Made by a program: the position numbers and the translations under genes. The notes below the pieces were generated by a model that did not search any database, had not been told where the DNA came from, and saw only the letters and a list, made by a program, of their open reading frames with translations. Below, in pieces: positions 1 to 64,000 of a DNA stretch of 64,000 bases. Numbering within the stretch: position 1 is the first letter of the stretch; each line of letters starts with the position of its first letter. Source of the DNA: Clavulina sp. PMI_390 (taxonomy: Eukaryota > Basidiomycota > Agaricomycetes > Cantharellales > Hydnaceae); NCBI GenBank assembly GCA_015039315.1, contig WIDE01000016.1, forward strand, positions 1 through 64,000, read 5' to 3'.

Positions 1-433
1 GGGATTGGGGATTGTCAACATTTAGATTCAAGGGAACACATACAGTTGTGCAAGCAGAGGGGTGTAGCAGAGAAGGAAAGGAGAAAAAACAACATGAGCG
101 AAACGAGACAGGATAGGCGATGACGCTCGCTCAGAAGATAGAAAAAAAAGGTATCAGGAAGAATGGAAAGAAAAAGAAAAGAGAAAGGGGTCGTAAACTT
201 GTAACAGATCAACAAGTGAGAAGCAGTCAAATACAACAACAGATCGAGAGCGCGAATATTCAGATATTCCGATAAAGTAGCCAGCGGGGGAAAAAAGCAG
301 TGGTCGTTTCCAGGGCACACACACAAATAGCACGAAAGCAAGTGAACCAAAGGAAATCGGGGAATCATGAGCAAGCAGAGGCTGGGATTTCACAACGGGA
401 AATTGAAAGTGAGGAAAAGCGCGCGATCCATTT
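1..433. other. 3' flank, no gene seen
   Basis: AT/purine-rich flank downstream of the minus-strand TPR gene. The open frames here are short and of low complexity, and I see no protein family or RNA gene. It probably holds the 3' untranslated region of the TPR gene. Confidence 0.5.
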
Positions 434-2954
434 TTAGTCAGCGTCCGACGCGTCCTCGTCGTCCGATGCATTTGTGCTTGCGGAATAGCTCGAGGTGTGG
501 TTATCACCCTCGTTCATCAGTGCGCGAAGAGCATCACGCTCAGCTTGCGCTGCTCGGGATTCCTTGGGTAGTCCCAAGTCGTCTAGCGTAATGCTGTAGT
601 TGTGCAAGCAGTCCGCAAGCGCCTTGCGGTTCTTCTCCTGATCCTTCTCGTACATGATTCGTCGGAGCACAAGCGCCTCTTCCTCAGCAAGCTTCGCGTC
701 CTCGAACCGCTGGACGGACCCTCGTCGAACGCCAAGATTCTCCAACGAACTGGAGAGCGGCTCGATGTACTCATCAGGATCGTACTCGTACAGCAGTCGT
801 CGGAGTACGACAGCTTCCTCGTTTGTCGACAGCGCCTCCTCTAACCGCTTGATACTATACAAGTGGATTGAGTAGGTGTGCAGCATCCCTGCCAGTCGTG
901 CCCGATTCGCGCTCGGGCGGACTCGATAGCCTTCCCGACGGATCGCGAGTGCTTCCTCATCGAGCACGCATGCCTCCTCGTCGCGCTTGTGCCTGTGCAG
1001 GGCTAGTGCCTGGTTACGCAGCAGTCGTGCAAGGTCGCCTTGTGATGACAAAGGAGTGTCGAGGTACAGTGCGCGCTGCAGACGGACAGCTTCGGCACGG
1101 TAGATGAGGGTGTCGGGCTCTCGCTCGGGGGAATTGCCAAGGAACGTATCGATCTCGTCAATAACGTCGATGAACTTTGATGCTCGCTTGCGCACGCTCT
1201 TTGATATCGAGTCAATGATGGCGATATTAGGTGCCAGCTCCTGTAGAATGATAGGAAGGTTGGATGGAATTGATGTTGGGTCAGTCACTCAGACAATACA
1301 GGGGCATTGTCATATGAGGAAGTGCATACCAGAGCTGTCTTCACTTTGGTTTTGATTGCTTCGTCTTCTACCGTCACGTCATCATCCAGGTCATGGAGCT
1401 TGCCAATGAGCTCTGCACTTGGACCCTCGTAAGGGACGTGAGGACGAGGATACTGAGGCGATGACCCGCGCTCCTCCGGTAGCTGAGCATTCGACTCGGG
1501 CGGTGATGATGTTGCGTCACTGGCATAGGACGGCACCTGGGAACCCGCGGACGGTGCTCGTCGATGGTTAGGTAGTGCCCCGTTAACCCCACTAGCACCC
1601 GGACCTGGCAGTGGTAGTGAAAGCGAGTGAACCTGCTGATCATAGGGGGACGACTGTGGGGGAGACACAGATCGCAACGGTGCAGACGAGGCCTTCTGCG
1701 CAGGTTGGCGAGGGGAAGGCGAGCGGCGGATGGGCAGGGTAGCAGCAGCTGCTGCTACGGAACTATCATCAGCAGACGTATCGGCTTCTGATACCTCAGG
1801 CTTGGAGACCTCGATGCTTGGTGCCACTGATCGCCGAGGTGCAGCAGGTGTTTTCCTTCCGTCCCAGACGCGAGAGGAGACACGGATCCGAATGTCGCTT
1901 GCTAATGTTGCGTATTTCAGATTTCCATTGACGAACCAGCCAGTCTGGGCGCCCTCAAGGTGCTGCTGGATGAGGGAGCAGAAGAACCAGCAGTTCTCCT
2001 GGGTTACAGAGATAAGGTTGTGAACAGGGTCAGTTTAAAGTTTTATCATCAGAGTACGAGATGGGGAGATGAACTGACAGGCCAGATACGGTATGACACA
2101 ATCTCCTCTGTGATGATACGGAGGAGTCGGCTGAACTCTGCGAGGTTTGGTGGATTCGAGAACACTTGTGTGTTTTCCCTGAACGAATCGCCAACAAGGA
2201 GGTCTTTCGTTGCGGAGAGCATCCCCTACACGAACCAGGATCGTATGATCAGTAAAAAAAAATGAAATGAGATGGCGGTGTCAACTCATAACTCTTGCTG
2301 ACGATAGGAAAGAGCCCTACATACCCGGTCGTTCGCCTTTGTAACACCCGACACAGCCAAGAACCTCATGACGGAGACTTTCTCTCCTCGCCGCCGATCT
2401 AATCTCAGCCAGATGACCTTTCGTCGTGGCCTGCGCAGCTCCAGAACCACAAAGCGGTGCGTGACTGCGCCGGCCCTTTCGGAATAGCATTCTGAAGACA
2501 CGATAGCTGCCTGCTGCAACGACCTGTGGTCGTCGATATAGTTGCAGACGTCTGCCAGCGATAGGTCGATCACACCGTATGTTGGTACGACTGTGCCGAC
2601 TGTTGCGGCTGATGCAACACTCATGAGTGAGGCACGGGACATTGATCGGCTCAGCGAGCGCGAGCCTTTTGGTGTCGAGGGGGCGCTCTTGGAACCAAAC
2701 GATGTTGGCTCTGGTAGGATCACCATGTGGTTGCCATTATCGTCGATGAAGAATTCTTGCTGAATATCGTTCACGTTGCCGTTAGATCATGCACGATCGA
2801 GAGAGGCGATGAGAGTCAGGATGGCAGAGGATGAGTCGATAAGCAATGGGTAGACACTCACTAGACTGTCCATACTCCCTGCTGGACTTTCATAGAACGC
2901 CCCGAACTGGGATGTGGGCAGAGGGGTGCCGTAGTCTTCTACGGGCGAGTCCAT
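434..2954 (-). CDS. TPR-repeat protein with fungal N-terminal domain
   Basis: Predicted 716 aa from five exons: 2954-2862, 2759-2325, 2225-2079, 1998-1330, 1240-434. All junctions keep frame. The start is the first in-frame ATG (2954); the frame stays open further upstream to 3272 (His/Thr/Pro-rich) without an ATG, so an extra 5' exon is possible. Residues about 32-290 form a compact domain containing the segments EFFIDDNGNHMV and ENCWFFCSLIQQHLE; I do not recognise it as a named family. A Ser/Pro-rich linker (about 290-400) follows. The last exon has repeated helical pairs of TPR type (AVRLQRALYLD, EEALAIRREGYR, EEALVLRRIMYE) and an acidic tail. TPRs usually mediate protein-protein contacts; no catalytic motif is visible. 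The specific role is unknown. Confidence 0.82.
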
Positions 2955-4160
2955 TGGACGATAGCTGGTAGTTCTGAGTTGAGTGGCCTTGAATGACCCG
3001 ACGGTAGATCTACTGGCAGCGCGTTTGAATGCAAAGCCTGCTACTGTAGAGTGAGGATGTGGAGGAGGGGGTTGCTGGTGGTGGTGGTAAAAGCTTGCAG
3101 TGTGTGGAGGACCAGTGTATATATCCGCAGATGAAGAAGTGGTGGTGGTGGTGGTGGTGGCAGTGGGTGGGAACCCAACGATGATAATAAGGGGACTCGG
3201 AGCAGGGTAAGGGTGCTGCTGTTCCGTGACGACCCCGCCTGTTATATAAGAACCCGGAGATGAGATTGCCAAGGTTCAGTTGGGGGCTCGGAAGAATCGC
3301 ACTCGGTGGGTCGGGAGGGCTAAAGAGGTACAGAGAGTGGGCAAAGGGCGGACAGCCTTGTCAAGGCAAGCAGTGCCAAACTTGTCATTTCCCAAGAAAT
3401 TGTATAGTAACAGGGTGATACAGCCACGCTGCTCCCCCCCGCCGGATGTGAGGGCTCCATGATTTGGAATCAGAGACTAGATCCCGAATAACCGCAACCT
3501 TCCGATTGCCGATTGGTCTGAGGATCTTTCATTTTGATCTTGTTCTCTGCGTCTATGTTACGTGACAGCAGCGTCTATTGGTGATTCGCCTTCCCACGTG
3601 CCGCCCTCTGTCCCTAACACTTGCTAAATATACATGTAACAAGCGCCCATTGGGGTTGTGTCCCCCTGGTTTCCCTCCATCCCTTGGAAAACTCTGGAAT
3701 GCTCCCCAGTGAAGCCTCTCCGCCGCCCTGATAGTTCCTGTGCTGACATAATCAGATTCTGATGGTTTGGATGCTGGTTGATGGGGAGGCTCACAGCCTC
3801 CACCAACTGGAACCGTTCAAAGTGAACTCACGTGCCCTGATGGGTGGCGATGCCCCCAATGATCGTCGTACCTTCCAAGCAAGCGAAACTGCGCTTTTGC
3901 GGTCCTTGCGCCTCGTTCCGCGGCAGCAGCGGAGTTTCGGGAGGCGCTGACCGGGAATACGGATATAGGTGCCTCAACTTTAGACGGATATCCATTGCAC
4001 CAAAGCGCGCCGCCAACAGCATGTGCAGCGGAGGCTATATCAAATATATTATAGCAGTCAAAAGCAAAGCAAGCAAAACGCGTAACAAGTGTCGTAAAAA
4101 TGGGGGATATGAACTCATTCTGTTGAAGAATATGGAGAAAGTGGACATGAAGCACAGCAT
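2955..4160. other. intergenic, no gene seen
   Basis: Lies between the start of the TPR gene and the stop of the permease gene, both minus strand. It presumably contains the TPR promoter and 5' leader. Open frames here look like chance frames, and no RNA gene was recognised. Confidence 0.5.
3139..3160. repeat. (GTG)n microsatellite
   Basis: A run of about seven GTG units upstream of the TPR gene start. On the minus strand, in the open frame, it would encode a short threonine run inside a His/Pro/Thr-rich stretch that may be 5' leader or an unplaced N-terminus. Confidence 0.8.
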
Positions 4161-7100
4161 CTATGCAGACATCTTCACTTCAGAGGTTGGCCCAGTCGTG
4201 CTCTCGCCGTTCGAGCTTGGCGTCTCGCCCTCGACCACTGGGGGGATATCAATGTTACCCTGGGCACCCTTGTAGTGCCGTCTAGCTCCCAGGAAGTACC
4301 AGACACTGCGGCAAGAGAGATATGCAATGAGAATCCTTGGTACATCAAAGGAGGGAAAATAAACACATACAACGATAGCAGGATGACGCCAACAGTGATG
4401 ACGCTCGCATAGTTGAAGTTGAATTGATCGATAGGGCGGACAGTCGGCCAGCAAAGGATGATGGCCACAAACGATACCCATCTGTCGGAGAGAGCGGCAC
4501 GAAAAATGGTGCAGTGCATAAGAAAGAGGCTTGGCACCCGACTCCGAGGCGGATCACTTACAGGATGCAGTTAATGTTAACAAACCAGCCCAGCAACCCG
4601 TCGCCAAGATAGAATGGACCAGGGGTGAAAACCACATCGGGATGGTTCCGGTAGATTCTCCGGCACGCGATCGGGATGATGTAGCTGATGTCCAAAGCCA
4701 CTGCCGTGAGCGCAAAGATGGCATTGGCTGCGGTAGGTGATGCGAGATCAAGCAGCCCGGGAAGGATAGACAGGAACACGTTGAGCCAGACAGCGTTGAG
4801 TGGGGTGCGGGTGAGCCCCGAGTTGCGCCCGAAGAATCCCTTGTCGGGGAAGCCGCGATCACGGGAGAACGCGTAGAAGGTCCTAGATGAGGCTTGCAGC
4901 GCAGTCCTATTGTTCGGAAGGTCGAAATACGGTTAGGTTGGAGAGATGAGGGGGAGGGAGAAGGGAAATGACGTACTGCACGACGAAGAAAGCGGTCATG
5001 CAGACAAAGGTCCAGAGGAAGAGGGTACCACCCTTGCCGATACGAATGTACATAATCTATGAACCACCCCTGTCAGCAGGCGCGTACCGGATAAGATGAC
5101 TAGCAATGCGATGCACCAACCTCGATGAAAGCCAACCCCGTGGGGCCCGGGAGGTTTGCAATATCGCCAGAGCACAAGACCAAAGAGATGTTGAGGAGCC
5201 ATCCAATCAGCCCAGTTCCGATGACAGCCACGAAGATAGCAACGGGGGCAGCATATGCGGCGCGTCGGACTTCCTCAGAGATGTGTGCTGTGGCATCGTA
5301 ATCGGTCATCTAATGACAAACAAAAAGGTCGTATATGAGAACCCAGGAACGTAAGGCACGGCGCATAGAGCAATAAGCACCGTCCATTGCACACTGAGAA
5401 GGCCGAACAGGAAGGAGAGACCACTATTCCAGAAGTGTATGCCATCTGCGGTTGTTCCATTCATGAGACCTTGAGAGCCAAAGACGTATCTGTTCCCCAA
5501 GGCAAGCAATGTAAGCGCATGACTCTAACACTTTAACACGGAGGATAGACGTCATGGGACAGTAACACTGGTACGTACCCAGCCGAGTGCATATTATCCT
5601 TTCCAGTGCATGCGAGCAACACAATGATGATAAGAATCGTCGTCCCCACATTGATGAACACGAAGCCGACAGTGAAGCGTGCAAGATGCTTGGTCGCAAT
5701 GCTGTTTAGGATTCCATGCTAGAAGGAACGACACAGATAGAGGGTTGAATCACATCGATATGAGAATTTGGCGACCGAAATATGGCAATGAATGAGACAG
5801 GTGGAACGTACAATGATGAGGAGGGCGACGAAAAGCCCAACGATCTTTCCACTCGTGACCGTGTAGTTTCCATCCTTGCCAATGACAACAGCTGCCCAAA
5901 TCCTGTAAAAGTCGATATTTGTAGCAAGCGAATCGTCAGCAATGAACCCTAGGTGAAAGCAAGGGGTGCAAGGACCTCATGAAACGACGATTCACTTACA
6001 TTTGGGAAAGACCAAACTCAGTCGACGAGACGCCAGCAATTTGGCCCTACATTCCAGAAATCCAACGAGACACCGAATCGTCATCGAAGGGGGCAAGAAG
6101 AGTGGCGGCGGATGAGTCAATATTCATGTCATGAGGGTAGACCGATCAGCGGCTTATAGCTGCGGAGGGGGGCCCAGAACGAGCCGGATAGCCAGAACGG
6201 CGAATAGAAGAGGGCTACTTACCAGCATGTTCAGCCACCCGACAACCCATCCCACGAGCGCGCGATGCTTAGGTGGGACCTAAAATAAAGTGCCAAGTAA
6301 GCGTCTCGCAAATCACCGGATTCGGTGGTTGACAGCCAGACTACCACGAGGAAGGCTTACCAATTTGGCCGAAGCAGTGTAGAGGCCACCAGCGGTAGGG
6401 AAGGCGCTGACTGTCAGAGCAAGTCCAGACCGTCGTCGTCACACGACATTCGTATCACCCAACCAGCCACAAACCCAGGAACAAGCCGACAATGCGAATT
6501 ATGATGGGAAAAAGGTTTCAGGAAATGAGATAAAGGCTCTAACAGGAAGACTGCGGGGAAAAACAAAGAGGCATGAATGATAGGACGTACCAATTTCGGC
6601 AATCGAGGTGCCTAGGGTGAAGCACATGCAAGAGCCGAGAATCCAGCACCAGCTGTAGGCGTCCAAAAGTGCGCGTCATTGATCATAGAAGCACCGATCA
6701 ATGATTGGCAGGGGTGGAGAAGAGCGAGCGGGGAGACGCCGCAGAAATATGGTGATAAGGATAGTGGCAGGTTCCGTCAAGCGACCGGCGGGATGGAGGA
6801 CATGATAATAATAGTCAGTATCATTGGAGGGTGGAGGTTGAGTCTGACTCATATGCATGATAATGCAATAGAGAACAATGGATGGAGGAGAAATGTTTAC
6901 AACAAGATAGGATGTGACGGGTGGCACATCCTATACAAATGCAAATTGAATTGACAAGATAGTGGAATTGATGCTCACACGACGGCGGAGGGACCACCCA
7001 GCAAGAGGGGAGTGTTGAACGTGGTAGCAATGGAAGAGCACATGCCCATGATACTATCATCGTTATTTGAGCTGAGGTGTGGTTCTGCTAGAAGAGAGTG

Positions 7101-7518
7101 TGACGGACTAGATCCGGAAGAAACCGACAATCAGGAAAGGGAGCAATGGATCGACAAAGATTGGCACGTACCCTGAACGCAAAGGAGATCGTGCCAAGGT
7201 TTGTGAATTCGCGTGCAAAGGACGGCTAGTTTGTCATTGAAGACAGAAGGATCAGCTCATGATGTTTTCGAGTGGGCCGGACGACCAGGAAAAAAAGCGA
7301 ATAAAAAGCATCCGAGGTGCGTCATCGAGCAGGCAGATGCAACGAGATTGGTCCTCTGGTGCTGCCGAGCGAGACTCGGGGTCGTTTGGGGGCAAGGAAT
7401 AGAGTGGTATCTAACGTACGACATAGCCCAATTCTGCAAGGACTTGATCATCCTGGTCAAGGTACGTGGTGACAACAGTCTTGCCATCACCAGCCTTGGA
7501 CTTTTCGACGTCGGCCAT
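4161..7518 (-). CDS. amino-acid/GABA-type permease (APC superfamily)
   Basis: About 550 aa, proton-coupled amino-acid or amine transporter of a cell membrane. Fifteen exons: 7518-7420, 7225-7172, 7053-6979, 6652-6591, 6410-6361, 6279-6223, 6046-6000, 5902-5812, 5718-5579, 5489-5381, 5309-5121, 5056-4977, 4906-4562, 4481-4371, 4305-4161. Family landmarks in order: REFTNLGTISFAF, IMGMCSSIATTFNTPLLLGG, VSAFPTAGGLYTASAKL, PPKHRALVGWVVGWLNML, TMTDYDATAHISEEVRRA (the conserved cytoplasmic loop), then repeated hydrophobic helices and a hydrophilic C-terminus rich in Glu/Ser. Length and order match fungal GABA/choline/basic amino-acid permeases; the substrate cannot be read from sequence. One oddity: the exon 2 donor reads AGG|GTACGT, and the exon 2/3 join is one base out of frame. 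One G fewer in the GGG run would restore frame exactly. Confidence 0.88.
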
Positions 7519-8100
7519 GACGAGAAGGAAGGGATGTAGGGCGGAAGGGGAGACGAGGGGGAGGGGGTGGAGGAAAGAAGAGGAAGAACTAAGCTGGGGT
7601 CGGGTTTGTATAGTATTGCGAGCCAAGCGATAAGTAGACTCTCGCTTGACCGATCCGCTCTAATTTTCCAGCATTTTCATATCAACCACGCTCCGCCTAC
7701 TGATAACCCCCTCTCTCATGAAACTGAGGTCGGCAATACAAAGCCGGGCGTTGTGTTCATCAACTTTGACCCCAAGGCGCAGGCACTCAGATAAAGGTAT
7801 CTTCGTCATTCACGCCGCTCTCTTACGGGGTTTCAACGCTATCACATTGATACCGACCATTGGGTTTAACACACTGCATACAATAGTTGGTGCCCTCCAC
7901 AAAGAGAAATATATCGGGCTCTTAAAAGATTAGTACGGAGCGCGCCGGACGAGTGAGGTCGTGACAGAAAGGTGTCAAAAGCAGGGTGCAGAGCGCCTAT
8001 TCAGTTGGGGCCTTCACCAAATCTGGCCAAACCGCAATCTCACAGCCACTGACCGCCTCCCTCCCTCGACCTCGACGGTCATCGCTTGATTATTGTGGCC
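7519..8100. promoter_or_regulatory. divergent intergenic region (permease / eIF2D)
   Basis: 582 bp between the start codons of the minus-strand permease and the plus-strand eIF2D gene, so it must carry both promoters. No clear TATA box was assigned. Open frames inside are short and not family-like. Confidence 0.5.
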
Positions 8101-10370
8101 ATGTTCAAGAAACAATTCACGACGAAGACAGAGGTCCCTTTAAGGGGCTCCGATCGCCGCAAGCTTCGGGCCTCCCTGGCAGAGACTTATCTCCCCAACC
8201 CCCCTCCTGCTTACCTAGGACGCATCGCGTTGCCGCCAGCCACCACTCCTAATGTCGTGCCAACCGCCTCTACAGCTGCGCCGGTGGAGGTAGATCCCAA
8301 CAAGCCATATGCTGATATGCTAGCGCCGGAAGATATAAGATCCACAAAATTCACCACTTCGCTAGGCGACAAAGGGGTGAATACCCATCTTCCTTTTCTC
8401 TATCTGAGGCTGTTTGTGTGATCAAGTTGAAACCTGAGCTGCTTGCTTGCTTGAATTCTTTTGCAACCGGGAATATAATCCCCTCATTAAGTAGACACTT
8501 TACACCTCGAATGGTGATCCACTGTGGTTCAAGGACAGTGATGACGCATTTGAGTTACTCCCAACTGGTGAGTAATCCATCCAGGTGCTCATTTGATCCC
8601 CCAGGCTAATCGCGACCTTGCTGCAGTGTATCTTCTGTGGCGTATCTCCTTGCTGCCAATCATTACGACACCTCCGGTGGCAATCGACTCGTTGTTTGGA
8701 GGATCCGACCTCTTCATCCCTGGAATATTCACCATTTCGCCCCCCTCCTCCGAACCTGGCTCGCCCGTTGATCTGAAAGCCGGAGCGGCCGTCGCCATTG
8801 CCTCCACCAAATCTCCTATGGTTCCCGTCGCAGTTGGCCGGCTTGCCGTAGACACGAAAGATATGAAGGATGATGAAAAGGGAAAGGCAGTCCATGTACT
8901 GCATACTTGGAAGGACACGCTGTGGAGTTCAGGGAGTAAAGAGGACCCTCCATCGCAACTGGTACCTCTACTGAGTAGTTCGGACGAATCGGCTGCTGCT
9001 ACAGGCCTGGCAGATGGCGTTGAGAATCTCACACTGGATGGCTTCCCTCAAGAGCCTAGTGAAACTGGAGCAACAGTTCGTGAACCATCACAGAATCTCA
9101 CCCCGGAAGGTGATCTACATATCCATCTATTACCCATTGTAGAACTCCACTGACGGATATCTCTACATTCAGAGGCGGATGCTTTGCTTCACGAGGCACT
9201 CTTGCACTATCTCCACACATTGGCCCAATCGCCAGCGCAGACACCCGAACTACCCATTTCCTCGTCTACATTCTATTCCGCCTACATTCTTCCAAATCGA
9301 CGTTTCATCCCGACCCCTCCCGACGCGCCATCGCCAGCCTCCCAAGATATCATGAAACGCTCTTCATACAAAAAGCTCGCCAAATTCCTCGCTGCGGTGG
9401 AAAAGGAAGGTCTGATTCGAACGAAACAGATCCAGAAACCGTCGCCCGATACCTTAATAATGGCGCTCAATATATCTCATCCGAATGTGGGGGCACACGC
9501 GAGCGCGAACCAGCGGTACAAGAGCGTTGCAGAGGAAGAGGCGAAGACGGTGCGACGAGAGAAAGCAGGCAAGGAGCGGGAAGATGCGAGCGCAAAGGGT
9601 ATCGAGGTGCTCGAGTACTGGAAAGTCCACGGTCGGGAATGCACCGCGTTCTTCGCCAACGCGACCGGTGCTATTCCCAACGAGCAAGCATCGGCCTCAA
9701 CGAAAGAGTTCTACACTGCCCCCGAGCTCAAGGCTTTGTTAGACGCGTACATCGCTTCCCGGAATCTTGTGCATCCACGAGAGAAGCGCTATGTCCTCGT
9801 GGACGCTGAGCGTGCCCCGCTGTTGCGCGCTCTGATTCTTCCTCCGCCACCGAAAAAGAAGAAGGCTGCTGCTGAGCAACAAGCGGGTGCTAGTGCTGTT
9901 GATACTGGTGATGGGCAGCCGGATTTCTTGCCACGGGAGGACGTGCTTCCTAAACTGAAGAAGGCGATGCAGGCATGGTACGAAGTGCGCAAAGGCGATA
10001 AGGAAGGCACTCCAAAGTTCGTATACTGCTTCTTACCCAATGCTTGAATGGATACTTAACCATCCTCAATTACAGAAAAGGCACCCTAAGTCCCGTCAAT
10101 GTCACTACAGCCAAGCGTGCAGGCCGCAAACTCGTCACTCTCGTCACCAACTTTGAGCCTTTCCTCCTCGACGCAGACGCGCTCGCGGAGTCGCTTCGCA
10201 AATCTTGTGCTGGAGCTACGTCCGTTGCGCCCAGAGAAGGCGCAGGAGCCGGAGCAGGGATGGAGGTGTTGGTGCAAGGCGAGCATGTAAATGCCGCAGT
10301 AGCGCTGATCATGGCGGAAGGAGTCCCAGAGAAGTGGATCAAGAGTGAGGGGGCCAAGAAAAAGAAGTAG
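8101..10370 (+). CDS. TMA64: translation factor eIF2D (Tma64/ligatin family)
   Basis: About 657 aa, a ribosome-associated factor that in known homologues acts in tRNA delivery and in recycling of 40S subunits. Exons 8101-8376, 8495-8567, 8627-9109, 9173-10020, 10076-10370. The N-terminus starts MFKKQFTTKTEVPL followed by SDRRKLR, and continues to TLYTSNGDPLWFKDSDDAFE, which is the PUA-like region of this family. The middle holds a long acidic linker and a winged-helix/SWIB-like part (SSYKKLAKFLAAVEKEGLI). The C-terminus is a SUI1/eIF1-like domain (GRKLVTLVTNFEPFLLDADA, then VLVQGEHVNAAVALIM) ending in a Lys tail. The exon 4/5 junction (GTATAC donor, TTACAG acceptor before AAAAGG) is one base out of frame; a three-A run would read through. 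I take this as a sequencing error or a missed splice variant. Confidence 0.88.
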
Positions 10371-10568
10371 GCTGCGCGGCTAGACTCAAAGTTGAAAGAA
10401 TAAATTGTACATTTACATTGTAATTCCACGAAGATGAGACCATGACATCAACAAACTCGCAGAGAGCATGCAAGGACCGAAAGGTAGCGGACGAAGGAGG
10501 TGGGGAAAACTGAATAAGGATAAATGGAAAGAAGCAAAAGGGAGGTGGCAGACGAGGCAGAACATCGA

Positions 10569-11838
<1,270 letters not shown>

Positions 11839-11945
11839 GGTTATGGAGAGCTGAAAAAAAAGTGTGGAGGCTGAGGGGTGTATATTTGGGTTAAGCGCCG
11901 TTTGACCGCCGCCGATCACAACTCGCTCGTCGATACAAACCAACG
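11839..11945. promoter_or_regulatory. 107-bp bidirectional promoter (DIM1 / beta-adaptin)
   Basis: This is all the DNA between the DIM1 ATG (minus strand) and the beta-adaptin ATG (plus strand). It contains a T-run, a TATATTTG stretch and GGCGGCGGTC, but no element I can name with certainty. Both transcripts must start inside it or inside the opposite gene. Confidence 0.75.
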
Positions 11946-14792
11946 ATGGTAGGACGTGCTGCGCCCAAGAAAGGTGTGCTGTCTTCCTCATCAATCTCAC
12001 TGGCCCTGATCCCGCATAACTTATGATATCTGACCTGGTTGTCGCATCCGTGCTCAGGCGAGAACTGGGAACTTCGCGCCGACCTCAACAGCGAGTATCG
12101 CGACAAGCGAAAGGATGCGATCAAGCGCGTCATCGCCAACATGACTGTTGGTAAGGACGTCAGCGGGCTGTTTCCTGACGTCCTCAAGAACATGCAAACC
12201 GAAGATCTGGAGCAGAAGAAACTGGTCTATCTGTATCTCATGAATTACGCCAAAACTCAGCCTGAGCTGGTCATCCTTGCCGTCAATACTTTCGTCAAGG
12301 TGCTTCTGGCCCATCATATGCCTCAATAGTGCCGAACGTTCTAAATCGCTCCTCTGGTTCGTATGTAGGACTCTGACGACCCCAACCCTCTCGTCCGCGC
12401 ACTTGCGATTCGGACAATGGGTATTCTCCGCGCAGACAAGATCATCGACTATCTCTCCGACCCCCTGCTCAAATCTCTGAGGGATGAAAACCCTTATGTA
12501 CGAAAAACTGCAGCATTGTGCGTCGCCAAGCTGTTCGATGTTAAACCTGAACTGGCGATCGAGAACGGCTTTGTGGCACAGCTCCATGAGATGATCGGGG
12601 ATGCAAACCCAATGGTGAGTCTATGAAGCTGCTCGACTAGTTTGATGTCATTTGCTTAACAACACCTCGGCCTAGGTCGTCGCTAACGCGGTAACAGCAC
12701 TGTCAGATATCCACCAAAATGTTATGGCTCAAGTCGCTGAAGGCACCGCACCAGACTCGAGAGCTACCTTTGTCATCAACTCTACCGTTCTCAACAAGCT
12801 CCTCATTGCTCTTAACGAATGCTCGGAATGGGGTCGTGTTGCTATCTTGGGCTGCCTTTCGAGATACAAGACCAGTGACGACAAGGAAAGTGAACACATC
12901 TGCGAACGAGTCATGCCTCAATTCCAGCATGCCAACGGTGCTGTCGTCCTTACAGCTGTACGAGTAAGTGAAGAGGTTCACCCTGCTCTATGTCGGCACT
13001 GATCTGGCACTACATCTAGGTCATCATGATCCATATGCGGAATGTGAAACGAGACGACCTCGTCACTCAACTCATCCGCAAGATGGCTCCTCCATTAGGT
13101 TCGTAATATCTGTTTATGAGACAAAGACCGTGATGCTGAACCTCATCCTGAAATCTAGTCACCCTTGTCTCTGCTGAACCCGAAGTCCAGTGGGTCGCCC
13201 TCCGTAACATCAACCTCCTCCTGCAAAAGCGCCCCGAAATCTTGCAAAACGAGATGCGAGTCTTCTTCTGCAAATACAACGACCCTCCATACATCAAAGT
13301 CGAGAAGCTTGATATTATGATTCGGTTGGCCGGAGACAAGAACGTTGACACATTATTGAGCGAACTGAAAGAGTGTGTCTCCTCTCCAATATTTTATTCA
13401 CATTGAAATTTTCTTATCACAATGAATCAGGTATGCCTCTGAGGTCGATGTTGATTTCGTGCGCAAGTCGGTAAAGGCTATTGGCCAGTGCGCAGTGAAA
13501 ATCGATGCTGCAGCAGAGCGCTGTGTCAACGTCCTTCTAGAGCTGATCAGTACTCGGGTCAGCTATGTTGTTCAGGAGGCTGTTGTCGTCATGAAGGTGC
13601 GCCATGTTTCAATCTTTCATCGGTACCTGTTGTTAAAATCACACCGTGTAGGATATCTTCCGGAAATACCCTCATAGCTATGAAGCCGTCATTCCTACCC
13701 TATGTAACAGTCTAGAAGAACTAGATGAGCCGGAAGCCAAAGCCTCGCTCATCTGGATTATTGGAGAATACGCCGAGAAGATTGAGAACGCTGACGAACT
13801 GCTCGCGATCTTTGTTGACACTTTCATAGAGGAGGCTTATCCAGTTCGTATTCTGGAAGGCGACTATTCTGGTGCGCTCCAAACTGACTTCTGTTGCGTA
13901 GGTCCAACTGCAAACCCTGACGGCTGTCGTCAAACTCTTCCTGAAGAAACCTGATAATTCGCAAGGCGTCGTCCAAAAGGTACTCGAGACCGCAACGAAG
14001 GACTGTGAAAGCCCAGACGTACGGGACCGAGCGTATATCTATTGGCGGTTGTTGTCAACAGACCCTGGTGCTGCCAGAGTGAGTTGGCTTCTTACCTTGG
14101 TTTTAGTATATTCATTTATCACATTCACGATAGGCTGTCGTCCTTGCCGCAAGGCCGCCTATCTCACTTAACCGGACCACCGTGTCGCCGATCGTGCTTG
14201 AGGAGTTATTAGGGGAAATTGGTTCTTTGGCGAGCGTGTACCACAAGCCCGCTGAGACCTTCGTGGGACGAGGGCGAATGGGAGCAGACGGCCTCAAGAA
14301 AACTTCCGAGTAAGTCCTGCAAGGGGTTGAAACTACTACGCAGAACATCGTACTTACATAACGACTTTCAGATTCGATGACGAGATCTCAGCCCGCGAGA
14401 AGGCATTGAAGACGGTGGTTCAAGGACAGCAAGCCGAGAATCTACTCGACTTTGATGATCCCGAACCATCATCGACTTCTGATCCTTTGTCCGGTGGCGG
14501 TGGATTGGCGTCTATCATTATGGGTGGACAGGCAAGCGCAAATCCGGCCACAGCGAAGATCCTCACTTCGACGAACCCGCTGGACGATCTGGTATCAATT
14601 TTCGGGAACGCAAACTTGGGCCCTTCCGCCCCGCCCTCGGGGATAGCCTCTCCAATAGGAGGCGCCCCTGCGTCAAATGCGTTTGGTGGGTTAGGAGGAA
14701 TGGGCGGTATGACCTCACCCATCGCCCCAGCAACATCATCGGCGCAAGCACAACCGAGGAAACCGCAGGACGATCTCCTTGACTTATTCTAG
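11946..14792 (+). CDS. AP-1/AP-2 complex beta subunit (beta-adaptin)
   Basis: 742 aa, large beta subunit of a clathrin adaptor complex acting at trans-Golgi/endosome or plasma membrane. Eleven exons: 11946-11973, 12058-12299, 12369-12614, 12676-12963, 13020-13098, 13159-13372, 13431-13596, 13652-13843, 13902-14078, 14134-14309, 14372-14792, all in frame. The N-terminal trunk is typical HEAT/armadillo repeat adaptin: [86 protein letters not shown]. After about residue 600 comes a Gly/Ser/Pro-rich hinge with acidic clusters ([17 protein letters not shown] at the very end) that resemble clathrin-box motifs. There is no folded ear domain. AP-1 and AP-2 beta cannot be separated from sequence alone here. 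Confidence 0.93.
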
Positions 14793-15427
14793 GCCTTTCT
14801 TTGTATGATACTATTCCTCATGAGACGAGCCAAGGAATGTTACACCAGAAGCTCTCCCCGCCTTTGTTTTCCAATTTGTGTTCCTCGTGCATGCACTGCT
14901 TTGGCCAACATTAACCTGGAATTGAGTAGCAGGAATTTGGGCTACCAGGCAAACCGCGTCATATATCTTTAGGTGTATGAATAGTTTGATCGCATCGTAT
15001 GTGCTGGTGACTCCTCAGGCGAATCAGGTCAAATGGCGGAAATGCCAAAGGAAAGGATGCTTGCCAACTTGATTCGTGTTTCCGAGTGGGTGGGCGGTGG
15101 CAGTTCGGCACCGAAGCAAGCAGTTCTCCTAGCCAGTGAATCATGACTCTTTCCATGAAGGCAGTGCTACAGTATCGGGTTATCATATTGCCAGCTATCT
15201 CATGCGTTAGCCAGGCAAGCAGAGTAAAACCTGCCTGATCTCCCTTGCCCAAGCCAGCCATCCGAGCCCCACCATGCTGTAAGCTTGTCCATTTAGCACT
15301 GAGCGACCCGAACCCTGCAAAACTCATTTCTATCGATACTGCCCGACTCTAGCGAACTCACTACTAGTCAGTTACCCTCTTAGTAGTCCCCCAGCTATCT
15401 TGATACTGAACGAATGCTCGGATTTAG
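14793..15427. other. intergenic, no gene seen
   Basis: 635 bp between beta-adaptin and the first recognisable exon of the diverged EF-2 paralogue. A minus-strand open frame at 14959-15327 has no family features and is treated as chance. The two small first exons expected for an EF-2 gene were not found here. Confidence 0.5.
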
Positions 15428-15444
15428 CTGACGTTCAGCGGCTC

Positions 15445-18415
15445 ATGAATAATGCCTGCAACATCCGTAACGTCTCTTTCATTGGCTATGGTGAGTTTTC
15501 AGTCCCATATCATGTTTTTGTTCCTCACAATGATGATTCCAAACACTGTGATACCTACAACTAGTCAATGATGACCACTCTCACCTTGCCGACGTCCTTG
15601 CCAGCCAGCGAGGAATTACCATCACCGCTGAGAATCAGGCCGCTGAACCTCCGAACGAGGGTGATGGTGCTCCCATAAAGTCTCCTGCAATCCCATTGTG
15701 CTTCGAAGCGTCGAAAGAAATATGTGATGTCATCAAGCAGCAAAGCCAAGGTGCATACCTTCCTCTTCGCCTTTACCTGCAAATCATTCTCACGAAAGCA
15801 TGATAGTCGTGAGCAATCGCTTCTTGATTAATTTGGTTAATCCTGCTCAGCATGGCGAACCCTCGTCCGAAATCTCTGCGGCCCTCCGTACCACCGACGG
15901 TGCTGTATTCGTCATTGACTGCGTAGAAGGCATCTCTCTACAGACGGAAGATGCTTTGCGTCAGGCCTCGGCCGACGGTGTCAAGCCGGTTCTCGCTATT
16001 TCCGAAGTCGATCGTGCCCTACTTGAGCTCCAGCCTGACAAGGAGTCCCTGTACCAGGTCTTCCGGCAGATAATCGAGTCCTGCAATAACACCATCTCTT
16101 TGTATGGTGATACCTCACTTGGTGATGTTAGGGTACATCCTAGCCAAGATACCGTCGCCTTCGCGTCAGCTTTACAGGGCTGGACATTCACCCTTAGGCA
16201 GTTCGTCACCACCTATGCAGCAAAATTCGGCGTTGACAAGAAAAAGATGATGGATAAACTATGGGGAGATAATTATTTTGATCCCAGGACTAAAAAATGG
16301 ACCACATACGGCGTCACGGATGACGGCACGAAGCTCGAGCGCGGTTTCAACGCCTTTGTCCTCGCCCCTATATATAAAATCGTCGACGCGGCCATGAACT
16401 CTAAGAGACACGAGATGCTCGCCCTCGTCAGCAAGCTTGACATCAAGCTTTCCCAAGATGAGGAACAGCTAGAAGGGGGGCCTCTTTTCAAAGCCATCAT
16501 GTCCAAGTTCTTACCCACCAGTGACGTACTCTTGGAGATGATTACCGTTGCTCTCCCTTCGCCCGTCACCGCTCAGCGCTACCGTGTGAGAGACCTTTAT
16601 GAAGGTCCCATGAGCGACGAAGCTGCGAGTGGGATACGTGATTGTGATCCCGCCGCTCCTCTTGTCCTCTATGTTTCCAAGTTGGTACCAAGCTCGGACA
16701 AGGGCCGCTTCTACGCTTTCGGGCGTATATTCTCCGGGAGAGTTACGCCTGGCCTCCGAGTTCGCATTCAGGGGCCGAACTATATCCCCTACCAGCGGTC
16801 CGACCTATTCGTCAAGCCGGTCCAGCGCACTCTATTCATGGCGACGCATTCCGCGGAGCCTATGGAGAGCGTGCCTGCCGGTAACATTATCGGTTTAGCC
16901 GGTATTGATCAGTTCATCCTCAAGAATGGTACCCTTACGACTTCAGAGACAGCTCATAATATCAAACCATTGAGATTCTCCGTGGCACCCATAGTGCAGG
17001 TCGCTGTTGAGGTTCGGAATGCTGGTGACCTACCCAAGCTGGTGGACGGCCTCAAGAGCCTCTCCAAATCTGAACCTGGTGTGCAAACCTGGGTCTCCGA
17101 GTCTGGTGAGCACATCATCGCTAGTGCTAGTGAGCTCCGTCTCGATATCTGCTTTAAGGTATGTCGCTGCTTCGTCTCCCCATTGTCACAGAGCCGATTC
17201 ATCTTATATTAGGACCTCCAAGAAGACCACGCCGGAGTTGCTCTCAAGCGTGGGCGTCCGATCGTCACTTACCGCGAGACTGTCAAAGCCGAATCGTCGA
17301 TGATTGCCATTTCCAAATCGCCAAATAAACGTCACCGTATCCATGTCACTGCGTGTCCACTTGGGGAAGCTCTCACGCGGGATATAGAAGCAGGTAAAAT
17401 AAATTCCCGTGACGAATCCCGGACTCGCGCTCGTATATTGGAGTCGATGCATGGGTGGAATATCGCTGATGCAAAGAGGATCTGGTGCTTCGGACCTGAC
17501 ACCACTGGTCCTAATCTACTAGTCGACAATACCGAAGGGGTACAGTATGTCAACGAAATCAAAGATGCTTGTGCTGGCGCATTTCAATGGACAACTAAGG
17601 AAGGCGTTTGTGCAGAAGAGAGCATGCGTGGCGTTCGCTTCAACATCCTTGATGTCATGGCAAGTTACCTCAGGTCCTTCTGATTGATTCTGGCAAGGGT
17701 GGCTCTGATATTTTCTTTGTTAAGATGCAACGCGATAACGTGCTCCGTGGCAATGGTCAGGTCATCCCCATGCTAAGGCGTGTCTGTTATGCGGCGTTCT
17801 TGCTCGCCACTCCCGGACTGCAGGAACCTATCTATCTGGGTACGCAATGATAATTTTCCGTCCAAAACTCTATTGTGCCAGTAAACTCAGCTACTTTCTG
17901 CGTTCTCCAGTTATTATTCAGTGTCCTGAGAATGCCATAGTGGGTGTTCACTCCGCGCTCAGCCAGCGTCGTGGTCAGATTATATCTCGAGAACTGCGCC
18001 CAAGAGTGGGTGTCTTCGGAAAGCGTCAACCAAATCTTCTTCACTAATTTATGACGCTATCATAGACGTCAGAACTCACAATGAAAGCTTTCCTACCTGT
18101 TAGCGAGTCGTTTGGGTTTACTGCTAGTCTCCGAGACAAAACCGAAGGCCAAGCCCTCCACCAATTTGTTTTTGACCACTATGAAACCATGGACAGTTGT
18201 GAGTGGACTATTATGCCTTGTTTTGAGGAAGTTACGCTGACTATCGCGCCTCAGCGCCACTGGACGAGGGCAGTAACGTGGAGAAGATCGTTACGGAGAT
18301 CCGGATGAGAAAGGGCCTCAATCCCAGTATCCCCACTCTAGACAGATACTATGACAAGTGCGTTACAATTTTGCTGCTTCCACATGTTCCTAATTTCCAT
18401 ATTGTTAGGATGTGA
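15445..18415 (+). CDS. diverged EF-2 paralogue, GTPase motifs lost
   Basis: About 827 aa if translation starts at the internal Met at 15445. Exons 15428(splice start)-15490, 15565-15750, 15807-17158, 17213-17659, 17725-17839, 17911-18005, 18066-18198, 18255-18357, 18409-18415. Six of these nine exons (the first and the last five) have exactly the length of the matching exon in the normal EF-2 gene at 40304-43509; the second coding exon is shorter and the long third one slightly longer. There is no internal stop. The normal gene's first two tiny exons have no clear counterpart. Domains II-V remain close to EF-2 ([49 protein letters not shown]). The G domain is ruined: the P-loop region reads [13 protein letters not shown]3 reads [12 protein letters not shown] instead of [11 protein letters not shown], and G4 reads SEVDRA instead of NKVDRA. 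The diphthamide loop reads NVLRGNGQ instead of TIHRGGGQ. One intron (17660-17724) has a GC donor. It is either a non-GTPase EF-2 homologue under constraint or a very young pseudogene; the open frame favours the former. Confidence 0.82.
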
Positions 18416-18703
18416 ATAGTTCTAAAGGCTAGCGTCTGCTTGTTTTTATATGGGCTAGGACAACGAGCTTACATTAAGTTATGCTCGAGCTAGCTTTAAT
18501 CTCCCATCAGGAGTAGATATGTTGTGAGGTGACCTTTACGCTAGAGAGCACCGAACGACGCCGGGCATATGGAACGGTGACTGGTTGGCCTGAGCTGTGA
18601 TCTGTAAACATCTAGTTCTGCTCCTCGTTGCCCCTATGTGACTGCTAGATGTCCCCTACTCTCCCTCTGAAACGACTCTTCTACTGTCTAAACCAGAGTG
18701 TCA

Positions 18704-18964
18704 ATGAACCTCATGACTGCATTAGCCAAGACAATTCAGCGGATTTTCCGACCGGGACTGGATGCTCACACAATTCCCACGCTCCAAGACCCGTTGTTGT
18801 CGCCTCCATCTTGCTCGACCCCCAGCGCAATCCTCATGACAGCGACATCGTCCAGCACCCTTTTGGCTGGCTCAGGCACAGTGCGGGAGTCGTGTGCTTC
18901 TGAGATGACGAAGCCAGCACGTGAACTGTATAGATCGAAGGTCTGGATGCTTCGGAGCCTCTAA
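18704..18964 (+). CDS. small hypothetical protein
   Basis: An 86-aa uninterrupted frame starting at an ATG, with a possible amphipathic start (MNLMTALAKTIQRIFRPG) and a Ser/Thr-rich middle. No family was recognised, and no intron or promoter was assigned. It may be a chance frame or part of a degraded element adjoining the next gene. Confidence 0.2.
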   Translation: MNLMTALAKTIQRIFRPGLDAHTIPTLQDPLLSPPSCSTPSAILMTATSSSTLLAGSGTVRESCASEMTKPARELYRSKVWMLRSL

Positions 18965-19117
18965 AGAAGCACGGACCCGACGATCCAGCACAGTCTAGAG
19001 GCCTCTGCGATCCCTGATATACTCTCGTCGACGTCTCTCCCCCTCCTCTTTTCCCCCCATCATCACTATCGAGCATACTACTATCGCCTACAGGCATTCC
19101 AGCGTATCTCCCCAGCG

Positions 19118-21402
19118 ATGAACTTGTTTGACCTCTTCCTTACTATTGTTACTGCGCTCCACGTGAGCATCCTCGCGCTCCTGAGCATGTTCTCGGGACA
19201 GCAGCTCACGCTGTCCGCGGTGAGCACAGCTCTTCTCAGCATCGATGTTGCCCCTCCTTGGGAAGTGGGCAGCTTCAATGCCACCTATGCTGCTTCCGAT
19301 GAAGCAATAGTGCTCGTATGTAGACCCCTCCTCTTCGATGCTGACCCGAACTGACACTGACACTGACACCATGAACATGGCGCTCCCCCGTGTTGGTAGA
19401 TGGTTCCTGCGCCTCATCACTCATACCTCACACTGATCAATTCCGATGAGACTGAAGTGGACGCCACCATCACATTCCCCGCAGACCAGACCCCTCTCGT
19501 GATAGAGATCGCCAACAATACCTACATCCAGCTCGAAGGACCGACCTTCCCCCTCGAGTCTCACCCCTACGAGCACCGTCTCCACGTAGTGTCGCTAGGC
19601 TTCACTATCTTCTCTACTCTTGGAGTCATCCGTGGTCTTTGGGGCCTCTTCCTCAGGACTAGTTCCTCCCACTCCCACTCCCGCCATGGCCCTGGCCCCT
19701 TCAACATCGTGCTCCCATCCGGCGTTGACGTGCAGCCTATGGCGTCTAGCTGCATCCCTGAAGAGCTGAAGCGAGGCTTAGAGAACTCACTGACGATGGA
19801 TGGCGTTGATGTCCTCCGCGCGCTTGGCTCCACCACTGAAGGTATTCTAGAACTCCCTCGCGCTATATTCCAAAGTATCCCGGCTAATATCGAGATTCAG
19901 CAGCTGCTTATGAGCATATCCCCCAGTCCCCTTCTACTCTTATTACGTCTAGCAGGTACTCTATGGTAGCAAGGACTCCACGCCCACTTTCTCCCCCGCT
20001 TGCCACCCCTGGTAGCTGTGCTGCAAGCCCTGTCTTCTCGTTAAGATGTTCTTCCCCCAAGTCAAAGATGCCCGGGACGTATCCAGTCACCCCACGCAAA
20101 GGCGCTATTGATGGAGCTAACGACCTGAGTACCTGGACCGCTCAATTGGCTGCCCCAGTCGTCCCCGGGGCGTATCCGGACGCATCCACGCAACCCACCC
20201 CTATTGATTCGGTTTGTGGCTCTCCAATCGCCATGATTGACATCAAGGACGGGGATCATTTCCCCGAGGTGGTGCGATTGGTGGATACAGGGATACGACC
20301 AGCCTCCACTGACTCTCCTACGGGAGTGAACCCTGTCCCTTCGCGGCCGTCTCTGGTACTCTCTCCTCCCAGCTCGAAGAAGCGCGCTCCCTTTGTCTCC
20401 AAGGTCTCTTCTCCTGCCAAGGTTTTGCCCTTCCGCAAGGCCTTGGGCAACATCTCTAACGGTCTCGCAGTCAATACCCCTCCACGCGACGGGCCAGTCG
20501 ACGGTAAAGCCCGCAAACACCGGAGACCCTTTGTGCCCCCTTCACCATCAGAGACTCCCTGCCCTCCGCCTCGTTCCATCTCCTTCCGAGGTGCCCGTGT
20601 GCATCGTACGCATCCCGCGGATACTCTCCCTCCAATTCGCAGCCTCCCTCAAAAGAAGGCCACTTCTCCCGCTCCTCCCTCTATAGACTCTGCCGATGTG
20701 CCAAGGCGGCGGCGCCCTACGACCCCAATGCCACACATGCGCGGTGGCGTGACAAAGCCTGCTGCCTCGACGAGTCCACCTACCTCAGCCGCCGCCCCCA
20801 CCCCCACGGCCCAGAGCTCGGCACATGACCGCTCCGAGAACATCCATGTAGACTCTGGGTTGCCCTCTTTGGTCTCTGCGCCTACTTATGAGCGCCCTGC
20901 ATTTGATGGAGAGCCTGAGGCCAGCCGTCCACCTCTTTCGATGGCGCTGTCCCGACCAGATGCACCCCTTCAGACCCCCCCTCCCTCCCTCCATGGGCGT
21001 ACTAGCACTGCATCCCTCGCCGAAAGACGGGAGGCACGGCCAGATCTACGCTCGAGGCTCGCTGGTTTCGACAAACACTCTCAGGAGGAGTCAAAGCAGC
21101 TGCGAAACCTGAAGCGAAAGATTGGGGATGCCCAACAACAGCTACACGAGTTAGAGCTCGCTCAGCGTCACCAACGCAAGCAACTCGTGGAGCAGGGAAT
21201 TCAGAATGGGTTACGACGCCAAATAATCCAAGCAAGGCTGCTCCTGATCAGGGCAAAAGCCCAAAGGCGAAATAGGCCTACTCCTCGCCCTATGGCTCCT
21301 ACGCCACTTGATCAGGACCGTAGGGACTTCCTTGAGGAACAGAGGCTTCGTTTGCTTCGGACGGGAATCCTTTCGCGTAATGGTGTCCTTCCCCACCCCT
21401 AA
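19118..21402 (+). CDS. hypothetical membrane/coiled-coil protein
   Basis: Not recognised. Best model is three exons, 19118-19315, 19400-19965 and 20016-21402, giving 716 aa in frame (the second intron is 50 nt, GTAGCA...GGTAG, and is weak). The N-terminus starts MNLFDLFLTIVTALHVSIL, a strongly hydrophobic segment. A second hydrophobic stretch lies near HVVSLGFTIFSTLGVIRGLW. The third exon is long, Pro/Ser/Thr-rich and basic, and ends in a coiled-coil-like part (KRKIGDAQQQLHELELAQRH) and an Arg-rich tail. Without the second splice the two frames overlap by 7 nt at ATGGTAG (19963-19969), so they could instead be two separate genes. The composition is unlike the enzyme genes around it. A mobile-element-associated gene is possible but unproven. 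Confidence 0.45.
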
Positions 21403-22615
21403 TGTGACAGTCCGCCGAGAGGAGTAGTTGACTTGATGGATCTTTGTTGTGTTCTTGATGCTTCCTTTTTATTCCCTTGCGATGCTCTTAACATTATTTC
21501 TATCGTTATCTCTTTCTTCCGCTTCATTTACTTATTTCTTACTTATTTTTCTTTACATCCCTCGGCCATTCTCTGCGCACCCTGTTGCCCCTGCTTTGCC
21601 TCTTTCACATGCTTTCGCGGCTATCGTATCCCACTACTGCCCCATTGGTGAGTCTATTCATTGTTTCTATCAGCTGCGCCCCATCTCGCAGGTACGGATC
21701 CCCGTCGCACGATGACAGCACCAACGGGCCGTCTGAACGCTTTACTCCGACTGCATCTGGCAAGTGTTCCACACTTCTTCCTGCCACGATCACCCTGCCT
21801 GGAGTGTGCACGACGAGTGCCAGTCAAAGTACCGGTCAACCCTGTCTGGAAGTGGACTGTTTGAAGAATGCCGCCGCACGGGGAAAGTTGATGCCTGCCA
21901 TCAATGAGTACTTTGCGGGTCAGCCGCTTCATTCCAGTCCCAGGACTTAAGGGCGTCAACGCAGCTCTGGTAAGTGGGGAGTTCGGTTGCGCGATAGGAA
22001 GACCAGTGCGAGGCGGAGGGGAAAAGTGGGATGACCGCCCGGCGGTGGGCTGCGATTGTGTTACCGTAACCCAAAGTGCGGGTTGCCGATAGACGGATTC
22101 CAATACCGTGCTGAGGAGGAGTCGCATGAGGGCGTCCTCTTTGGCGGACGCTCGATGAGTGCTGGTGGCGGAGGAGAAAAGGCAATGCGGGACCCCCCAC
22201 ATGGTTCAGGAATTGGTGCGTTTACCACCGCTTCGTTATTATTTCCTCGTGCATCGCGGTAGTGTCAGTTTTCCGTAGATATTGGCCCTTTTTTCTATCT
22301 GGACTATTTGCTTCATTTTATTTCCGTGTTCTCTTTCGATTATGGTTATCCTACGAGGCTCAATATACCCCCTACTAATTGGCATCGAGTCCTCTCTACT
22401 GTTTCCCGTAACTTGTTCATTTCATTATTTGGTTCGTTATTCTCCAATATACCCCATCACCAGAACGCAATTGCTTAGCACCATCGAGTGATGAGGAGTC
22501 AACCTTTCACGAAAAAACTGAACCGATCAAGAGGCAGAAACACATGCCAGCAGTCACAGAATAAGACGGAGGCAAGGTAGCGGAGTAGAAGTAGCAATTC
22601 GTGTGCCTGAATGTA
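21403..22615. other. intergenic, pyrimidine-rich, no gene seen
   Basis: 1.2 kb with two T/C-rich tracts (about 21460-21560 and 22270-22450) separated by a more GC-rich part containing only overlapping short frames. No terminal repeats, tRNA or family-like protein was found. It may be non-coding remains of a transposable element, but nothing proves it. Confidence 0.4.
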
Positions 22616-24125
22616 TCAGACAGTAACAACACGACCTTCTTCCGAACTTTGGTGGATGAGCTCAATCATCTTGATAGTCAACGCAGCTTGCACGGGCTAA
22701 GAGAGGGAGATTCAACACCACAGGGTGAAGAAGAAGGTGCAACTGGCTAACCTGAACGATGAGTTTCGTTGGATCATTGGCTTGAATCGCCTCTCCGACA
22801 TTGACAAACCATGACATGCTACCAATGGAATATCATTCAACATGCAGATGCGAGTATTCAAGAATAAACTGCTCACTAATCGCCTTTCTCTGTTGGTACT
22901 TTCTTCTCTTCCATGTCGCCATGGTCGGACAACACGGTCAGCGTGCCTTCAAGGCTCGTAGGCTCAACAGCGAATGCTGCATCGTTGACATCCATTGGCG
23001 GAGTAAGTTTGAGCTGATCCTCTTGCACATCCAGGCCATATTTCACCCAGCTAGCCTTTGTTCCACGGACGAGGAAACGGAGCTGTGGCTGACGAAGGCT
23101 CAATGTGGCTGAAGAGATCGTGACTGTAATGGGGAGCGAATTTGAGGGACGAAGCGACGGCGACGTGGGATAGTAGAAATGCGCGACGAAGGCGTCGGCA
23201 AATTTGGGGCCATTAATCTGGCGAGAGTTCCACACGCGACCATATACTTGAGCAGGAGCGCCAAACAGGGTTAGGATCTGGTCAATCTATTGCAGAAGAT
23301 TTAGAGTGTGAGTGGAGAGAGATCCTATATCGGTAAGACCGTAAGCGAACCAGGTGAGAGCCAAGATCGAAGACGACGCCGCCTCCCCAAGCATCATCGT
23401 CCTTCCAGCCGCCTTTGGGGGCTGGACGGAAGCGATCGTAGCTAGTCTGAATTTCTGTAATGTCGCCTGTAGCAGATACATGTTAGTAGGTGTCCCTGGC
23501 GAGCCTAAGGACTGAGAAACTCACCGAATACTTTCTCGACATCGAGTAATCTCCTCAAGGTGAGGAAATCGGAATCCCATCGACGGTTTTGATATGTCGC
23601 AATAATAAGCTTCCCTTTCGATGCGATATCAATGAGCTCGTTTGCTTCTTTAGAAGTGGGGACAAGGGGTTTCTCGATAATGACGTGCTTTCCCGCAAGG
23701 AGAGAAGCCTAACGGGGAGAGCATTACTCAGCCGACGCACTACGAGCAGTAGGGGAACCGGAAATTCACCTTCGCAAAATCATAATGGGTATAGTTTGGG
23801 GTAGAGATTACAATAACCTGGACCTCAGGGTTGGCCAAAACTTCGTCAAGCGTGGTAACTACTTTGACACCCGTATGGCCATATCGGTCTCGAGCAGCGG
23901 ACTTTTCTGAGGTCGCGGATCGTTCGAGGATAGTATGCTTCAAGTTGATGAAGGAGAAATTTTTGCGAGCTCGAGGTCAGACCAGTGGCCGATGACGACA
24001 CCGAATAGGGAAACAAAAGGAGCACAGACCAGCTTGAAATATTGTGGGAGGGCAAGGATAAATGGGATGTGGAATACGGTGGCACTCATGCCCATTCCTA
24101 GGACGGCGGTGTTTGCTGGAGCCAT
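22616..24125 (-). CDS. Gfo/Idh/MocA family NAD(P)-dependent oxidoreductase
   Basis: 373 aa from seven exons: 24125-24030, 23937-23770, 23708-23525, 23466-23351, 23286-22877, 22818-22752, 22696-22616, all in frame. The N-terminal Rossmann motif is AVLGMGMSATVFHIPFI (residues about 7-23). It continues with VIVISTPNYTHYDFAK and AGKHVIIEKPLVPTSKEA (the EKP motif near the nicotinamide). The C-terminal domain carries GGGVVFDLGSHLIDQILTLF, with the family His that sits in the active site. Length and order fit sugar, inositol or related oxidoreductases of this family; the substrate is unknown. Its next neighbour on the same strand is the ketopantoate-reductase-like gene. It belongs to a different subgroup from the two paralogues at 37.9 and 44.2 kb. 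Confidence 0.9.
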
Positions 24126-24456
24126 GGTTGAGGTTTGCAAAGTTCAGAGGGGAGTAAACGAAGTCAAAAGCCAGAGAGAGTCTAAGCGAGCTTAAGTGCG
24201 TGTTGATAGCGTAAATAGTAGTGTCCATGACTCGAATTCTTGGCGATCTCAATAGATTCCATCGGGCAAGCTTTAGTAAGAAGAAGGAAGGGTGATGGAT
24301 AATCCCGTCCGGCCCGACAAGTCTTCGATTATTTGGACTCTCCTGCCGTGGCTTCAAGATTCGACAAGTGCATTTATTTGGTACAGATCATCCTGTTTTA
24401 TAATTCTCTAGACACCGTGGGGCAAAAGCGGCTGAGATAGGCTAAACGATATATCC

Positions 24457-25956
24457 CTACGCTACCGCCTTCACTCGGCCATCGTTCCTTGCATCCACGG
24501 CGCTCACAAGGACTGCAACTGTCTCCGTCATAGGTATACGTATCCCCAATTCCTTGGCGTATTTCAAAGGCTGGCCATATATTACCTTGAAAAGGGGTTA
24601 GAGTTGGGAGCGGGCGTCATGCGGGTGAGCGACGGAAATCTGTGGAATTAACATACCTCGGCTTCAAGGACTCGACCGGCATTCACATCGGCCCTCATCG
24701 AGCTTGTTGTTGGCCCCCGCTTTACCATCGTTTCGTAAAAGGTCTGCCCTAGCCTCTTACTGAGCCCCATCTTTTCTGCCAGTTTTGCCTTTTCATCTGC
24801 AGGTAGGGGGCATTCAGGTGCTAGTGGATCGATCTCATAGCCTTTTGCGCGCGCAACCAGAGTAATCTCATCCATTAGAGAGACCGCGAGTGGAGCAGCA
24901 TAAGGCGAAGAAGCGAAGAACGCGTCCGTATCAAGGTTGGTAAGGCCTGTCAAACCATTCCAGGCCACATTCCTATCATAAAAGCAATCATAGAGGGATT
25001 AGGATAAAAGCTTCTTAGAAAGGGAACGCGAATCAAGATCGTACCAAGCTAATTTCCGCCACCGATTGACCTGCATCTCCACAGGATCGTGAAGAGTTTC
25101 GACATTACAACCACCGTCACGAAGCATCTCGGCGATCCTATCAAGTCGCTCTCTTTCGTTCGCTGGAGAGTGCACTGGGGAGTCGAGATTGCCTCCTCGG
25201 AAAGGCCCAGCAGTTAGGAGTGTTCCTCCTTGATGGATGACTACACCAGGGGACTTTTGTTCGCCACCAATATAGGACTAAAAGTCCATCGAGAGAATGA
25301 GTGCTTTAGCATTGGCGAGTAGCTTTTTGCCTGGCCGAAATGTGCACTTACGACGCAAGTTATAATCAGATTATCGGGCCACCGAGCCTGTAGTGCGTCC
25401 TCGATCCCGATGCCATTCTGAATGAGCACGATGGTTGATTTGCCAGGAGTCACATACGGCTCTAGACTTTCCACCAAACTTGGCTTTGCAAACGTGAGGG
25501 CCTTGGTCGCCACCAGAATGTATGAGAATTCAGGCATGGGTGCGGGAGCTTCAGGAGTCGTTGAGGACGAAAGAGCTCGGAAAACGTGCTCGAATTTGAC
25601 AACTCCTCCTTCATTCACACCCCCTTCTCCAACAGTGCTAGGAGGGATCAACATTCCTTGATTCCTCACGACATCATAGTTCGATCGAGCGACGGTAGAT
25701 AAGCCCGTTTTGCCAGATCGTTGCAAGAACAGAGCAAATATTGCGCCGAGTCTAAAGAGTAACAGCCAGCCAGGCCAAGCCAGAAAGTAGAGATGAGGAG
25801 GGTTGTCGTCGGCGGAATGAGAAGTTGCAAAGCATGTCAGCGGTTGGAGCGAGCAAGGGAGCCGTATTGGCAAAAGAATAACAATCCTACACACCCTCCA
25901 AGACCAACAACTAGCGTATTTTCCCCTTTGATGTTCTGCGCATTGGGTGTCGCCAT
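24457..25956 (-). CDS. ketopantoate reductase-like (ApbA/PanE) protein
   Basis: 379 aa; exons 25956-25895, 25751-25352, 25277-25045, 24972-24657, 24585-24457, all in frame. Dinucleotide-binding motif LVVGLGGLGAIFALFLQ near residues 15-32, then ATKALTF with the Lys of the family's KxxxD-like site region, and STIVLIQNGIGIED (the QNG motif that packs on NADPH). The all-helical C-terminal domain includes NVAWNGLTGLTNLD and AEKMGLSKR. Members reduce 2-dehydropantoate to pantoate for coenzyme A, but fungi carry several paralogues with other 2-oxoacid substrates, so the assignment stays at family level. A GTPase-free Rossmann enzyme, cytosolic; no targeting peptide is evident. Confidence 0.88.
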
Positions 25957-27186
25957 TATCTCTGGTGATGCCCTGGATGTACTGGAGAGAGTGGTAGTTT
26001 GATGGAGATATCTGGAAAGTGTCGAATTTGCGGGGGTGCGAATGGATTTTGATTCACATTCGGCAGGTCGGATGATCTGTCCGACCGACACCCCTCCCCG
26101 GCCCGCCAACCTGAACATCCAGTCGAAGTTCGGCAGCACAGTCCTCGTCGGCACGCCTCGCGAAGCCCCCAATAATGACATCGTCGCGTGTCGGTGGCCT
26201 GGCACGAGAAACTGTCGTCTGTACACAAAAAGAGCGTGCTTATCACGGTCTCTGTTACCAGCATCCTATAATTTGCAAAAGCTATCATTACCGTGTCTCG
26301 TGAGAAACTGCAAATCATTCCATCCCACAATGGATTCTTGCTTGTAGATGGGTGCAATTGCGTTTCATATTCGTGAGGTTTGGTACCTATCCAGAGTCTT
26401 TCATAACGGGGAAGGCTCTCTATATATAGCCAAGCTATGTCGTTTTGAGCTTTTCGCTACTGCATTTGGAGGTTCACACCACAGTTGGAAGGCCCAGAAT
26501 TCCAGCATCTGATCGAAATTTTAGGAAAATGCCAGGCAGCCATAGCTCCGAGAGGTTTCATAAACCCGATGAATCATCTTCTCCGGTTCGGGTCGTCTCT
26601 ATGAATCTAGGATCTTGAGAGCATGGCTGTGAGCAGTCCAGTACAGCCTACTAATGGCAAATCAAGTTTATTCCAGGCACTTGCGACAAACAACAAATGA
26701 TTTGATGGTGCTCATTTGCTCGGAAGGCCTCATATCAACCTCGAAAACTTGACCCCGAACGAGCTCGAACCTTGATTCTCGCCAGAATTAGACCAGTTTC
26801 AATGCTCTATGGGATACTTCCGTATCATTTCATGCACGTCCATCTGCCGAGCCATTGTATGATCCCAAACAAGAATTCATGGAGGTCACCGTCTAAATCC
26901 GAGCCGCTTGCCGTGTTGCCGGGACTGAATGTGAATGACATCCACAAACTGACTCACCACAAGTCCAAGCTTTAGTTTCACTTGGCAAGAAGATCGATAT
27001 CCCTGACATACATAAAGCATGAGCCAGTCGGAAGGTCACCCGTCTACTGGAAGACTGTGTAGGTTCTGCGTGATCGTGCATGTTGCCAGTTCTCGCCGGT
27101 CCGGCCAACCGACGAGCCGAGGTCACGCATGTTCTGATGTCGACTCGAGGACTCGGATGACCCCACAAACGCACGATCTATTCGAT
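25957..27186. other. divergent intergenic region, no gene seen
   Basis: 1.2 kb between the starts of the ketopantoate-reductase-like gene (-) and the galactonate-dehydratase-like gene (+). It contains both promoters and short chance frames. No RNA gene was recognised. Confidence 0.5.
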
Positions 27187-27193
27187 TATAAAT
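27187..27193 (+). promoter_or_regulatory. TATA-like box of the dehydratase gene
   Basis: TATAAAT lies 129 bp upstream of the ATG at 27322, followed by a pyrimidine-rich leader. Confidence 0.5.
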
Positions 27194-27321
27194 GATACCT
27201 ACTATTCCTCAGGGAGAACCTTTTACCATCTCCTCACCACTTTAGACACAGCGACTTTTGCTGAGAGCTTACACTCTACTCTCTCATACACTCGTAAAGT
27301 GACCAGATCGATACGCAAGAC

Positions 27322-29125
27322 ATGCCTGGAGGTCCCAAGATAGCTAGTATTGAGGTGAGTGTCGACGAGGGATATCATCGTCCCTAGTTATCGTACAGTT
27401 GAACGCTTTACTTATCCACTCACCCCCTCTGGTGTCTGTTTCTCCATCAACGCGCTGACTGAAATATCTTCAATCCCCTATATCGGATTTGCCCACTCTT
27501 TCCTGCTCTCGATCCATTAGATCTTTCGTCTCCCGCCTCGTTGGCTCTTCGTGCGAGTAGCGACCGCCAAATCGGAAGAACATACAACCGAATACGTAGG
27601 ATGGGGCGAAGCTACGCTCGAAGGCCATACTGAAGCCATTGAAGGCGCCTTCAACGATTTACGCGAACGCTTCATTGGGGCAGACTGCGATGATATTGAG
27701 AGGATATACGTGGAAGGATACAGAGGGCGATTCTATCGCGGCGGACCCGTGCTTATGGTGAGTGCATTGTCCCTTTACTACATGAGTGTGCTTTTTACCA
27801 TCTCTAATCGTGGGATATGTGTAGTCCGCCATCTCAGGTCTTGATATCGCGCTCTGGGACATCAAGGGCAAGCGTCTTGGTGTGCCAATCTACTCACTCC
27901 TTGGTGGCAAAGTGCGCGATCGCTGTGCCGTGTACGGGTGGATTGGTGGCGATCGACCAAGTGACGTAGTGGAAGGCGCACGAAAAAGAAAGGAACAAGG
28001 CTTCCGAGCGGTCAAGATGAATGGTAGTGGTGAGCTCCTTTTGAATAAATGCATTCAGCTCTCTGGCTTTGGTATTCATGAGGTTTGGCCTCTTCTCAGA
28101 GTCAATGGGTTGGCTGGATTCGCCATCAGCGCTCGATGCGACGGTTGAGCGAGTCAAGGCCGTCAGAGAGCTTGGTCTTGACGTGGGAGTGGACTTCCAC
28201 GGCCGTGTCCACCTCCCGATGGCACGTCAGTTGGCACGGAAGCTCGAAAGTGTCGGCCCACTTTTCATTGAAGAACCGGTACGTTGCCATCTTTTCGATC
28301 AAGAGCGCCGCACTCACTAAGGAATGTACTCACGTCCGTATCTCTAGCTTCTTCCGACCCAACCTCTCGAGATTGCGGATCTAGCAAAGCAAACAACGAT
28401 CCCCATTGCACTTGGTGAAAGGCTGTTCACTCGTCAGGACTTCCGTCCCTACCTGGAAGCTAGAGCGATTAGCATCGCTCAGCCTGACGTAAGTTCCTCT
28501 TGTAACATGGGGTCTACTATAGAGTGCACGATCAAGAATAACTGATAATTCCGTGCATTAAGATTGCTCACTGCGGAGGGATCAGCGAGCTCAGACGGAT
28601 CGCTTCGCTTGCGGAAACATATGATGTAGCCCTCGCACCACACTGCCCTTTAGGGCCGATCGCGTTCATGGCGAGCGTTCAGGTGGGCCTAGCATCCCCC
28701 AATTGTGCGTATACATTTCGAGCATTCTCGAAAGTGGAGTCCAAGTGCCTAATCGCTTTTATTTTCCCTGATCCCGACGGAAACCATTTCTGAACGCACT
28801 CTATTGATCCTGCTATTGTGTCTCCCTACCTCAATCACCAGTCGTCATCCAAGAATGTTCCTGGGAGATGCACTACAACCTGGAATCAAGAATTAAGGCC
28901 GACCTACTCACCTATGTCCAACCATCTTCTCTCAGGGCATTTGCAATCAAGGATGGTTTCGTAGAGGCGCCACTGGGTCCTGGTATTGGCTTCGAGGTGG
29001 ACGAAGAGAAGGTCAGGGCAATGGATCTCTTGCAGGGAACAGGAGCTGCTACCCGGCAGGAGGAGGTTCCAGCCTGGCGCAACCCGATGTTTATTGGCCA
29101 AGATGGGGCCCTCAGGGAGTGGTAG
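27322..29125 (+). CDS. D-galactonate dehydratase-like enolase-superfamily enzyme
   Basis: 404 aa; exons 27322-27354, 27521-27757, 27825-28023, 28100-28278, 28348-28488, 28563-28704, 28842-29125, all in frame. It is a mandelate racemase/muconate lactonizing type protein: N-terminal capping domain, then a barrel with [19 protein letters not shown], the catalytic-side VKMNG, and [13 protein letters not shown], where Asp and His match the galactonate dehydratase pattern DFHGRV. Next are LFIEEP (metal ligand Glu), [10 protein letters not shown] (second Glu) and [15 protein letters not shown] (catalytic His in [10 protein letters not shown]). The reaction in close homologues is dehydration of D-galactonate or another aldonate to a 2-keto-3-deoxy acid; the exact sugar acid is unproven. 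A decayed copy of its last exon lies at 32.6 kb. Confidence 0.9.
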
Positions 29126-30078
29126 GGTCATTAATTTGACTCTAGGAGTTATTGTGAGGCTCTATTGTTCACCATCCATAGAGGATCGTTTCTCTTCGCC
29201 GTGGCGGTATTCAGATCTCACTCATGGAGGAAATATGCTTGATTCTCGCTTTCGTGTCGTGATTAGCTCCAAAGTGATATTTTTTAGCGTGAAAACATTT
29301 CCACTTACGTCGGTAATAGCACATATTAGCTGTAGTCGAGGTAGAGCCAGAGTTTAATCCGTTGCTGCATAACCGCGAATGAGGTGCAGTCAAAGAATAA
29401 AACGGAACGTGCCCATTTCACGCGATCGTGACCCCGAGTGCACGGTAAGTATAGCTCTACATTACCGAATAAGATCAGGCTGCGTTAAACTTCACTCTAC
29501 TTCCGAGTAACGACTCTAAAGAGAGGCATACAACCAGCTGCGAATTCTGGGTATCAAACCCTGCGCATGGTCGCAGACAGAATGACTTTTCATCAATGTT
29601 AGTTCTGCCCGCGCTTGGAAGCAGATGATCTCTCAGCGTTGACGCCCACCGCCAGGTAGGGCAGTCCAGATGTTAGCGACAAGGTATTTCTCTGTTCTAA
29701 CATCACCGGAGCGATATCCTTGGGCAGTGTATACCAGTGTTACATGTTTTGGACTTATTGACTTAGGACTATGAGGTTGCTGATCATCATCAATGAAGCC
29801 GATGTCGTCATTTATCCGGTTTACTGTATTGCCATGACCCAACCCAGCACTGCAGGCCTATTTTTATAGCTAGTGTTCAAATAATTTCAAAGGCGCATTT
29901 AATTATGCCTTGATTTGGGAATATGCCATGATTATACAAGAAATGACTCGTTAGATGTGCTCTCGAATCCACCAGAGATATCGCCTCCTTACCGTATTCA
30001 TATAGTTGCTCAGCCCACAAAGCAAACGTTCTCTCCTGAGCGAACGGGGAAGGATCTTGGTGGTATCCCAACTGCCTC
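29126..30078. other. intergenic, no gene seen
   Basis: About 950 bp between the 3' ends of convergent genes. AT-rich, with only short frames. A sequence near 29545-29575 resembles a tRNA T-arm but no full cloverleaf could be drawn. Confidence 0.5.
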
Positions 30079-32159
30079 CTAAGGTCCAGGGTCAGCATCT
30101 GCAGGCCTGCCAGTGAAACCTCGAATTTGCTTTTCCAAGTCCTCCATGGTATCCCTCCTCCAAAGGAGCACGTTCACGCGGTTTGCGGCGGCGAACAAAG
30201 CAAATATCAATAGGACCCAAATTATCCCAAGGCCAATAATCTGTAAGGTAAGAAAGTGTTAGTCACGGAGCATCAACATTGTGATAAGCTATGATGGGAA
30301 TAGCATACACTAAATGCAAAGCTTGCCCCAGTGCTTGGATCGACATTGAAATCTAGTGGCGCATCCCAATTTGCTGCGTTGGGATTGTTGTATGGAATAG
30401 CAGAGACGTTGAAGTGCAGGTCCTGGACTGTAGCGACAAGCAGGCTGATGGCTGTAAATGTAGCAGCGCTGGCGCCATAAATACATATTGCCACCACCAT
30501 ATCCCACATACGAGGATTTGAGAAGGGGTAATTGTCAAGTCTTGAGCACCATCGAAGAAAGATTTGTGCTGGAATGATGAGTGCCAGGGCAACAATGAAG
30601 AGAGAGAAGGCCCAGGCCATGAGACCAATATTTCCCCTCATAGCGCTGAAAGGGGAGTGAAGAATATCAGGTTTCCATACTAGATCGCAGGAGAAAACAA
30701 GAACCTGAATATTGAACCATAGGTGACACCTGCACCAACAAAGGAAACTCCGGTGATAGCAGTCATGAGATGTTCATACGAGTCATAGCTGTCCTGGGCC
30801 CAGTCTGCAATGCCCTATGATCACCAGTAGGGGCTTAATTGATTTGTTTTAACAGAAAGCGGTGATAGCTACCAGGTATCCAGTCGCCAGCGCCCTGCCT
30901 CGAGTCCTCACTAGTTCTTTCGCGCGTTTAACAAGTTCTTCGGCATCTTGGAGCTGAACATGCAGAATATTTCCTTGGTCGTGGAAGCGAGAAAGGTATA
31001 TCGAAACACATACTGCCTGCTTTGCAATCCTTGCCGCCTCCTGTCTATGTTGGAGCCACCGACATGCAATCATCAATTCATCAGGCTTGTTCCAGGCCGT
31101 TAGCACATCCAGATAATCATAAGGCAGCAATAATTCACATCACCAGATTCTCTCACTTGAACAGTGGCTTGCAGCGCTTCACTCCTGTAGTAGACGGCAC
31201 TGTTGTGCTGAATATACAGGATATATTAGACTTCGCAGAGAACAAAATAATGAAAGCGAAAAGAGCTGTACCAACTCATTTGCTATATTGAGTTCACGCC
31301 GAGCCGTTGCCACCAACGCCTCGCCGACTTTCAAAGCCTCGGCCTGGAGTAGAAAAATGAGTCCGCTACATCAAAGTAGGCTATGAAACTTACTCGACTA
31401 TGAAGGAAAAGCGGTGACTTGCTAGGAAGGAAAATGCCTTTGAAGCCACCACTCACTTCGCAAGGGGTATCTGTAAACGATGCAGATCAAGACTGTGTTT
31501 ATAACTTACTTGGGACACGGATGAATACTACAGCATAAAGGAAATATCGTGCCCACATGTGAGCAATAATCCATGGCTTCCAGCTATTCATCAACATAGA
31601 CGGGGTCAAGGGTGCTACGCTGAGCGGCGGATTGGTTCGGTAAGACCCGCGAACCGTGTACCTAAGCGGGAGAATGGCCTAGAGATGAAGAGGGGCGATC
31701 GATCTTGGATGAGAGCCTGGGAAATCGATGCTGCATGGACCAAAAACTCACACAGTTCACAACTGAGAGAAGCCGCTTCCCCACGACGAGCAGCGCGACA
31801 CAAACGAGGTAGATGGTCGCAGGTGGGAGCAAAAAGATGGCAAGAATCCATGCTAGCAGGCGATATTGCATCCGGGATTTCTCAAACTTCCTCGCACTAT
31901 CTAAGACCCTTTGGCCCTTCAGCTCAGGCCAAGGCTCCACTCGTGGTGGAGGCTGCTTTTCCAGCCTTTGATCATCAAGATCTTCTTCAGAAGGGGGTAC
32001 GAACAGTCTGAGAGCATCGTCCCGGCGATTGTGAGGCAAGTTAAAGAGTAAGTCGAAGAGAAACGGCCCAAGTTTGTCTTCTAAAGAGCCGTCCTCCCAT
32101 CGCGAGGCTGGGGCGGGGTCAGCGGTCGATATCGACTGCGACATGATAACTTCAGCCAT
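30079..32159 (-). CDS. multi-pass membrane protein of unknown function
   Basis: 512 aa from ten exons: 32159-31752, 31678-31510, 31470-31394, 31343-31272, 31207-31157, 31085-31014, 30953-30873, 30814-30705, 30645-30309, 30240-30079, all in frame. The N-terminus is hydrophilic (DRRDD and PPPRVEP regions). Hydrophobic segments: LLAWILAIFLLPPATIYLVC (about 101-120), a weaker one around WIIAHMWARYFLYAVVFI, then after a charged helical region (AEELVKRAKELVRTRGRA) a block around GVSFVGAGVTYGSIF, GLMAWAFSLFIVALALII, DMVVAICIYGASAATFTA and finally IIGLGIIWVLLIFALFAA. This suggests five or six membrane passes. I do not recognise the family; it looks like a fungal-specific membrane protein. Confidence 0.78.
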
Positions 32160-32567
32160 CGATGACGAGGGAAAGGATATGATGGAGAGGAGGGCTCGCT
32201 GAAGAGACGCCAGATAACTACTTTCCTTGCCGAATCAGATTACCTTAAAGCATTGAGCCGAGTTACTTATCAACCTCGTGTCCGGATGGCCCATATAAGG
32301 GTTTTAGGCGCCGTTAGCGCGCGGCTTCATTGTGTAGGAATTTGTAGCTACAATTGGGGTGGCTGGCAGCTTTTCCATTCACATCTCGAGCGGAAGTTTC
32401 TGTTTGGTTGGAGAACGATTGACAGCAATGATTCCCGCGGTGGCCAAGATAGTCTCCTCCAAGCCTGACTGCCCAGCTTTCATTTTCCCTAAAGATAATG
32501 GGGTCGATTATCCTAGTAAGCCACATGTCGCTCTCTTCCCTAGGGGCATTCGATCCTGTATAGGTCC

Positions 32568-32789
32568 GTAGAGGCCCCAACAGGACCTTGCATTGGACTC
32601 GAGGTAGACGAGGAGAAGGTGACGGCGCTGGATCTCTTGCACGGGGCAGGGCCAGGAAAGAATGTGGGACCTGCTGCATCTGGCAAGAGGAGGCTCGGGC
32701 CTGGCGAAATTCAGTGTTTATTGGTCAAGAGTTTATTTGTCAAGAGTCTACTGGTCAAGATGGGGCGCTCAGAGAGTGGTGAGGTGGCT
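32568..32789 (+). pseudogene. relict of the dehydratase last exon
   Basis: A plus-strand stretch that aligns by eye with the last exon of the galactonate-dehydratase-like gene at 28842-29125: it begins EAPTGPCIGLEVDEEKV (live gene: [17 protein letters not shown]), continues DLLHG for DLLQG, and ends at the equivalent of the live stop region (GGGGCGCTCAGAGAGTGG). The frame breaks in the middle and the upstream exons are missing, so it is a truncated, decayed duplicate 3.4 kb downstream. Confidence 0.8.
32716..32760 (+). repeat. three tandem 15-bp units
   Basis: GTTTATTGGTCAAGA, GTTTATTTGTCAAGA and GTCTACTGGTCAAGA in a row. The live dehydratase exon has a single counterpart (TTTATTGGCCAAGA), so the unit was triplicated inside the relict. 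Confidence 0.9.
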
Positions 32790-33840
32790 TTGTTGCTCCG
32801 ATCTTGGAGGTTGGTATGAAGCTCGCTCTCCCTTGATCGTGCTTCGGAAATGGACGCCTCTCTTGACTGTATTTGGATTTCGTCCATCAATGAAATGTGT
32901 ATCATTCTCTACTTCGGTTCATGATCGGCTTGCAAAAATCAGGAATTGAAGACGATGAACAAGAGAGTGCATTTGACTCTGCAGACCCTTTGGCGATCAG
33001 TGGCGACATCGCTGAGCCAGGGGCTCTCGAGGCGAATGGCCCGCATCAGGCAATTCGAAGCCGCCTCGTTGCTGCTGATAGCTCTCGCCGCCTAGACTGC
33101 GAGAGAGGCCGAGAGACCCAGGGGCAAGGGTTACGCCGCCCAAAAAGGAAATTCATTCATATGAAGTGTGGCCTTGAATCTGAATTGTCTGGACCCTCCA
33201 CCTGACTTGAGACGTGTTTGACTCCTGACCTGATGCTCTGAAAGCTCCGGTGCTCACGAGACCTGTGTGGTGGGGTCATCTGACACGTTTGGGACGATCA
33301 CCACTGTGATGGACGCCGAGAAACAAGGGCTACAGAACGGAGCATGTGCATGGAATGACAGGTTCCTTGTCATTTTGTTAGGGCATTCCAATTGTTTTTG
33401 AGGTAGTTGTGCGGCCGATGCCGATGTCTTGATTGATATAATTCAATAGAGCATTCACACGAGGTTGTTTTGCGAGCTTGTGACGAATGAGAATGGGAAA
33501 TTATTGGATTGGTTGGCAGAACTATCGATGCGCAGAACGTCGACGCAGCCATACACGAGCTGGTTTCTAGAGCCTTTAGATGAATTATAGGTGGAAAAAC
33601 GATACCCCACTATACTTGTTGTGTGGGGGAGGAGGCCCATGGGGGATGGAGGGGCGGAAAAACGTTTGGCCAGGACCAGATCGCAACAGCGCGCTCTCGA
33701 AATGACTCAGAGGGGCCCATACGGAAACGAACGGACGGACACGGAAAAGCCAGGATACCGATTTGAGCCGATAGTAGCTTGGTTGTTATGCATTGTGAGC
33801 GAGGGAGTTGGTCGATCGAGGAGGGGAACATCACGCGCCT
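32790..33840. other. intergenic, no gene seen
   Basis: About 1 kb between the dehydratase relict and the PEPCK promoter. Only short unremarkable frames. Confidence 0.5.
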
Positions 33841-33846
33841 TATAAA
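33841..33846 (+). promoter_or_regulatory. TATA box of the PEPCK gene
   Basis: TATAAA in the context CCTTATAAAGGG, followed by a CT-rich leader. It lies 230 bp before the ATG at 34071, which leaves room for a long or spliced 5' leader. Confidence 0.6.
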
Positions 33847-34070
33847 GGGCGGCCAACTTTTCCTTTCTCCTCTTCTTCAGTACCTCCATCCACCCTAGGT
33901 TAGACACTTTCCTGCTATTTTTATTCCACTTTATAGCCGCTCATCGCTCGAATAGACGCCCCTCTGCCTGCCTTGGCCTCCTCTTTACGCATATAGCCTC
34001 CAAGGTATCGTCGATCGATGTCGTCCACATGACCCCTTCGACACCCTAACATACTCTCCTACAGTCCATC

Positions 34071-37051
34071 ATGTCTCGCGCCACTCCCCATGTTACGCCC
34101 TTCATCATGGGCGCTCAAAGCTCGTATTTCCATGTCGAGAACGCCTGTGAGTTGTCGCTTGTCTCTGCCCGTTGGAAGTCTTTTTTTGCAAACGCTCAAA
34201 GGTTATTTTGCTCCTTACCGCCTATATGCAGTCCTCGGGAAGGGTAAGTCGTTCCCTTGACTTTTCCACTTCTCCCTTAACTCACCGGTGTCTTGTTCTC
34301 TATGTGCTGCGATCGTTGTCGGGCGTGCCTGTTATGACGTCCAACTGAATTGACGACCCCGCCTCACCCCGCCCTTCGTGTCCGCATCCGTCCTCCTACC
34401 CGAAACCCCCTCCTTACTCGCTGTCCCACTGCGCTACATCGATAATATGAAGATCTCGAGTATTTCTCATCGGCCGGCTTCGACATGGAGCACGTCCAGA
34501 TGAAGCGTAATGCTCCTGTCGCCGAACTCTATGAGGACGCCATTCGCTACGAGGGTGCCATCATCTCATCATCAGGCGCGCTTATCAACTTCTCAGGGAA
34601 GAAGACTGGCCGTAGCCCAAAGGATAAGCGTATCGTGTACGAGGAGACCAGCAAGGATGACATTTGGTGGGGTCCGGTGAACATCAAGATGGACGAACGT
34701 AAGCACCTTGTCTCATTTGTCCGCTTCCTTTGGCGAGGTTTTTCGTTGCGAGTACTCGAGAGATGGTACTTTAAAAGCCCTCTCCGACGTTTTTCTCCCT
34801 TCCTTTGGCGCTCGACGGCCACCGAGTCGCAATTTCACCTGCGCCGGCTTTCTGTGCTCTTTCGTTCCCGGCGCCTCGCTTGTCCCCTTACAACGTCACT
34901 GGGTTGTCATCTCAACGAGTTTCTGTATTGACTCTTTTGTTTTTTTCATCTGCTTCTGGTCGTGCTTGACTTTCTGCACCCACCGGCATCATGGCTATTA
35001 ACCTGAACCGGGACCTCCGCCCATTCATTTGTTTTTGTGGCTCGTCTCAATTTGGCTTTACTCTCCCGGCTTCATGCCGTGTCCTCTATCCGTGAAACCT
35101 AAAACCCCGCACAACCATTCATGACGCCACATCTATCATTTGACAATGCGGGGTAATTCACCAATCGCTTGCCGGACTGCTCGCCCGCCATCTCTCTCGT
35201 GACAACGTACACTCTCTCCGGCCGTCCTCACACAGACACCTTTGAGATCAATCGTGAGCGTGCGATTGACTACCTCAACACCCGGGATCTGGTCTATGTC
35301 TTCGATGGATTCGCTGGAGTACGTCAAGAATCGCCTTTTCTTTATCTGCTCCACCCAGTAACTGACAATTACGTTTTTATCCCTATCGTTGCTCCATGTC
35401 CCGGCCCCACCTTTGCACCACTCGTTGACGATCCCATGGACTGCCACCCTCGGGCCACCCTCTCATCGATCAGTGGGACCCCAAGTACCGCATCAAAGTC
35501 CGCGTCGTCTGCGCTCGCGCGTACCATGCCCTCTTCATGAACAACATGCTCATCCGCCCTTCGCCAGAAGAGCTTGCCAACTTTGGGGAACCCGATTTCA
35601 TCATCTACAACGCTGGCCAGTTCCCGGCAAACCGATTCACCACCGGCATGACCAGCGCCACCAGTGTGGAGATCAACTTCAAGAGGATGGAGATGGTCAT
35701 CCTTGGGTACGTCTCTTTCTTGGTCGACTCCTTCTCGAAGCGAGTGGGGTCTAATGGCGTGCTTGCGGGTAATTTTGTAGATCTGAGTATGCTGGTGAGA
35801 TGAAGAAGGGTGTCTTCAGTGTGATGCACTATCTCCAGCCTGTCAAGTTTGGCCAGCTCTCGCTCCACTCGAGCGCCAACATTGGTATGGAGAAGAATGA
35901 TGTCACATTGTTCTTCGGGCTATCTGGGACAGGGAAGACGTGAGTCTATCAAATGGCATCTCCGTGCTTTTCCGTGGAGTTGACCCTATTCGCCACTAGC
36001 ACTCTCTCGGCTGATCCTCGTCGCCAGCTTATCGGTGATGATGAGCATGTCTGGTCAGACGATGGTGTGTTCAACATCGAGGGCGGATGCTACGCCAAGA
36101 CCATCAACCTCTCTGCCGAGAAGGTTCGCTTTCATCTTCATATTTACCTGAATGTTTTAGCCAAAGTGCTCACATTGTTTCTTTCCTCGTCGTCATGTAG
36201 GAGCCTGAAATCTACAACGCCATTCGTTTCGGATCTATCCTTGAGAACGTTGTGTATGACCCCGCGAGCCGTATTCCCGACTACGACGACATCTCGACGA
36301 CCGAGAACACTCGATGCGCCTACCCGATAGAATACATCCCCAACGCGCGCATTCCTTGCGTCGCCGACAGGCACCCGAGCAACATCATCATGCTCACGTG
36401 CGATGCGTACGGTATCTTACCACCCGTGAGCAAACTTTCTAGCGCGCAGGCGCAATATCACTTCTTGGCCGGTTATACGAGCAAAACTCCCGGCACTGAG
36501 GATGGTGTTCTTGAGCCCACCCCGACCTTCTCCACCTGCTACAGTGCGCCATTCATTGTCCTCCACGTACGTATCACTTTGCCTGCTCCTGTTCTTTTGC
36601 TGCATATCTGTTGAGCTATGTACTGACTCCTTGCACCTCTCCCTTTTACTGGCATTCCCTCCTTCAGCCGAGCCGCTATGCTGCGATGCTCGCTCAAAGG
36701 ATGGAGCAGACCAAGGCCAGCTGTTGGCTCGTCAACACCGGCTGGGTTGGTGGCAAGTTCGGCACGGGCTCGCGTTGCCCTCTCAAGTACACCCGTGCGA
36801 TCATCAACGCGATTCACTCAGATAGCCCCCCGACTGAGTTCGAGACGTACGACATCTTTGGGCTCCAGATCCCTACGCACATCGAGGGTGTGCCCGACAG
36901 CTTGCTTAACCCTAAGAAGGCTTGGGAGGATGGCGCGGCCTTCGAGAAGGAGCGCATCAAGTTGGCAAACATGTTCGTCAAGGCCTTCAAGACTTTCGAG
37001 GACGGTGTGACTGCTGAGGTCAAGCAGGCCGGGCCAAGCAGCTTCATCTAA
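34071..37051 (+). CDS. PCK1: phosphoenolpyruvate carboxykinase (ATP)
   Basis: 560 aa, converts oxaloacetate plus ATP to phosphoenolpyruvate, the key cytosolic step of gluconeogenesis. Nine exons: 34071-34146, 34232-34243 (12 nt), 34453-34698, 35236-35318, 35474-35706, 35781-35939, 36000-36123, 36201-36566, 36668-37051, all in frame. ATP-type signatures: [20 protein letters not shown] near the N-terminus, [17 protein letters not shown], the P-loop [16 protein letters not shown], the metal-binding kinase-2 motif [35 protein letters not shown] and [14 protein letters not shown]. The first 25 residues (exon 1) are not family-conserved, so the start is less certain than the rest. Very long introns for this window occur after exons 2 and 3. 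Confidence 0.95.
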
Positions 37052-37867
37052 GTACATTGACCTGTACTTCAGTTTGATAGACCGAGCTTTGGCTTTGGTG
37101 GGTTTGAGGTGGATATGAGGTATATCTAGATACTCCCGCGACTTCTCTCTCTCTTTCCTTCCCTCCATGACACTGAGGATGTGCTCCCTTCTTTCCTTCA
37201 CCTGCACTCCTCTTGAGCACATCATCTCAATCATCTCTCCTAACATCTGGACTCCATTTCTTTCCCTCTCACCCTTAGCCAACTGCTCCGAATCGTTAAA
37301 TTTACTGTATCATCACGCTTTGCTTTTTCTTGATGACTTTTTTACGTCCCGGCATTCGTTATCTTACTTTGCTTTTGTAGCTCTAGTAACACATCGAATG
37401 CTTTTCGTCTCGAATCTAGTCTGTTCGCGGAATAAAAATAATTCATCCATTCTCTGGCCAAGAGTGAAGGGTTTGAGCTTTGTTTGTTGGTGTCGAGAAG
37501 GCTGAGGAGCGACCATTCTTCCTCTCGATCCCCACGTCATGGGAATTGAATAATGGTTGATGTAGCGTTGCTTGGCTGATACGAAACTCGGGCATTGTGG
37601 CCGTGAAATGAGCTCGAGCGAAAGCCCCGTCTTCCCCTTGACCCCAAACGCATTGTGCAGATTTTACCTGTCCACAGTCAGCTCACACAGCGTCTTCGTC
37701 TAAATCGTCGCGTCGCCTATAAGAATACTAAGCTCACCTACTGTACTACCTCTAATAAGTACGCGCTACCATGGCCGGGGTCCTCTATCGACTTTATATG
37801 GCATGTATGCTTTCTTCTGACGTCTGTGCACCATGGTCATAATCATGTTATACTCTGGTCACTGTAG
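37052..37867. other. intergenic, unresolved 5' end of next gene
   Basis: About 0.8 kb between the PEPCK stop and the first recognised exon of the Gfo/Idh gene. ATGs at 37769 and nearby could start that gene, but no intron joins them in frame with good splice signals. Confidence 0.45.
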
Positions 37868-39639
37868 AGCTTCTACCCTCCTTGCCCTCCGAAAGAAGCC
37901 AATCCCATCAAGTTTGGCATCCTTGGAGCCTCAAGCGTTGCTACCTATGCATTGTTGACTCCTGTCAAATCACACCCTGGCGTCGTGGTTGAGGTAAGTC
38001 GCGGATTCATTGCAGCTTTATCATCCGACCGCTCTTATGTACTAAACCACTTCGCACAATACCGTGCGTCTCTTTTAGGGCGTTGCGGCTAGAGATTATT
38101 CTCGCGCCAAAGCTTTTGCAAAGAGCAATAGCATCCCGAAAGCGTACGCTACCTACGAAGGTGGGCAATTAATATCAAATGCCTTTTCTCTCTCAGCCTT
38201 ATATGCTAATCAGTAGTCCTATAGAGCTTCTCGAAGACCCATCTATCGATGCCGTCTACATTGCTGTAATGCAACCTCCCGATTATGTATCACAGCTCTC
38301 AGTGCTAACATTCGCTTTTTTTTCCTCTTGTTCCAACGACAGCTCACGAACAGTAAGCCTCGCCTGCTCCATGTGCCCGAAGCATGCTAATAATTCAATT
38401 ACCTCCATCCTCAAGGCCATCATGTAAGGTTCATCGTGCATAGGCGTCCTGAAAACCTTTCTCATCATTCTTGCATGCTGTAGTATGAATGGGCTACTAA
38501 ATCTCTTCACGCAGGGAAGCATGTACTCGTGGAAAAACCTATGACGACGAGTTCCGCAGATGCTGCGAAGCTGTTCGCACTGGCAAAAGAGCGAAATTTG
38601 ATAGTGATGGAAGCAAATCACATTCGGTGAGTATCCGCATTACTGAAATCGTAGCTTGCCGAAGTTATGGACGCCCCTCATAATCGTTTCCCTCTCTGGA
38701 ATGCAGTTTCCACCCGACAGCACAAACTATGAAAGCGTTGGTGGACTCGGGTAGGATCGGTAACGTACAGGGCATTGATTCTACGTGGGCCATCTCTTCG
38801 ACCCCTCCAAATGTGAAAAAGACCTCATTGGGTGGCGGGGCGATGGTCTGCGCTGGGTGTAAGTAATTGGTTTTCCTACTTCCCTCTCTTGCCGTAGAAA
38901 CCCACCTCAGATGACTTGTTTCTCTCGTTTCAGGTTATCCTGTCAGCCTGGCTCGATACATTCTTGATGGCGCTGATGCGACCGACGTGCGACTCGTTAG
39001 GACCAAGCCGTTCCCGGATGAGAAGCAATCTGATCAGCACACCTATGTCGAGTGTGATTTCACCTCGCCATCCGATGGCTCCTTGGTCACGGCACTACTT
39101 TCAGCCGATATGGCGTTGCCTCAGCTACTCCCACCTTTCAAGTGGACGTTGAAAATCCAAGGGGATGAGGGAACGTTGTATCTGAACAACTATTTCGCCC
39201 CCAGCATTTTCCATACTATCACCATTACGGAACGTCCTACCGATGCCAATGGAAAGTCCCAGGAGACGATAAGTTATGTCAAGGCCTATTCGTTCAAGGA
39301 GCTTGACCCAAAAGCCAAGGGTGAGGATTGGTGGACAACGTGAGTATAGCATCATCACTAGGTCGTAGCAGGCCTGCCCGACATCATCTGAATATGTTAT
39401 TCCACCAGATATCGTTACCAGTTGGAAGCCTTTATCGATAAGATTAATGGACGCCAACCGCAGACCTGGGTTGACGAGGCGGAAAGTGTGGGATGCCTGG
39501 CAGTACTGGACCGTGCATATGAAGTGGCAAGTTCAAATCCAGTACGCCCTAGCCAATTGGTGTAACGACTAATTTCGGGCATTTTATTTCCTTACAGAAT
39601 GGATTCGGTGCCCGCGCTACCACGAACTACAAAGAATGA
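37868..39639 (+). CDS. Gfo/Idh/MocA oxidoreductase (copy A), 5' end unresolved
   Basis: At least 375 aa; exons 37868-37993, 38079-38160, 38225-38265, 38343-38352 (10 nt), 38416-38423 (8 nt), 38484-38626, 38707-38858, 38934-39339, 39409-39526, 39598-39639. Start codon not found; the matching paralogue begins with Met a few residues earlier. Rossmann part: IKFGILGASSVATYALLTPV, then VAARDYSRAKAFAK, LEDPSIDAVYIA, and AGKHVLVEKPMTTSSADAAK. C-terminal part: LGGGAMVCAGCYPVSLARYI and a tail ending ATTNYKE. The layout resembles dihydrodiol/D-xylose dehydrogenases of the family. The last intron (39527-39597) has a GC donor (GTG|GCAAGT). The stop lies just before a sequence gap, and its last exon is partly repeated on the other side of the gap. 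It is paralogous to copy B at 44206-45991. Confidence 0.88.
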
Positions 39640-39668
39640 TCAGGACTCGTGTCTTAGGTCTCTTGCTA
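39616..39668 (+). repeat. 53-bp repeat, left edge of gap
   Basis: Identical over 53 bp to 39856-39908. It includes the last codons and stop of the copy A oxidoreductase. Most likely an unjoined overlap at a scaffold gap. Confidence 0.95.
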
Positions 39669-39855
39669 NNNNNNNNNNNNNNNNNNNNNNNNNNNNNNNN
39701 NNNNNNNNNNNNNNNNNNNNNNNNNNNNNNNNNNNNNNNNNNNNNNNNNNNNNNNNNNNNNNNNNNNNNNNNNNNNNNNNNNNNNNNNNNNNNNNNNNNN
39801 NNNNNNNNNNNNNNNNNNNNNNNNNNNNNNNNNNNNNNNNNNNNNNNNNNNNNNN
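39669..39855. other. assembly gap (187 N)
   Basis: A run of 187 undetermined bases flanked on both sides by the same 53-bp sequence. Any gene spanning it cannot be read. Confidence 0.99.
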
Positions 39856-39908
39856 GCTACCACGAACTACAAAGAATGATCAGGACTCGTGTCTTAGGTC
39901 TCTTGCTA
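39856..39908 (+). repeat. 53-bp repeat, right edge of gap
   Basis: Exact second copy of 39616-39668, immediately after the gap. Confidence 0.95.
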
Positions 39909-40303
39909 TCTATTGCTTTCGTGCTCGTTGGAGTATCTATTTCCCATGCATCAATCAACCTAATTGGATTTTATTTCGTGATCCTTTCCCCGACTGACAA
40001 CCCATCCTCGAAGACTCTGCTACAGCATCGGAGACGGATTGGCAGCAGCGGGAAGGCAAATCATGACGCTCTGTTTACACATGCTTGGTTGGGCAATTCA
40101 CTCGCCTGAGCGCTCGCCATCCTCGGTACCGTCAAGCGAGTCAAAACCGGAACAAGACATCGTGAAAATGACTGTACGGGAGCCGAAGTGAAACTATTCG
40201 ATCGCACTGCACTGCGTCACTATTTAGGCTCGATGGACCACAAGCTCTTTGGCCCTCAAGAAATCACGCAAAGTCCTGCGAGAGCCTTACAAAGTTATTC
40301 ACA

Positions 40304-43300
40304 ATGGTGTAAGCCCCAGCCGCTCAAGGGATCGTGATACCGATCTCATGAATAACATCTCCACCCATCTTTGCAGCAAATTCTCTATCGGTGAGTGTCC
40401 GCTAACTTTACACCTTCGGTTGCGGCACTGAATGTGTGCTCTAATTCAGACGAGATAAGACAACTCATGGACGTTCCATATAACATCCGTAACATGTCGG
40501 TCATTGCTCATGGTGAGTTCTCGACTTGGTGTTGTTGGCAGCATGAGCTTGGAGCTCAGTTAGTACAATATTAGTTGACCACGGCAAGTCCACCCTCACC
40601 GACTCGCTCGTGGCCAAGGCGGGTATCATTGCCGATGCCCATGCTGGCAGTGCAAGGTTTATGGATACAACGGCTGAAGAAAAGGAACGCGGCATAACGA
40701 TTAAGTCGACTGCTGTCTCGATGTACTTTGAGATGGCCGAGGAGGACGTTGAACTCATCAAGCAGAAGACTCAAGGTATTGTCTCATCATGACTACTGCG
40801 TTCTCTTTCACTACTCCGCACGATGTATAACCTACCTAACCCTCTTATATCACGATAATAGGCCACCACTTCCTGATCAATTTGATCGACTCGCCAGGCC
40901 ATGTCGACTTCTCATCCGAGGTCACTGCTGCTCTCCGTGTCACCGACGGTGCTCTAGTGGTCGTTGACTGTATCGAAGGGGCCTCCGTACAGACTGAGAC
41001 CGTGCTACGACAGGCTCTCACCGAGCGCATCAAGCCCGTCCTAGTGATCAACAAGGTCGATCGTGCCCTTCTCGAGCTGCAGGTTGACAAGGAATCCCTA
41101 TACCAGAGCTTCCAGCGCACGGTTGAGTCTTGCAACGTCATCATCTCTACCTATCAAGAGGCCTCTCTTGGCGATGTTCAAGTCTATCCTGACCAGGGTA
41201 CCGTCGCCTTCGCAGCAGGAATCCACGGCTGGGCGTTCACTCTTAGGCAGTTCGCCAACCGCTATGCCAAAAAGTTCGGGGTCGACAAGAGCAAGATGAT
41301 GTCCAAGTTATGGGGCGACAACTACTTCAACCCTGCTACGAAGAAGTGGACCACCAAGGGCAAGACGGACGACGGCAAGGAGCTTGAGCGTGCTTTCAAT
41401 ATGTTCGTTCTTGACCCTATCTACAAGATCTTCGACGCCATCATGAACGCGAAGAAGGAGGAGGCGTTTACACTTCTACAGAAGCTCGATGTCCACCTGC
41501 TTCAAGCGGAGAGAGACTTGGAAGGAAAGGAGCTCCTCAAAGTTGCCATGCGCAAGTTCCTTCCGGCCGGTGATGCTCTCCTGGAGATGATCGTTATCAA
41601 CCTACCTTCACCCGCTACCGCTCAGCGTTACCGTGTCGACACACTGTACGAGGGTCCCATGGATGACGAATCTGCCGTTGGCATCCGCAACTGTGATCCT
41701 AATGGGCCTCTGGTGGTGTACGTGTCGAAGATGGTGCCGACCTCCGACAAGGGCCGCTTCTACGCCTTTGGGCGCGTTTTCTCTGGAAAAGCCATGGCTG
41801 GCCTGAAAGTTCGCATCCAGGGCCCGAACTACGTTCCGGGCGGAAAGTCAGACCTCTTCGTCAAATCCATCCAGCGTACCGTGCTCATGATGGGCCGTTC
41901 CGTCGAGCCGATCGAGAACGTGCCTGCTGGGAATATCGTGGGGTTAGCTGGTATTGATCAGTTCTTGCTCAAGAGTGGCACACTCACGACGTCTGAGACT
42001 GCCCATAACATGAAGGTCATGAAGTTCTCTGTCTCTCCTGTCGTGCAACTGGCTGTCGAGACGAGAAACCCCGGAGATCTGCCCAAGCTCGTGGAAGGCC
42101 TGAAACGACTCTCCAAGTCTGACCCTTGCGTGCAGACCTGGATCTCCGAATCTGGGGAGCACATCATTGCCGGTGCTGGCGAGCTTCATCTGGAAATCTG
42201 CTTCAAGGTAAGCTAATCAATTCGGTCTGATTGGTTACCAATTGTATATTTCTCAATCACCCGTCTTCGTTGATGAACGCAGGACCTCGAGCAAGAGCAC
42301 GCTGGTGTTCCTCTCAAACAAGGGCGCCCCATCGTTGGATATCGTGAGACAGTCAAGGCCGCATCCTCCATGACCGCACTCTCCAAATCGCAGAACAAGC
42401 ACAACCGCCTCTACGTTTCTGCGCTTCCACTCGAAGAAGAGCTCGTCCGCGAGATTGAGGCTGGAAAGATACACGCTCGTGACGATTTCAAAGCCCGCGC
42501 TCGTGTCCTCGCTGATGAACATGGATGGGACGTTGGCGATGCTCGCAAGATCTGGTGCTTTGGACCAGATACCACTGGTCCAAACTTGCTCGTCGACGTC
42601 ACCAAGGGTGTGCAGTACCTAAACGAGATAAAGGACTCTTGTGTAGCCGGCTTCCAGTGGGCGACCAGGGAGGGTGTCTGTGCCCAAGAGAGTATGCGTG
42701 GTGTTCGTTTCAACATCGTCGATGTCACTGTGCGTCTCGATTTCGCCTCTCCTTTCCTGTGGCATTCGCCTCCACCTCGTGATGTGAAGCTAACAAGCAC
42801 TACTCTCCCATAGTTACATACCGATACCATCCATCGCGGTGGTGGCCAGATCCTGCCGCTATGTCGACGTGTCTGCTATGCCGCATGCCTCCTTGCCACT
42901 CCTGGTCTTCAAGAGCCTATATATCTTGGTATGTGTCACCCGACACTCACTACCATTGGCCCAGCTGACGATTGGTTCTTATCTACCGCAGTTGAGATAC
43001 AGTGTCCAGAGAGGGCCATTGGTGGTATCTACTCAGTGCTCAACCGTCGCCGTGGTCAGGTGTTCTCTGAAGAGCAACGTCCAGGCGTAAGTCCCGTTTT
43101 TCCTCGCTGAATGGGACCAGTCTTCTCACATCGTCTCATGTTACCTTAGACACCAATGTTCACAGTGAAAGCTTACCTTCCTGTCAGCGAATCCTTCGGT
43201 TTCGCGGCTGATCTTCGTAGCCAGACTCAGGGACAGGCTTTCCCTCAGTCTGTCTTTGACCACTACGAGGTCATGAGTGGTTGTGAGTGCTTCTTAGCTG

Positions 43301-43509
43301 CTATTCTGTCCTATGGCAGCTCGTTGATCACATCACTTTTCAGCTCCTCTCGACGCTGGTAGTGGTGTTGCGAAGATCGTGACCGAAATCCGTGTCCGCA
43401 AGGGTCTCAAGCCAGAGATCCCTCCTCTAGATGAGTACTATGATAAGTACGTCATTTTCTTAGCCTCTCGGTCCTCTATCAATCTCAATATTCCCCGCTT
43501 AGGTTGTAA
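40304..43509 (+). CDS. EFT2: translation elongation factor 2
   Basis: 842 aa, exactly the eukaryotic EF-2 length; the GTPase that translocates tRNA-mRNA on the ribosome. Eleven exons: 40304-40308 (5 nt), 40377-40390 (14 nt), 40450-40512, 40575-40775, 40862-42207, 42283-42729, 42814-42928, 42992-43086, 43150-43282, 43344-43446, 43503-43509. The start gives [15 protein letters not shown] motifs: [14 protein letters not shown] (P-loop), [34 protein letters not shown]. Domain IV keeps the diphthamide loop [14 protein letters not shown] with its His, and the C-terminus runs [18 protein letters not shown] to EYYDKL. This is the functional copy; a degenerate paralogue with the same exon pattern lies at 15.4-18.4 kb. 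It sits between two inverted Gfo/Idh paralogues. Confidence 0.97.
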
Positions 43510-44205
43510 ACAAACTGACTCTTCAGTGCCTGGTTATTTATCGTGATCTATTCTTCGTGTTTCTTGAACCTTGATACCCTTTCAACCTTTGTCATTCGTC
43601 GCTTTTGTTTTGCACCTTTCTCATTCGTCTCCCAAAGTTTTGCGTTGTTTTTCCCTTTTCCATGTCTTTTTTCCGTTGCTTCATGGTGGGTGTTCTGCCA
43701 CCGGGTGTTTGAACTCTTCCTCGCATGTACTTAGCCTCTACCCATTTTCCAGCGTAGAGTCGAGGACTGGTTCTACAGAAATGGATTTTTTGCATGCCTC
43801 CATCGAAACGCCTGTACCATTGCGCCGATCTCCCGATATTGACATGGCTCTGGAATCGACGAGTTTACCATGCTACTATCAAAGGGCCAATTCTGGGCCT
43901 GGAGGCTCTGTCGCACAAAACATCCAGCCGCAACTAGTCGATCACACCCATAAGATCGCTGACCAAATCTTATCAACTTGACATGCCGATGGCAGCAGCG
44001 AGTATACTATTTCGAAGGACATTCAGGAAACAAACTTGTATGAAGGATATTTGAGGACGCGAGGGCGTAAGGTTCTCATAAACGAGAAGAAGCTGGAAAT
44101 TCTATCGCTGTAAACTCATAGTCCAAGGGTATTTGTGATCGAGGAGATCAAAAGAATCTGTTTAGTATGTAGACAGTAGGAGCAGAGTGCAATGCCAAAG
44201 CTAGA
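43510..44205. other. intergenic between convergent genes
   Basis: About 0.7 kb of 3' flanks of EF-2 (+) and Gfo/Idh copy B (-). T-rich after the EF-2 stop. Open frames here overlap one another and lack family features. Confidence 0.5.
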
Positions 44206-45991
44206 TCACCCCTTGTAATTGGTCCCAAGGCGTGGACCAAGACCATTCTATGCAGGCGTTGAAATCAGCTGCTGTGAAGGGATATAGTTATTTGATTGGG
44301 GAACCTACCAGTTCGTAAGCACGTTCCAGGACCTCCATAACGCCAACACTTTCTGCTTCGTTGATGAATGTCTGAGGTGTTCGTCCCCTGATTTTGTCGA
44401 CAAATGCTTCGAGCTGGTAGCGATAGCTGGTAGAGCAGGCGTAAGTAGATTGACGGTAGATGTAGCGATCATGATACGAAGGGCTTACTTCGACCACCAA
44501 GACTCGCCCTTGATCGTCGGGTCAAGCTCCTGGAAGGTGTACGCCTTGATATACTCGTGGGTTTCTTTCACTTTTCCATTGGCGGCTGTAGTCTTGCTCG
44601 TAACTGTGATTGTGTGGAAAAGGTTTGGGGCCATGTAGTTGTTGTATGACAAGCTTCCTCTGTCGCCGTATATCTTGAGCATAGCTTCCATAGGTGGGAT
44701 GGGAATCTTCTTGCTGGGTTGTCCAATATCAGCCCAAAGGAGGGCCGTGACCTTGGATTGGGAGGCACCAGATTGGGGACTTGGAAAGTCACACTCAACG
44801 TAGGTATTTTGGTCGGATTTCTTCCCGTCAGTGAATTCACCGCTTTTGATGAGGCGCATATCCAATGGTTTAGCCCCATCGAGAATGTATTGGGCCAGGC
44901 ACACGGCATAGCCTGATCACAATTGACAGTATGGGGGCTGTCAGCCTCTGGACTGCGTCTTGAGAGACCAAAAAGTTTTCGGAACGAGAGGACTTACAGC
45001 CGCCATTAATCATCGCACCACCACCAAGAGAGTAGTTCCTCACATTTGGGGGTGCTTGAACCGCGGAAGGTGTAGCAAACATGGACTCAATTCGCTGAAT
45101 GCTGCCGATTCGACCAGAGTCAGCAAGAACCTTCATGGTCCTTACTGCTGGGTGGAAGCTAAATGAGGGTTGATAGATTTGTATCAACGAGGGGACTGGG
45201 AGGTGAGGCCTCGTGGCCATGAGTGATGATGTATGATACATACCGAAGATGGAAAGCCTCCATGATCACTAGATTTAACTCATTGGCCACCGCAAAGAGC
45301 TTCACGGCGTCTGCCGTGGTCGTTACCATAGGTTTCTCGACAAGGACGTGCTTTCCCGCACGGAGTGACTTCAAGGCCCACTCGAACTGTTTGAGATCAC
45401 GTCAGGGATTCGGCAGCGAGATCTCAAAGCGCAGAGGAGGTGAGCTGACATGATGACCTTTGAATGCCACACATAGAGACCAATCATTAGAAACCCTTAT
45501 TCGATCCATAAGTCAGACATGGCACTCACTGTTAGGAAGCTATGAAGGCAAGGGATAGCGGAAGCGTATAGATAATCAGTCTGCGGATTGATACCGGCAG
45601 CGTTGAGATAATACTTACCGCAATGTAGACGACGTCGATAGAAGGGTCATCTAGCAACGCTGTGGTGGAGGGAGTGTTCAGTAGAGTTATGAAGCAGTGT
45701 CCCATCATCAACAATATACCTTGATAGGATGGGAACGTCCTGGAAATACCATGTTTCTTTGCAAACTTTTTGGCACGCTCGTGGTCTCTTGCGGCGACAG
45801 CCTATGTGAGCAGATAAATTCTCAGGGTTGTCGTGGCTAGGGAGGGATATGCAGGAGAGGGTACATACTTCGACGATAGCCCCTGGATGTGACTTGACTG
45901 GATTGATAAGAGCAAAGCCCGCCACGTCGGCTGCACCAAGAATACCAAATTTGAGGGCGTCCTGCTCCTTGGGCGGACTTGGCGGGCTCAT
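44206..45991 (-). CDS. Gfo/Idh/MocA oxidoreductase (copy B)
   Basis: 383 aa; exons 45991-45869, 45801-45720, 45659-45619, 45539-45530 (10 nt), 45457-45450 (8 nt), 45386-45244, 45158-44998, 44912-44489, 44426-44309, 44247-44206, all in frame. Start MSPPSPPKEQDALKFGIL, with the nucleotide-binding LGAADVAGFALINPVKSHPG. Then AVAARDHERAKKFAKKHGI, LLDDPSIDVVYIA, AGKHVLVEKPMVTTTADAVK, a catalytic-domain segment LGGGAMINGGCYAVCLAQYI and ESWWSK. Compared with copy A, seven of ten exons have identical length, including the 10- and 8-nt microexons, so the pair arose by duplication and inversion around the EF-2 gene. The substrate is unknown; dihydrodiol or D-xylose dehydrogenase-type activity is a family-level guess. 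Confidence 0.92.
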
Positions 45992-47320
45992 GAACTGCCG
46001 TACGTCGAGCGCACCAGTCAATTCGGGGCGTAAGTTAATGAGGAGATGTGACGCGCCTTATAGGTGCGAGAAACGACTCCAGCCATATTGAAATCAGCAA
46101 GGGGTAGCAACAAGGCTCGTGGAAGTGCAAGCTAAAGAAAGACTTTATGCTTTCGTGATGACTTATATGTCAGCTCAACGCCGATGCACGGTCGGGCACT
46201 CTCGAGGTTACGCTATACAGACAAAGAACCTGCCGAAATGAGTCATCAATTTGCTTGTCAGCTTTAATACACTTTCTTAGCGCGGTTTAAGCACTCAATA
46301 TCAAGGTTTTCGGAAGGTGCAAGATGTTCAGAGGTCAAGTCAAGAGTGTTCCTCCAATCATTAGATGTGCTTTGGACTTATTTCGGTAGAGAGATACCGG
46401 TCATGATAGCAGCCATTTTATAGGCATAATATTGCCAAGTGAAGTTGTGGGCTTGTGTCGAGACTTAGTACGAGACAACCTCAGCACATAGGGTCGAGTG
46501 TGGGAACCTGTGACGTAACCAATGGCTTTCTTTGAGCCATTTTGTCCTACTTTTGCCAAGACACCCTATCTATTATTGCTGTGCGCTAGGATCTCAAATA
46601 AAGCTTTTAGCTTGGGCTTTTTGCATGCCACAGAAAGCAGTGAACTCAATATTCATTGACAAGCGCCCTGAAGCATCTCACGATTTTCATCACTCCAACC
46701 GCCTTCGCCGACGAGATCATACAGGAGTTCTTGCAGAAAATGCAGCGTTCTCTCGTGGTTCAAGCTCTCCATGAAACCCCCTGCCTAGCTACGAGTCATG
46801 AGTGGACTTTTCTAGTGCAATCATACAACCAATGCTTGAAACCTTGCTCTGGCATCCACCCTCCTTTGACCTTAGAGATTGTAACCTAGTGGGTCATAAC
46901 TTCCAACGACCCCACTATTTGAAGTGCGTTGATGCTGCCAGTATCGCGAGTACAACGTAAATTTCGACATCTCGAGGAGTGGCTTTTTCCCACTCCACAC
47001 CCTCAAGTAACCGACATGCTTGCAACTACGTAAATTTGGCCAACCCAACTCTTTCCTCTTTGTCAATACGAGTGACGATACACAGAACTTGGTCGGTTCT
47101 CGGGGTTAAATGCCGAGGGCCGTAAACCCATCAACCATTATTGCTATGGGTTGCTACTGATGACTCCTCGTTCATCACGCGAATTGGCGGCCTCGCGCAC
47201 ACCAGGCGCATCACAACTGTCTTGGCACCCCATGTGCGAGCAGATTGAAACGTACCCTTGTACATCATTCGTCGCCAAGTCCGCACCGCCCATGACTCCC
47301 TATAACCAAAAGCTGAGGGC
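45992..47320. other. intergenic, no gene seen
   Basis: 1.3 kb between the copy B start (-) and the secreted protein promoter (+). Short frames only; no RNA gene or repeat recognised. Confidence 0.5.
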
Positions 47321-47328
47321 ATAAATAT
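47321..47328 (+). promoter_or_regulatory. TATA-like box of the secreted protein gene
   Basis: ATAAATAT, about 75 bp upstream of the ATG at 47403, followed by a CT-rich leader. Confidence 0.5.
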
Positions 47329-47402
47329 GGGAGCAATTTGGCTATTCTCCCTAACTCCTCATCAGCCCCTCTGACCACCCACACTCAGCTCATCGCCTCA
47401 GC

Positions 47403-48385
47403 ATGCTTTCCCCGGTTTCGGTTTTTACTACACTCTTTTTGGCTGCTACCTCGACTCTTGCTGCGCCCGCTGCTCTAGAGGAGAGGGATAGCCCGAAGTG
47501 TGTGACCTACAGCTCTGGGTTCCTCGCTACGGGACTCACCAGTGGTGAGTTACGGCCCACGTTTTACCCCAGCACTCTCCTCTTTAGAGCGGCCGATTCT
47601 GATATAAGGTTTAACCCACGACATTTATAGGTAGTTGGTATCCTTTCTCCCTCAACTCGGATAACCAGTTTATCTACACCAGCCCTTCCGGCGGAAGCAT
47701 CTGGGCTCAGTTCCAGGTACGCTACATAGAGCCTCCTCACATTATCAATTCTAGCACCATCTGACTGAGAAATGGCCGATAACTACTTTAGACTTGTGAG
47801 CCAAATTACGCTGGTGCAGCGAACGCTATTGGTGATCCCAGAGTATATGGACGTATCTATGTCCCTGATAGCAAATCATGTGTTGCTGTGGATCCGGTGC
47901 GTTTCCCTCAGCTCATGAAGTTCTCTACCAGCATCGTTGCTCATACGATCTTTCCTTAGGATGCTGGTACTGCGAACCTTGTGAGCTGCTTGAATAGCGC
48001 GTCTGGCGCGATGGGAACTGCGGCATCCGCCCCTCAGAACTTTGCATTCGATGGCCTCAATCTCTATTGGGTACGTGCATATTTGTCCTCACCACGCATT
48101 CGGCTCTTCGATCATTCGCTGATGTTATGGAATCATTGTTCCTGATATATCATCTCCCTGCTCTAGTACGGCTCAGGAGATGTTAGCCTCAACCGCCCTT
48201 CCGCCGGCTCCTGCATTGGGTACTACGCTTACCTTCATGGGTCAAATTTTGCCAGCCCACCGGACCGCATGCCCGTGGTGACTGAGGACAACATGGTGCA
48301 GTATGTTTGCGAGTATAAGAACGGTGATGCCGATATCTTCGCTGCCCTGCGTGAGACACCATCAGGCACTGTATCATCGCCATAA
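47403..48385 (+). CDS. small secreted six-cysteine protein
   Basis: 220 aa; exons 47403-47544, 47631-47716, 47792-47896, 47960-48070, 48167-48385, all in frame. The N-terminus (residues 1-20, ending TSTLAAPAA) is a typical signal peptide, followed by LEERDSP, a possible pro-segment. The mature part has six Cys (SPKCVTYS, QTCEPNY, KSCVAVD, VSCLNS, GSCIGYY, YVCEYK), enough for three disulfides, and a Trp/Tyr/Gly-rich sequence with GSWYPFSLNSDNQF and GLNLYWYGSGDVSL. No transmembrane segment or GPI-like tail. The spacing hints at a beta-trefoil or similar small extracellular fold, but I do not recognise a family. Candidate extracellular or effector-like protein. Confidence 0.85.
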
Positions 48386-49391
48386 ACGGTGGAATTTCTG
48401 GAGCACGGACCCATACCTTCAAATCGGACAGTACACTACTGAACCAGTTCTCTAATTGCACAATATGTCATTCATTGTCCCTTAGTTTGCAATCCATTTA
48501 GTGTTCAATCGGCATCTCTCTTTCTGGTAGGCGGATGGTCCCCAGGATAACCGAACTGAAATGGCATGTGAGATCATTGGAGGCAATATTCTGGCTGGAC
48601 CCCTACGACGACGCTGGTTTTCCGGGGTTTCAGACTCCGACACAGCCTTCGCTAGCTATTTTCACGCTTTGCAAAGCTTCAAAAAGCGTCCAGGGTCTCC
48701 CGTTGAGTCACCCGGACATTCCGGGTGCTCGAGGAACTCGGAGGTAGCGGTCAATCGCGGTTGGCCCCGATAATTAAATCGATAGTTCAATAGCTCCTAA
48801 AGCCGCAACAGTGGCTTCAAGATCCCTTTTGCAAGCCTCAGATCTGGATCTGACGCCGCATTTTGCGCGCAAAGTGACCATGTTCCGTTCACCATCGTAC
48901 GTCGTCATACGAGAAATTCATGGGAGCCTGATGCCCCAACCGTTTCTCCTTGCCGTCAGTGCATATGACTCGACGATATTTCAATCGTACGGGTGTTGGT
49001 CATGGCGTAGATGTTGCGTAGATATAGTAAATCGCGCCACTTGTCTTTTTTCAGCCCCGAAAACGTACTTAGTTTCTTACATCTTAACTGGGAGCTAGTT
49101 TGTCATCTCTATACGCCCCGGCCAGCTTCCGACTGGATGATGTGTAGATGACTCAGGATGGAGCGTCGGTGCTTGAGTGAGCGAAGCCACCTCGCCGCGG
49201 GTTCGGCTGGGGAGGCAGTCTGAATCAGCATCTCTCTGTATAATTGCATGTACGTGTAGTGGTCAGATTTTCGACGCCCGTGCGTTGCGAGAATTGCGCT
49301 CTACTATTTTGGGGCATTGGGGGAAGATCGTCTTTTTCTGCCATTTGACTCGGAAGGCCGTGTCAGCCCAACCGTGACAGGGCGGCGGCCA
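48386..49391. other. intergenic, no gene seen
   Basis: 1 kb between the secreted protein and the GAPDH promoter. Only unremarkable short frames. Confidence 0.5.
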
Positions 49392-49397
49392 TATAAG
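49392..49397 (+). promoter_or_regulatory. TATA box of the GAPDH gene
   Basis: TATAAG in GGCCATATAAGAAC, 89 bp upstream of the ATG at 49481, followed by the long CT/CA-rich leader typical of strongly expressed fungal genes. Confidence 0.65.
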
Positions 49398-49480
49398 AAC
49401 AAACAAGCTCGAGCCCCAACTTGCTTCTCCCCGTCAACACTTCTACCCCCCAACACCCAATCAACCAACTCCAATCCACT

Positions 49481-51475
<1,995 letters not shown>

Positions 51476-52378
51476 TTTCCTCTTGTTCCGTCGACCACTC
51501 CATCCTTCCACACCCCCTACCTTCCTTTCTCCCGTTCTCTTTTCATTGTGTCTTTATCTGATTAGAACAGCGTGAGCTGACTGTGGATTCTCTTTCTGTA
51601 TGTAAAACCAAACTCGAAAAATGAATACGGTAACGAATCACACACTCGTTATCCTCGCCCAATCATCAATAACCGCCGGCCGCAACTATATGGAACCGCC
51701 ACGTACCAACCCCACACTTGATTACTCGGATCGTACTATCTGGTAAATGTGATGAATGTATGCGCTGCGATTGGTTGGGGTGGGCTGGGCTGCCGTGGGG
51801 TCTTGGCTTGTTCACCGCATACACTTGCGGATGCCCATCTGGACACTCATTCTCACGCGATGCAGAGACTGGAAAGGCAAGCAAGCTATAAAGAGTGATG
51901 TAGTATCGCCGTCCCCACCAAAAATTCACTGTTGTGGGGCTGAGAGATAGCACTCGGGATACCAAATGGCATTGTCAGCAATCAGTTCCAAGCACAATCG
52001 AACTATCAAATTGAATTCTTTATTCCAGATCGAATACGTGATCATTATGACGAAGCAGCGTGCATCCTAGCTCCAGACATAGTGTTGACACCGAGGGCTT
52101 GCTGCATACAAGCACAATATGGACCAAATAGTTGCTTTGTGCACAGGCTTGGCGAGAGCGTTTGAAAATATGCCGCAATTAAGGATCGGTTCCCCCGAAT
52201 TGAGCCTGTGAGTTGAAGCCAGTTTTATTATCAGCATGAGCACCGATCGATCCTTACAGTATCAAAGACTCCTCTAAAGAGGGTGGGTGACTCGGTTCTC
52301 GAACAATTCGGGCTCATCACGATCTAACGCTTGGAACTAGTGCTTGAGGGCACTCAAAGAAGTCCCCGAACGAAAACC
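51476..52378. other. intergenic, no gene seen
   Basis: 0.9 kb holding the GAPDH 3' end and the F-box gene promoter. No further feature supported. Confidence 0.5.
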
Positions 52379-53776
52379 ATGGCCCCTATCAATCGTATGC
52401 CATTTGAGATTCTGGAGGCCATCTTTGAACTGGCCTGTACGGACTTTGGCCACTCTCAGTGGACGAGTTCTGACCGCAGCCCATATCCTCCCTTATTACG
52501 GTTTTCGACACATAAAACTCGTAATGCTATAAACCTCACGTGTCGCATGTGGCGCGAGATCGCACTCGATGCTCCTGTTATCTGGCGAGCAGTCCCACTA
52601 TCTGTCAAGGACATCTCTCAGATCGACCCCAGACTCTATGAATTGCACTACTTACGGGCACACTCGAAGCCTCTCCACATCCTCCTATCATTATCAACAT
52701 CCGAAAATTTGCAGCCGGTTGCTGATGAGCTTGCTGCGCACGATCGAGTCATTGAACGTCTCGACTTGTCGATTGGAGACGTCCCGTCGTGGTCATCCTT
52801 CGCTCTATTGGAATATACTTCCTTCAATCCCTTCCTACATCTCCGTCAGCTCTCTTTGAGATTCCACCATGACGTGGCTGATAGGCTGCATAGCATCAAT
52901 CTCGACGGCGTGCCCGAGCTTGTGGATCTTTCCATCATCTTACCCATTTCGACCGGTTCCAATATGTTCAGTATTCCAAGCCTTCCAAATGCTTCATTCC
53001 CGCTCCTCCGAAGCTTCCATCTTCATGGCATCTTGGAACCCGAGGATATCAAGTCAATGCTTCAAGGCTGTGCCGACTCGCTCGAGACGTTCATTTGGTC
53101 GACCCCAAAGGTGAACACCATGAGAATCATGGACTGGTTCCCCATGGAGTCTGTGCGCCTCATGCAAATCTCCTCGCTCATCTGTCGAGGTCCGATGGCG
53201 ACAGCGTTTCTCGTTCACCTCACGGTCTCCGGCTGTCTGAAGACACTCAAACTCAATGAGGTCCAGAACCCCGTTTTTGTCCCACCTCCCTTTGACATAA
53301 ATGATTTTCAGGATGCAGAGTTTATTCCTCGTTGCCCTAACCTCTTTACAGAGGAAATCTCCAGTATACAAACATTCGTCCTTGACTCGAAGTACAACCC
53401 AGGTATCAGCAGCTACGTCCGAGCTCAGAAGAACCTCCTCGGTCTTCATGTGGAGTCCTCGGCGCTAGATGACATCTTCTCGGCTGGCCGTGGTGGCTCA
53501 TCGAAGGATTGGGACCCTGCGTTATTCCCCCTGCTTCGTTGGGTGTTCGTGGAGCACCCTGGAACAAACGAGAAGAAGCAATTACAAGCTCTCGTCAAAA
53601 TCAGTGCGGCACGACAGCATCCATTCGTGATTTTTGTGGATGAGGAAAGCTGGGTGTGGTGGGACCGGGATTTCCTCAGAGTGCAGAAGCTGCATCCTCA
53701 GGTCTTGCGGAACGTGAGATGGAATCATCGACAGAGTGAAATTGATTTCTATGCCAAGTGCGAGATTGCGCCGTGA
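52379..53776 (+). CDS. F-box protein
   Basis: 465 aa, single exon. The chosen start is the ATG giving MAPINRMPFEILEAIFELAC, the beginning of an F-box (about residues 3-45, with the conserved LPxEILxxIF pattern as MPFEILEAIF and later CRMWREIALDAPVIW). The rest is leucine-rich without strict LRR periodicity (LVDLSIILPIS, FPLLRSFHLHG, GCLKTLKLNEVQ), typical of the large agaricomycete families of F-box proteins. These usually link targets to SCF ubiquitin ligases through Skp1; the target is unknown. The open frame extends a little upstream to 52331 without an ATG. Confidence 0.88.
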   Translation: MAPINRMPFEILEAIFELACTDFGHSQWTSSDRSPYPPLLRFSTHKTRNAINLTCRMWREIALDAPVIWRAVPLSVKDISQIDPRLYELHYLRAHSKPLHILLSLSTSENLQPVADELAAHDRVIERLDLSIGDVPSWSSFALLEYTSFNPFLHLRQLSLRFHHDVADRLHSINLDGVPELVDLSIILPISTGSNMFSIPSLPNASFPLLRSFHLHGILEPEDIKSMLQGCADSLETFIWSTPKVNTMRIMDWFPMESVRLMQISSLICRGPMATAFLVHLTVSGCLKTLKLNEVQNPVFVPPPFDINDFQDAEFIPRCPNLFTEEISSIQTFVLDSKYNPGISSYVRAQKNLLGLHVESSALDDIFSAGRGGSSKDWDPALFPLLRWVFVEHPGTNEKKQLQALVKISAARQHPFVIFVDEESWVWWDRDFLRVQKLHPQVLRNVRWNHRQSEIDFYAKCEIAP

Positions 53777-54547
53777 TGGAAGCAGTCCAACCTTCATACG
53801 GGGTAAATTCTCCTGGATGAACCAGGTTTGCAATTTGTTGTCAAGATCGGATATTCCAGCAAGCGCACTGCTCGCTCCACAACCAATCTTGCCCCTCATC
53901 GGCTCCTTGGGGTCATGTCCATCCCATCCACCCATCCCCCCAAGTAGAGCGATCAACCTGATCAATATTTCTTTTGCCTCAGCACTTCGCTCATACCCAC
54001 GTCCCTGTCAATTAGTCCTTGTTGACTGGTAGGACCCGAAAGCACCTGTTTGTTTACCTCGTCGAGGATCGGTCGCCTTTGAATTCATGTGATGTGGAGC
54101 GTGCTTATTATGCTCTCGATTGTCCCACGCTTGATTTATCTCATTGCAATGTCGATGAAACATTCATTCTCTTGAAATCCTTGGTGCTCATCCGTTGCAA
54201 GATCGACCTCGTCGCCGCTCCACTTTTATATGGCAACAGCCTTATTCAATCAGAATTGTCACGAGGAATGCCATCGCCATCAGATTGCTTTCGAAATTCG
54301 GGGAAGAAGCTTGACCTCAATAGTTCCAGACCATTGGCAAAGCCATTCACACACAACTGATCGTCAAGTGTATGCGGAACACCAATGTTGCCAGCCATGA
54401 GAGAAGAAGGTCCCTGTGACCCTATTGACCCTGGACGCTGGTATAAGAGCACGACCAGTATTCGGTGCGCTCCACTGACCATTTTTCTTGTCTGTCCCCT
54501 CCATCACTGCGTTCTCCTTCAGCCCAATCTCCAACCTTACAACTCAA
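53777..54547. other. intergenic, no gene seen
   Basis: 0.8 kb between the F-box gene and the short-chain dehydrogenase. A 113-aa frame at 54019-54360 has no recognisable features. Confidence 0.5.
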
Positions 54548-56091
54548 ATGGCTCATCAAGGCAAAGTAGTTATCATCACAGGTATGTCAGCCACAAACTT
54601 GGCAGAAGATGATCTACACAGGGACCCGTGTGCACGAAGTGAACTGACATGACAATTCTTGACTGTCGCTCACCGCCGCACCCGAACATGGTTTGTTCCA
54701 TGCTCGATTATTGGCCTCTAGGCGGCGCATCAGGCCTTGGGAAGCACCTTGCTGCTGCACTGCACTCCCAAGGTGCCACACTAGTCTTGGCCGACATCAA
54801 TGAAGAGCTTGGCATGGCTACCGCCGCTGAGCTCAACGCCAAACGTGCCAAGTAAGTCGCCTTCACTGTAAGAATCACTGCGCTAAATTGACTGAATGGT
54901 TAAATCCTCTTTCTTCGATGTTAGCTCTACAATCTTCATCCGCACCGACGTCACCAGCTGGGATGACCAAGTCCACCTTTTCCGAACGACAATGAGCAAC
55001 CCACTGACACCCCGCATTGACTATGTATACGCCAACGCCGGTCTGTATGAAACGGCTTATCTCCCACCCATGACGTCCTCCTCTCCCGACGCAATCGATT
55101 GGTCCAAACCTGCCCTGAAGGCTTTCGAGGTCAATTCCATCAGCGTGTTGTATACCTGTCAACTGGCGGCGCAGGTAATGCGCACTCAAAGCATCGTAAA
55201 TGGATTTAGGGGCAAAATAATTGCTACTGCAAGCATCGCGTGAGTCACTCCGCCTGTTTACCGTGGCCTAGCCGTACTGTTCAAAGGATGGGATTTGGCT
55301 AGTACCACTGATACTAATTCGTCTACGGTTCCATACAGTGGCTTTGCACCCATCGAATTCATGCCCCAATACTCTGCAGCAAAGGTAATTATTGCGCCGA
55401 GATTGTGCCCTGCTCTGAAGTCCATGAACTAATCGCTCGTCCTTCCACTCCAAGCACTCAGTTGTTGGGCTTGTTCGTGCATTTGCCCCTCAAGTGGCCT
55501 TGCACAATATAACTATCAATGGCGTAGGACCCAATGTGACCCGTGAGTTTCTAGCTGATTATCCTGCCCCAAAACGTTGAATGATTTTAACGTTAACACA
55601 CGAATCCAGGCAGCAATCTTGCCCCGAAAGTGGCCTTTGACGAGGTCGAGGCGATGGGTATGCTGACGCCAAATGAAAACGTCACGGAAGCCTTCTTGTC
55701 CTTCCTTGGTGATAGTACCGAGAATGGTATGTGTGATCTGACTGTTCCTGCTTCTGAATTCCTCTCTTCGATCGTGCTTCACCTATTTGAGATTTCTTTG
55801 GGTCCAACTGGCTAGCAAGCCGACCTGAATCAGACTTTTTTCTCTCCTATGCGTTGCATTTACACACATCACATCATTGACCTCCCATAATTCACTTTCA
55901 TTCATTTTCTTTACCAAGGTCTCGTCAAGGAAGTCTCCATGGATGATATTGTTGCCCCACCACTTCCCAAACCTCTCAACCCGCAAGTGCGCGACAACCT
56001 TGCGTTCTTGGGAGAAGCTCCCAAGATGAAATATATTCAGGAGAGTACTGCCCTCCGGCTCGAGTCCCAGGCGAAAATCGCGGCACACTGA
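54548..56091 (+). CDS. short-chain dehydrogenase/reductase
   Basis: 300 aa; exons 54548-54581, 54722-54851, 54925-55239, 55339-55384, 55455-55542, 55610-55726, 55919-56091, all in frame. Classical SDR: cofactor motif VVIITGGASGLGKHLA (TGxxxGxG, residues about 10-17), acidic residue in VLADINEE favouring NAD(H), YANAG for the NNAG motif, Ser in IIATASIAG, and the catalytic pair Tyr171/Lys175 in QYSAAKHSVVGLVRA. The C-terminus after VGPNVTRSNL is longer and more acidic than in the core fold. Resembles 15-hydroxyprostaglandin dehydrogenase-like fungal SDRs; substrate unknown. The nearest downstream gene is the repeat-peptide precursor. Confidence 0.92.
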
Positions 56092-56791
56092 AATTCTAGA
56101 TGGGACCGTTGGTGACGATCATAGAAGCAAGTTTCTGGGTCGGTTTGGACAAGAGTGTAATAGTTGCCCCGCAATAAATGATATAAGCATGCTGTTCATC
56201 CTTGCTTCCCAGTTGACCCAATGTTAGAGGCAGCCTGTCAGTAGTCCATGTCTTCTTGCGTCGGCTTGGATAACTCTATCAAGGCCTCAGCGGCAATGGT
56301 TTTATAGAATGAGCTGTTCTTCTCCGGCCTGCATAACGTGCTCTACCACGCACGTTTGTGTATGCACCTTGGACTTGAATCCTTGGTATCTTACGAACTT
56401 ACCATGGTTATCGGACTGAACATCGCTACTTGGCAGACCTGCACGCAAGTCATTTGGTCAGAATGCCAAAATGAACTACGGATGAACGCATGATTCCCTA
56501 ACGTTCATTTAGATCGGGAGCATCAGGAACGAGCCTGTCGATTCTTTCAGATACTGTACAGGCCGTCTATCCCGAACAAGCATCATGCGTCCCTGTGAAG
56601 TCAATTCGCTCCCTTGCACAAACTTGATGATTAATCTGGGACTTTTGACTTGCCTGATAATCCCCCTATACCAACCGATCGTTTGGAGGCTTCTCACCGA
56701 CTAGAGACGGGTATAATCACATCGTGCTGGACAAGCTTCCGCCCAAAGAGCAATAGAACGATCCGTATTACCGGGGCATCGCCTGCGGCAA
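56092..56791. other. intergenic, no gene seen
   Basis: 0.7 kb upstream of the repeat-peptide gene. No additional feature supported. Confidence 0.5.
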
Positions 56792-56799
56792 TATATAAA
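56792..56799 (+). promoter_or_regulatory. TATA box of the repeat-peptide gene
   Basis: TATATAAA about 140 bp before the ATG at 56941, followed by a CT-rich leader. Confidence 0.6.
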
Positions 56800-56940
56800 G
56801 CTTAACTTCTCCCATCATGCGGTTGATCTCATCGTACTTGTCTTCCTCGATCCCTCAAGGTGAGACGCTTCCTCTCCATAACACACCTTGACCTGAGTGG
56901 TCTGCTTGTGGCTTGGATGCACCAAACTTGGCCCGCTTAG

Positions 56941-57372
56941 ATGAGAGTTTTCGCATACATCGCTTTCCTGAGCGCGATATTCTCCGTTAGCTTGGCGATG
57001 CCCATCAAGGTAAGCTACTTGTTCTTGTCATAGAGAGGCACTGCGAGCCATCATTCCTTATTGCCCTTATTGCAGCTTGAGAGCGGAGTGAATGTGCCAA
57101 ATGCCATTGCTCGTCGAGCCGTAGACGTTTCAGATGGTGAAAAGCCTCGTCGCGCTGTAGACGTTTCCGACAACAAACCTCGCCGAGCTGTGGATGTATC
57201 AGATGGTGAAAAGCCCCGTGCTGTGGATGTTTCAGATGATAAGCCTCGTCGCGCCGTAGACGTATCTGATGATAAGCCCCGCCGAGCTGTGGATGTATCG
57301 GACGGCGAGAAACCCCGCGCAGTAGATGTTTCGGATGACAAGCCCCGTCGCGCTATAGAGGCGTTATATTGA
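56941..57372 (+). CDS. secreted tandem-repeat precursor (Kex2-processed type)
   Basis: 121 aa from two exons, 56941-57009 and 57076-57372. Residues 1-19 (MRVFAYIAFLSAIFSVSLA) are a signal peptide. After a short spacer ending NAIARR come seven tandem units of 11-12 residues: AVDVSDGEKPRR, AVDVSDNKPRR, AVDVSDGEKPR, AVDVSDDKPRR, AVDVSDDKPRR, AVDVSDGEKPR, AVDVSDDKPRR, then AIEALY and the stop. Units end in RR (or PR), the kind of dibasic site cut by the Golgi protease Kex2. Unit codons differ widely at third positions while the peptide is constant, which argues for selection on the peptide. No Cys. Such precursors in fungi give secreted surface peptides, pheromone-like peptides or, with modifying enzymes, cyclic RiPPs; which applies here is unknown. 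A secreted aminopeptidase is encoded next to it on the opposite strand. Confidence 0.88.
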
Positions 57373-57655
57373 ATGGATTCATGTTCCTATTATCGAATGT
57401 GACTTTATGAGAGCGAAGCTGCTTCCCAAGCTCCCTTTGGTTGGAAGAGGGTTATGAGGATTGATATAAATAGGTTCATTCTTGGGGATGAGCGAGGCCC
57501 ATCATATCCGGTCACAATTCAAAATGATCCATTGGGAATATGACGAATTGAGACAAAAAAGGGGGTTCCCATACAAAGGGAGCTGGTAATGCTGATGCAC
57601 AACAGCATGAAAACGACATCAATAAGGAAGATCAGCAAGGCATGGCTGATTCTCC

Positions 57656-59689
57656 TTAATCGGACCAACCCGCGAGCTCTCCCGCGAACGCCACTGCCAG
57701 GCTAGAAAACCTCGTTGCATGCTCAAAGCTGAACTCCTCTGGGTGATCAGCAAAGGTGTCCCTGCCAGAGTGGATGTTGTGGTTGCTGTCTTCATAGGAA
57801 GACTCAGAGGCAATAGTCGCGGGGTAGTCGAGTTTGTCCCAGGAGGCCTGGCAGTGAGAGATTGCGATTATGGAACAAGAGAGGAAGAAATCCGAACAAC
57901 TGGTATCAGTAAAGGGGTAACGTGAACACCCGAGGAATAGACGCACATGGTCGGAGCACGCGTATCCACATTTTGACTCTACCCAAGGAACGTCGAGGTA
58001 CTTGTCTACAAGCGACTTGACCAAGTTGGTCAGCCTGAAATTAGATAGTCAGTATGCGCCACATTGAGGCCGATTTATGATAAAAACAGAAGTACTTAGT
58101 GCTAGTGTGGTCGGTCATGACGCCGATAGTAGGCTTCGTTCCTCGTTTCACCCAAGCTGTCATATCGTACTAAGGACGTCAAAAAAGAGTTAGAACTAAA
58201 AGTAGGGCAAAGACGATTATTGAGGTCTTCAGCTTACATGTAGGACACCATGGACAGGAACGCCTCGTTTGGCATAATCGGCAGCAACTGCCTGGGAACC
58301 AAGCAAACCTCCTTCCTCCTGTGAATTCGCACAATGAGTCAGTCGGAGAGACACGCTCAAACAATAATATGTGGAAGACTAACTGCAGCATACCAATGGA
58401 ACTCGACATCTTGGATGGGGGTGAAGTTGGCTGCGACTAACCCACGATAAGCTTCCAAGATGCTGACGGTTCCAGAGCCTGACAAATTACAGCTCGGTTA
58501 GAATAACAGTTCCACGATACATATAGCAACATTTTCTGGCCAGACTTGCCATCATCGTCGGCTCCAGGTGCGGGAAGGAAAGGGAAACTATTGGTGCTGT
58601 CTTGATGAGCGCTCACAATCACGGAGCCCGTCGAGTTGGTGCCTTTGATCTTCGCAATCTGTGACATAGGAACTGAGATGAGAAATCGTCGAATCTTCCG
58701 ACTGGAGACCTACAATAGAGTGCTGGGGCCAAGGGTGCTGGAACTCTCCAATGATAATTCGCGATGCAAGCTCCTCGGAGGCTTCCGAAGCGGCAATCTA
58801 TAATCGCAGGTCACGGCAGCATGATTAACTTATGATAGCATCAAGCAGTAAGATGGACATCCATACATCTTGAATCTTGGACAGAAGCCAAAGCTGGCTG
58901 TCACGTCCTGTCTGACTGCGATAATCTAACGGATGTTAAGAGGGTCAGGATGCCTAGTATGTCGATGACATTATATGAGTCTATGCTTACAGCGCGTCCT
59001 GAAGCTGGTGAGCTTGCCAAGCGTCTCCCGGAGGTTAGCGGGGGAGAGCGTCTTGAGCACCGACTTGACTTTGTCCGAAACGACATAACTCTCATCTACG
59101 AATAGAGTTCAGCCATGTGGCCCGTTGCGGGTAGTAGAGTAAAGTGACTCACAGGTTCGTTCAGCAGGCTCTGTGAGGGCCGGGCTCCGCTGAGCAGTGT
59201 CGACAGTGTCCGTGCTAGAAGGATATATTAGTTGAGCCAGTCAGAAACAGATGCCGTAGGGTTCTCACATGTCAAAGAACTTCAGGCCGTTTGCTTTGAG
59301 TAGGAACTACGGGAGAGTGGCATAGTGTCAGCCAATGACCTCTCGAACCGTTGATAACTAAATAGACCTTCTCGCGCTCAGTGAGCCAGACAGGGTCCGC
59401 ATCGTCAGAGAAACGTATGAGCCTCTTCTCATCAAGATCGATGCTGAAGCCTAGATATAATCGATAATAGTGAGCATATATAGTAATGGCTGGAGGAACC
59501 ACAGGGGTTTCTAGTACCTTCTGGGACAACCTCCAGGTGCTGTTGCAATGCCAGGTGACTGATCACGGGGACCTGACCAGCTCGATAAACAGAAGCGTCC
59601 TCATCTTGAAGAGGGACCTGGATTCCTTGGGCGAAGGATCCTACGACTGTTACCACGCTCATGGCAACCACAGGGATGGGGATTCTCAT
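57656..59689 (-). CDS. secreted M28 family aminopeptidase
   Basis: 413 aa; thirteen exons: 59689-59518, 59450-59368, 59306-59269, 59214-59153, 59095-58991, 58925-58867, 58797-58714, 58658-58550, 58478-58384, 58318-58238, 58169-58096, 58034-57947, 57847-57656, all in frame. Signal peptide MRIPIPVVAMSVVTVVGSFA, a propeptide of about 80 residues, then the zinc peptidase domain: TSFRTRYYRSQTGRDSQLWL, SVIVSAHQDS (His/Asp metal ligands), PGADDDGSGTV (bridging Asp), YAAEEGGLLGSQ (catalytic Glu and ligand Glu), YDMTAWVKRG (Asp ligand) and CGYACSDH (last His). This is the fungal leucine aminopeptidase (Lap1-like) pattern, removing N-terminal residues outside the cell. The intron at 58479-58549 has a GC donor (G|GCAAGT). 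It is convergent with the repeat-peptide gene. Confidence 0.94.
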
Positions 59690-59901
59690 GCTTGCGATGT
59701 GAGTGGTGAATCAAAGTTGCAAGGTGATAAGCAAATGCTAGGGGCTCTCCTGTAGTCGCTACTTTGGACCTAATGCTACGAATCAGGCAAAGTCTGACGC
59801 GCGTCGTGCTTGGCCGACCGGAAGGTAACTCACCAACAACAACGACTGAGCGCAGACTTATTTGGCTCGGCTCCGGTGTCAACACACCGTCAATGGCTTG
59901 G

Positions 59902-59928
59902 CCTCCACCATGTTCGACGATGTGGAGG
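59902..59928. promoter_or_regulatory. inverted repeat CCTCCAC...GTGGAGG (AKR1 promoter)
   Basis: CCTCCAC (59902-59908) and GTGGAGG (59922-59928) face each other across 13 bp, and further GTGGAGG units follow at about 59940-59970. The CCTCC/GGAGG arms look like a palindromic regulator site. A tighter version occurs upstream of the second aldo/keto reductase. Confidence 0.5.
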
Positions 59929-60031
59929 ACGTGTTCGACAATGTGGAGGAGGCATTCGACGTGGTGGAGGGGTCTAGTGACGAGCTGCGAGGGGATTGCT
60001 AAGCCGCGAGAGTATGAATTGCCGCAAAACC

Positions 60032-60038
60032 TATAAAA
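60032..60038 (+). promoter_or_regulatory. TATA box of AKR1
   Basis: TATAAAA, 89 bp upstream of the ATG at 60121. Confidence 0.65.
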
Positions 60039-60120
60039 TGACGACGAGCTGGGGCTGAGACGAGCATCCACACCAAGCCCCCCACTCCACTACACAAGCT
60101 CACCAGCTACAACAGTCATA

Positions 60121-61679
60121 ATGTCTCTTCCTACTCGCAAGATCGACTCTGTCGACATCACTGGTCAGAGCCGCTGCTCTTACCTCGTTAAGCCCTCACT
60201 CTAAGCTCTTAATGACTATAGCTATCGGTTATGGTGCTATGGGATTCGGAGGAATTTATGGCCCCGTAGGTTCCGATGAAGAAAGATTCAAGGTATATTA
60301 TTTGAGAAGTCCTGCTTCTTAGTCCGATGCCTAATGGGATTATTGTCTAGCTCCTCGACCGACTGTACGAGCTCGGGTGCACGAACTGGGACACCGCCCA
60401 CATTTGTCAGTAATGGAAGCTGCACTCCCTACAGTAGAGCAATTTTTGAACCAATGGGTGGTTTCTCTAGATGGTGACAGTGAGAAGGTCATCGGAAAGT
60501 GGTTCAAACGTGAGTTACTGCCGACGTCTCGCAACGCCACATCAACTCCACATGCTTATCCAACCATCCAAGGCACTGGACTTCGCGACAAGATCTTCCT
60601 TGCTACCAAATTTGGGTTCGCATCCATGGACTGGACCCATATTCACGGTGACCCCGAATTCATTACTCAACAGCTCACCGAGTCTCTCGAGCGTCTCCAG
60701 ACCGACCACATCGACCTGTATTATGTCCACCGCACGGACCCCAATGTCCCTATCGAGACTACCATGGAGGTTCTCAAAGACTTCGTCAAGTTCGCACATT
60801 TATTTTTCAACCTATTCGCATCGTGTATGCTGATGTACATTTTAGGGAGGGAAAGATCAAGCGAATTGGATTGTCCGATGCCTCGGTCAACACCATGCGC
60901 CGCGCCCATGCTGTGCACCCTGTGTCGGCGATTCAGATTGAGTGAGTCATCTTCTAAACGCCACTGTTAACCCGACACGGCTTCTGACCGTTCACGATAG
61001 GTATTCTCCGTTTGACGTCACACTCGAGGCCCCAGGAAGCGTAATCCCTACCGCTCGCGAGCTTGGAATGACGTGAGTGCAGCCGCTTATGTTCTATGGC
61101 CTGAGGCTAGTTTAGACTCATATTCGACGCTGGATATGAATATAGGATCTTTGCTTACTCTCCCACTGGACGTGGCCTCGTAACTGGCCGATACGTGAGT
61201 GAATCTATGCTTATAATACCCTCTTCACCCTACTGAGTAGCCCATCCCACTCTTTCGCCTTCCACATCGTGTGGTTTCTTCAACAGCGGTCCCATGATGA
61301 CTTCCCTGCCGACGATTTCAGGCGTATGATCCCCAAGTTCTCCGAGAAGAACTTCCCACGCATCCTCGCCCTCGTCGACGCCCTTCGCACTATTGGTGTC
61401 GCTCACAATAACGCCACCCCAGCCCAGGTCACAATCGCCTGGATCATGGCACAAGGCGACGATATCATCCCTCTTGTAGGAAGCAAGCAGATTGGCTATA
61501 CTGAGGAGAACTTGGGTGCGGCAGCAGTTAAGCTGAGTGACCAGGAGCTGAAGGATATTAGGAAATTGGTTGATGAGATTGAAGAACATATGGGTGACGA
61601 TCTGAGGATGCCAGAGTTTGCCAAGCATATCAGCTGGGTGGAAACCCCTCTCCCTGCAGGCGTCGAAGCAGGCAACTAA
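60121..61679 (+). CDS. aldo/keto reductase (copy 1)
   Basis: 344 aa; exons 60121-60163, 60222-60292, 60351-60405, 60471-60509, 60573-60789, 60846-60941, 61001-61072, 61146-61194, 61287-61679, all in frame. NADPH-dependent reductase with a TIM barrel: start [35 protein letters not shown] (catalytic Asp/Tyr), [10 protein letters not shown] (Lys), [13 protein letters not shown] (His), [32 protein letters not shown] and IIPLVGSKQ (phosphate binding). This is the pyridoxal reductase / Yak-like AKR13-type pattern common in fungi. It is one of two tandem copies sharing exon structure and promoter elements with the gene at 62127. It is divergent from the aminopeptidase, sharing its upstream region. 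Confidence 0.94.
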
Positions 61680-61874
61680 AGAGTATCTTTCCTCGTTTCA
61701 TCGAAACTTGTACATTACGTCAGATGAACCCGATCCTTTGGCTCAATTCGAACCCATTTCTCGGTTTTGAAAAATTTGCCCTAACGATTGGAAAGGGCCC
61801 AACTAACGGAAGGAGTCTCGATTGTTTCCTCATCACAGACAAGAGATTGTTTGGCTCGACCCCGGCGACAACAC

Positions 61875-61891
61875 CCTCCACATTGTGGAGG
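61875..61891. promoter_or_regulatory. near-palindrome CCTCCACATTGTGGAGG (AKR2 promoter)
   Basis: A 17-bp inverted repeat, perfect except for its centre, upstream of the second aldo/keto reductase, with GTGGAG units repeated up to about 61990. The flanking sequence (GTTTGGCTCGACCCCGGCGA) resembles the AKR1 upstream sequence, so the promoter was duplicated with the gene. Confidence 0.55.
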
Positions 61892-62045
61892 CTGCTTAGG
61901 CTCGTGCGTACACAATGTGGAGAACAGTTTCGACGACGAGCACCGCATGCAACGATGTGGAGAACGCACAAGGTCTTGTGGAGGACGTGGAGGAAGGCTG
62001 GCTCCCCTCCACTAAAATTTGATGAATCTGGCTTGCCTTGGAATC

Positions 62046-62051
62046 TATAAA
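62046..62051 (+). promoter_or_regulatory. TATA box of AKR2
   Basis: TATAAA, 81 bp upstream of the ATG at 62127, matching the AKR1 arrangement. Confidence 0.65.
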
Positions 62052-62126
62052 TTCGCCCATACTCTTCATGAGAGGTTCCTCAAATCCCAACCCCTCCTGC
62101 CCACCCAACTTATACTGAAGTTTCCC

Positions 62127-63655
62127 ATGGCTCTCCCTACCCGCAAAGTTGACTCTGTTGATGTTACTGGTCAGCCTCCATTCGTGCTCTGAGATGACAC
62201 TTGGCGAGAGTAAACTAAAGGTTGGTCTATCAATATAGCTATTGGCTTTGGAGCCATGTCTTTCGGTGGACTTTATGGCCCTACTGACTCGGATGAAGAC
62301 AGGTTCAAGGTTTGCGTATTGGAAATATTTTGATGTCCACCCGCTGATATGTTGCGTTAGTTGTTGGACCGAGTTTATGAGCTCGGTTGCACCAACTGGG
62401 ACACCGCTCATATGTGTCAGCTAGGATTTTTTTTGGCCTTTTTGATTATTCAGTCGTGCTTAGCCCCACATTCTTTTTTACTAGATGGTGACAGTGAAGC
62501 GACGATTGGAAAATGGTTCAAGCGTGAGTTTCGTGATGTAAACGCCTATTGCCTTCATGCTCAGCATCAGACAAATTTCAGGTACCGGGCTTCGCGACAA
62601 GATCTTCCTCGCCACGAAGTTCGGAATATCCCCCAATGATTATTCCCTCATCCGCGGCGACCCCGAGTTCATTGCGGAGCAGCTCAACGAGTCTCTGGAA
62701 CGTCTCCAGACGGACTATATCGACCTCTATTACGTGCATCGTACAGACCCCAAGGCACCCATTGAGGTCACAATGAAAGCTTTGGCAGGCTATGTCAAGT
62801 GCGTTCCCTTGGGCTCCCCTCTGGCTCTCGCTGACGATATGATTTCTCCATTTAGGGAAGGGAAATCAGACGAATTGGTTTGTCTGAGGCTACAGTGAAT
62901 ACGATACGCCGAGCCCATGCCGTTCACCCAATTTCTGCCATCCAGTTGGAGTATGTGCTTCGTTCCTGAGTTGGTCTCGGCCTTCAGGTTTCAAATTGCT
63001 GACTGGCGATTGTGCTTAGGTATTCTCCATTCGACGTCACCGCCGAAGTCGAAGGCGACGTCATCCCTACCGCTCGGGAGTTAGGAATGACGTGAGCTCT
63101 CTTGTAAAGTTGCTCAATGTACATCCTTCGCTCAGGTGTTCCATTTCTTTCCTCCGAATCTAGGATCTATGCGTATTCTCCTACCGGACGTGGTCTCGCA
63201 ACTGGCCGATATGTACGTCATTTCGGCCATCGCACGCTGGCCGATCCGTCTCTCTAACCTGCCTCGCCCAGCGATCGCATGATGATTTTGCCGCAAATGA
63301 TTTTAGGCGCGACATACCCAAGTTTTCTGAGAAGAACTTCCCCCGAATCCTTACCCTCGTCGACTCTCTCCGTACCATCGGCATCGCCCACAATAACGCA
63401 ACGCCTGCTCAAGTTACTATTGCCTGGCTCATGGCCCAAGGCCCTGACATCATCCCGTTGGCTGGTAGCAAACAGATCAAGTACACCGAAGAGAATCTCG
63501 CCGCTGCGAATATCACGCTGAGCCAAGAGGAAGTGAGGCATATCAGGGCCGTGGTGGACGATATCGAGAAGCATATGGGACAAGATTTAAGGATGCCAGA
63601 GGCCTACAAAGCCGCAAGCTATGTAGTAACACCCCTCCCCGGAGAGGCTCACTGA
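62127..63655 (+). CDS. aldo/keto reductase (copy 2), one-base frame break
   Basis: Would be 341 aa; exons 62127-62169, 62239-62309, 62361-62415, 62485-62523, 62582-62798, 62856-62950, 63020-63091, 63164-63212, 63272-63655. Seven of nine exons have exactly the lengths of copy 1. Motifs as in copy 1: [60 protein letters not shown] and IIPLAGSKQ. Exon 6 is 95 nt instead of 96: at GGAAGGGAAATCAGA one A is missing relative to copy 1, shifting the frame and giving an early stop. Everything after it is intact, so this is either a sequencing error in an A run or a very recent loss of function. Upstream elements duplicate those of copy 1. Confidence 0.85.
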
Positions 63656-64000
63656 GTGTTGTACTTGGGTTTCTTTGGGTCGAAAATCGCGATGATCCTC
63701 ATAGTACTGTAGAGATCACAGTAGAATTGTATTGCAGAATCGAGGTGGCCCAAACACCAATACACAAGGACGGGGAGCTAGTTGCACAAACAAAGAGTCA
63801 ACGCGACATCACAATATCATCAAGTTGGAGCTCAATCGCTCCCTCCTCGTATAGCGACCAATGAGTCAGTCATGGAAACTCGAACAGCTTCCTCACATCA
63901 CAAGTTCGAATAGCAAGACTGGCGACTGAATTACCGCAGGGCAGCGCAGGCCGACAACTATCGGTGTGACCACAGGGGCCACCCCAGTCGCAAACCCTTT
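63656..64000. other. 3' flank to end of window, no gene seen
   Basis: 345 bp after the second aldo/keto reductase. No coding or RNA feature supported. Confidence 0.5.

What the first reader, a model, noticed from the sequence alone, without database searches (positions are those of the whole stretch)
15445..18415. Intact EF-2 paralogue that has lost the GTPase signature motifs
The gene keeps the EF-2 exon layout of the normal gene at 40.3 kb (six of nine exons identical in length, none with stops) and a well-conserved body, but P-loop, switch, G3 and G4 motifs are replaced ([29 protein letters not shown]). A neutrally decaying copy should have lost its frame by the time the GTPase motifs were erased. 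This suggests a retained non-GTPase EF-2 homologue, for example a ribosome-binding regulator.
Basis: partly seen in the sequence, partly recalled or inferred. Interest (0 to 1): 0.88.

Follow-up and report, generated by a model that had tools for sequence, protein, structure and literature searches.

The report
Fungal EF-2 copy without GTPase site
A fungus carries a complete extra copy of the ribosome motor protein EF-2 whose fuel-burning site has been erased, yet natural selection seems to have kept the rest of the protein intact; what it does is not known.

Summary
Confirmed, with corrections. The window lies in a fungal genome that matches NCBI's Clavulina sp. PMI_390. Nine of 11 exon lengths equal those of EF-2; the others differ by -15 and +6. 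The nucleotide site is erased: K32H, T69P, D104N, G107Q, N158S, K159E; diphthamide His699 is Leu. Losses concentrate in the G motifs (21 of 32 near-invariant positions against 94 of 402 elsewhere, p 1.5e-6). The rest is under purifying selection: omega 0.165, omega 1 rejected. The genome holds four EF-2 genes; one on C238 is partly degenerate and probably the sister. Neutral decay long enough to erase the motifs would have produced stops. Best reading: a retained eEF2 pseudoGTPase, probably acting on ribosomes without nucleotide. The ribosome role is inferred, expression is untested, and very recent death is not excluded. Bacterial EF-G2 is a known parallel; no eukaryotic case turned up in my searches.

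The parts
15274..15278 (+). exon 1 (ATGCT), likely start codon
   Evidence: matches the ATGGT|GTAAG (or GTAGG) exon 1 of the other EF-2 copies. The NCBI model has no start here.
15353..15366 (+). exon 2 (14 nt), likely
   Evidence: same length and phase as EF-2 exon 2; 5, 8 and 7 of 14 bases equal to those of the C253, 40.3 kb and C238 copies; a second 14-nt candidate (15372-15385) has 3 of 14 with each. 8.5% of 236 AG-14 nt-GT stretches of the window match as well. Weakest part of the model.
15428..15490 (+). exon 3 (63 nt)
   Evidence: same length as EF-2 exon 3
15565..15750 (+). exon 4 (186 nt; 15 shorter than EF-2), P-loop and switch I region
15565..15587 (+). former P-loop, now VNDDHSHL (the V codon begins in exon 3)
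   Evidence: alignment; place checked
15657..15686 (+). former switch I, now [10 protein letters not shown]
   Evidence: place checked
15807..17158 (+). exon 5 (1352 nt; 6 longer than EF-2), rest of domain I, domains II and III
15839..15862 (+). former G3 DSPGHVDF, now NPAQHGEP
   Evidence: place checked
16001..16012 (+). former G4 NKVD, now SEVD
   Evidence: place checked
17213..17659 (+). exon 6 (447 nt), mostly domain IV
17330..17332 (+). His583 of the domain IV tip, now Arg
17725..17839 (+). exon 7 (115 nt); the intron before it is GC-AG in this model; the NCBI model splices it differently
17743..17745 (+). diphthamide His699 codon, now Leu
17911..18005 (+). exon 8 (95 nt)
18066..18198 (+). 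exon 9 (133 nt)
18255..18357 (+). exon 10 (103 nt)
18409..18415 (+). exon 11 with stop codon
   Evidence: the NCBI model instead reads on through the last intron to the same end
40304..43509 (+). second EF-2 copy (b40), 842 aa, all GTPase motifs kept; comparison gene
   Evidence: letter for letter NCBI protein P0002

Best explanation
It is an intact, retained paralogue of translation elongation factor 2 that has become a pseudoGTPase. Shown by sequence: complete open frame with EF-2 exon plan, erased nucleotide site, lost diphthamide histidine, purifying selection on the rest. Inferred: the protein still has the EF-2 shape and binds the ribosomal factor site without GTP, and, being unable to use the GTP/GDP switch and altered at the domain IV tip, it acts as a regulator or placeholder (for example on idle ribosomes) and not as the general translocase, which the other copies supply.
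For: 11-exon model with no stop, nine GT-AG introns and one GC-AG, 9 of 11 exon lengths unchanged. Six nucleotide-site residues near-invariant in EF-2 are replaced, five of them in this protein alone among 162 aligned, and losses are concentrated there (21 of 32 against 94 of 402). Omega on its branch 0.165, omega 1 rejected by 2dlnL 39.8; domains II-V 0.12, domain III 0.065, the G1-switch I stretch 0.39. Simulation: 0.05 neutral substitutions per site leave P(no stop) at or under 0.03, and 14 losses at 22 motif positions that the C238 copy keeps do not fit in that time (P 2e-9). The probable sister on C238 shares the N158S change and is also open and constrained, omega 0.073. Codon bias is a little above third-base-matched resampling (0.366 against at most 0.361 in 200). 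Precedents: an EF-G paralogue that translocates without GTP hydrolysis (PMC12775393, passages) and dormant-ribosome eEF2 that may be nucleotide-free (PMC11063288, passages).
Against: No expression evidence: its protein cluster holds one sequence, from NCBI only, called partial. Highest identity of any listed protein is 65%. Odd splice features (GC donor, moved acceptor, weak exon 2 match) are what an ageing gene would show. Its omega is higher than that of the C238 copy (2dlnL 7.5). dS above 1 is near saturation. Clustering of losses at the domain IV tip is not significant (5 of 13, p 0.17). The structure prediction failed (mean pLDDT 47), so the fold is not confirmed.
Confidence: 0.5

Rival explanations
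1. A gene that was under selection for most of its life and has died very recently; the motifs were lost while it had some function and the odd splice sites are first signs of decay.
For: GC donor, moved acceptor, weak exon 2, highest omega of the four terminal branches, no close relative among listed proteins. A stop-free frame still allows up to about 0.05 neutral substitutions per site.
Against: No stop or frameshift in the model, splice ends usable, codon bias above matched resampling.
Confidence: 0.2
2. A GTP-independent translocase used under energy limitation, the way Bacteroides EF-G2 is thought to work.
For: Same kind of change, a translocase paralogue losing the GTPase site while the body is kept; Bacteroides fusA2 is induced by carbon limitation (PMC6989115, passages).
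Against: His583, His694 and His699 at the domain IV tip are all changed; in the yeast structure His583 stacks within, and His694 and diphthamide-699 touch, the A-site helix mimic or its loops (PMC4861600, passages). The same paper finds H699N normal in ordinary elongation but defective on an IRES, so this evidence is not strong.
Confidence: 0.15
3. A function away from the ribosome, using the EF-2 fold as a scaffold, with loss of nucleotide switching as a side effect.
For: Snu114 shows that the EF-2 fold can be used outside translation (role recalled; Snu114 chains match by sequence).
Against: Domains II-V stay at omega 0.12; that these are the ribosome-contacting parts is recalled.
Confidence: 0.1
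4. Assembly or gene-model artefact.
For: The NCBI model differs at both ends and at intron 6; read depth was not available.
Against: The gene lies on a 480 kb contig and is far from the three other copies (58.6-63.8% protein identity); a coding frame with omega 0.165 does not come from assembly error.
Confidence: 0.03

Closest known systems
eEF2 (fungal EF-2)
   Same: 63% identity to the Clavulina C253 copy, EF-2 domains found by Pfam, same exon plan
   Different: G1, switch I, G3 and G4 residues, and the diphthamide histidine, are replaced
Bacteroides EF-G2 (fusA2), an EF-G paralogue lacking GTPase activity
   Same: paralogue of the translocation GTPase that works without GTP hydrolysis (a sentence and the title of the original paper seen in PMC12775393; the original is not held)
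   Different: bacterial, separate origin; scores 46 bits against a family cut-off of 1000
Class I septin pseudoGTPases such as Spn7
   Same: GTPase-family paralogue with pocket changes incompatible with GTP or GDP (PMC10731463, passages)
   Different: cytoskeletal family, not a translation factor
eEF2 on dormant ribosomes with SERBP1
   Same: an eEF2 on an idle ribosome that may be GTP/GDP-free (PMC11063288, passages)
   Different: there it is ordinary eEF2, not a dedicated paralogue; the same paper says that none of the yeast dormant ribosomes had eEF2
Snu114 and EFL1
   Same: EF-2 relatives with jobs other than elongation (recalled); chains match
   Different: far lower scores than EF-2 chains; other, weaker EF-2 relatives lie on C219 and C24 of this genome, not identified here

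Membership tests
EF-2 (protein family) | EF-G/EF-2 domain architecture | tested here: met
   Pfam G domain, EFG_IV and EFG_C clearly over their cut-offs, EFG_III just over (27.3 against 27); domain II models just under (27.6 against 30.3, 21 against 27)
EF-2 (protein family) | EF-2 exon structure as in the other copies | tested here: met
   9 of 11 exons equal in length, the others differ by multiples of 3
EF-2 (working translocase) | GTPase motifs G1, switch I, G3, G4 | tested here: not met
   K32H, T69P, D104N, G107Q, N158S, K159E; His108 and Asp161 kept
EF-2 (working translocase) | diphthamide histidine 699 | tested here: not met
   Leu; His in 161 of 162 aligned proteins, the exception being this one. 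The genome does hold DPH1/DPH2-family genes (PF01866)
EF-2 (working translocase) | GTP-dependent translocation | not testable with these tools
   needs biochemistry
pseudoGTPase, no-nucleotide class | pocket substitutions incompatible with nucleotide | tested here: met
   by sequence only
pseudoGTPase, no-nucleotide class | does not bind GTP or GDP | not testable with these tools
   needs a binding assay
pseudoGTPase, no-nucleotide class | retained under selection | tested here: met
   omega 0.165, omega 1 rejected
pseudogene | stops, frameshifts or lost splice sites | tested here: not met
   none in the 11-exon model; one GC donor, one acceptor moved in frame
pseudogene | dN/dS near 1 | tested here: not met
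   a very recent death would not show
Bacteroides EF-G2 | NF058620 family score | tested here: not met
   46.2 bits, cut-off 1000

The most novel reading that the evidence does not exclude
A eukaryote has evolved a dedicated nucleotide-free, diphthamide-free EF-2 that occupies ribosomes as a regulator or hibernation factor (or moves them without GTP), arising stepwise through a lineage whose partly degenerate sister copy (C238) still exists in the same genome.
Probability: 0.35. Interest if true: 0.85.

Novelty: new variant of a known kind. Interest (0 to 1): 0.6.

Why it matters
GTP hydrolysis and diphthamide are regarded as hallmarks of eEF2. A natural eEF2 that has lost the sites for both while the rest stays under selection is a ready-made separation-of-function protein: it could show what the EF-2 body does on a ribosome without its switch. 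The four copies in one genome, two normal, one partly and one fully degenerate, form a series that makes the path of loss testable.

Tried and rejected
Structure prediction of the NCBI model P0001 with a 35-row alignment gave mean pLDDT 47.2 and pTM 0.36; the rows were probably too alike. No fold search was run on it and no structural claim is made. One genome-contig scan for diverse EF-2 rows gave one distant bacterial locus, not used.

Protein trees did not fix the order of the four Clavulina copies: long branches meet, a tree on columns 350-842 placed d15 next to the 40 kb copy and not to C238 (support 79), and without C238 the place of d15 had no support. For the C238+d15 pair I rely on the codon model (16.6 lnL units) and on shared residues at conserved positions (21 for C238+d15, 5 for 40 kb+d15); long-branch attraction could inflate both, and no chance expectation for the shared residues was computed.

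The likelihood ratios per region hold branch lengths fixed and use the earlier 822-codon alignment; they overstate significance, and the free fit is the one to trust. Only 25 bootstraps were run. The C238 copy alone shows no significant motif bias (10 of 32 against 75 of 402, p 0.07), and its codon bias does not exceed all resamplings (0.376, maximum 0.377). The codon-bias index is scaled to the C253 copy, so that copy's own value of 0.73 is circular.

The intron comparison used cheap gaps; values sit near shuffled level and say little. A neighbourhood test of window ORFs against 9.9-10 kb flanks of the C238 and C253 copies found no match at E 1e-4, without a positive control. My first gene models were partial or wrong and were replaced. 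The script stopped at its last lines; the missing value is.

Literature: ten searches. For a eukaryotic EF-2 without GTPase site the relevant ones are; I saw listings and abstract starts, and passages of five papers. None describes one, but the library lacks most subscription papers.

Full report
What it is. The window is the first 64 kb of contig C68 (479,974 bases) of a 39.4 Mb, 301-contig genome. NCBI proteins named Clavulina sp. PMI_390 match three of its EF-2 genes: P0002 is letter for letter the 40.3 kb copy, P0121 matches the C238 copy at 100% over 98%, and P0001 is a partial model of the gene of the finding; their contig lengths are those of C68 and C238. That Clavulina is an agaricomycete fungus is recalled. 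A search of the own genome with an EF-2 protein gave 46 matching pieces (the tool calls such counts lower bounds); those to EF-2 itself fall at four loci: a253 on C253, b40 at window 40304-43509, c238 on C238, and d15, the gene of the finding. The other pieces are weaker matches on C219, C24, C274, C258, C291 and C191, not identified further. I see no decayed EF-2 fragment among them.

The gene model. By comparing the four copies, d15 resolves into 11 exons from 15274 to 18415, 2520 nt, 839 amino acids plus stop. Lengths are 5, 14, 63, 186, 1352, 447, 115, 95, 133, 103 and 7, against 5, 14, 63, 201, 1346, 447, 115, 95, 133, 103 and 7 in a253 and b40. Exon 2 is the weakest call: with exon 1 at 15274 three frame-compatible exons were found, two of them 14 nt long; the one chosen has 5, 8 and 7 of 14 bases in common with the other copies, the rejected one 3, 3 and 3, but 8.5% of 236 comparable stretches in the window match as well as 7 of 14. 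Another 25 one-intron solutions from other upstream ATGs are also open. NCBI's model begins inside exon 3 without a start, splices intron 6 differently and reads through the last intron; the core from exon 3 to exon 10 is otherwise the same.

What is lost. In an alignment of 162 collection proteins (of 164 retrieved; the two over 1100 aa were left out), d15, present as P0001, alone has His for the P-loop lysine 32, Pro for switch I threonine 69, Asn for Asp104, Gln for Gly107, Glu for Lys159, Arg for His583 and Leu for His699; it shares Ser for Asn158 with c238; one truncated row lacks the first two positions. His108 and Asp161 remain. The yeast residue numbers fit this alignment directly; the roles of the residues are partly recalled. 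Among 447 positions conserved at 99% or more in 159 background proteins, d15 departs at 120: in the G motifs at 21 of 32, outside motifs and tip loops at 94 of 402 (odds 6.3, p 1.5e-6), in the domain IV tip loops at 5 of 13 (p 0.17). c238 departs at 10 of 32 and 75 of 402 (p 0.07), b40 at 2 of 32 and 12 of 402.

What is kept. Codon likelihood on 834 aligned codons prefers a253+b40 against c238+d15 by 16.6 log units over the next tree. On that tree omega is 0.047 for a253, 0.041 for b40, 0.073 for c238, 0.165 for d15; dS on the d15 branch is about 1.26 (bootstrap 0.92-1.94, 25 replicates). Setting the d15 omega to 1 costs 2dlnL 39.8, p 3e-10. By region, with whole-gene branch lengths fixed and the earlier 822-codon alignment, the d15 omega is 0.39 for residues 17-95, 0.19 for 96-170, 0.18 for 171-345, 0.12 for domain II, 0.07 for III, 0.14 for IV and 0.14 for V and the C-terminus. 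d15 is 63.2% identical to a253, 63.8% to b40 and 58.6% to c238.

Why this is not plain decay. In 200 simulations per setting, 0.05 neutral substitutions per site leave no stop in 3% of runs or fewer and 0.1 in 1% or fewer. The branch is about 25 times longer. In a neutral phase of 0.05 about 10% of residues would change, but 14 of the 22 motif positions that c238 keeps are changed in d15 (P 2e-9). So the nucleotide site was lost while the frame was still being kept. Death within the last 0.05 or so cannot be excluded. Codon bias towards a253 usage is 0.366, above all 200 third-base-matched resamplings (maximum 0.361), in the range of four other open frames of the window (0.28-0.38); the effective number of codons is 54 against 35 for a253: an ordinary, not a highly expressed gene.

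Distribution. Of 7521 proteins with E up to 0.001 among 7992 scored candidates, the best 120 were listed; after the gene itself the best is b40 at 64%, and the highest identity listed is 65%. Searches with c238 and a253 listed 120 each; among the 162 aligned proteins of all three lists no other has lost these residues. Other Clavulina genomes may not be in the collection, so absence elsewhere is not shown.

How it may work (inferred). With no lysine in the P-loop and no switch I threonine, GTP-driven switching is very unlikely. Conserved domains II to V suggest that ribosome docking is kept. In the yeast structure residues 579-584 and 694-700 approach or touch the A-site helix mimic; H699N behaves normally in ordinary elongation there but is defective on an IRES (PMC4861600, passages), so loss of diphthamide alone is not decisive, but three histidines are changed here. 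Idle human ribosomes carry eEF2 that may be nucleotide-free (PMC11063288, passages), which makes a placeholder role plausible, though that paper reports none in yeast. The bacterial EF-G2 precedent makes GTP-free translocation the main functional rival.

Verdict. Observation confirmed and extended; 'retained non-GTPase EF-2' supported; the ribosome role is a hypothesis.

Noticed in passing
contig C238, L010 (about 1490-4660, minus strand): A second odd EF-2: exons 1-10 open, omega 0.073, P-loop lysine and diphthamide His kept, but switch I (QSARTTKPT), G4 (SKMD) and His694 (Met) changed. Its last exon does not follow the EF-2 pattern, and the NCBI model differs at both ends.
   Followed up: partly
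40304-43509: A further EF-2 copy with all GTPase motifs intact, 88% identical to the C253 copy, about 22 kb downstream of the finding on the same strand.
   Followed up: yes
9154-10047 +: ORF with an eIF2D winged-helix domain, another translation factor close by.
   Followed up: no
13902-14171 +: ORF matching the end of the adaptin N-terminal region, just under the Pfam cut-off (36.5 against 37).
   Followed up: no
39669-39855: A run of 187 N with the same short sequence on both sides, just upstream of the second EF-2 copy.
   Followed up: no
P0122 (protein collection): A 1257-aa UniRef entry labelled Helianthus annuus scores higher with the C253 EF-2 than any other listed protein although its best piece is only 57% identical; perhaps a fused double model.
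   Followed up: no
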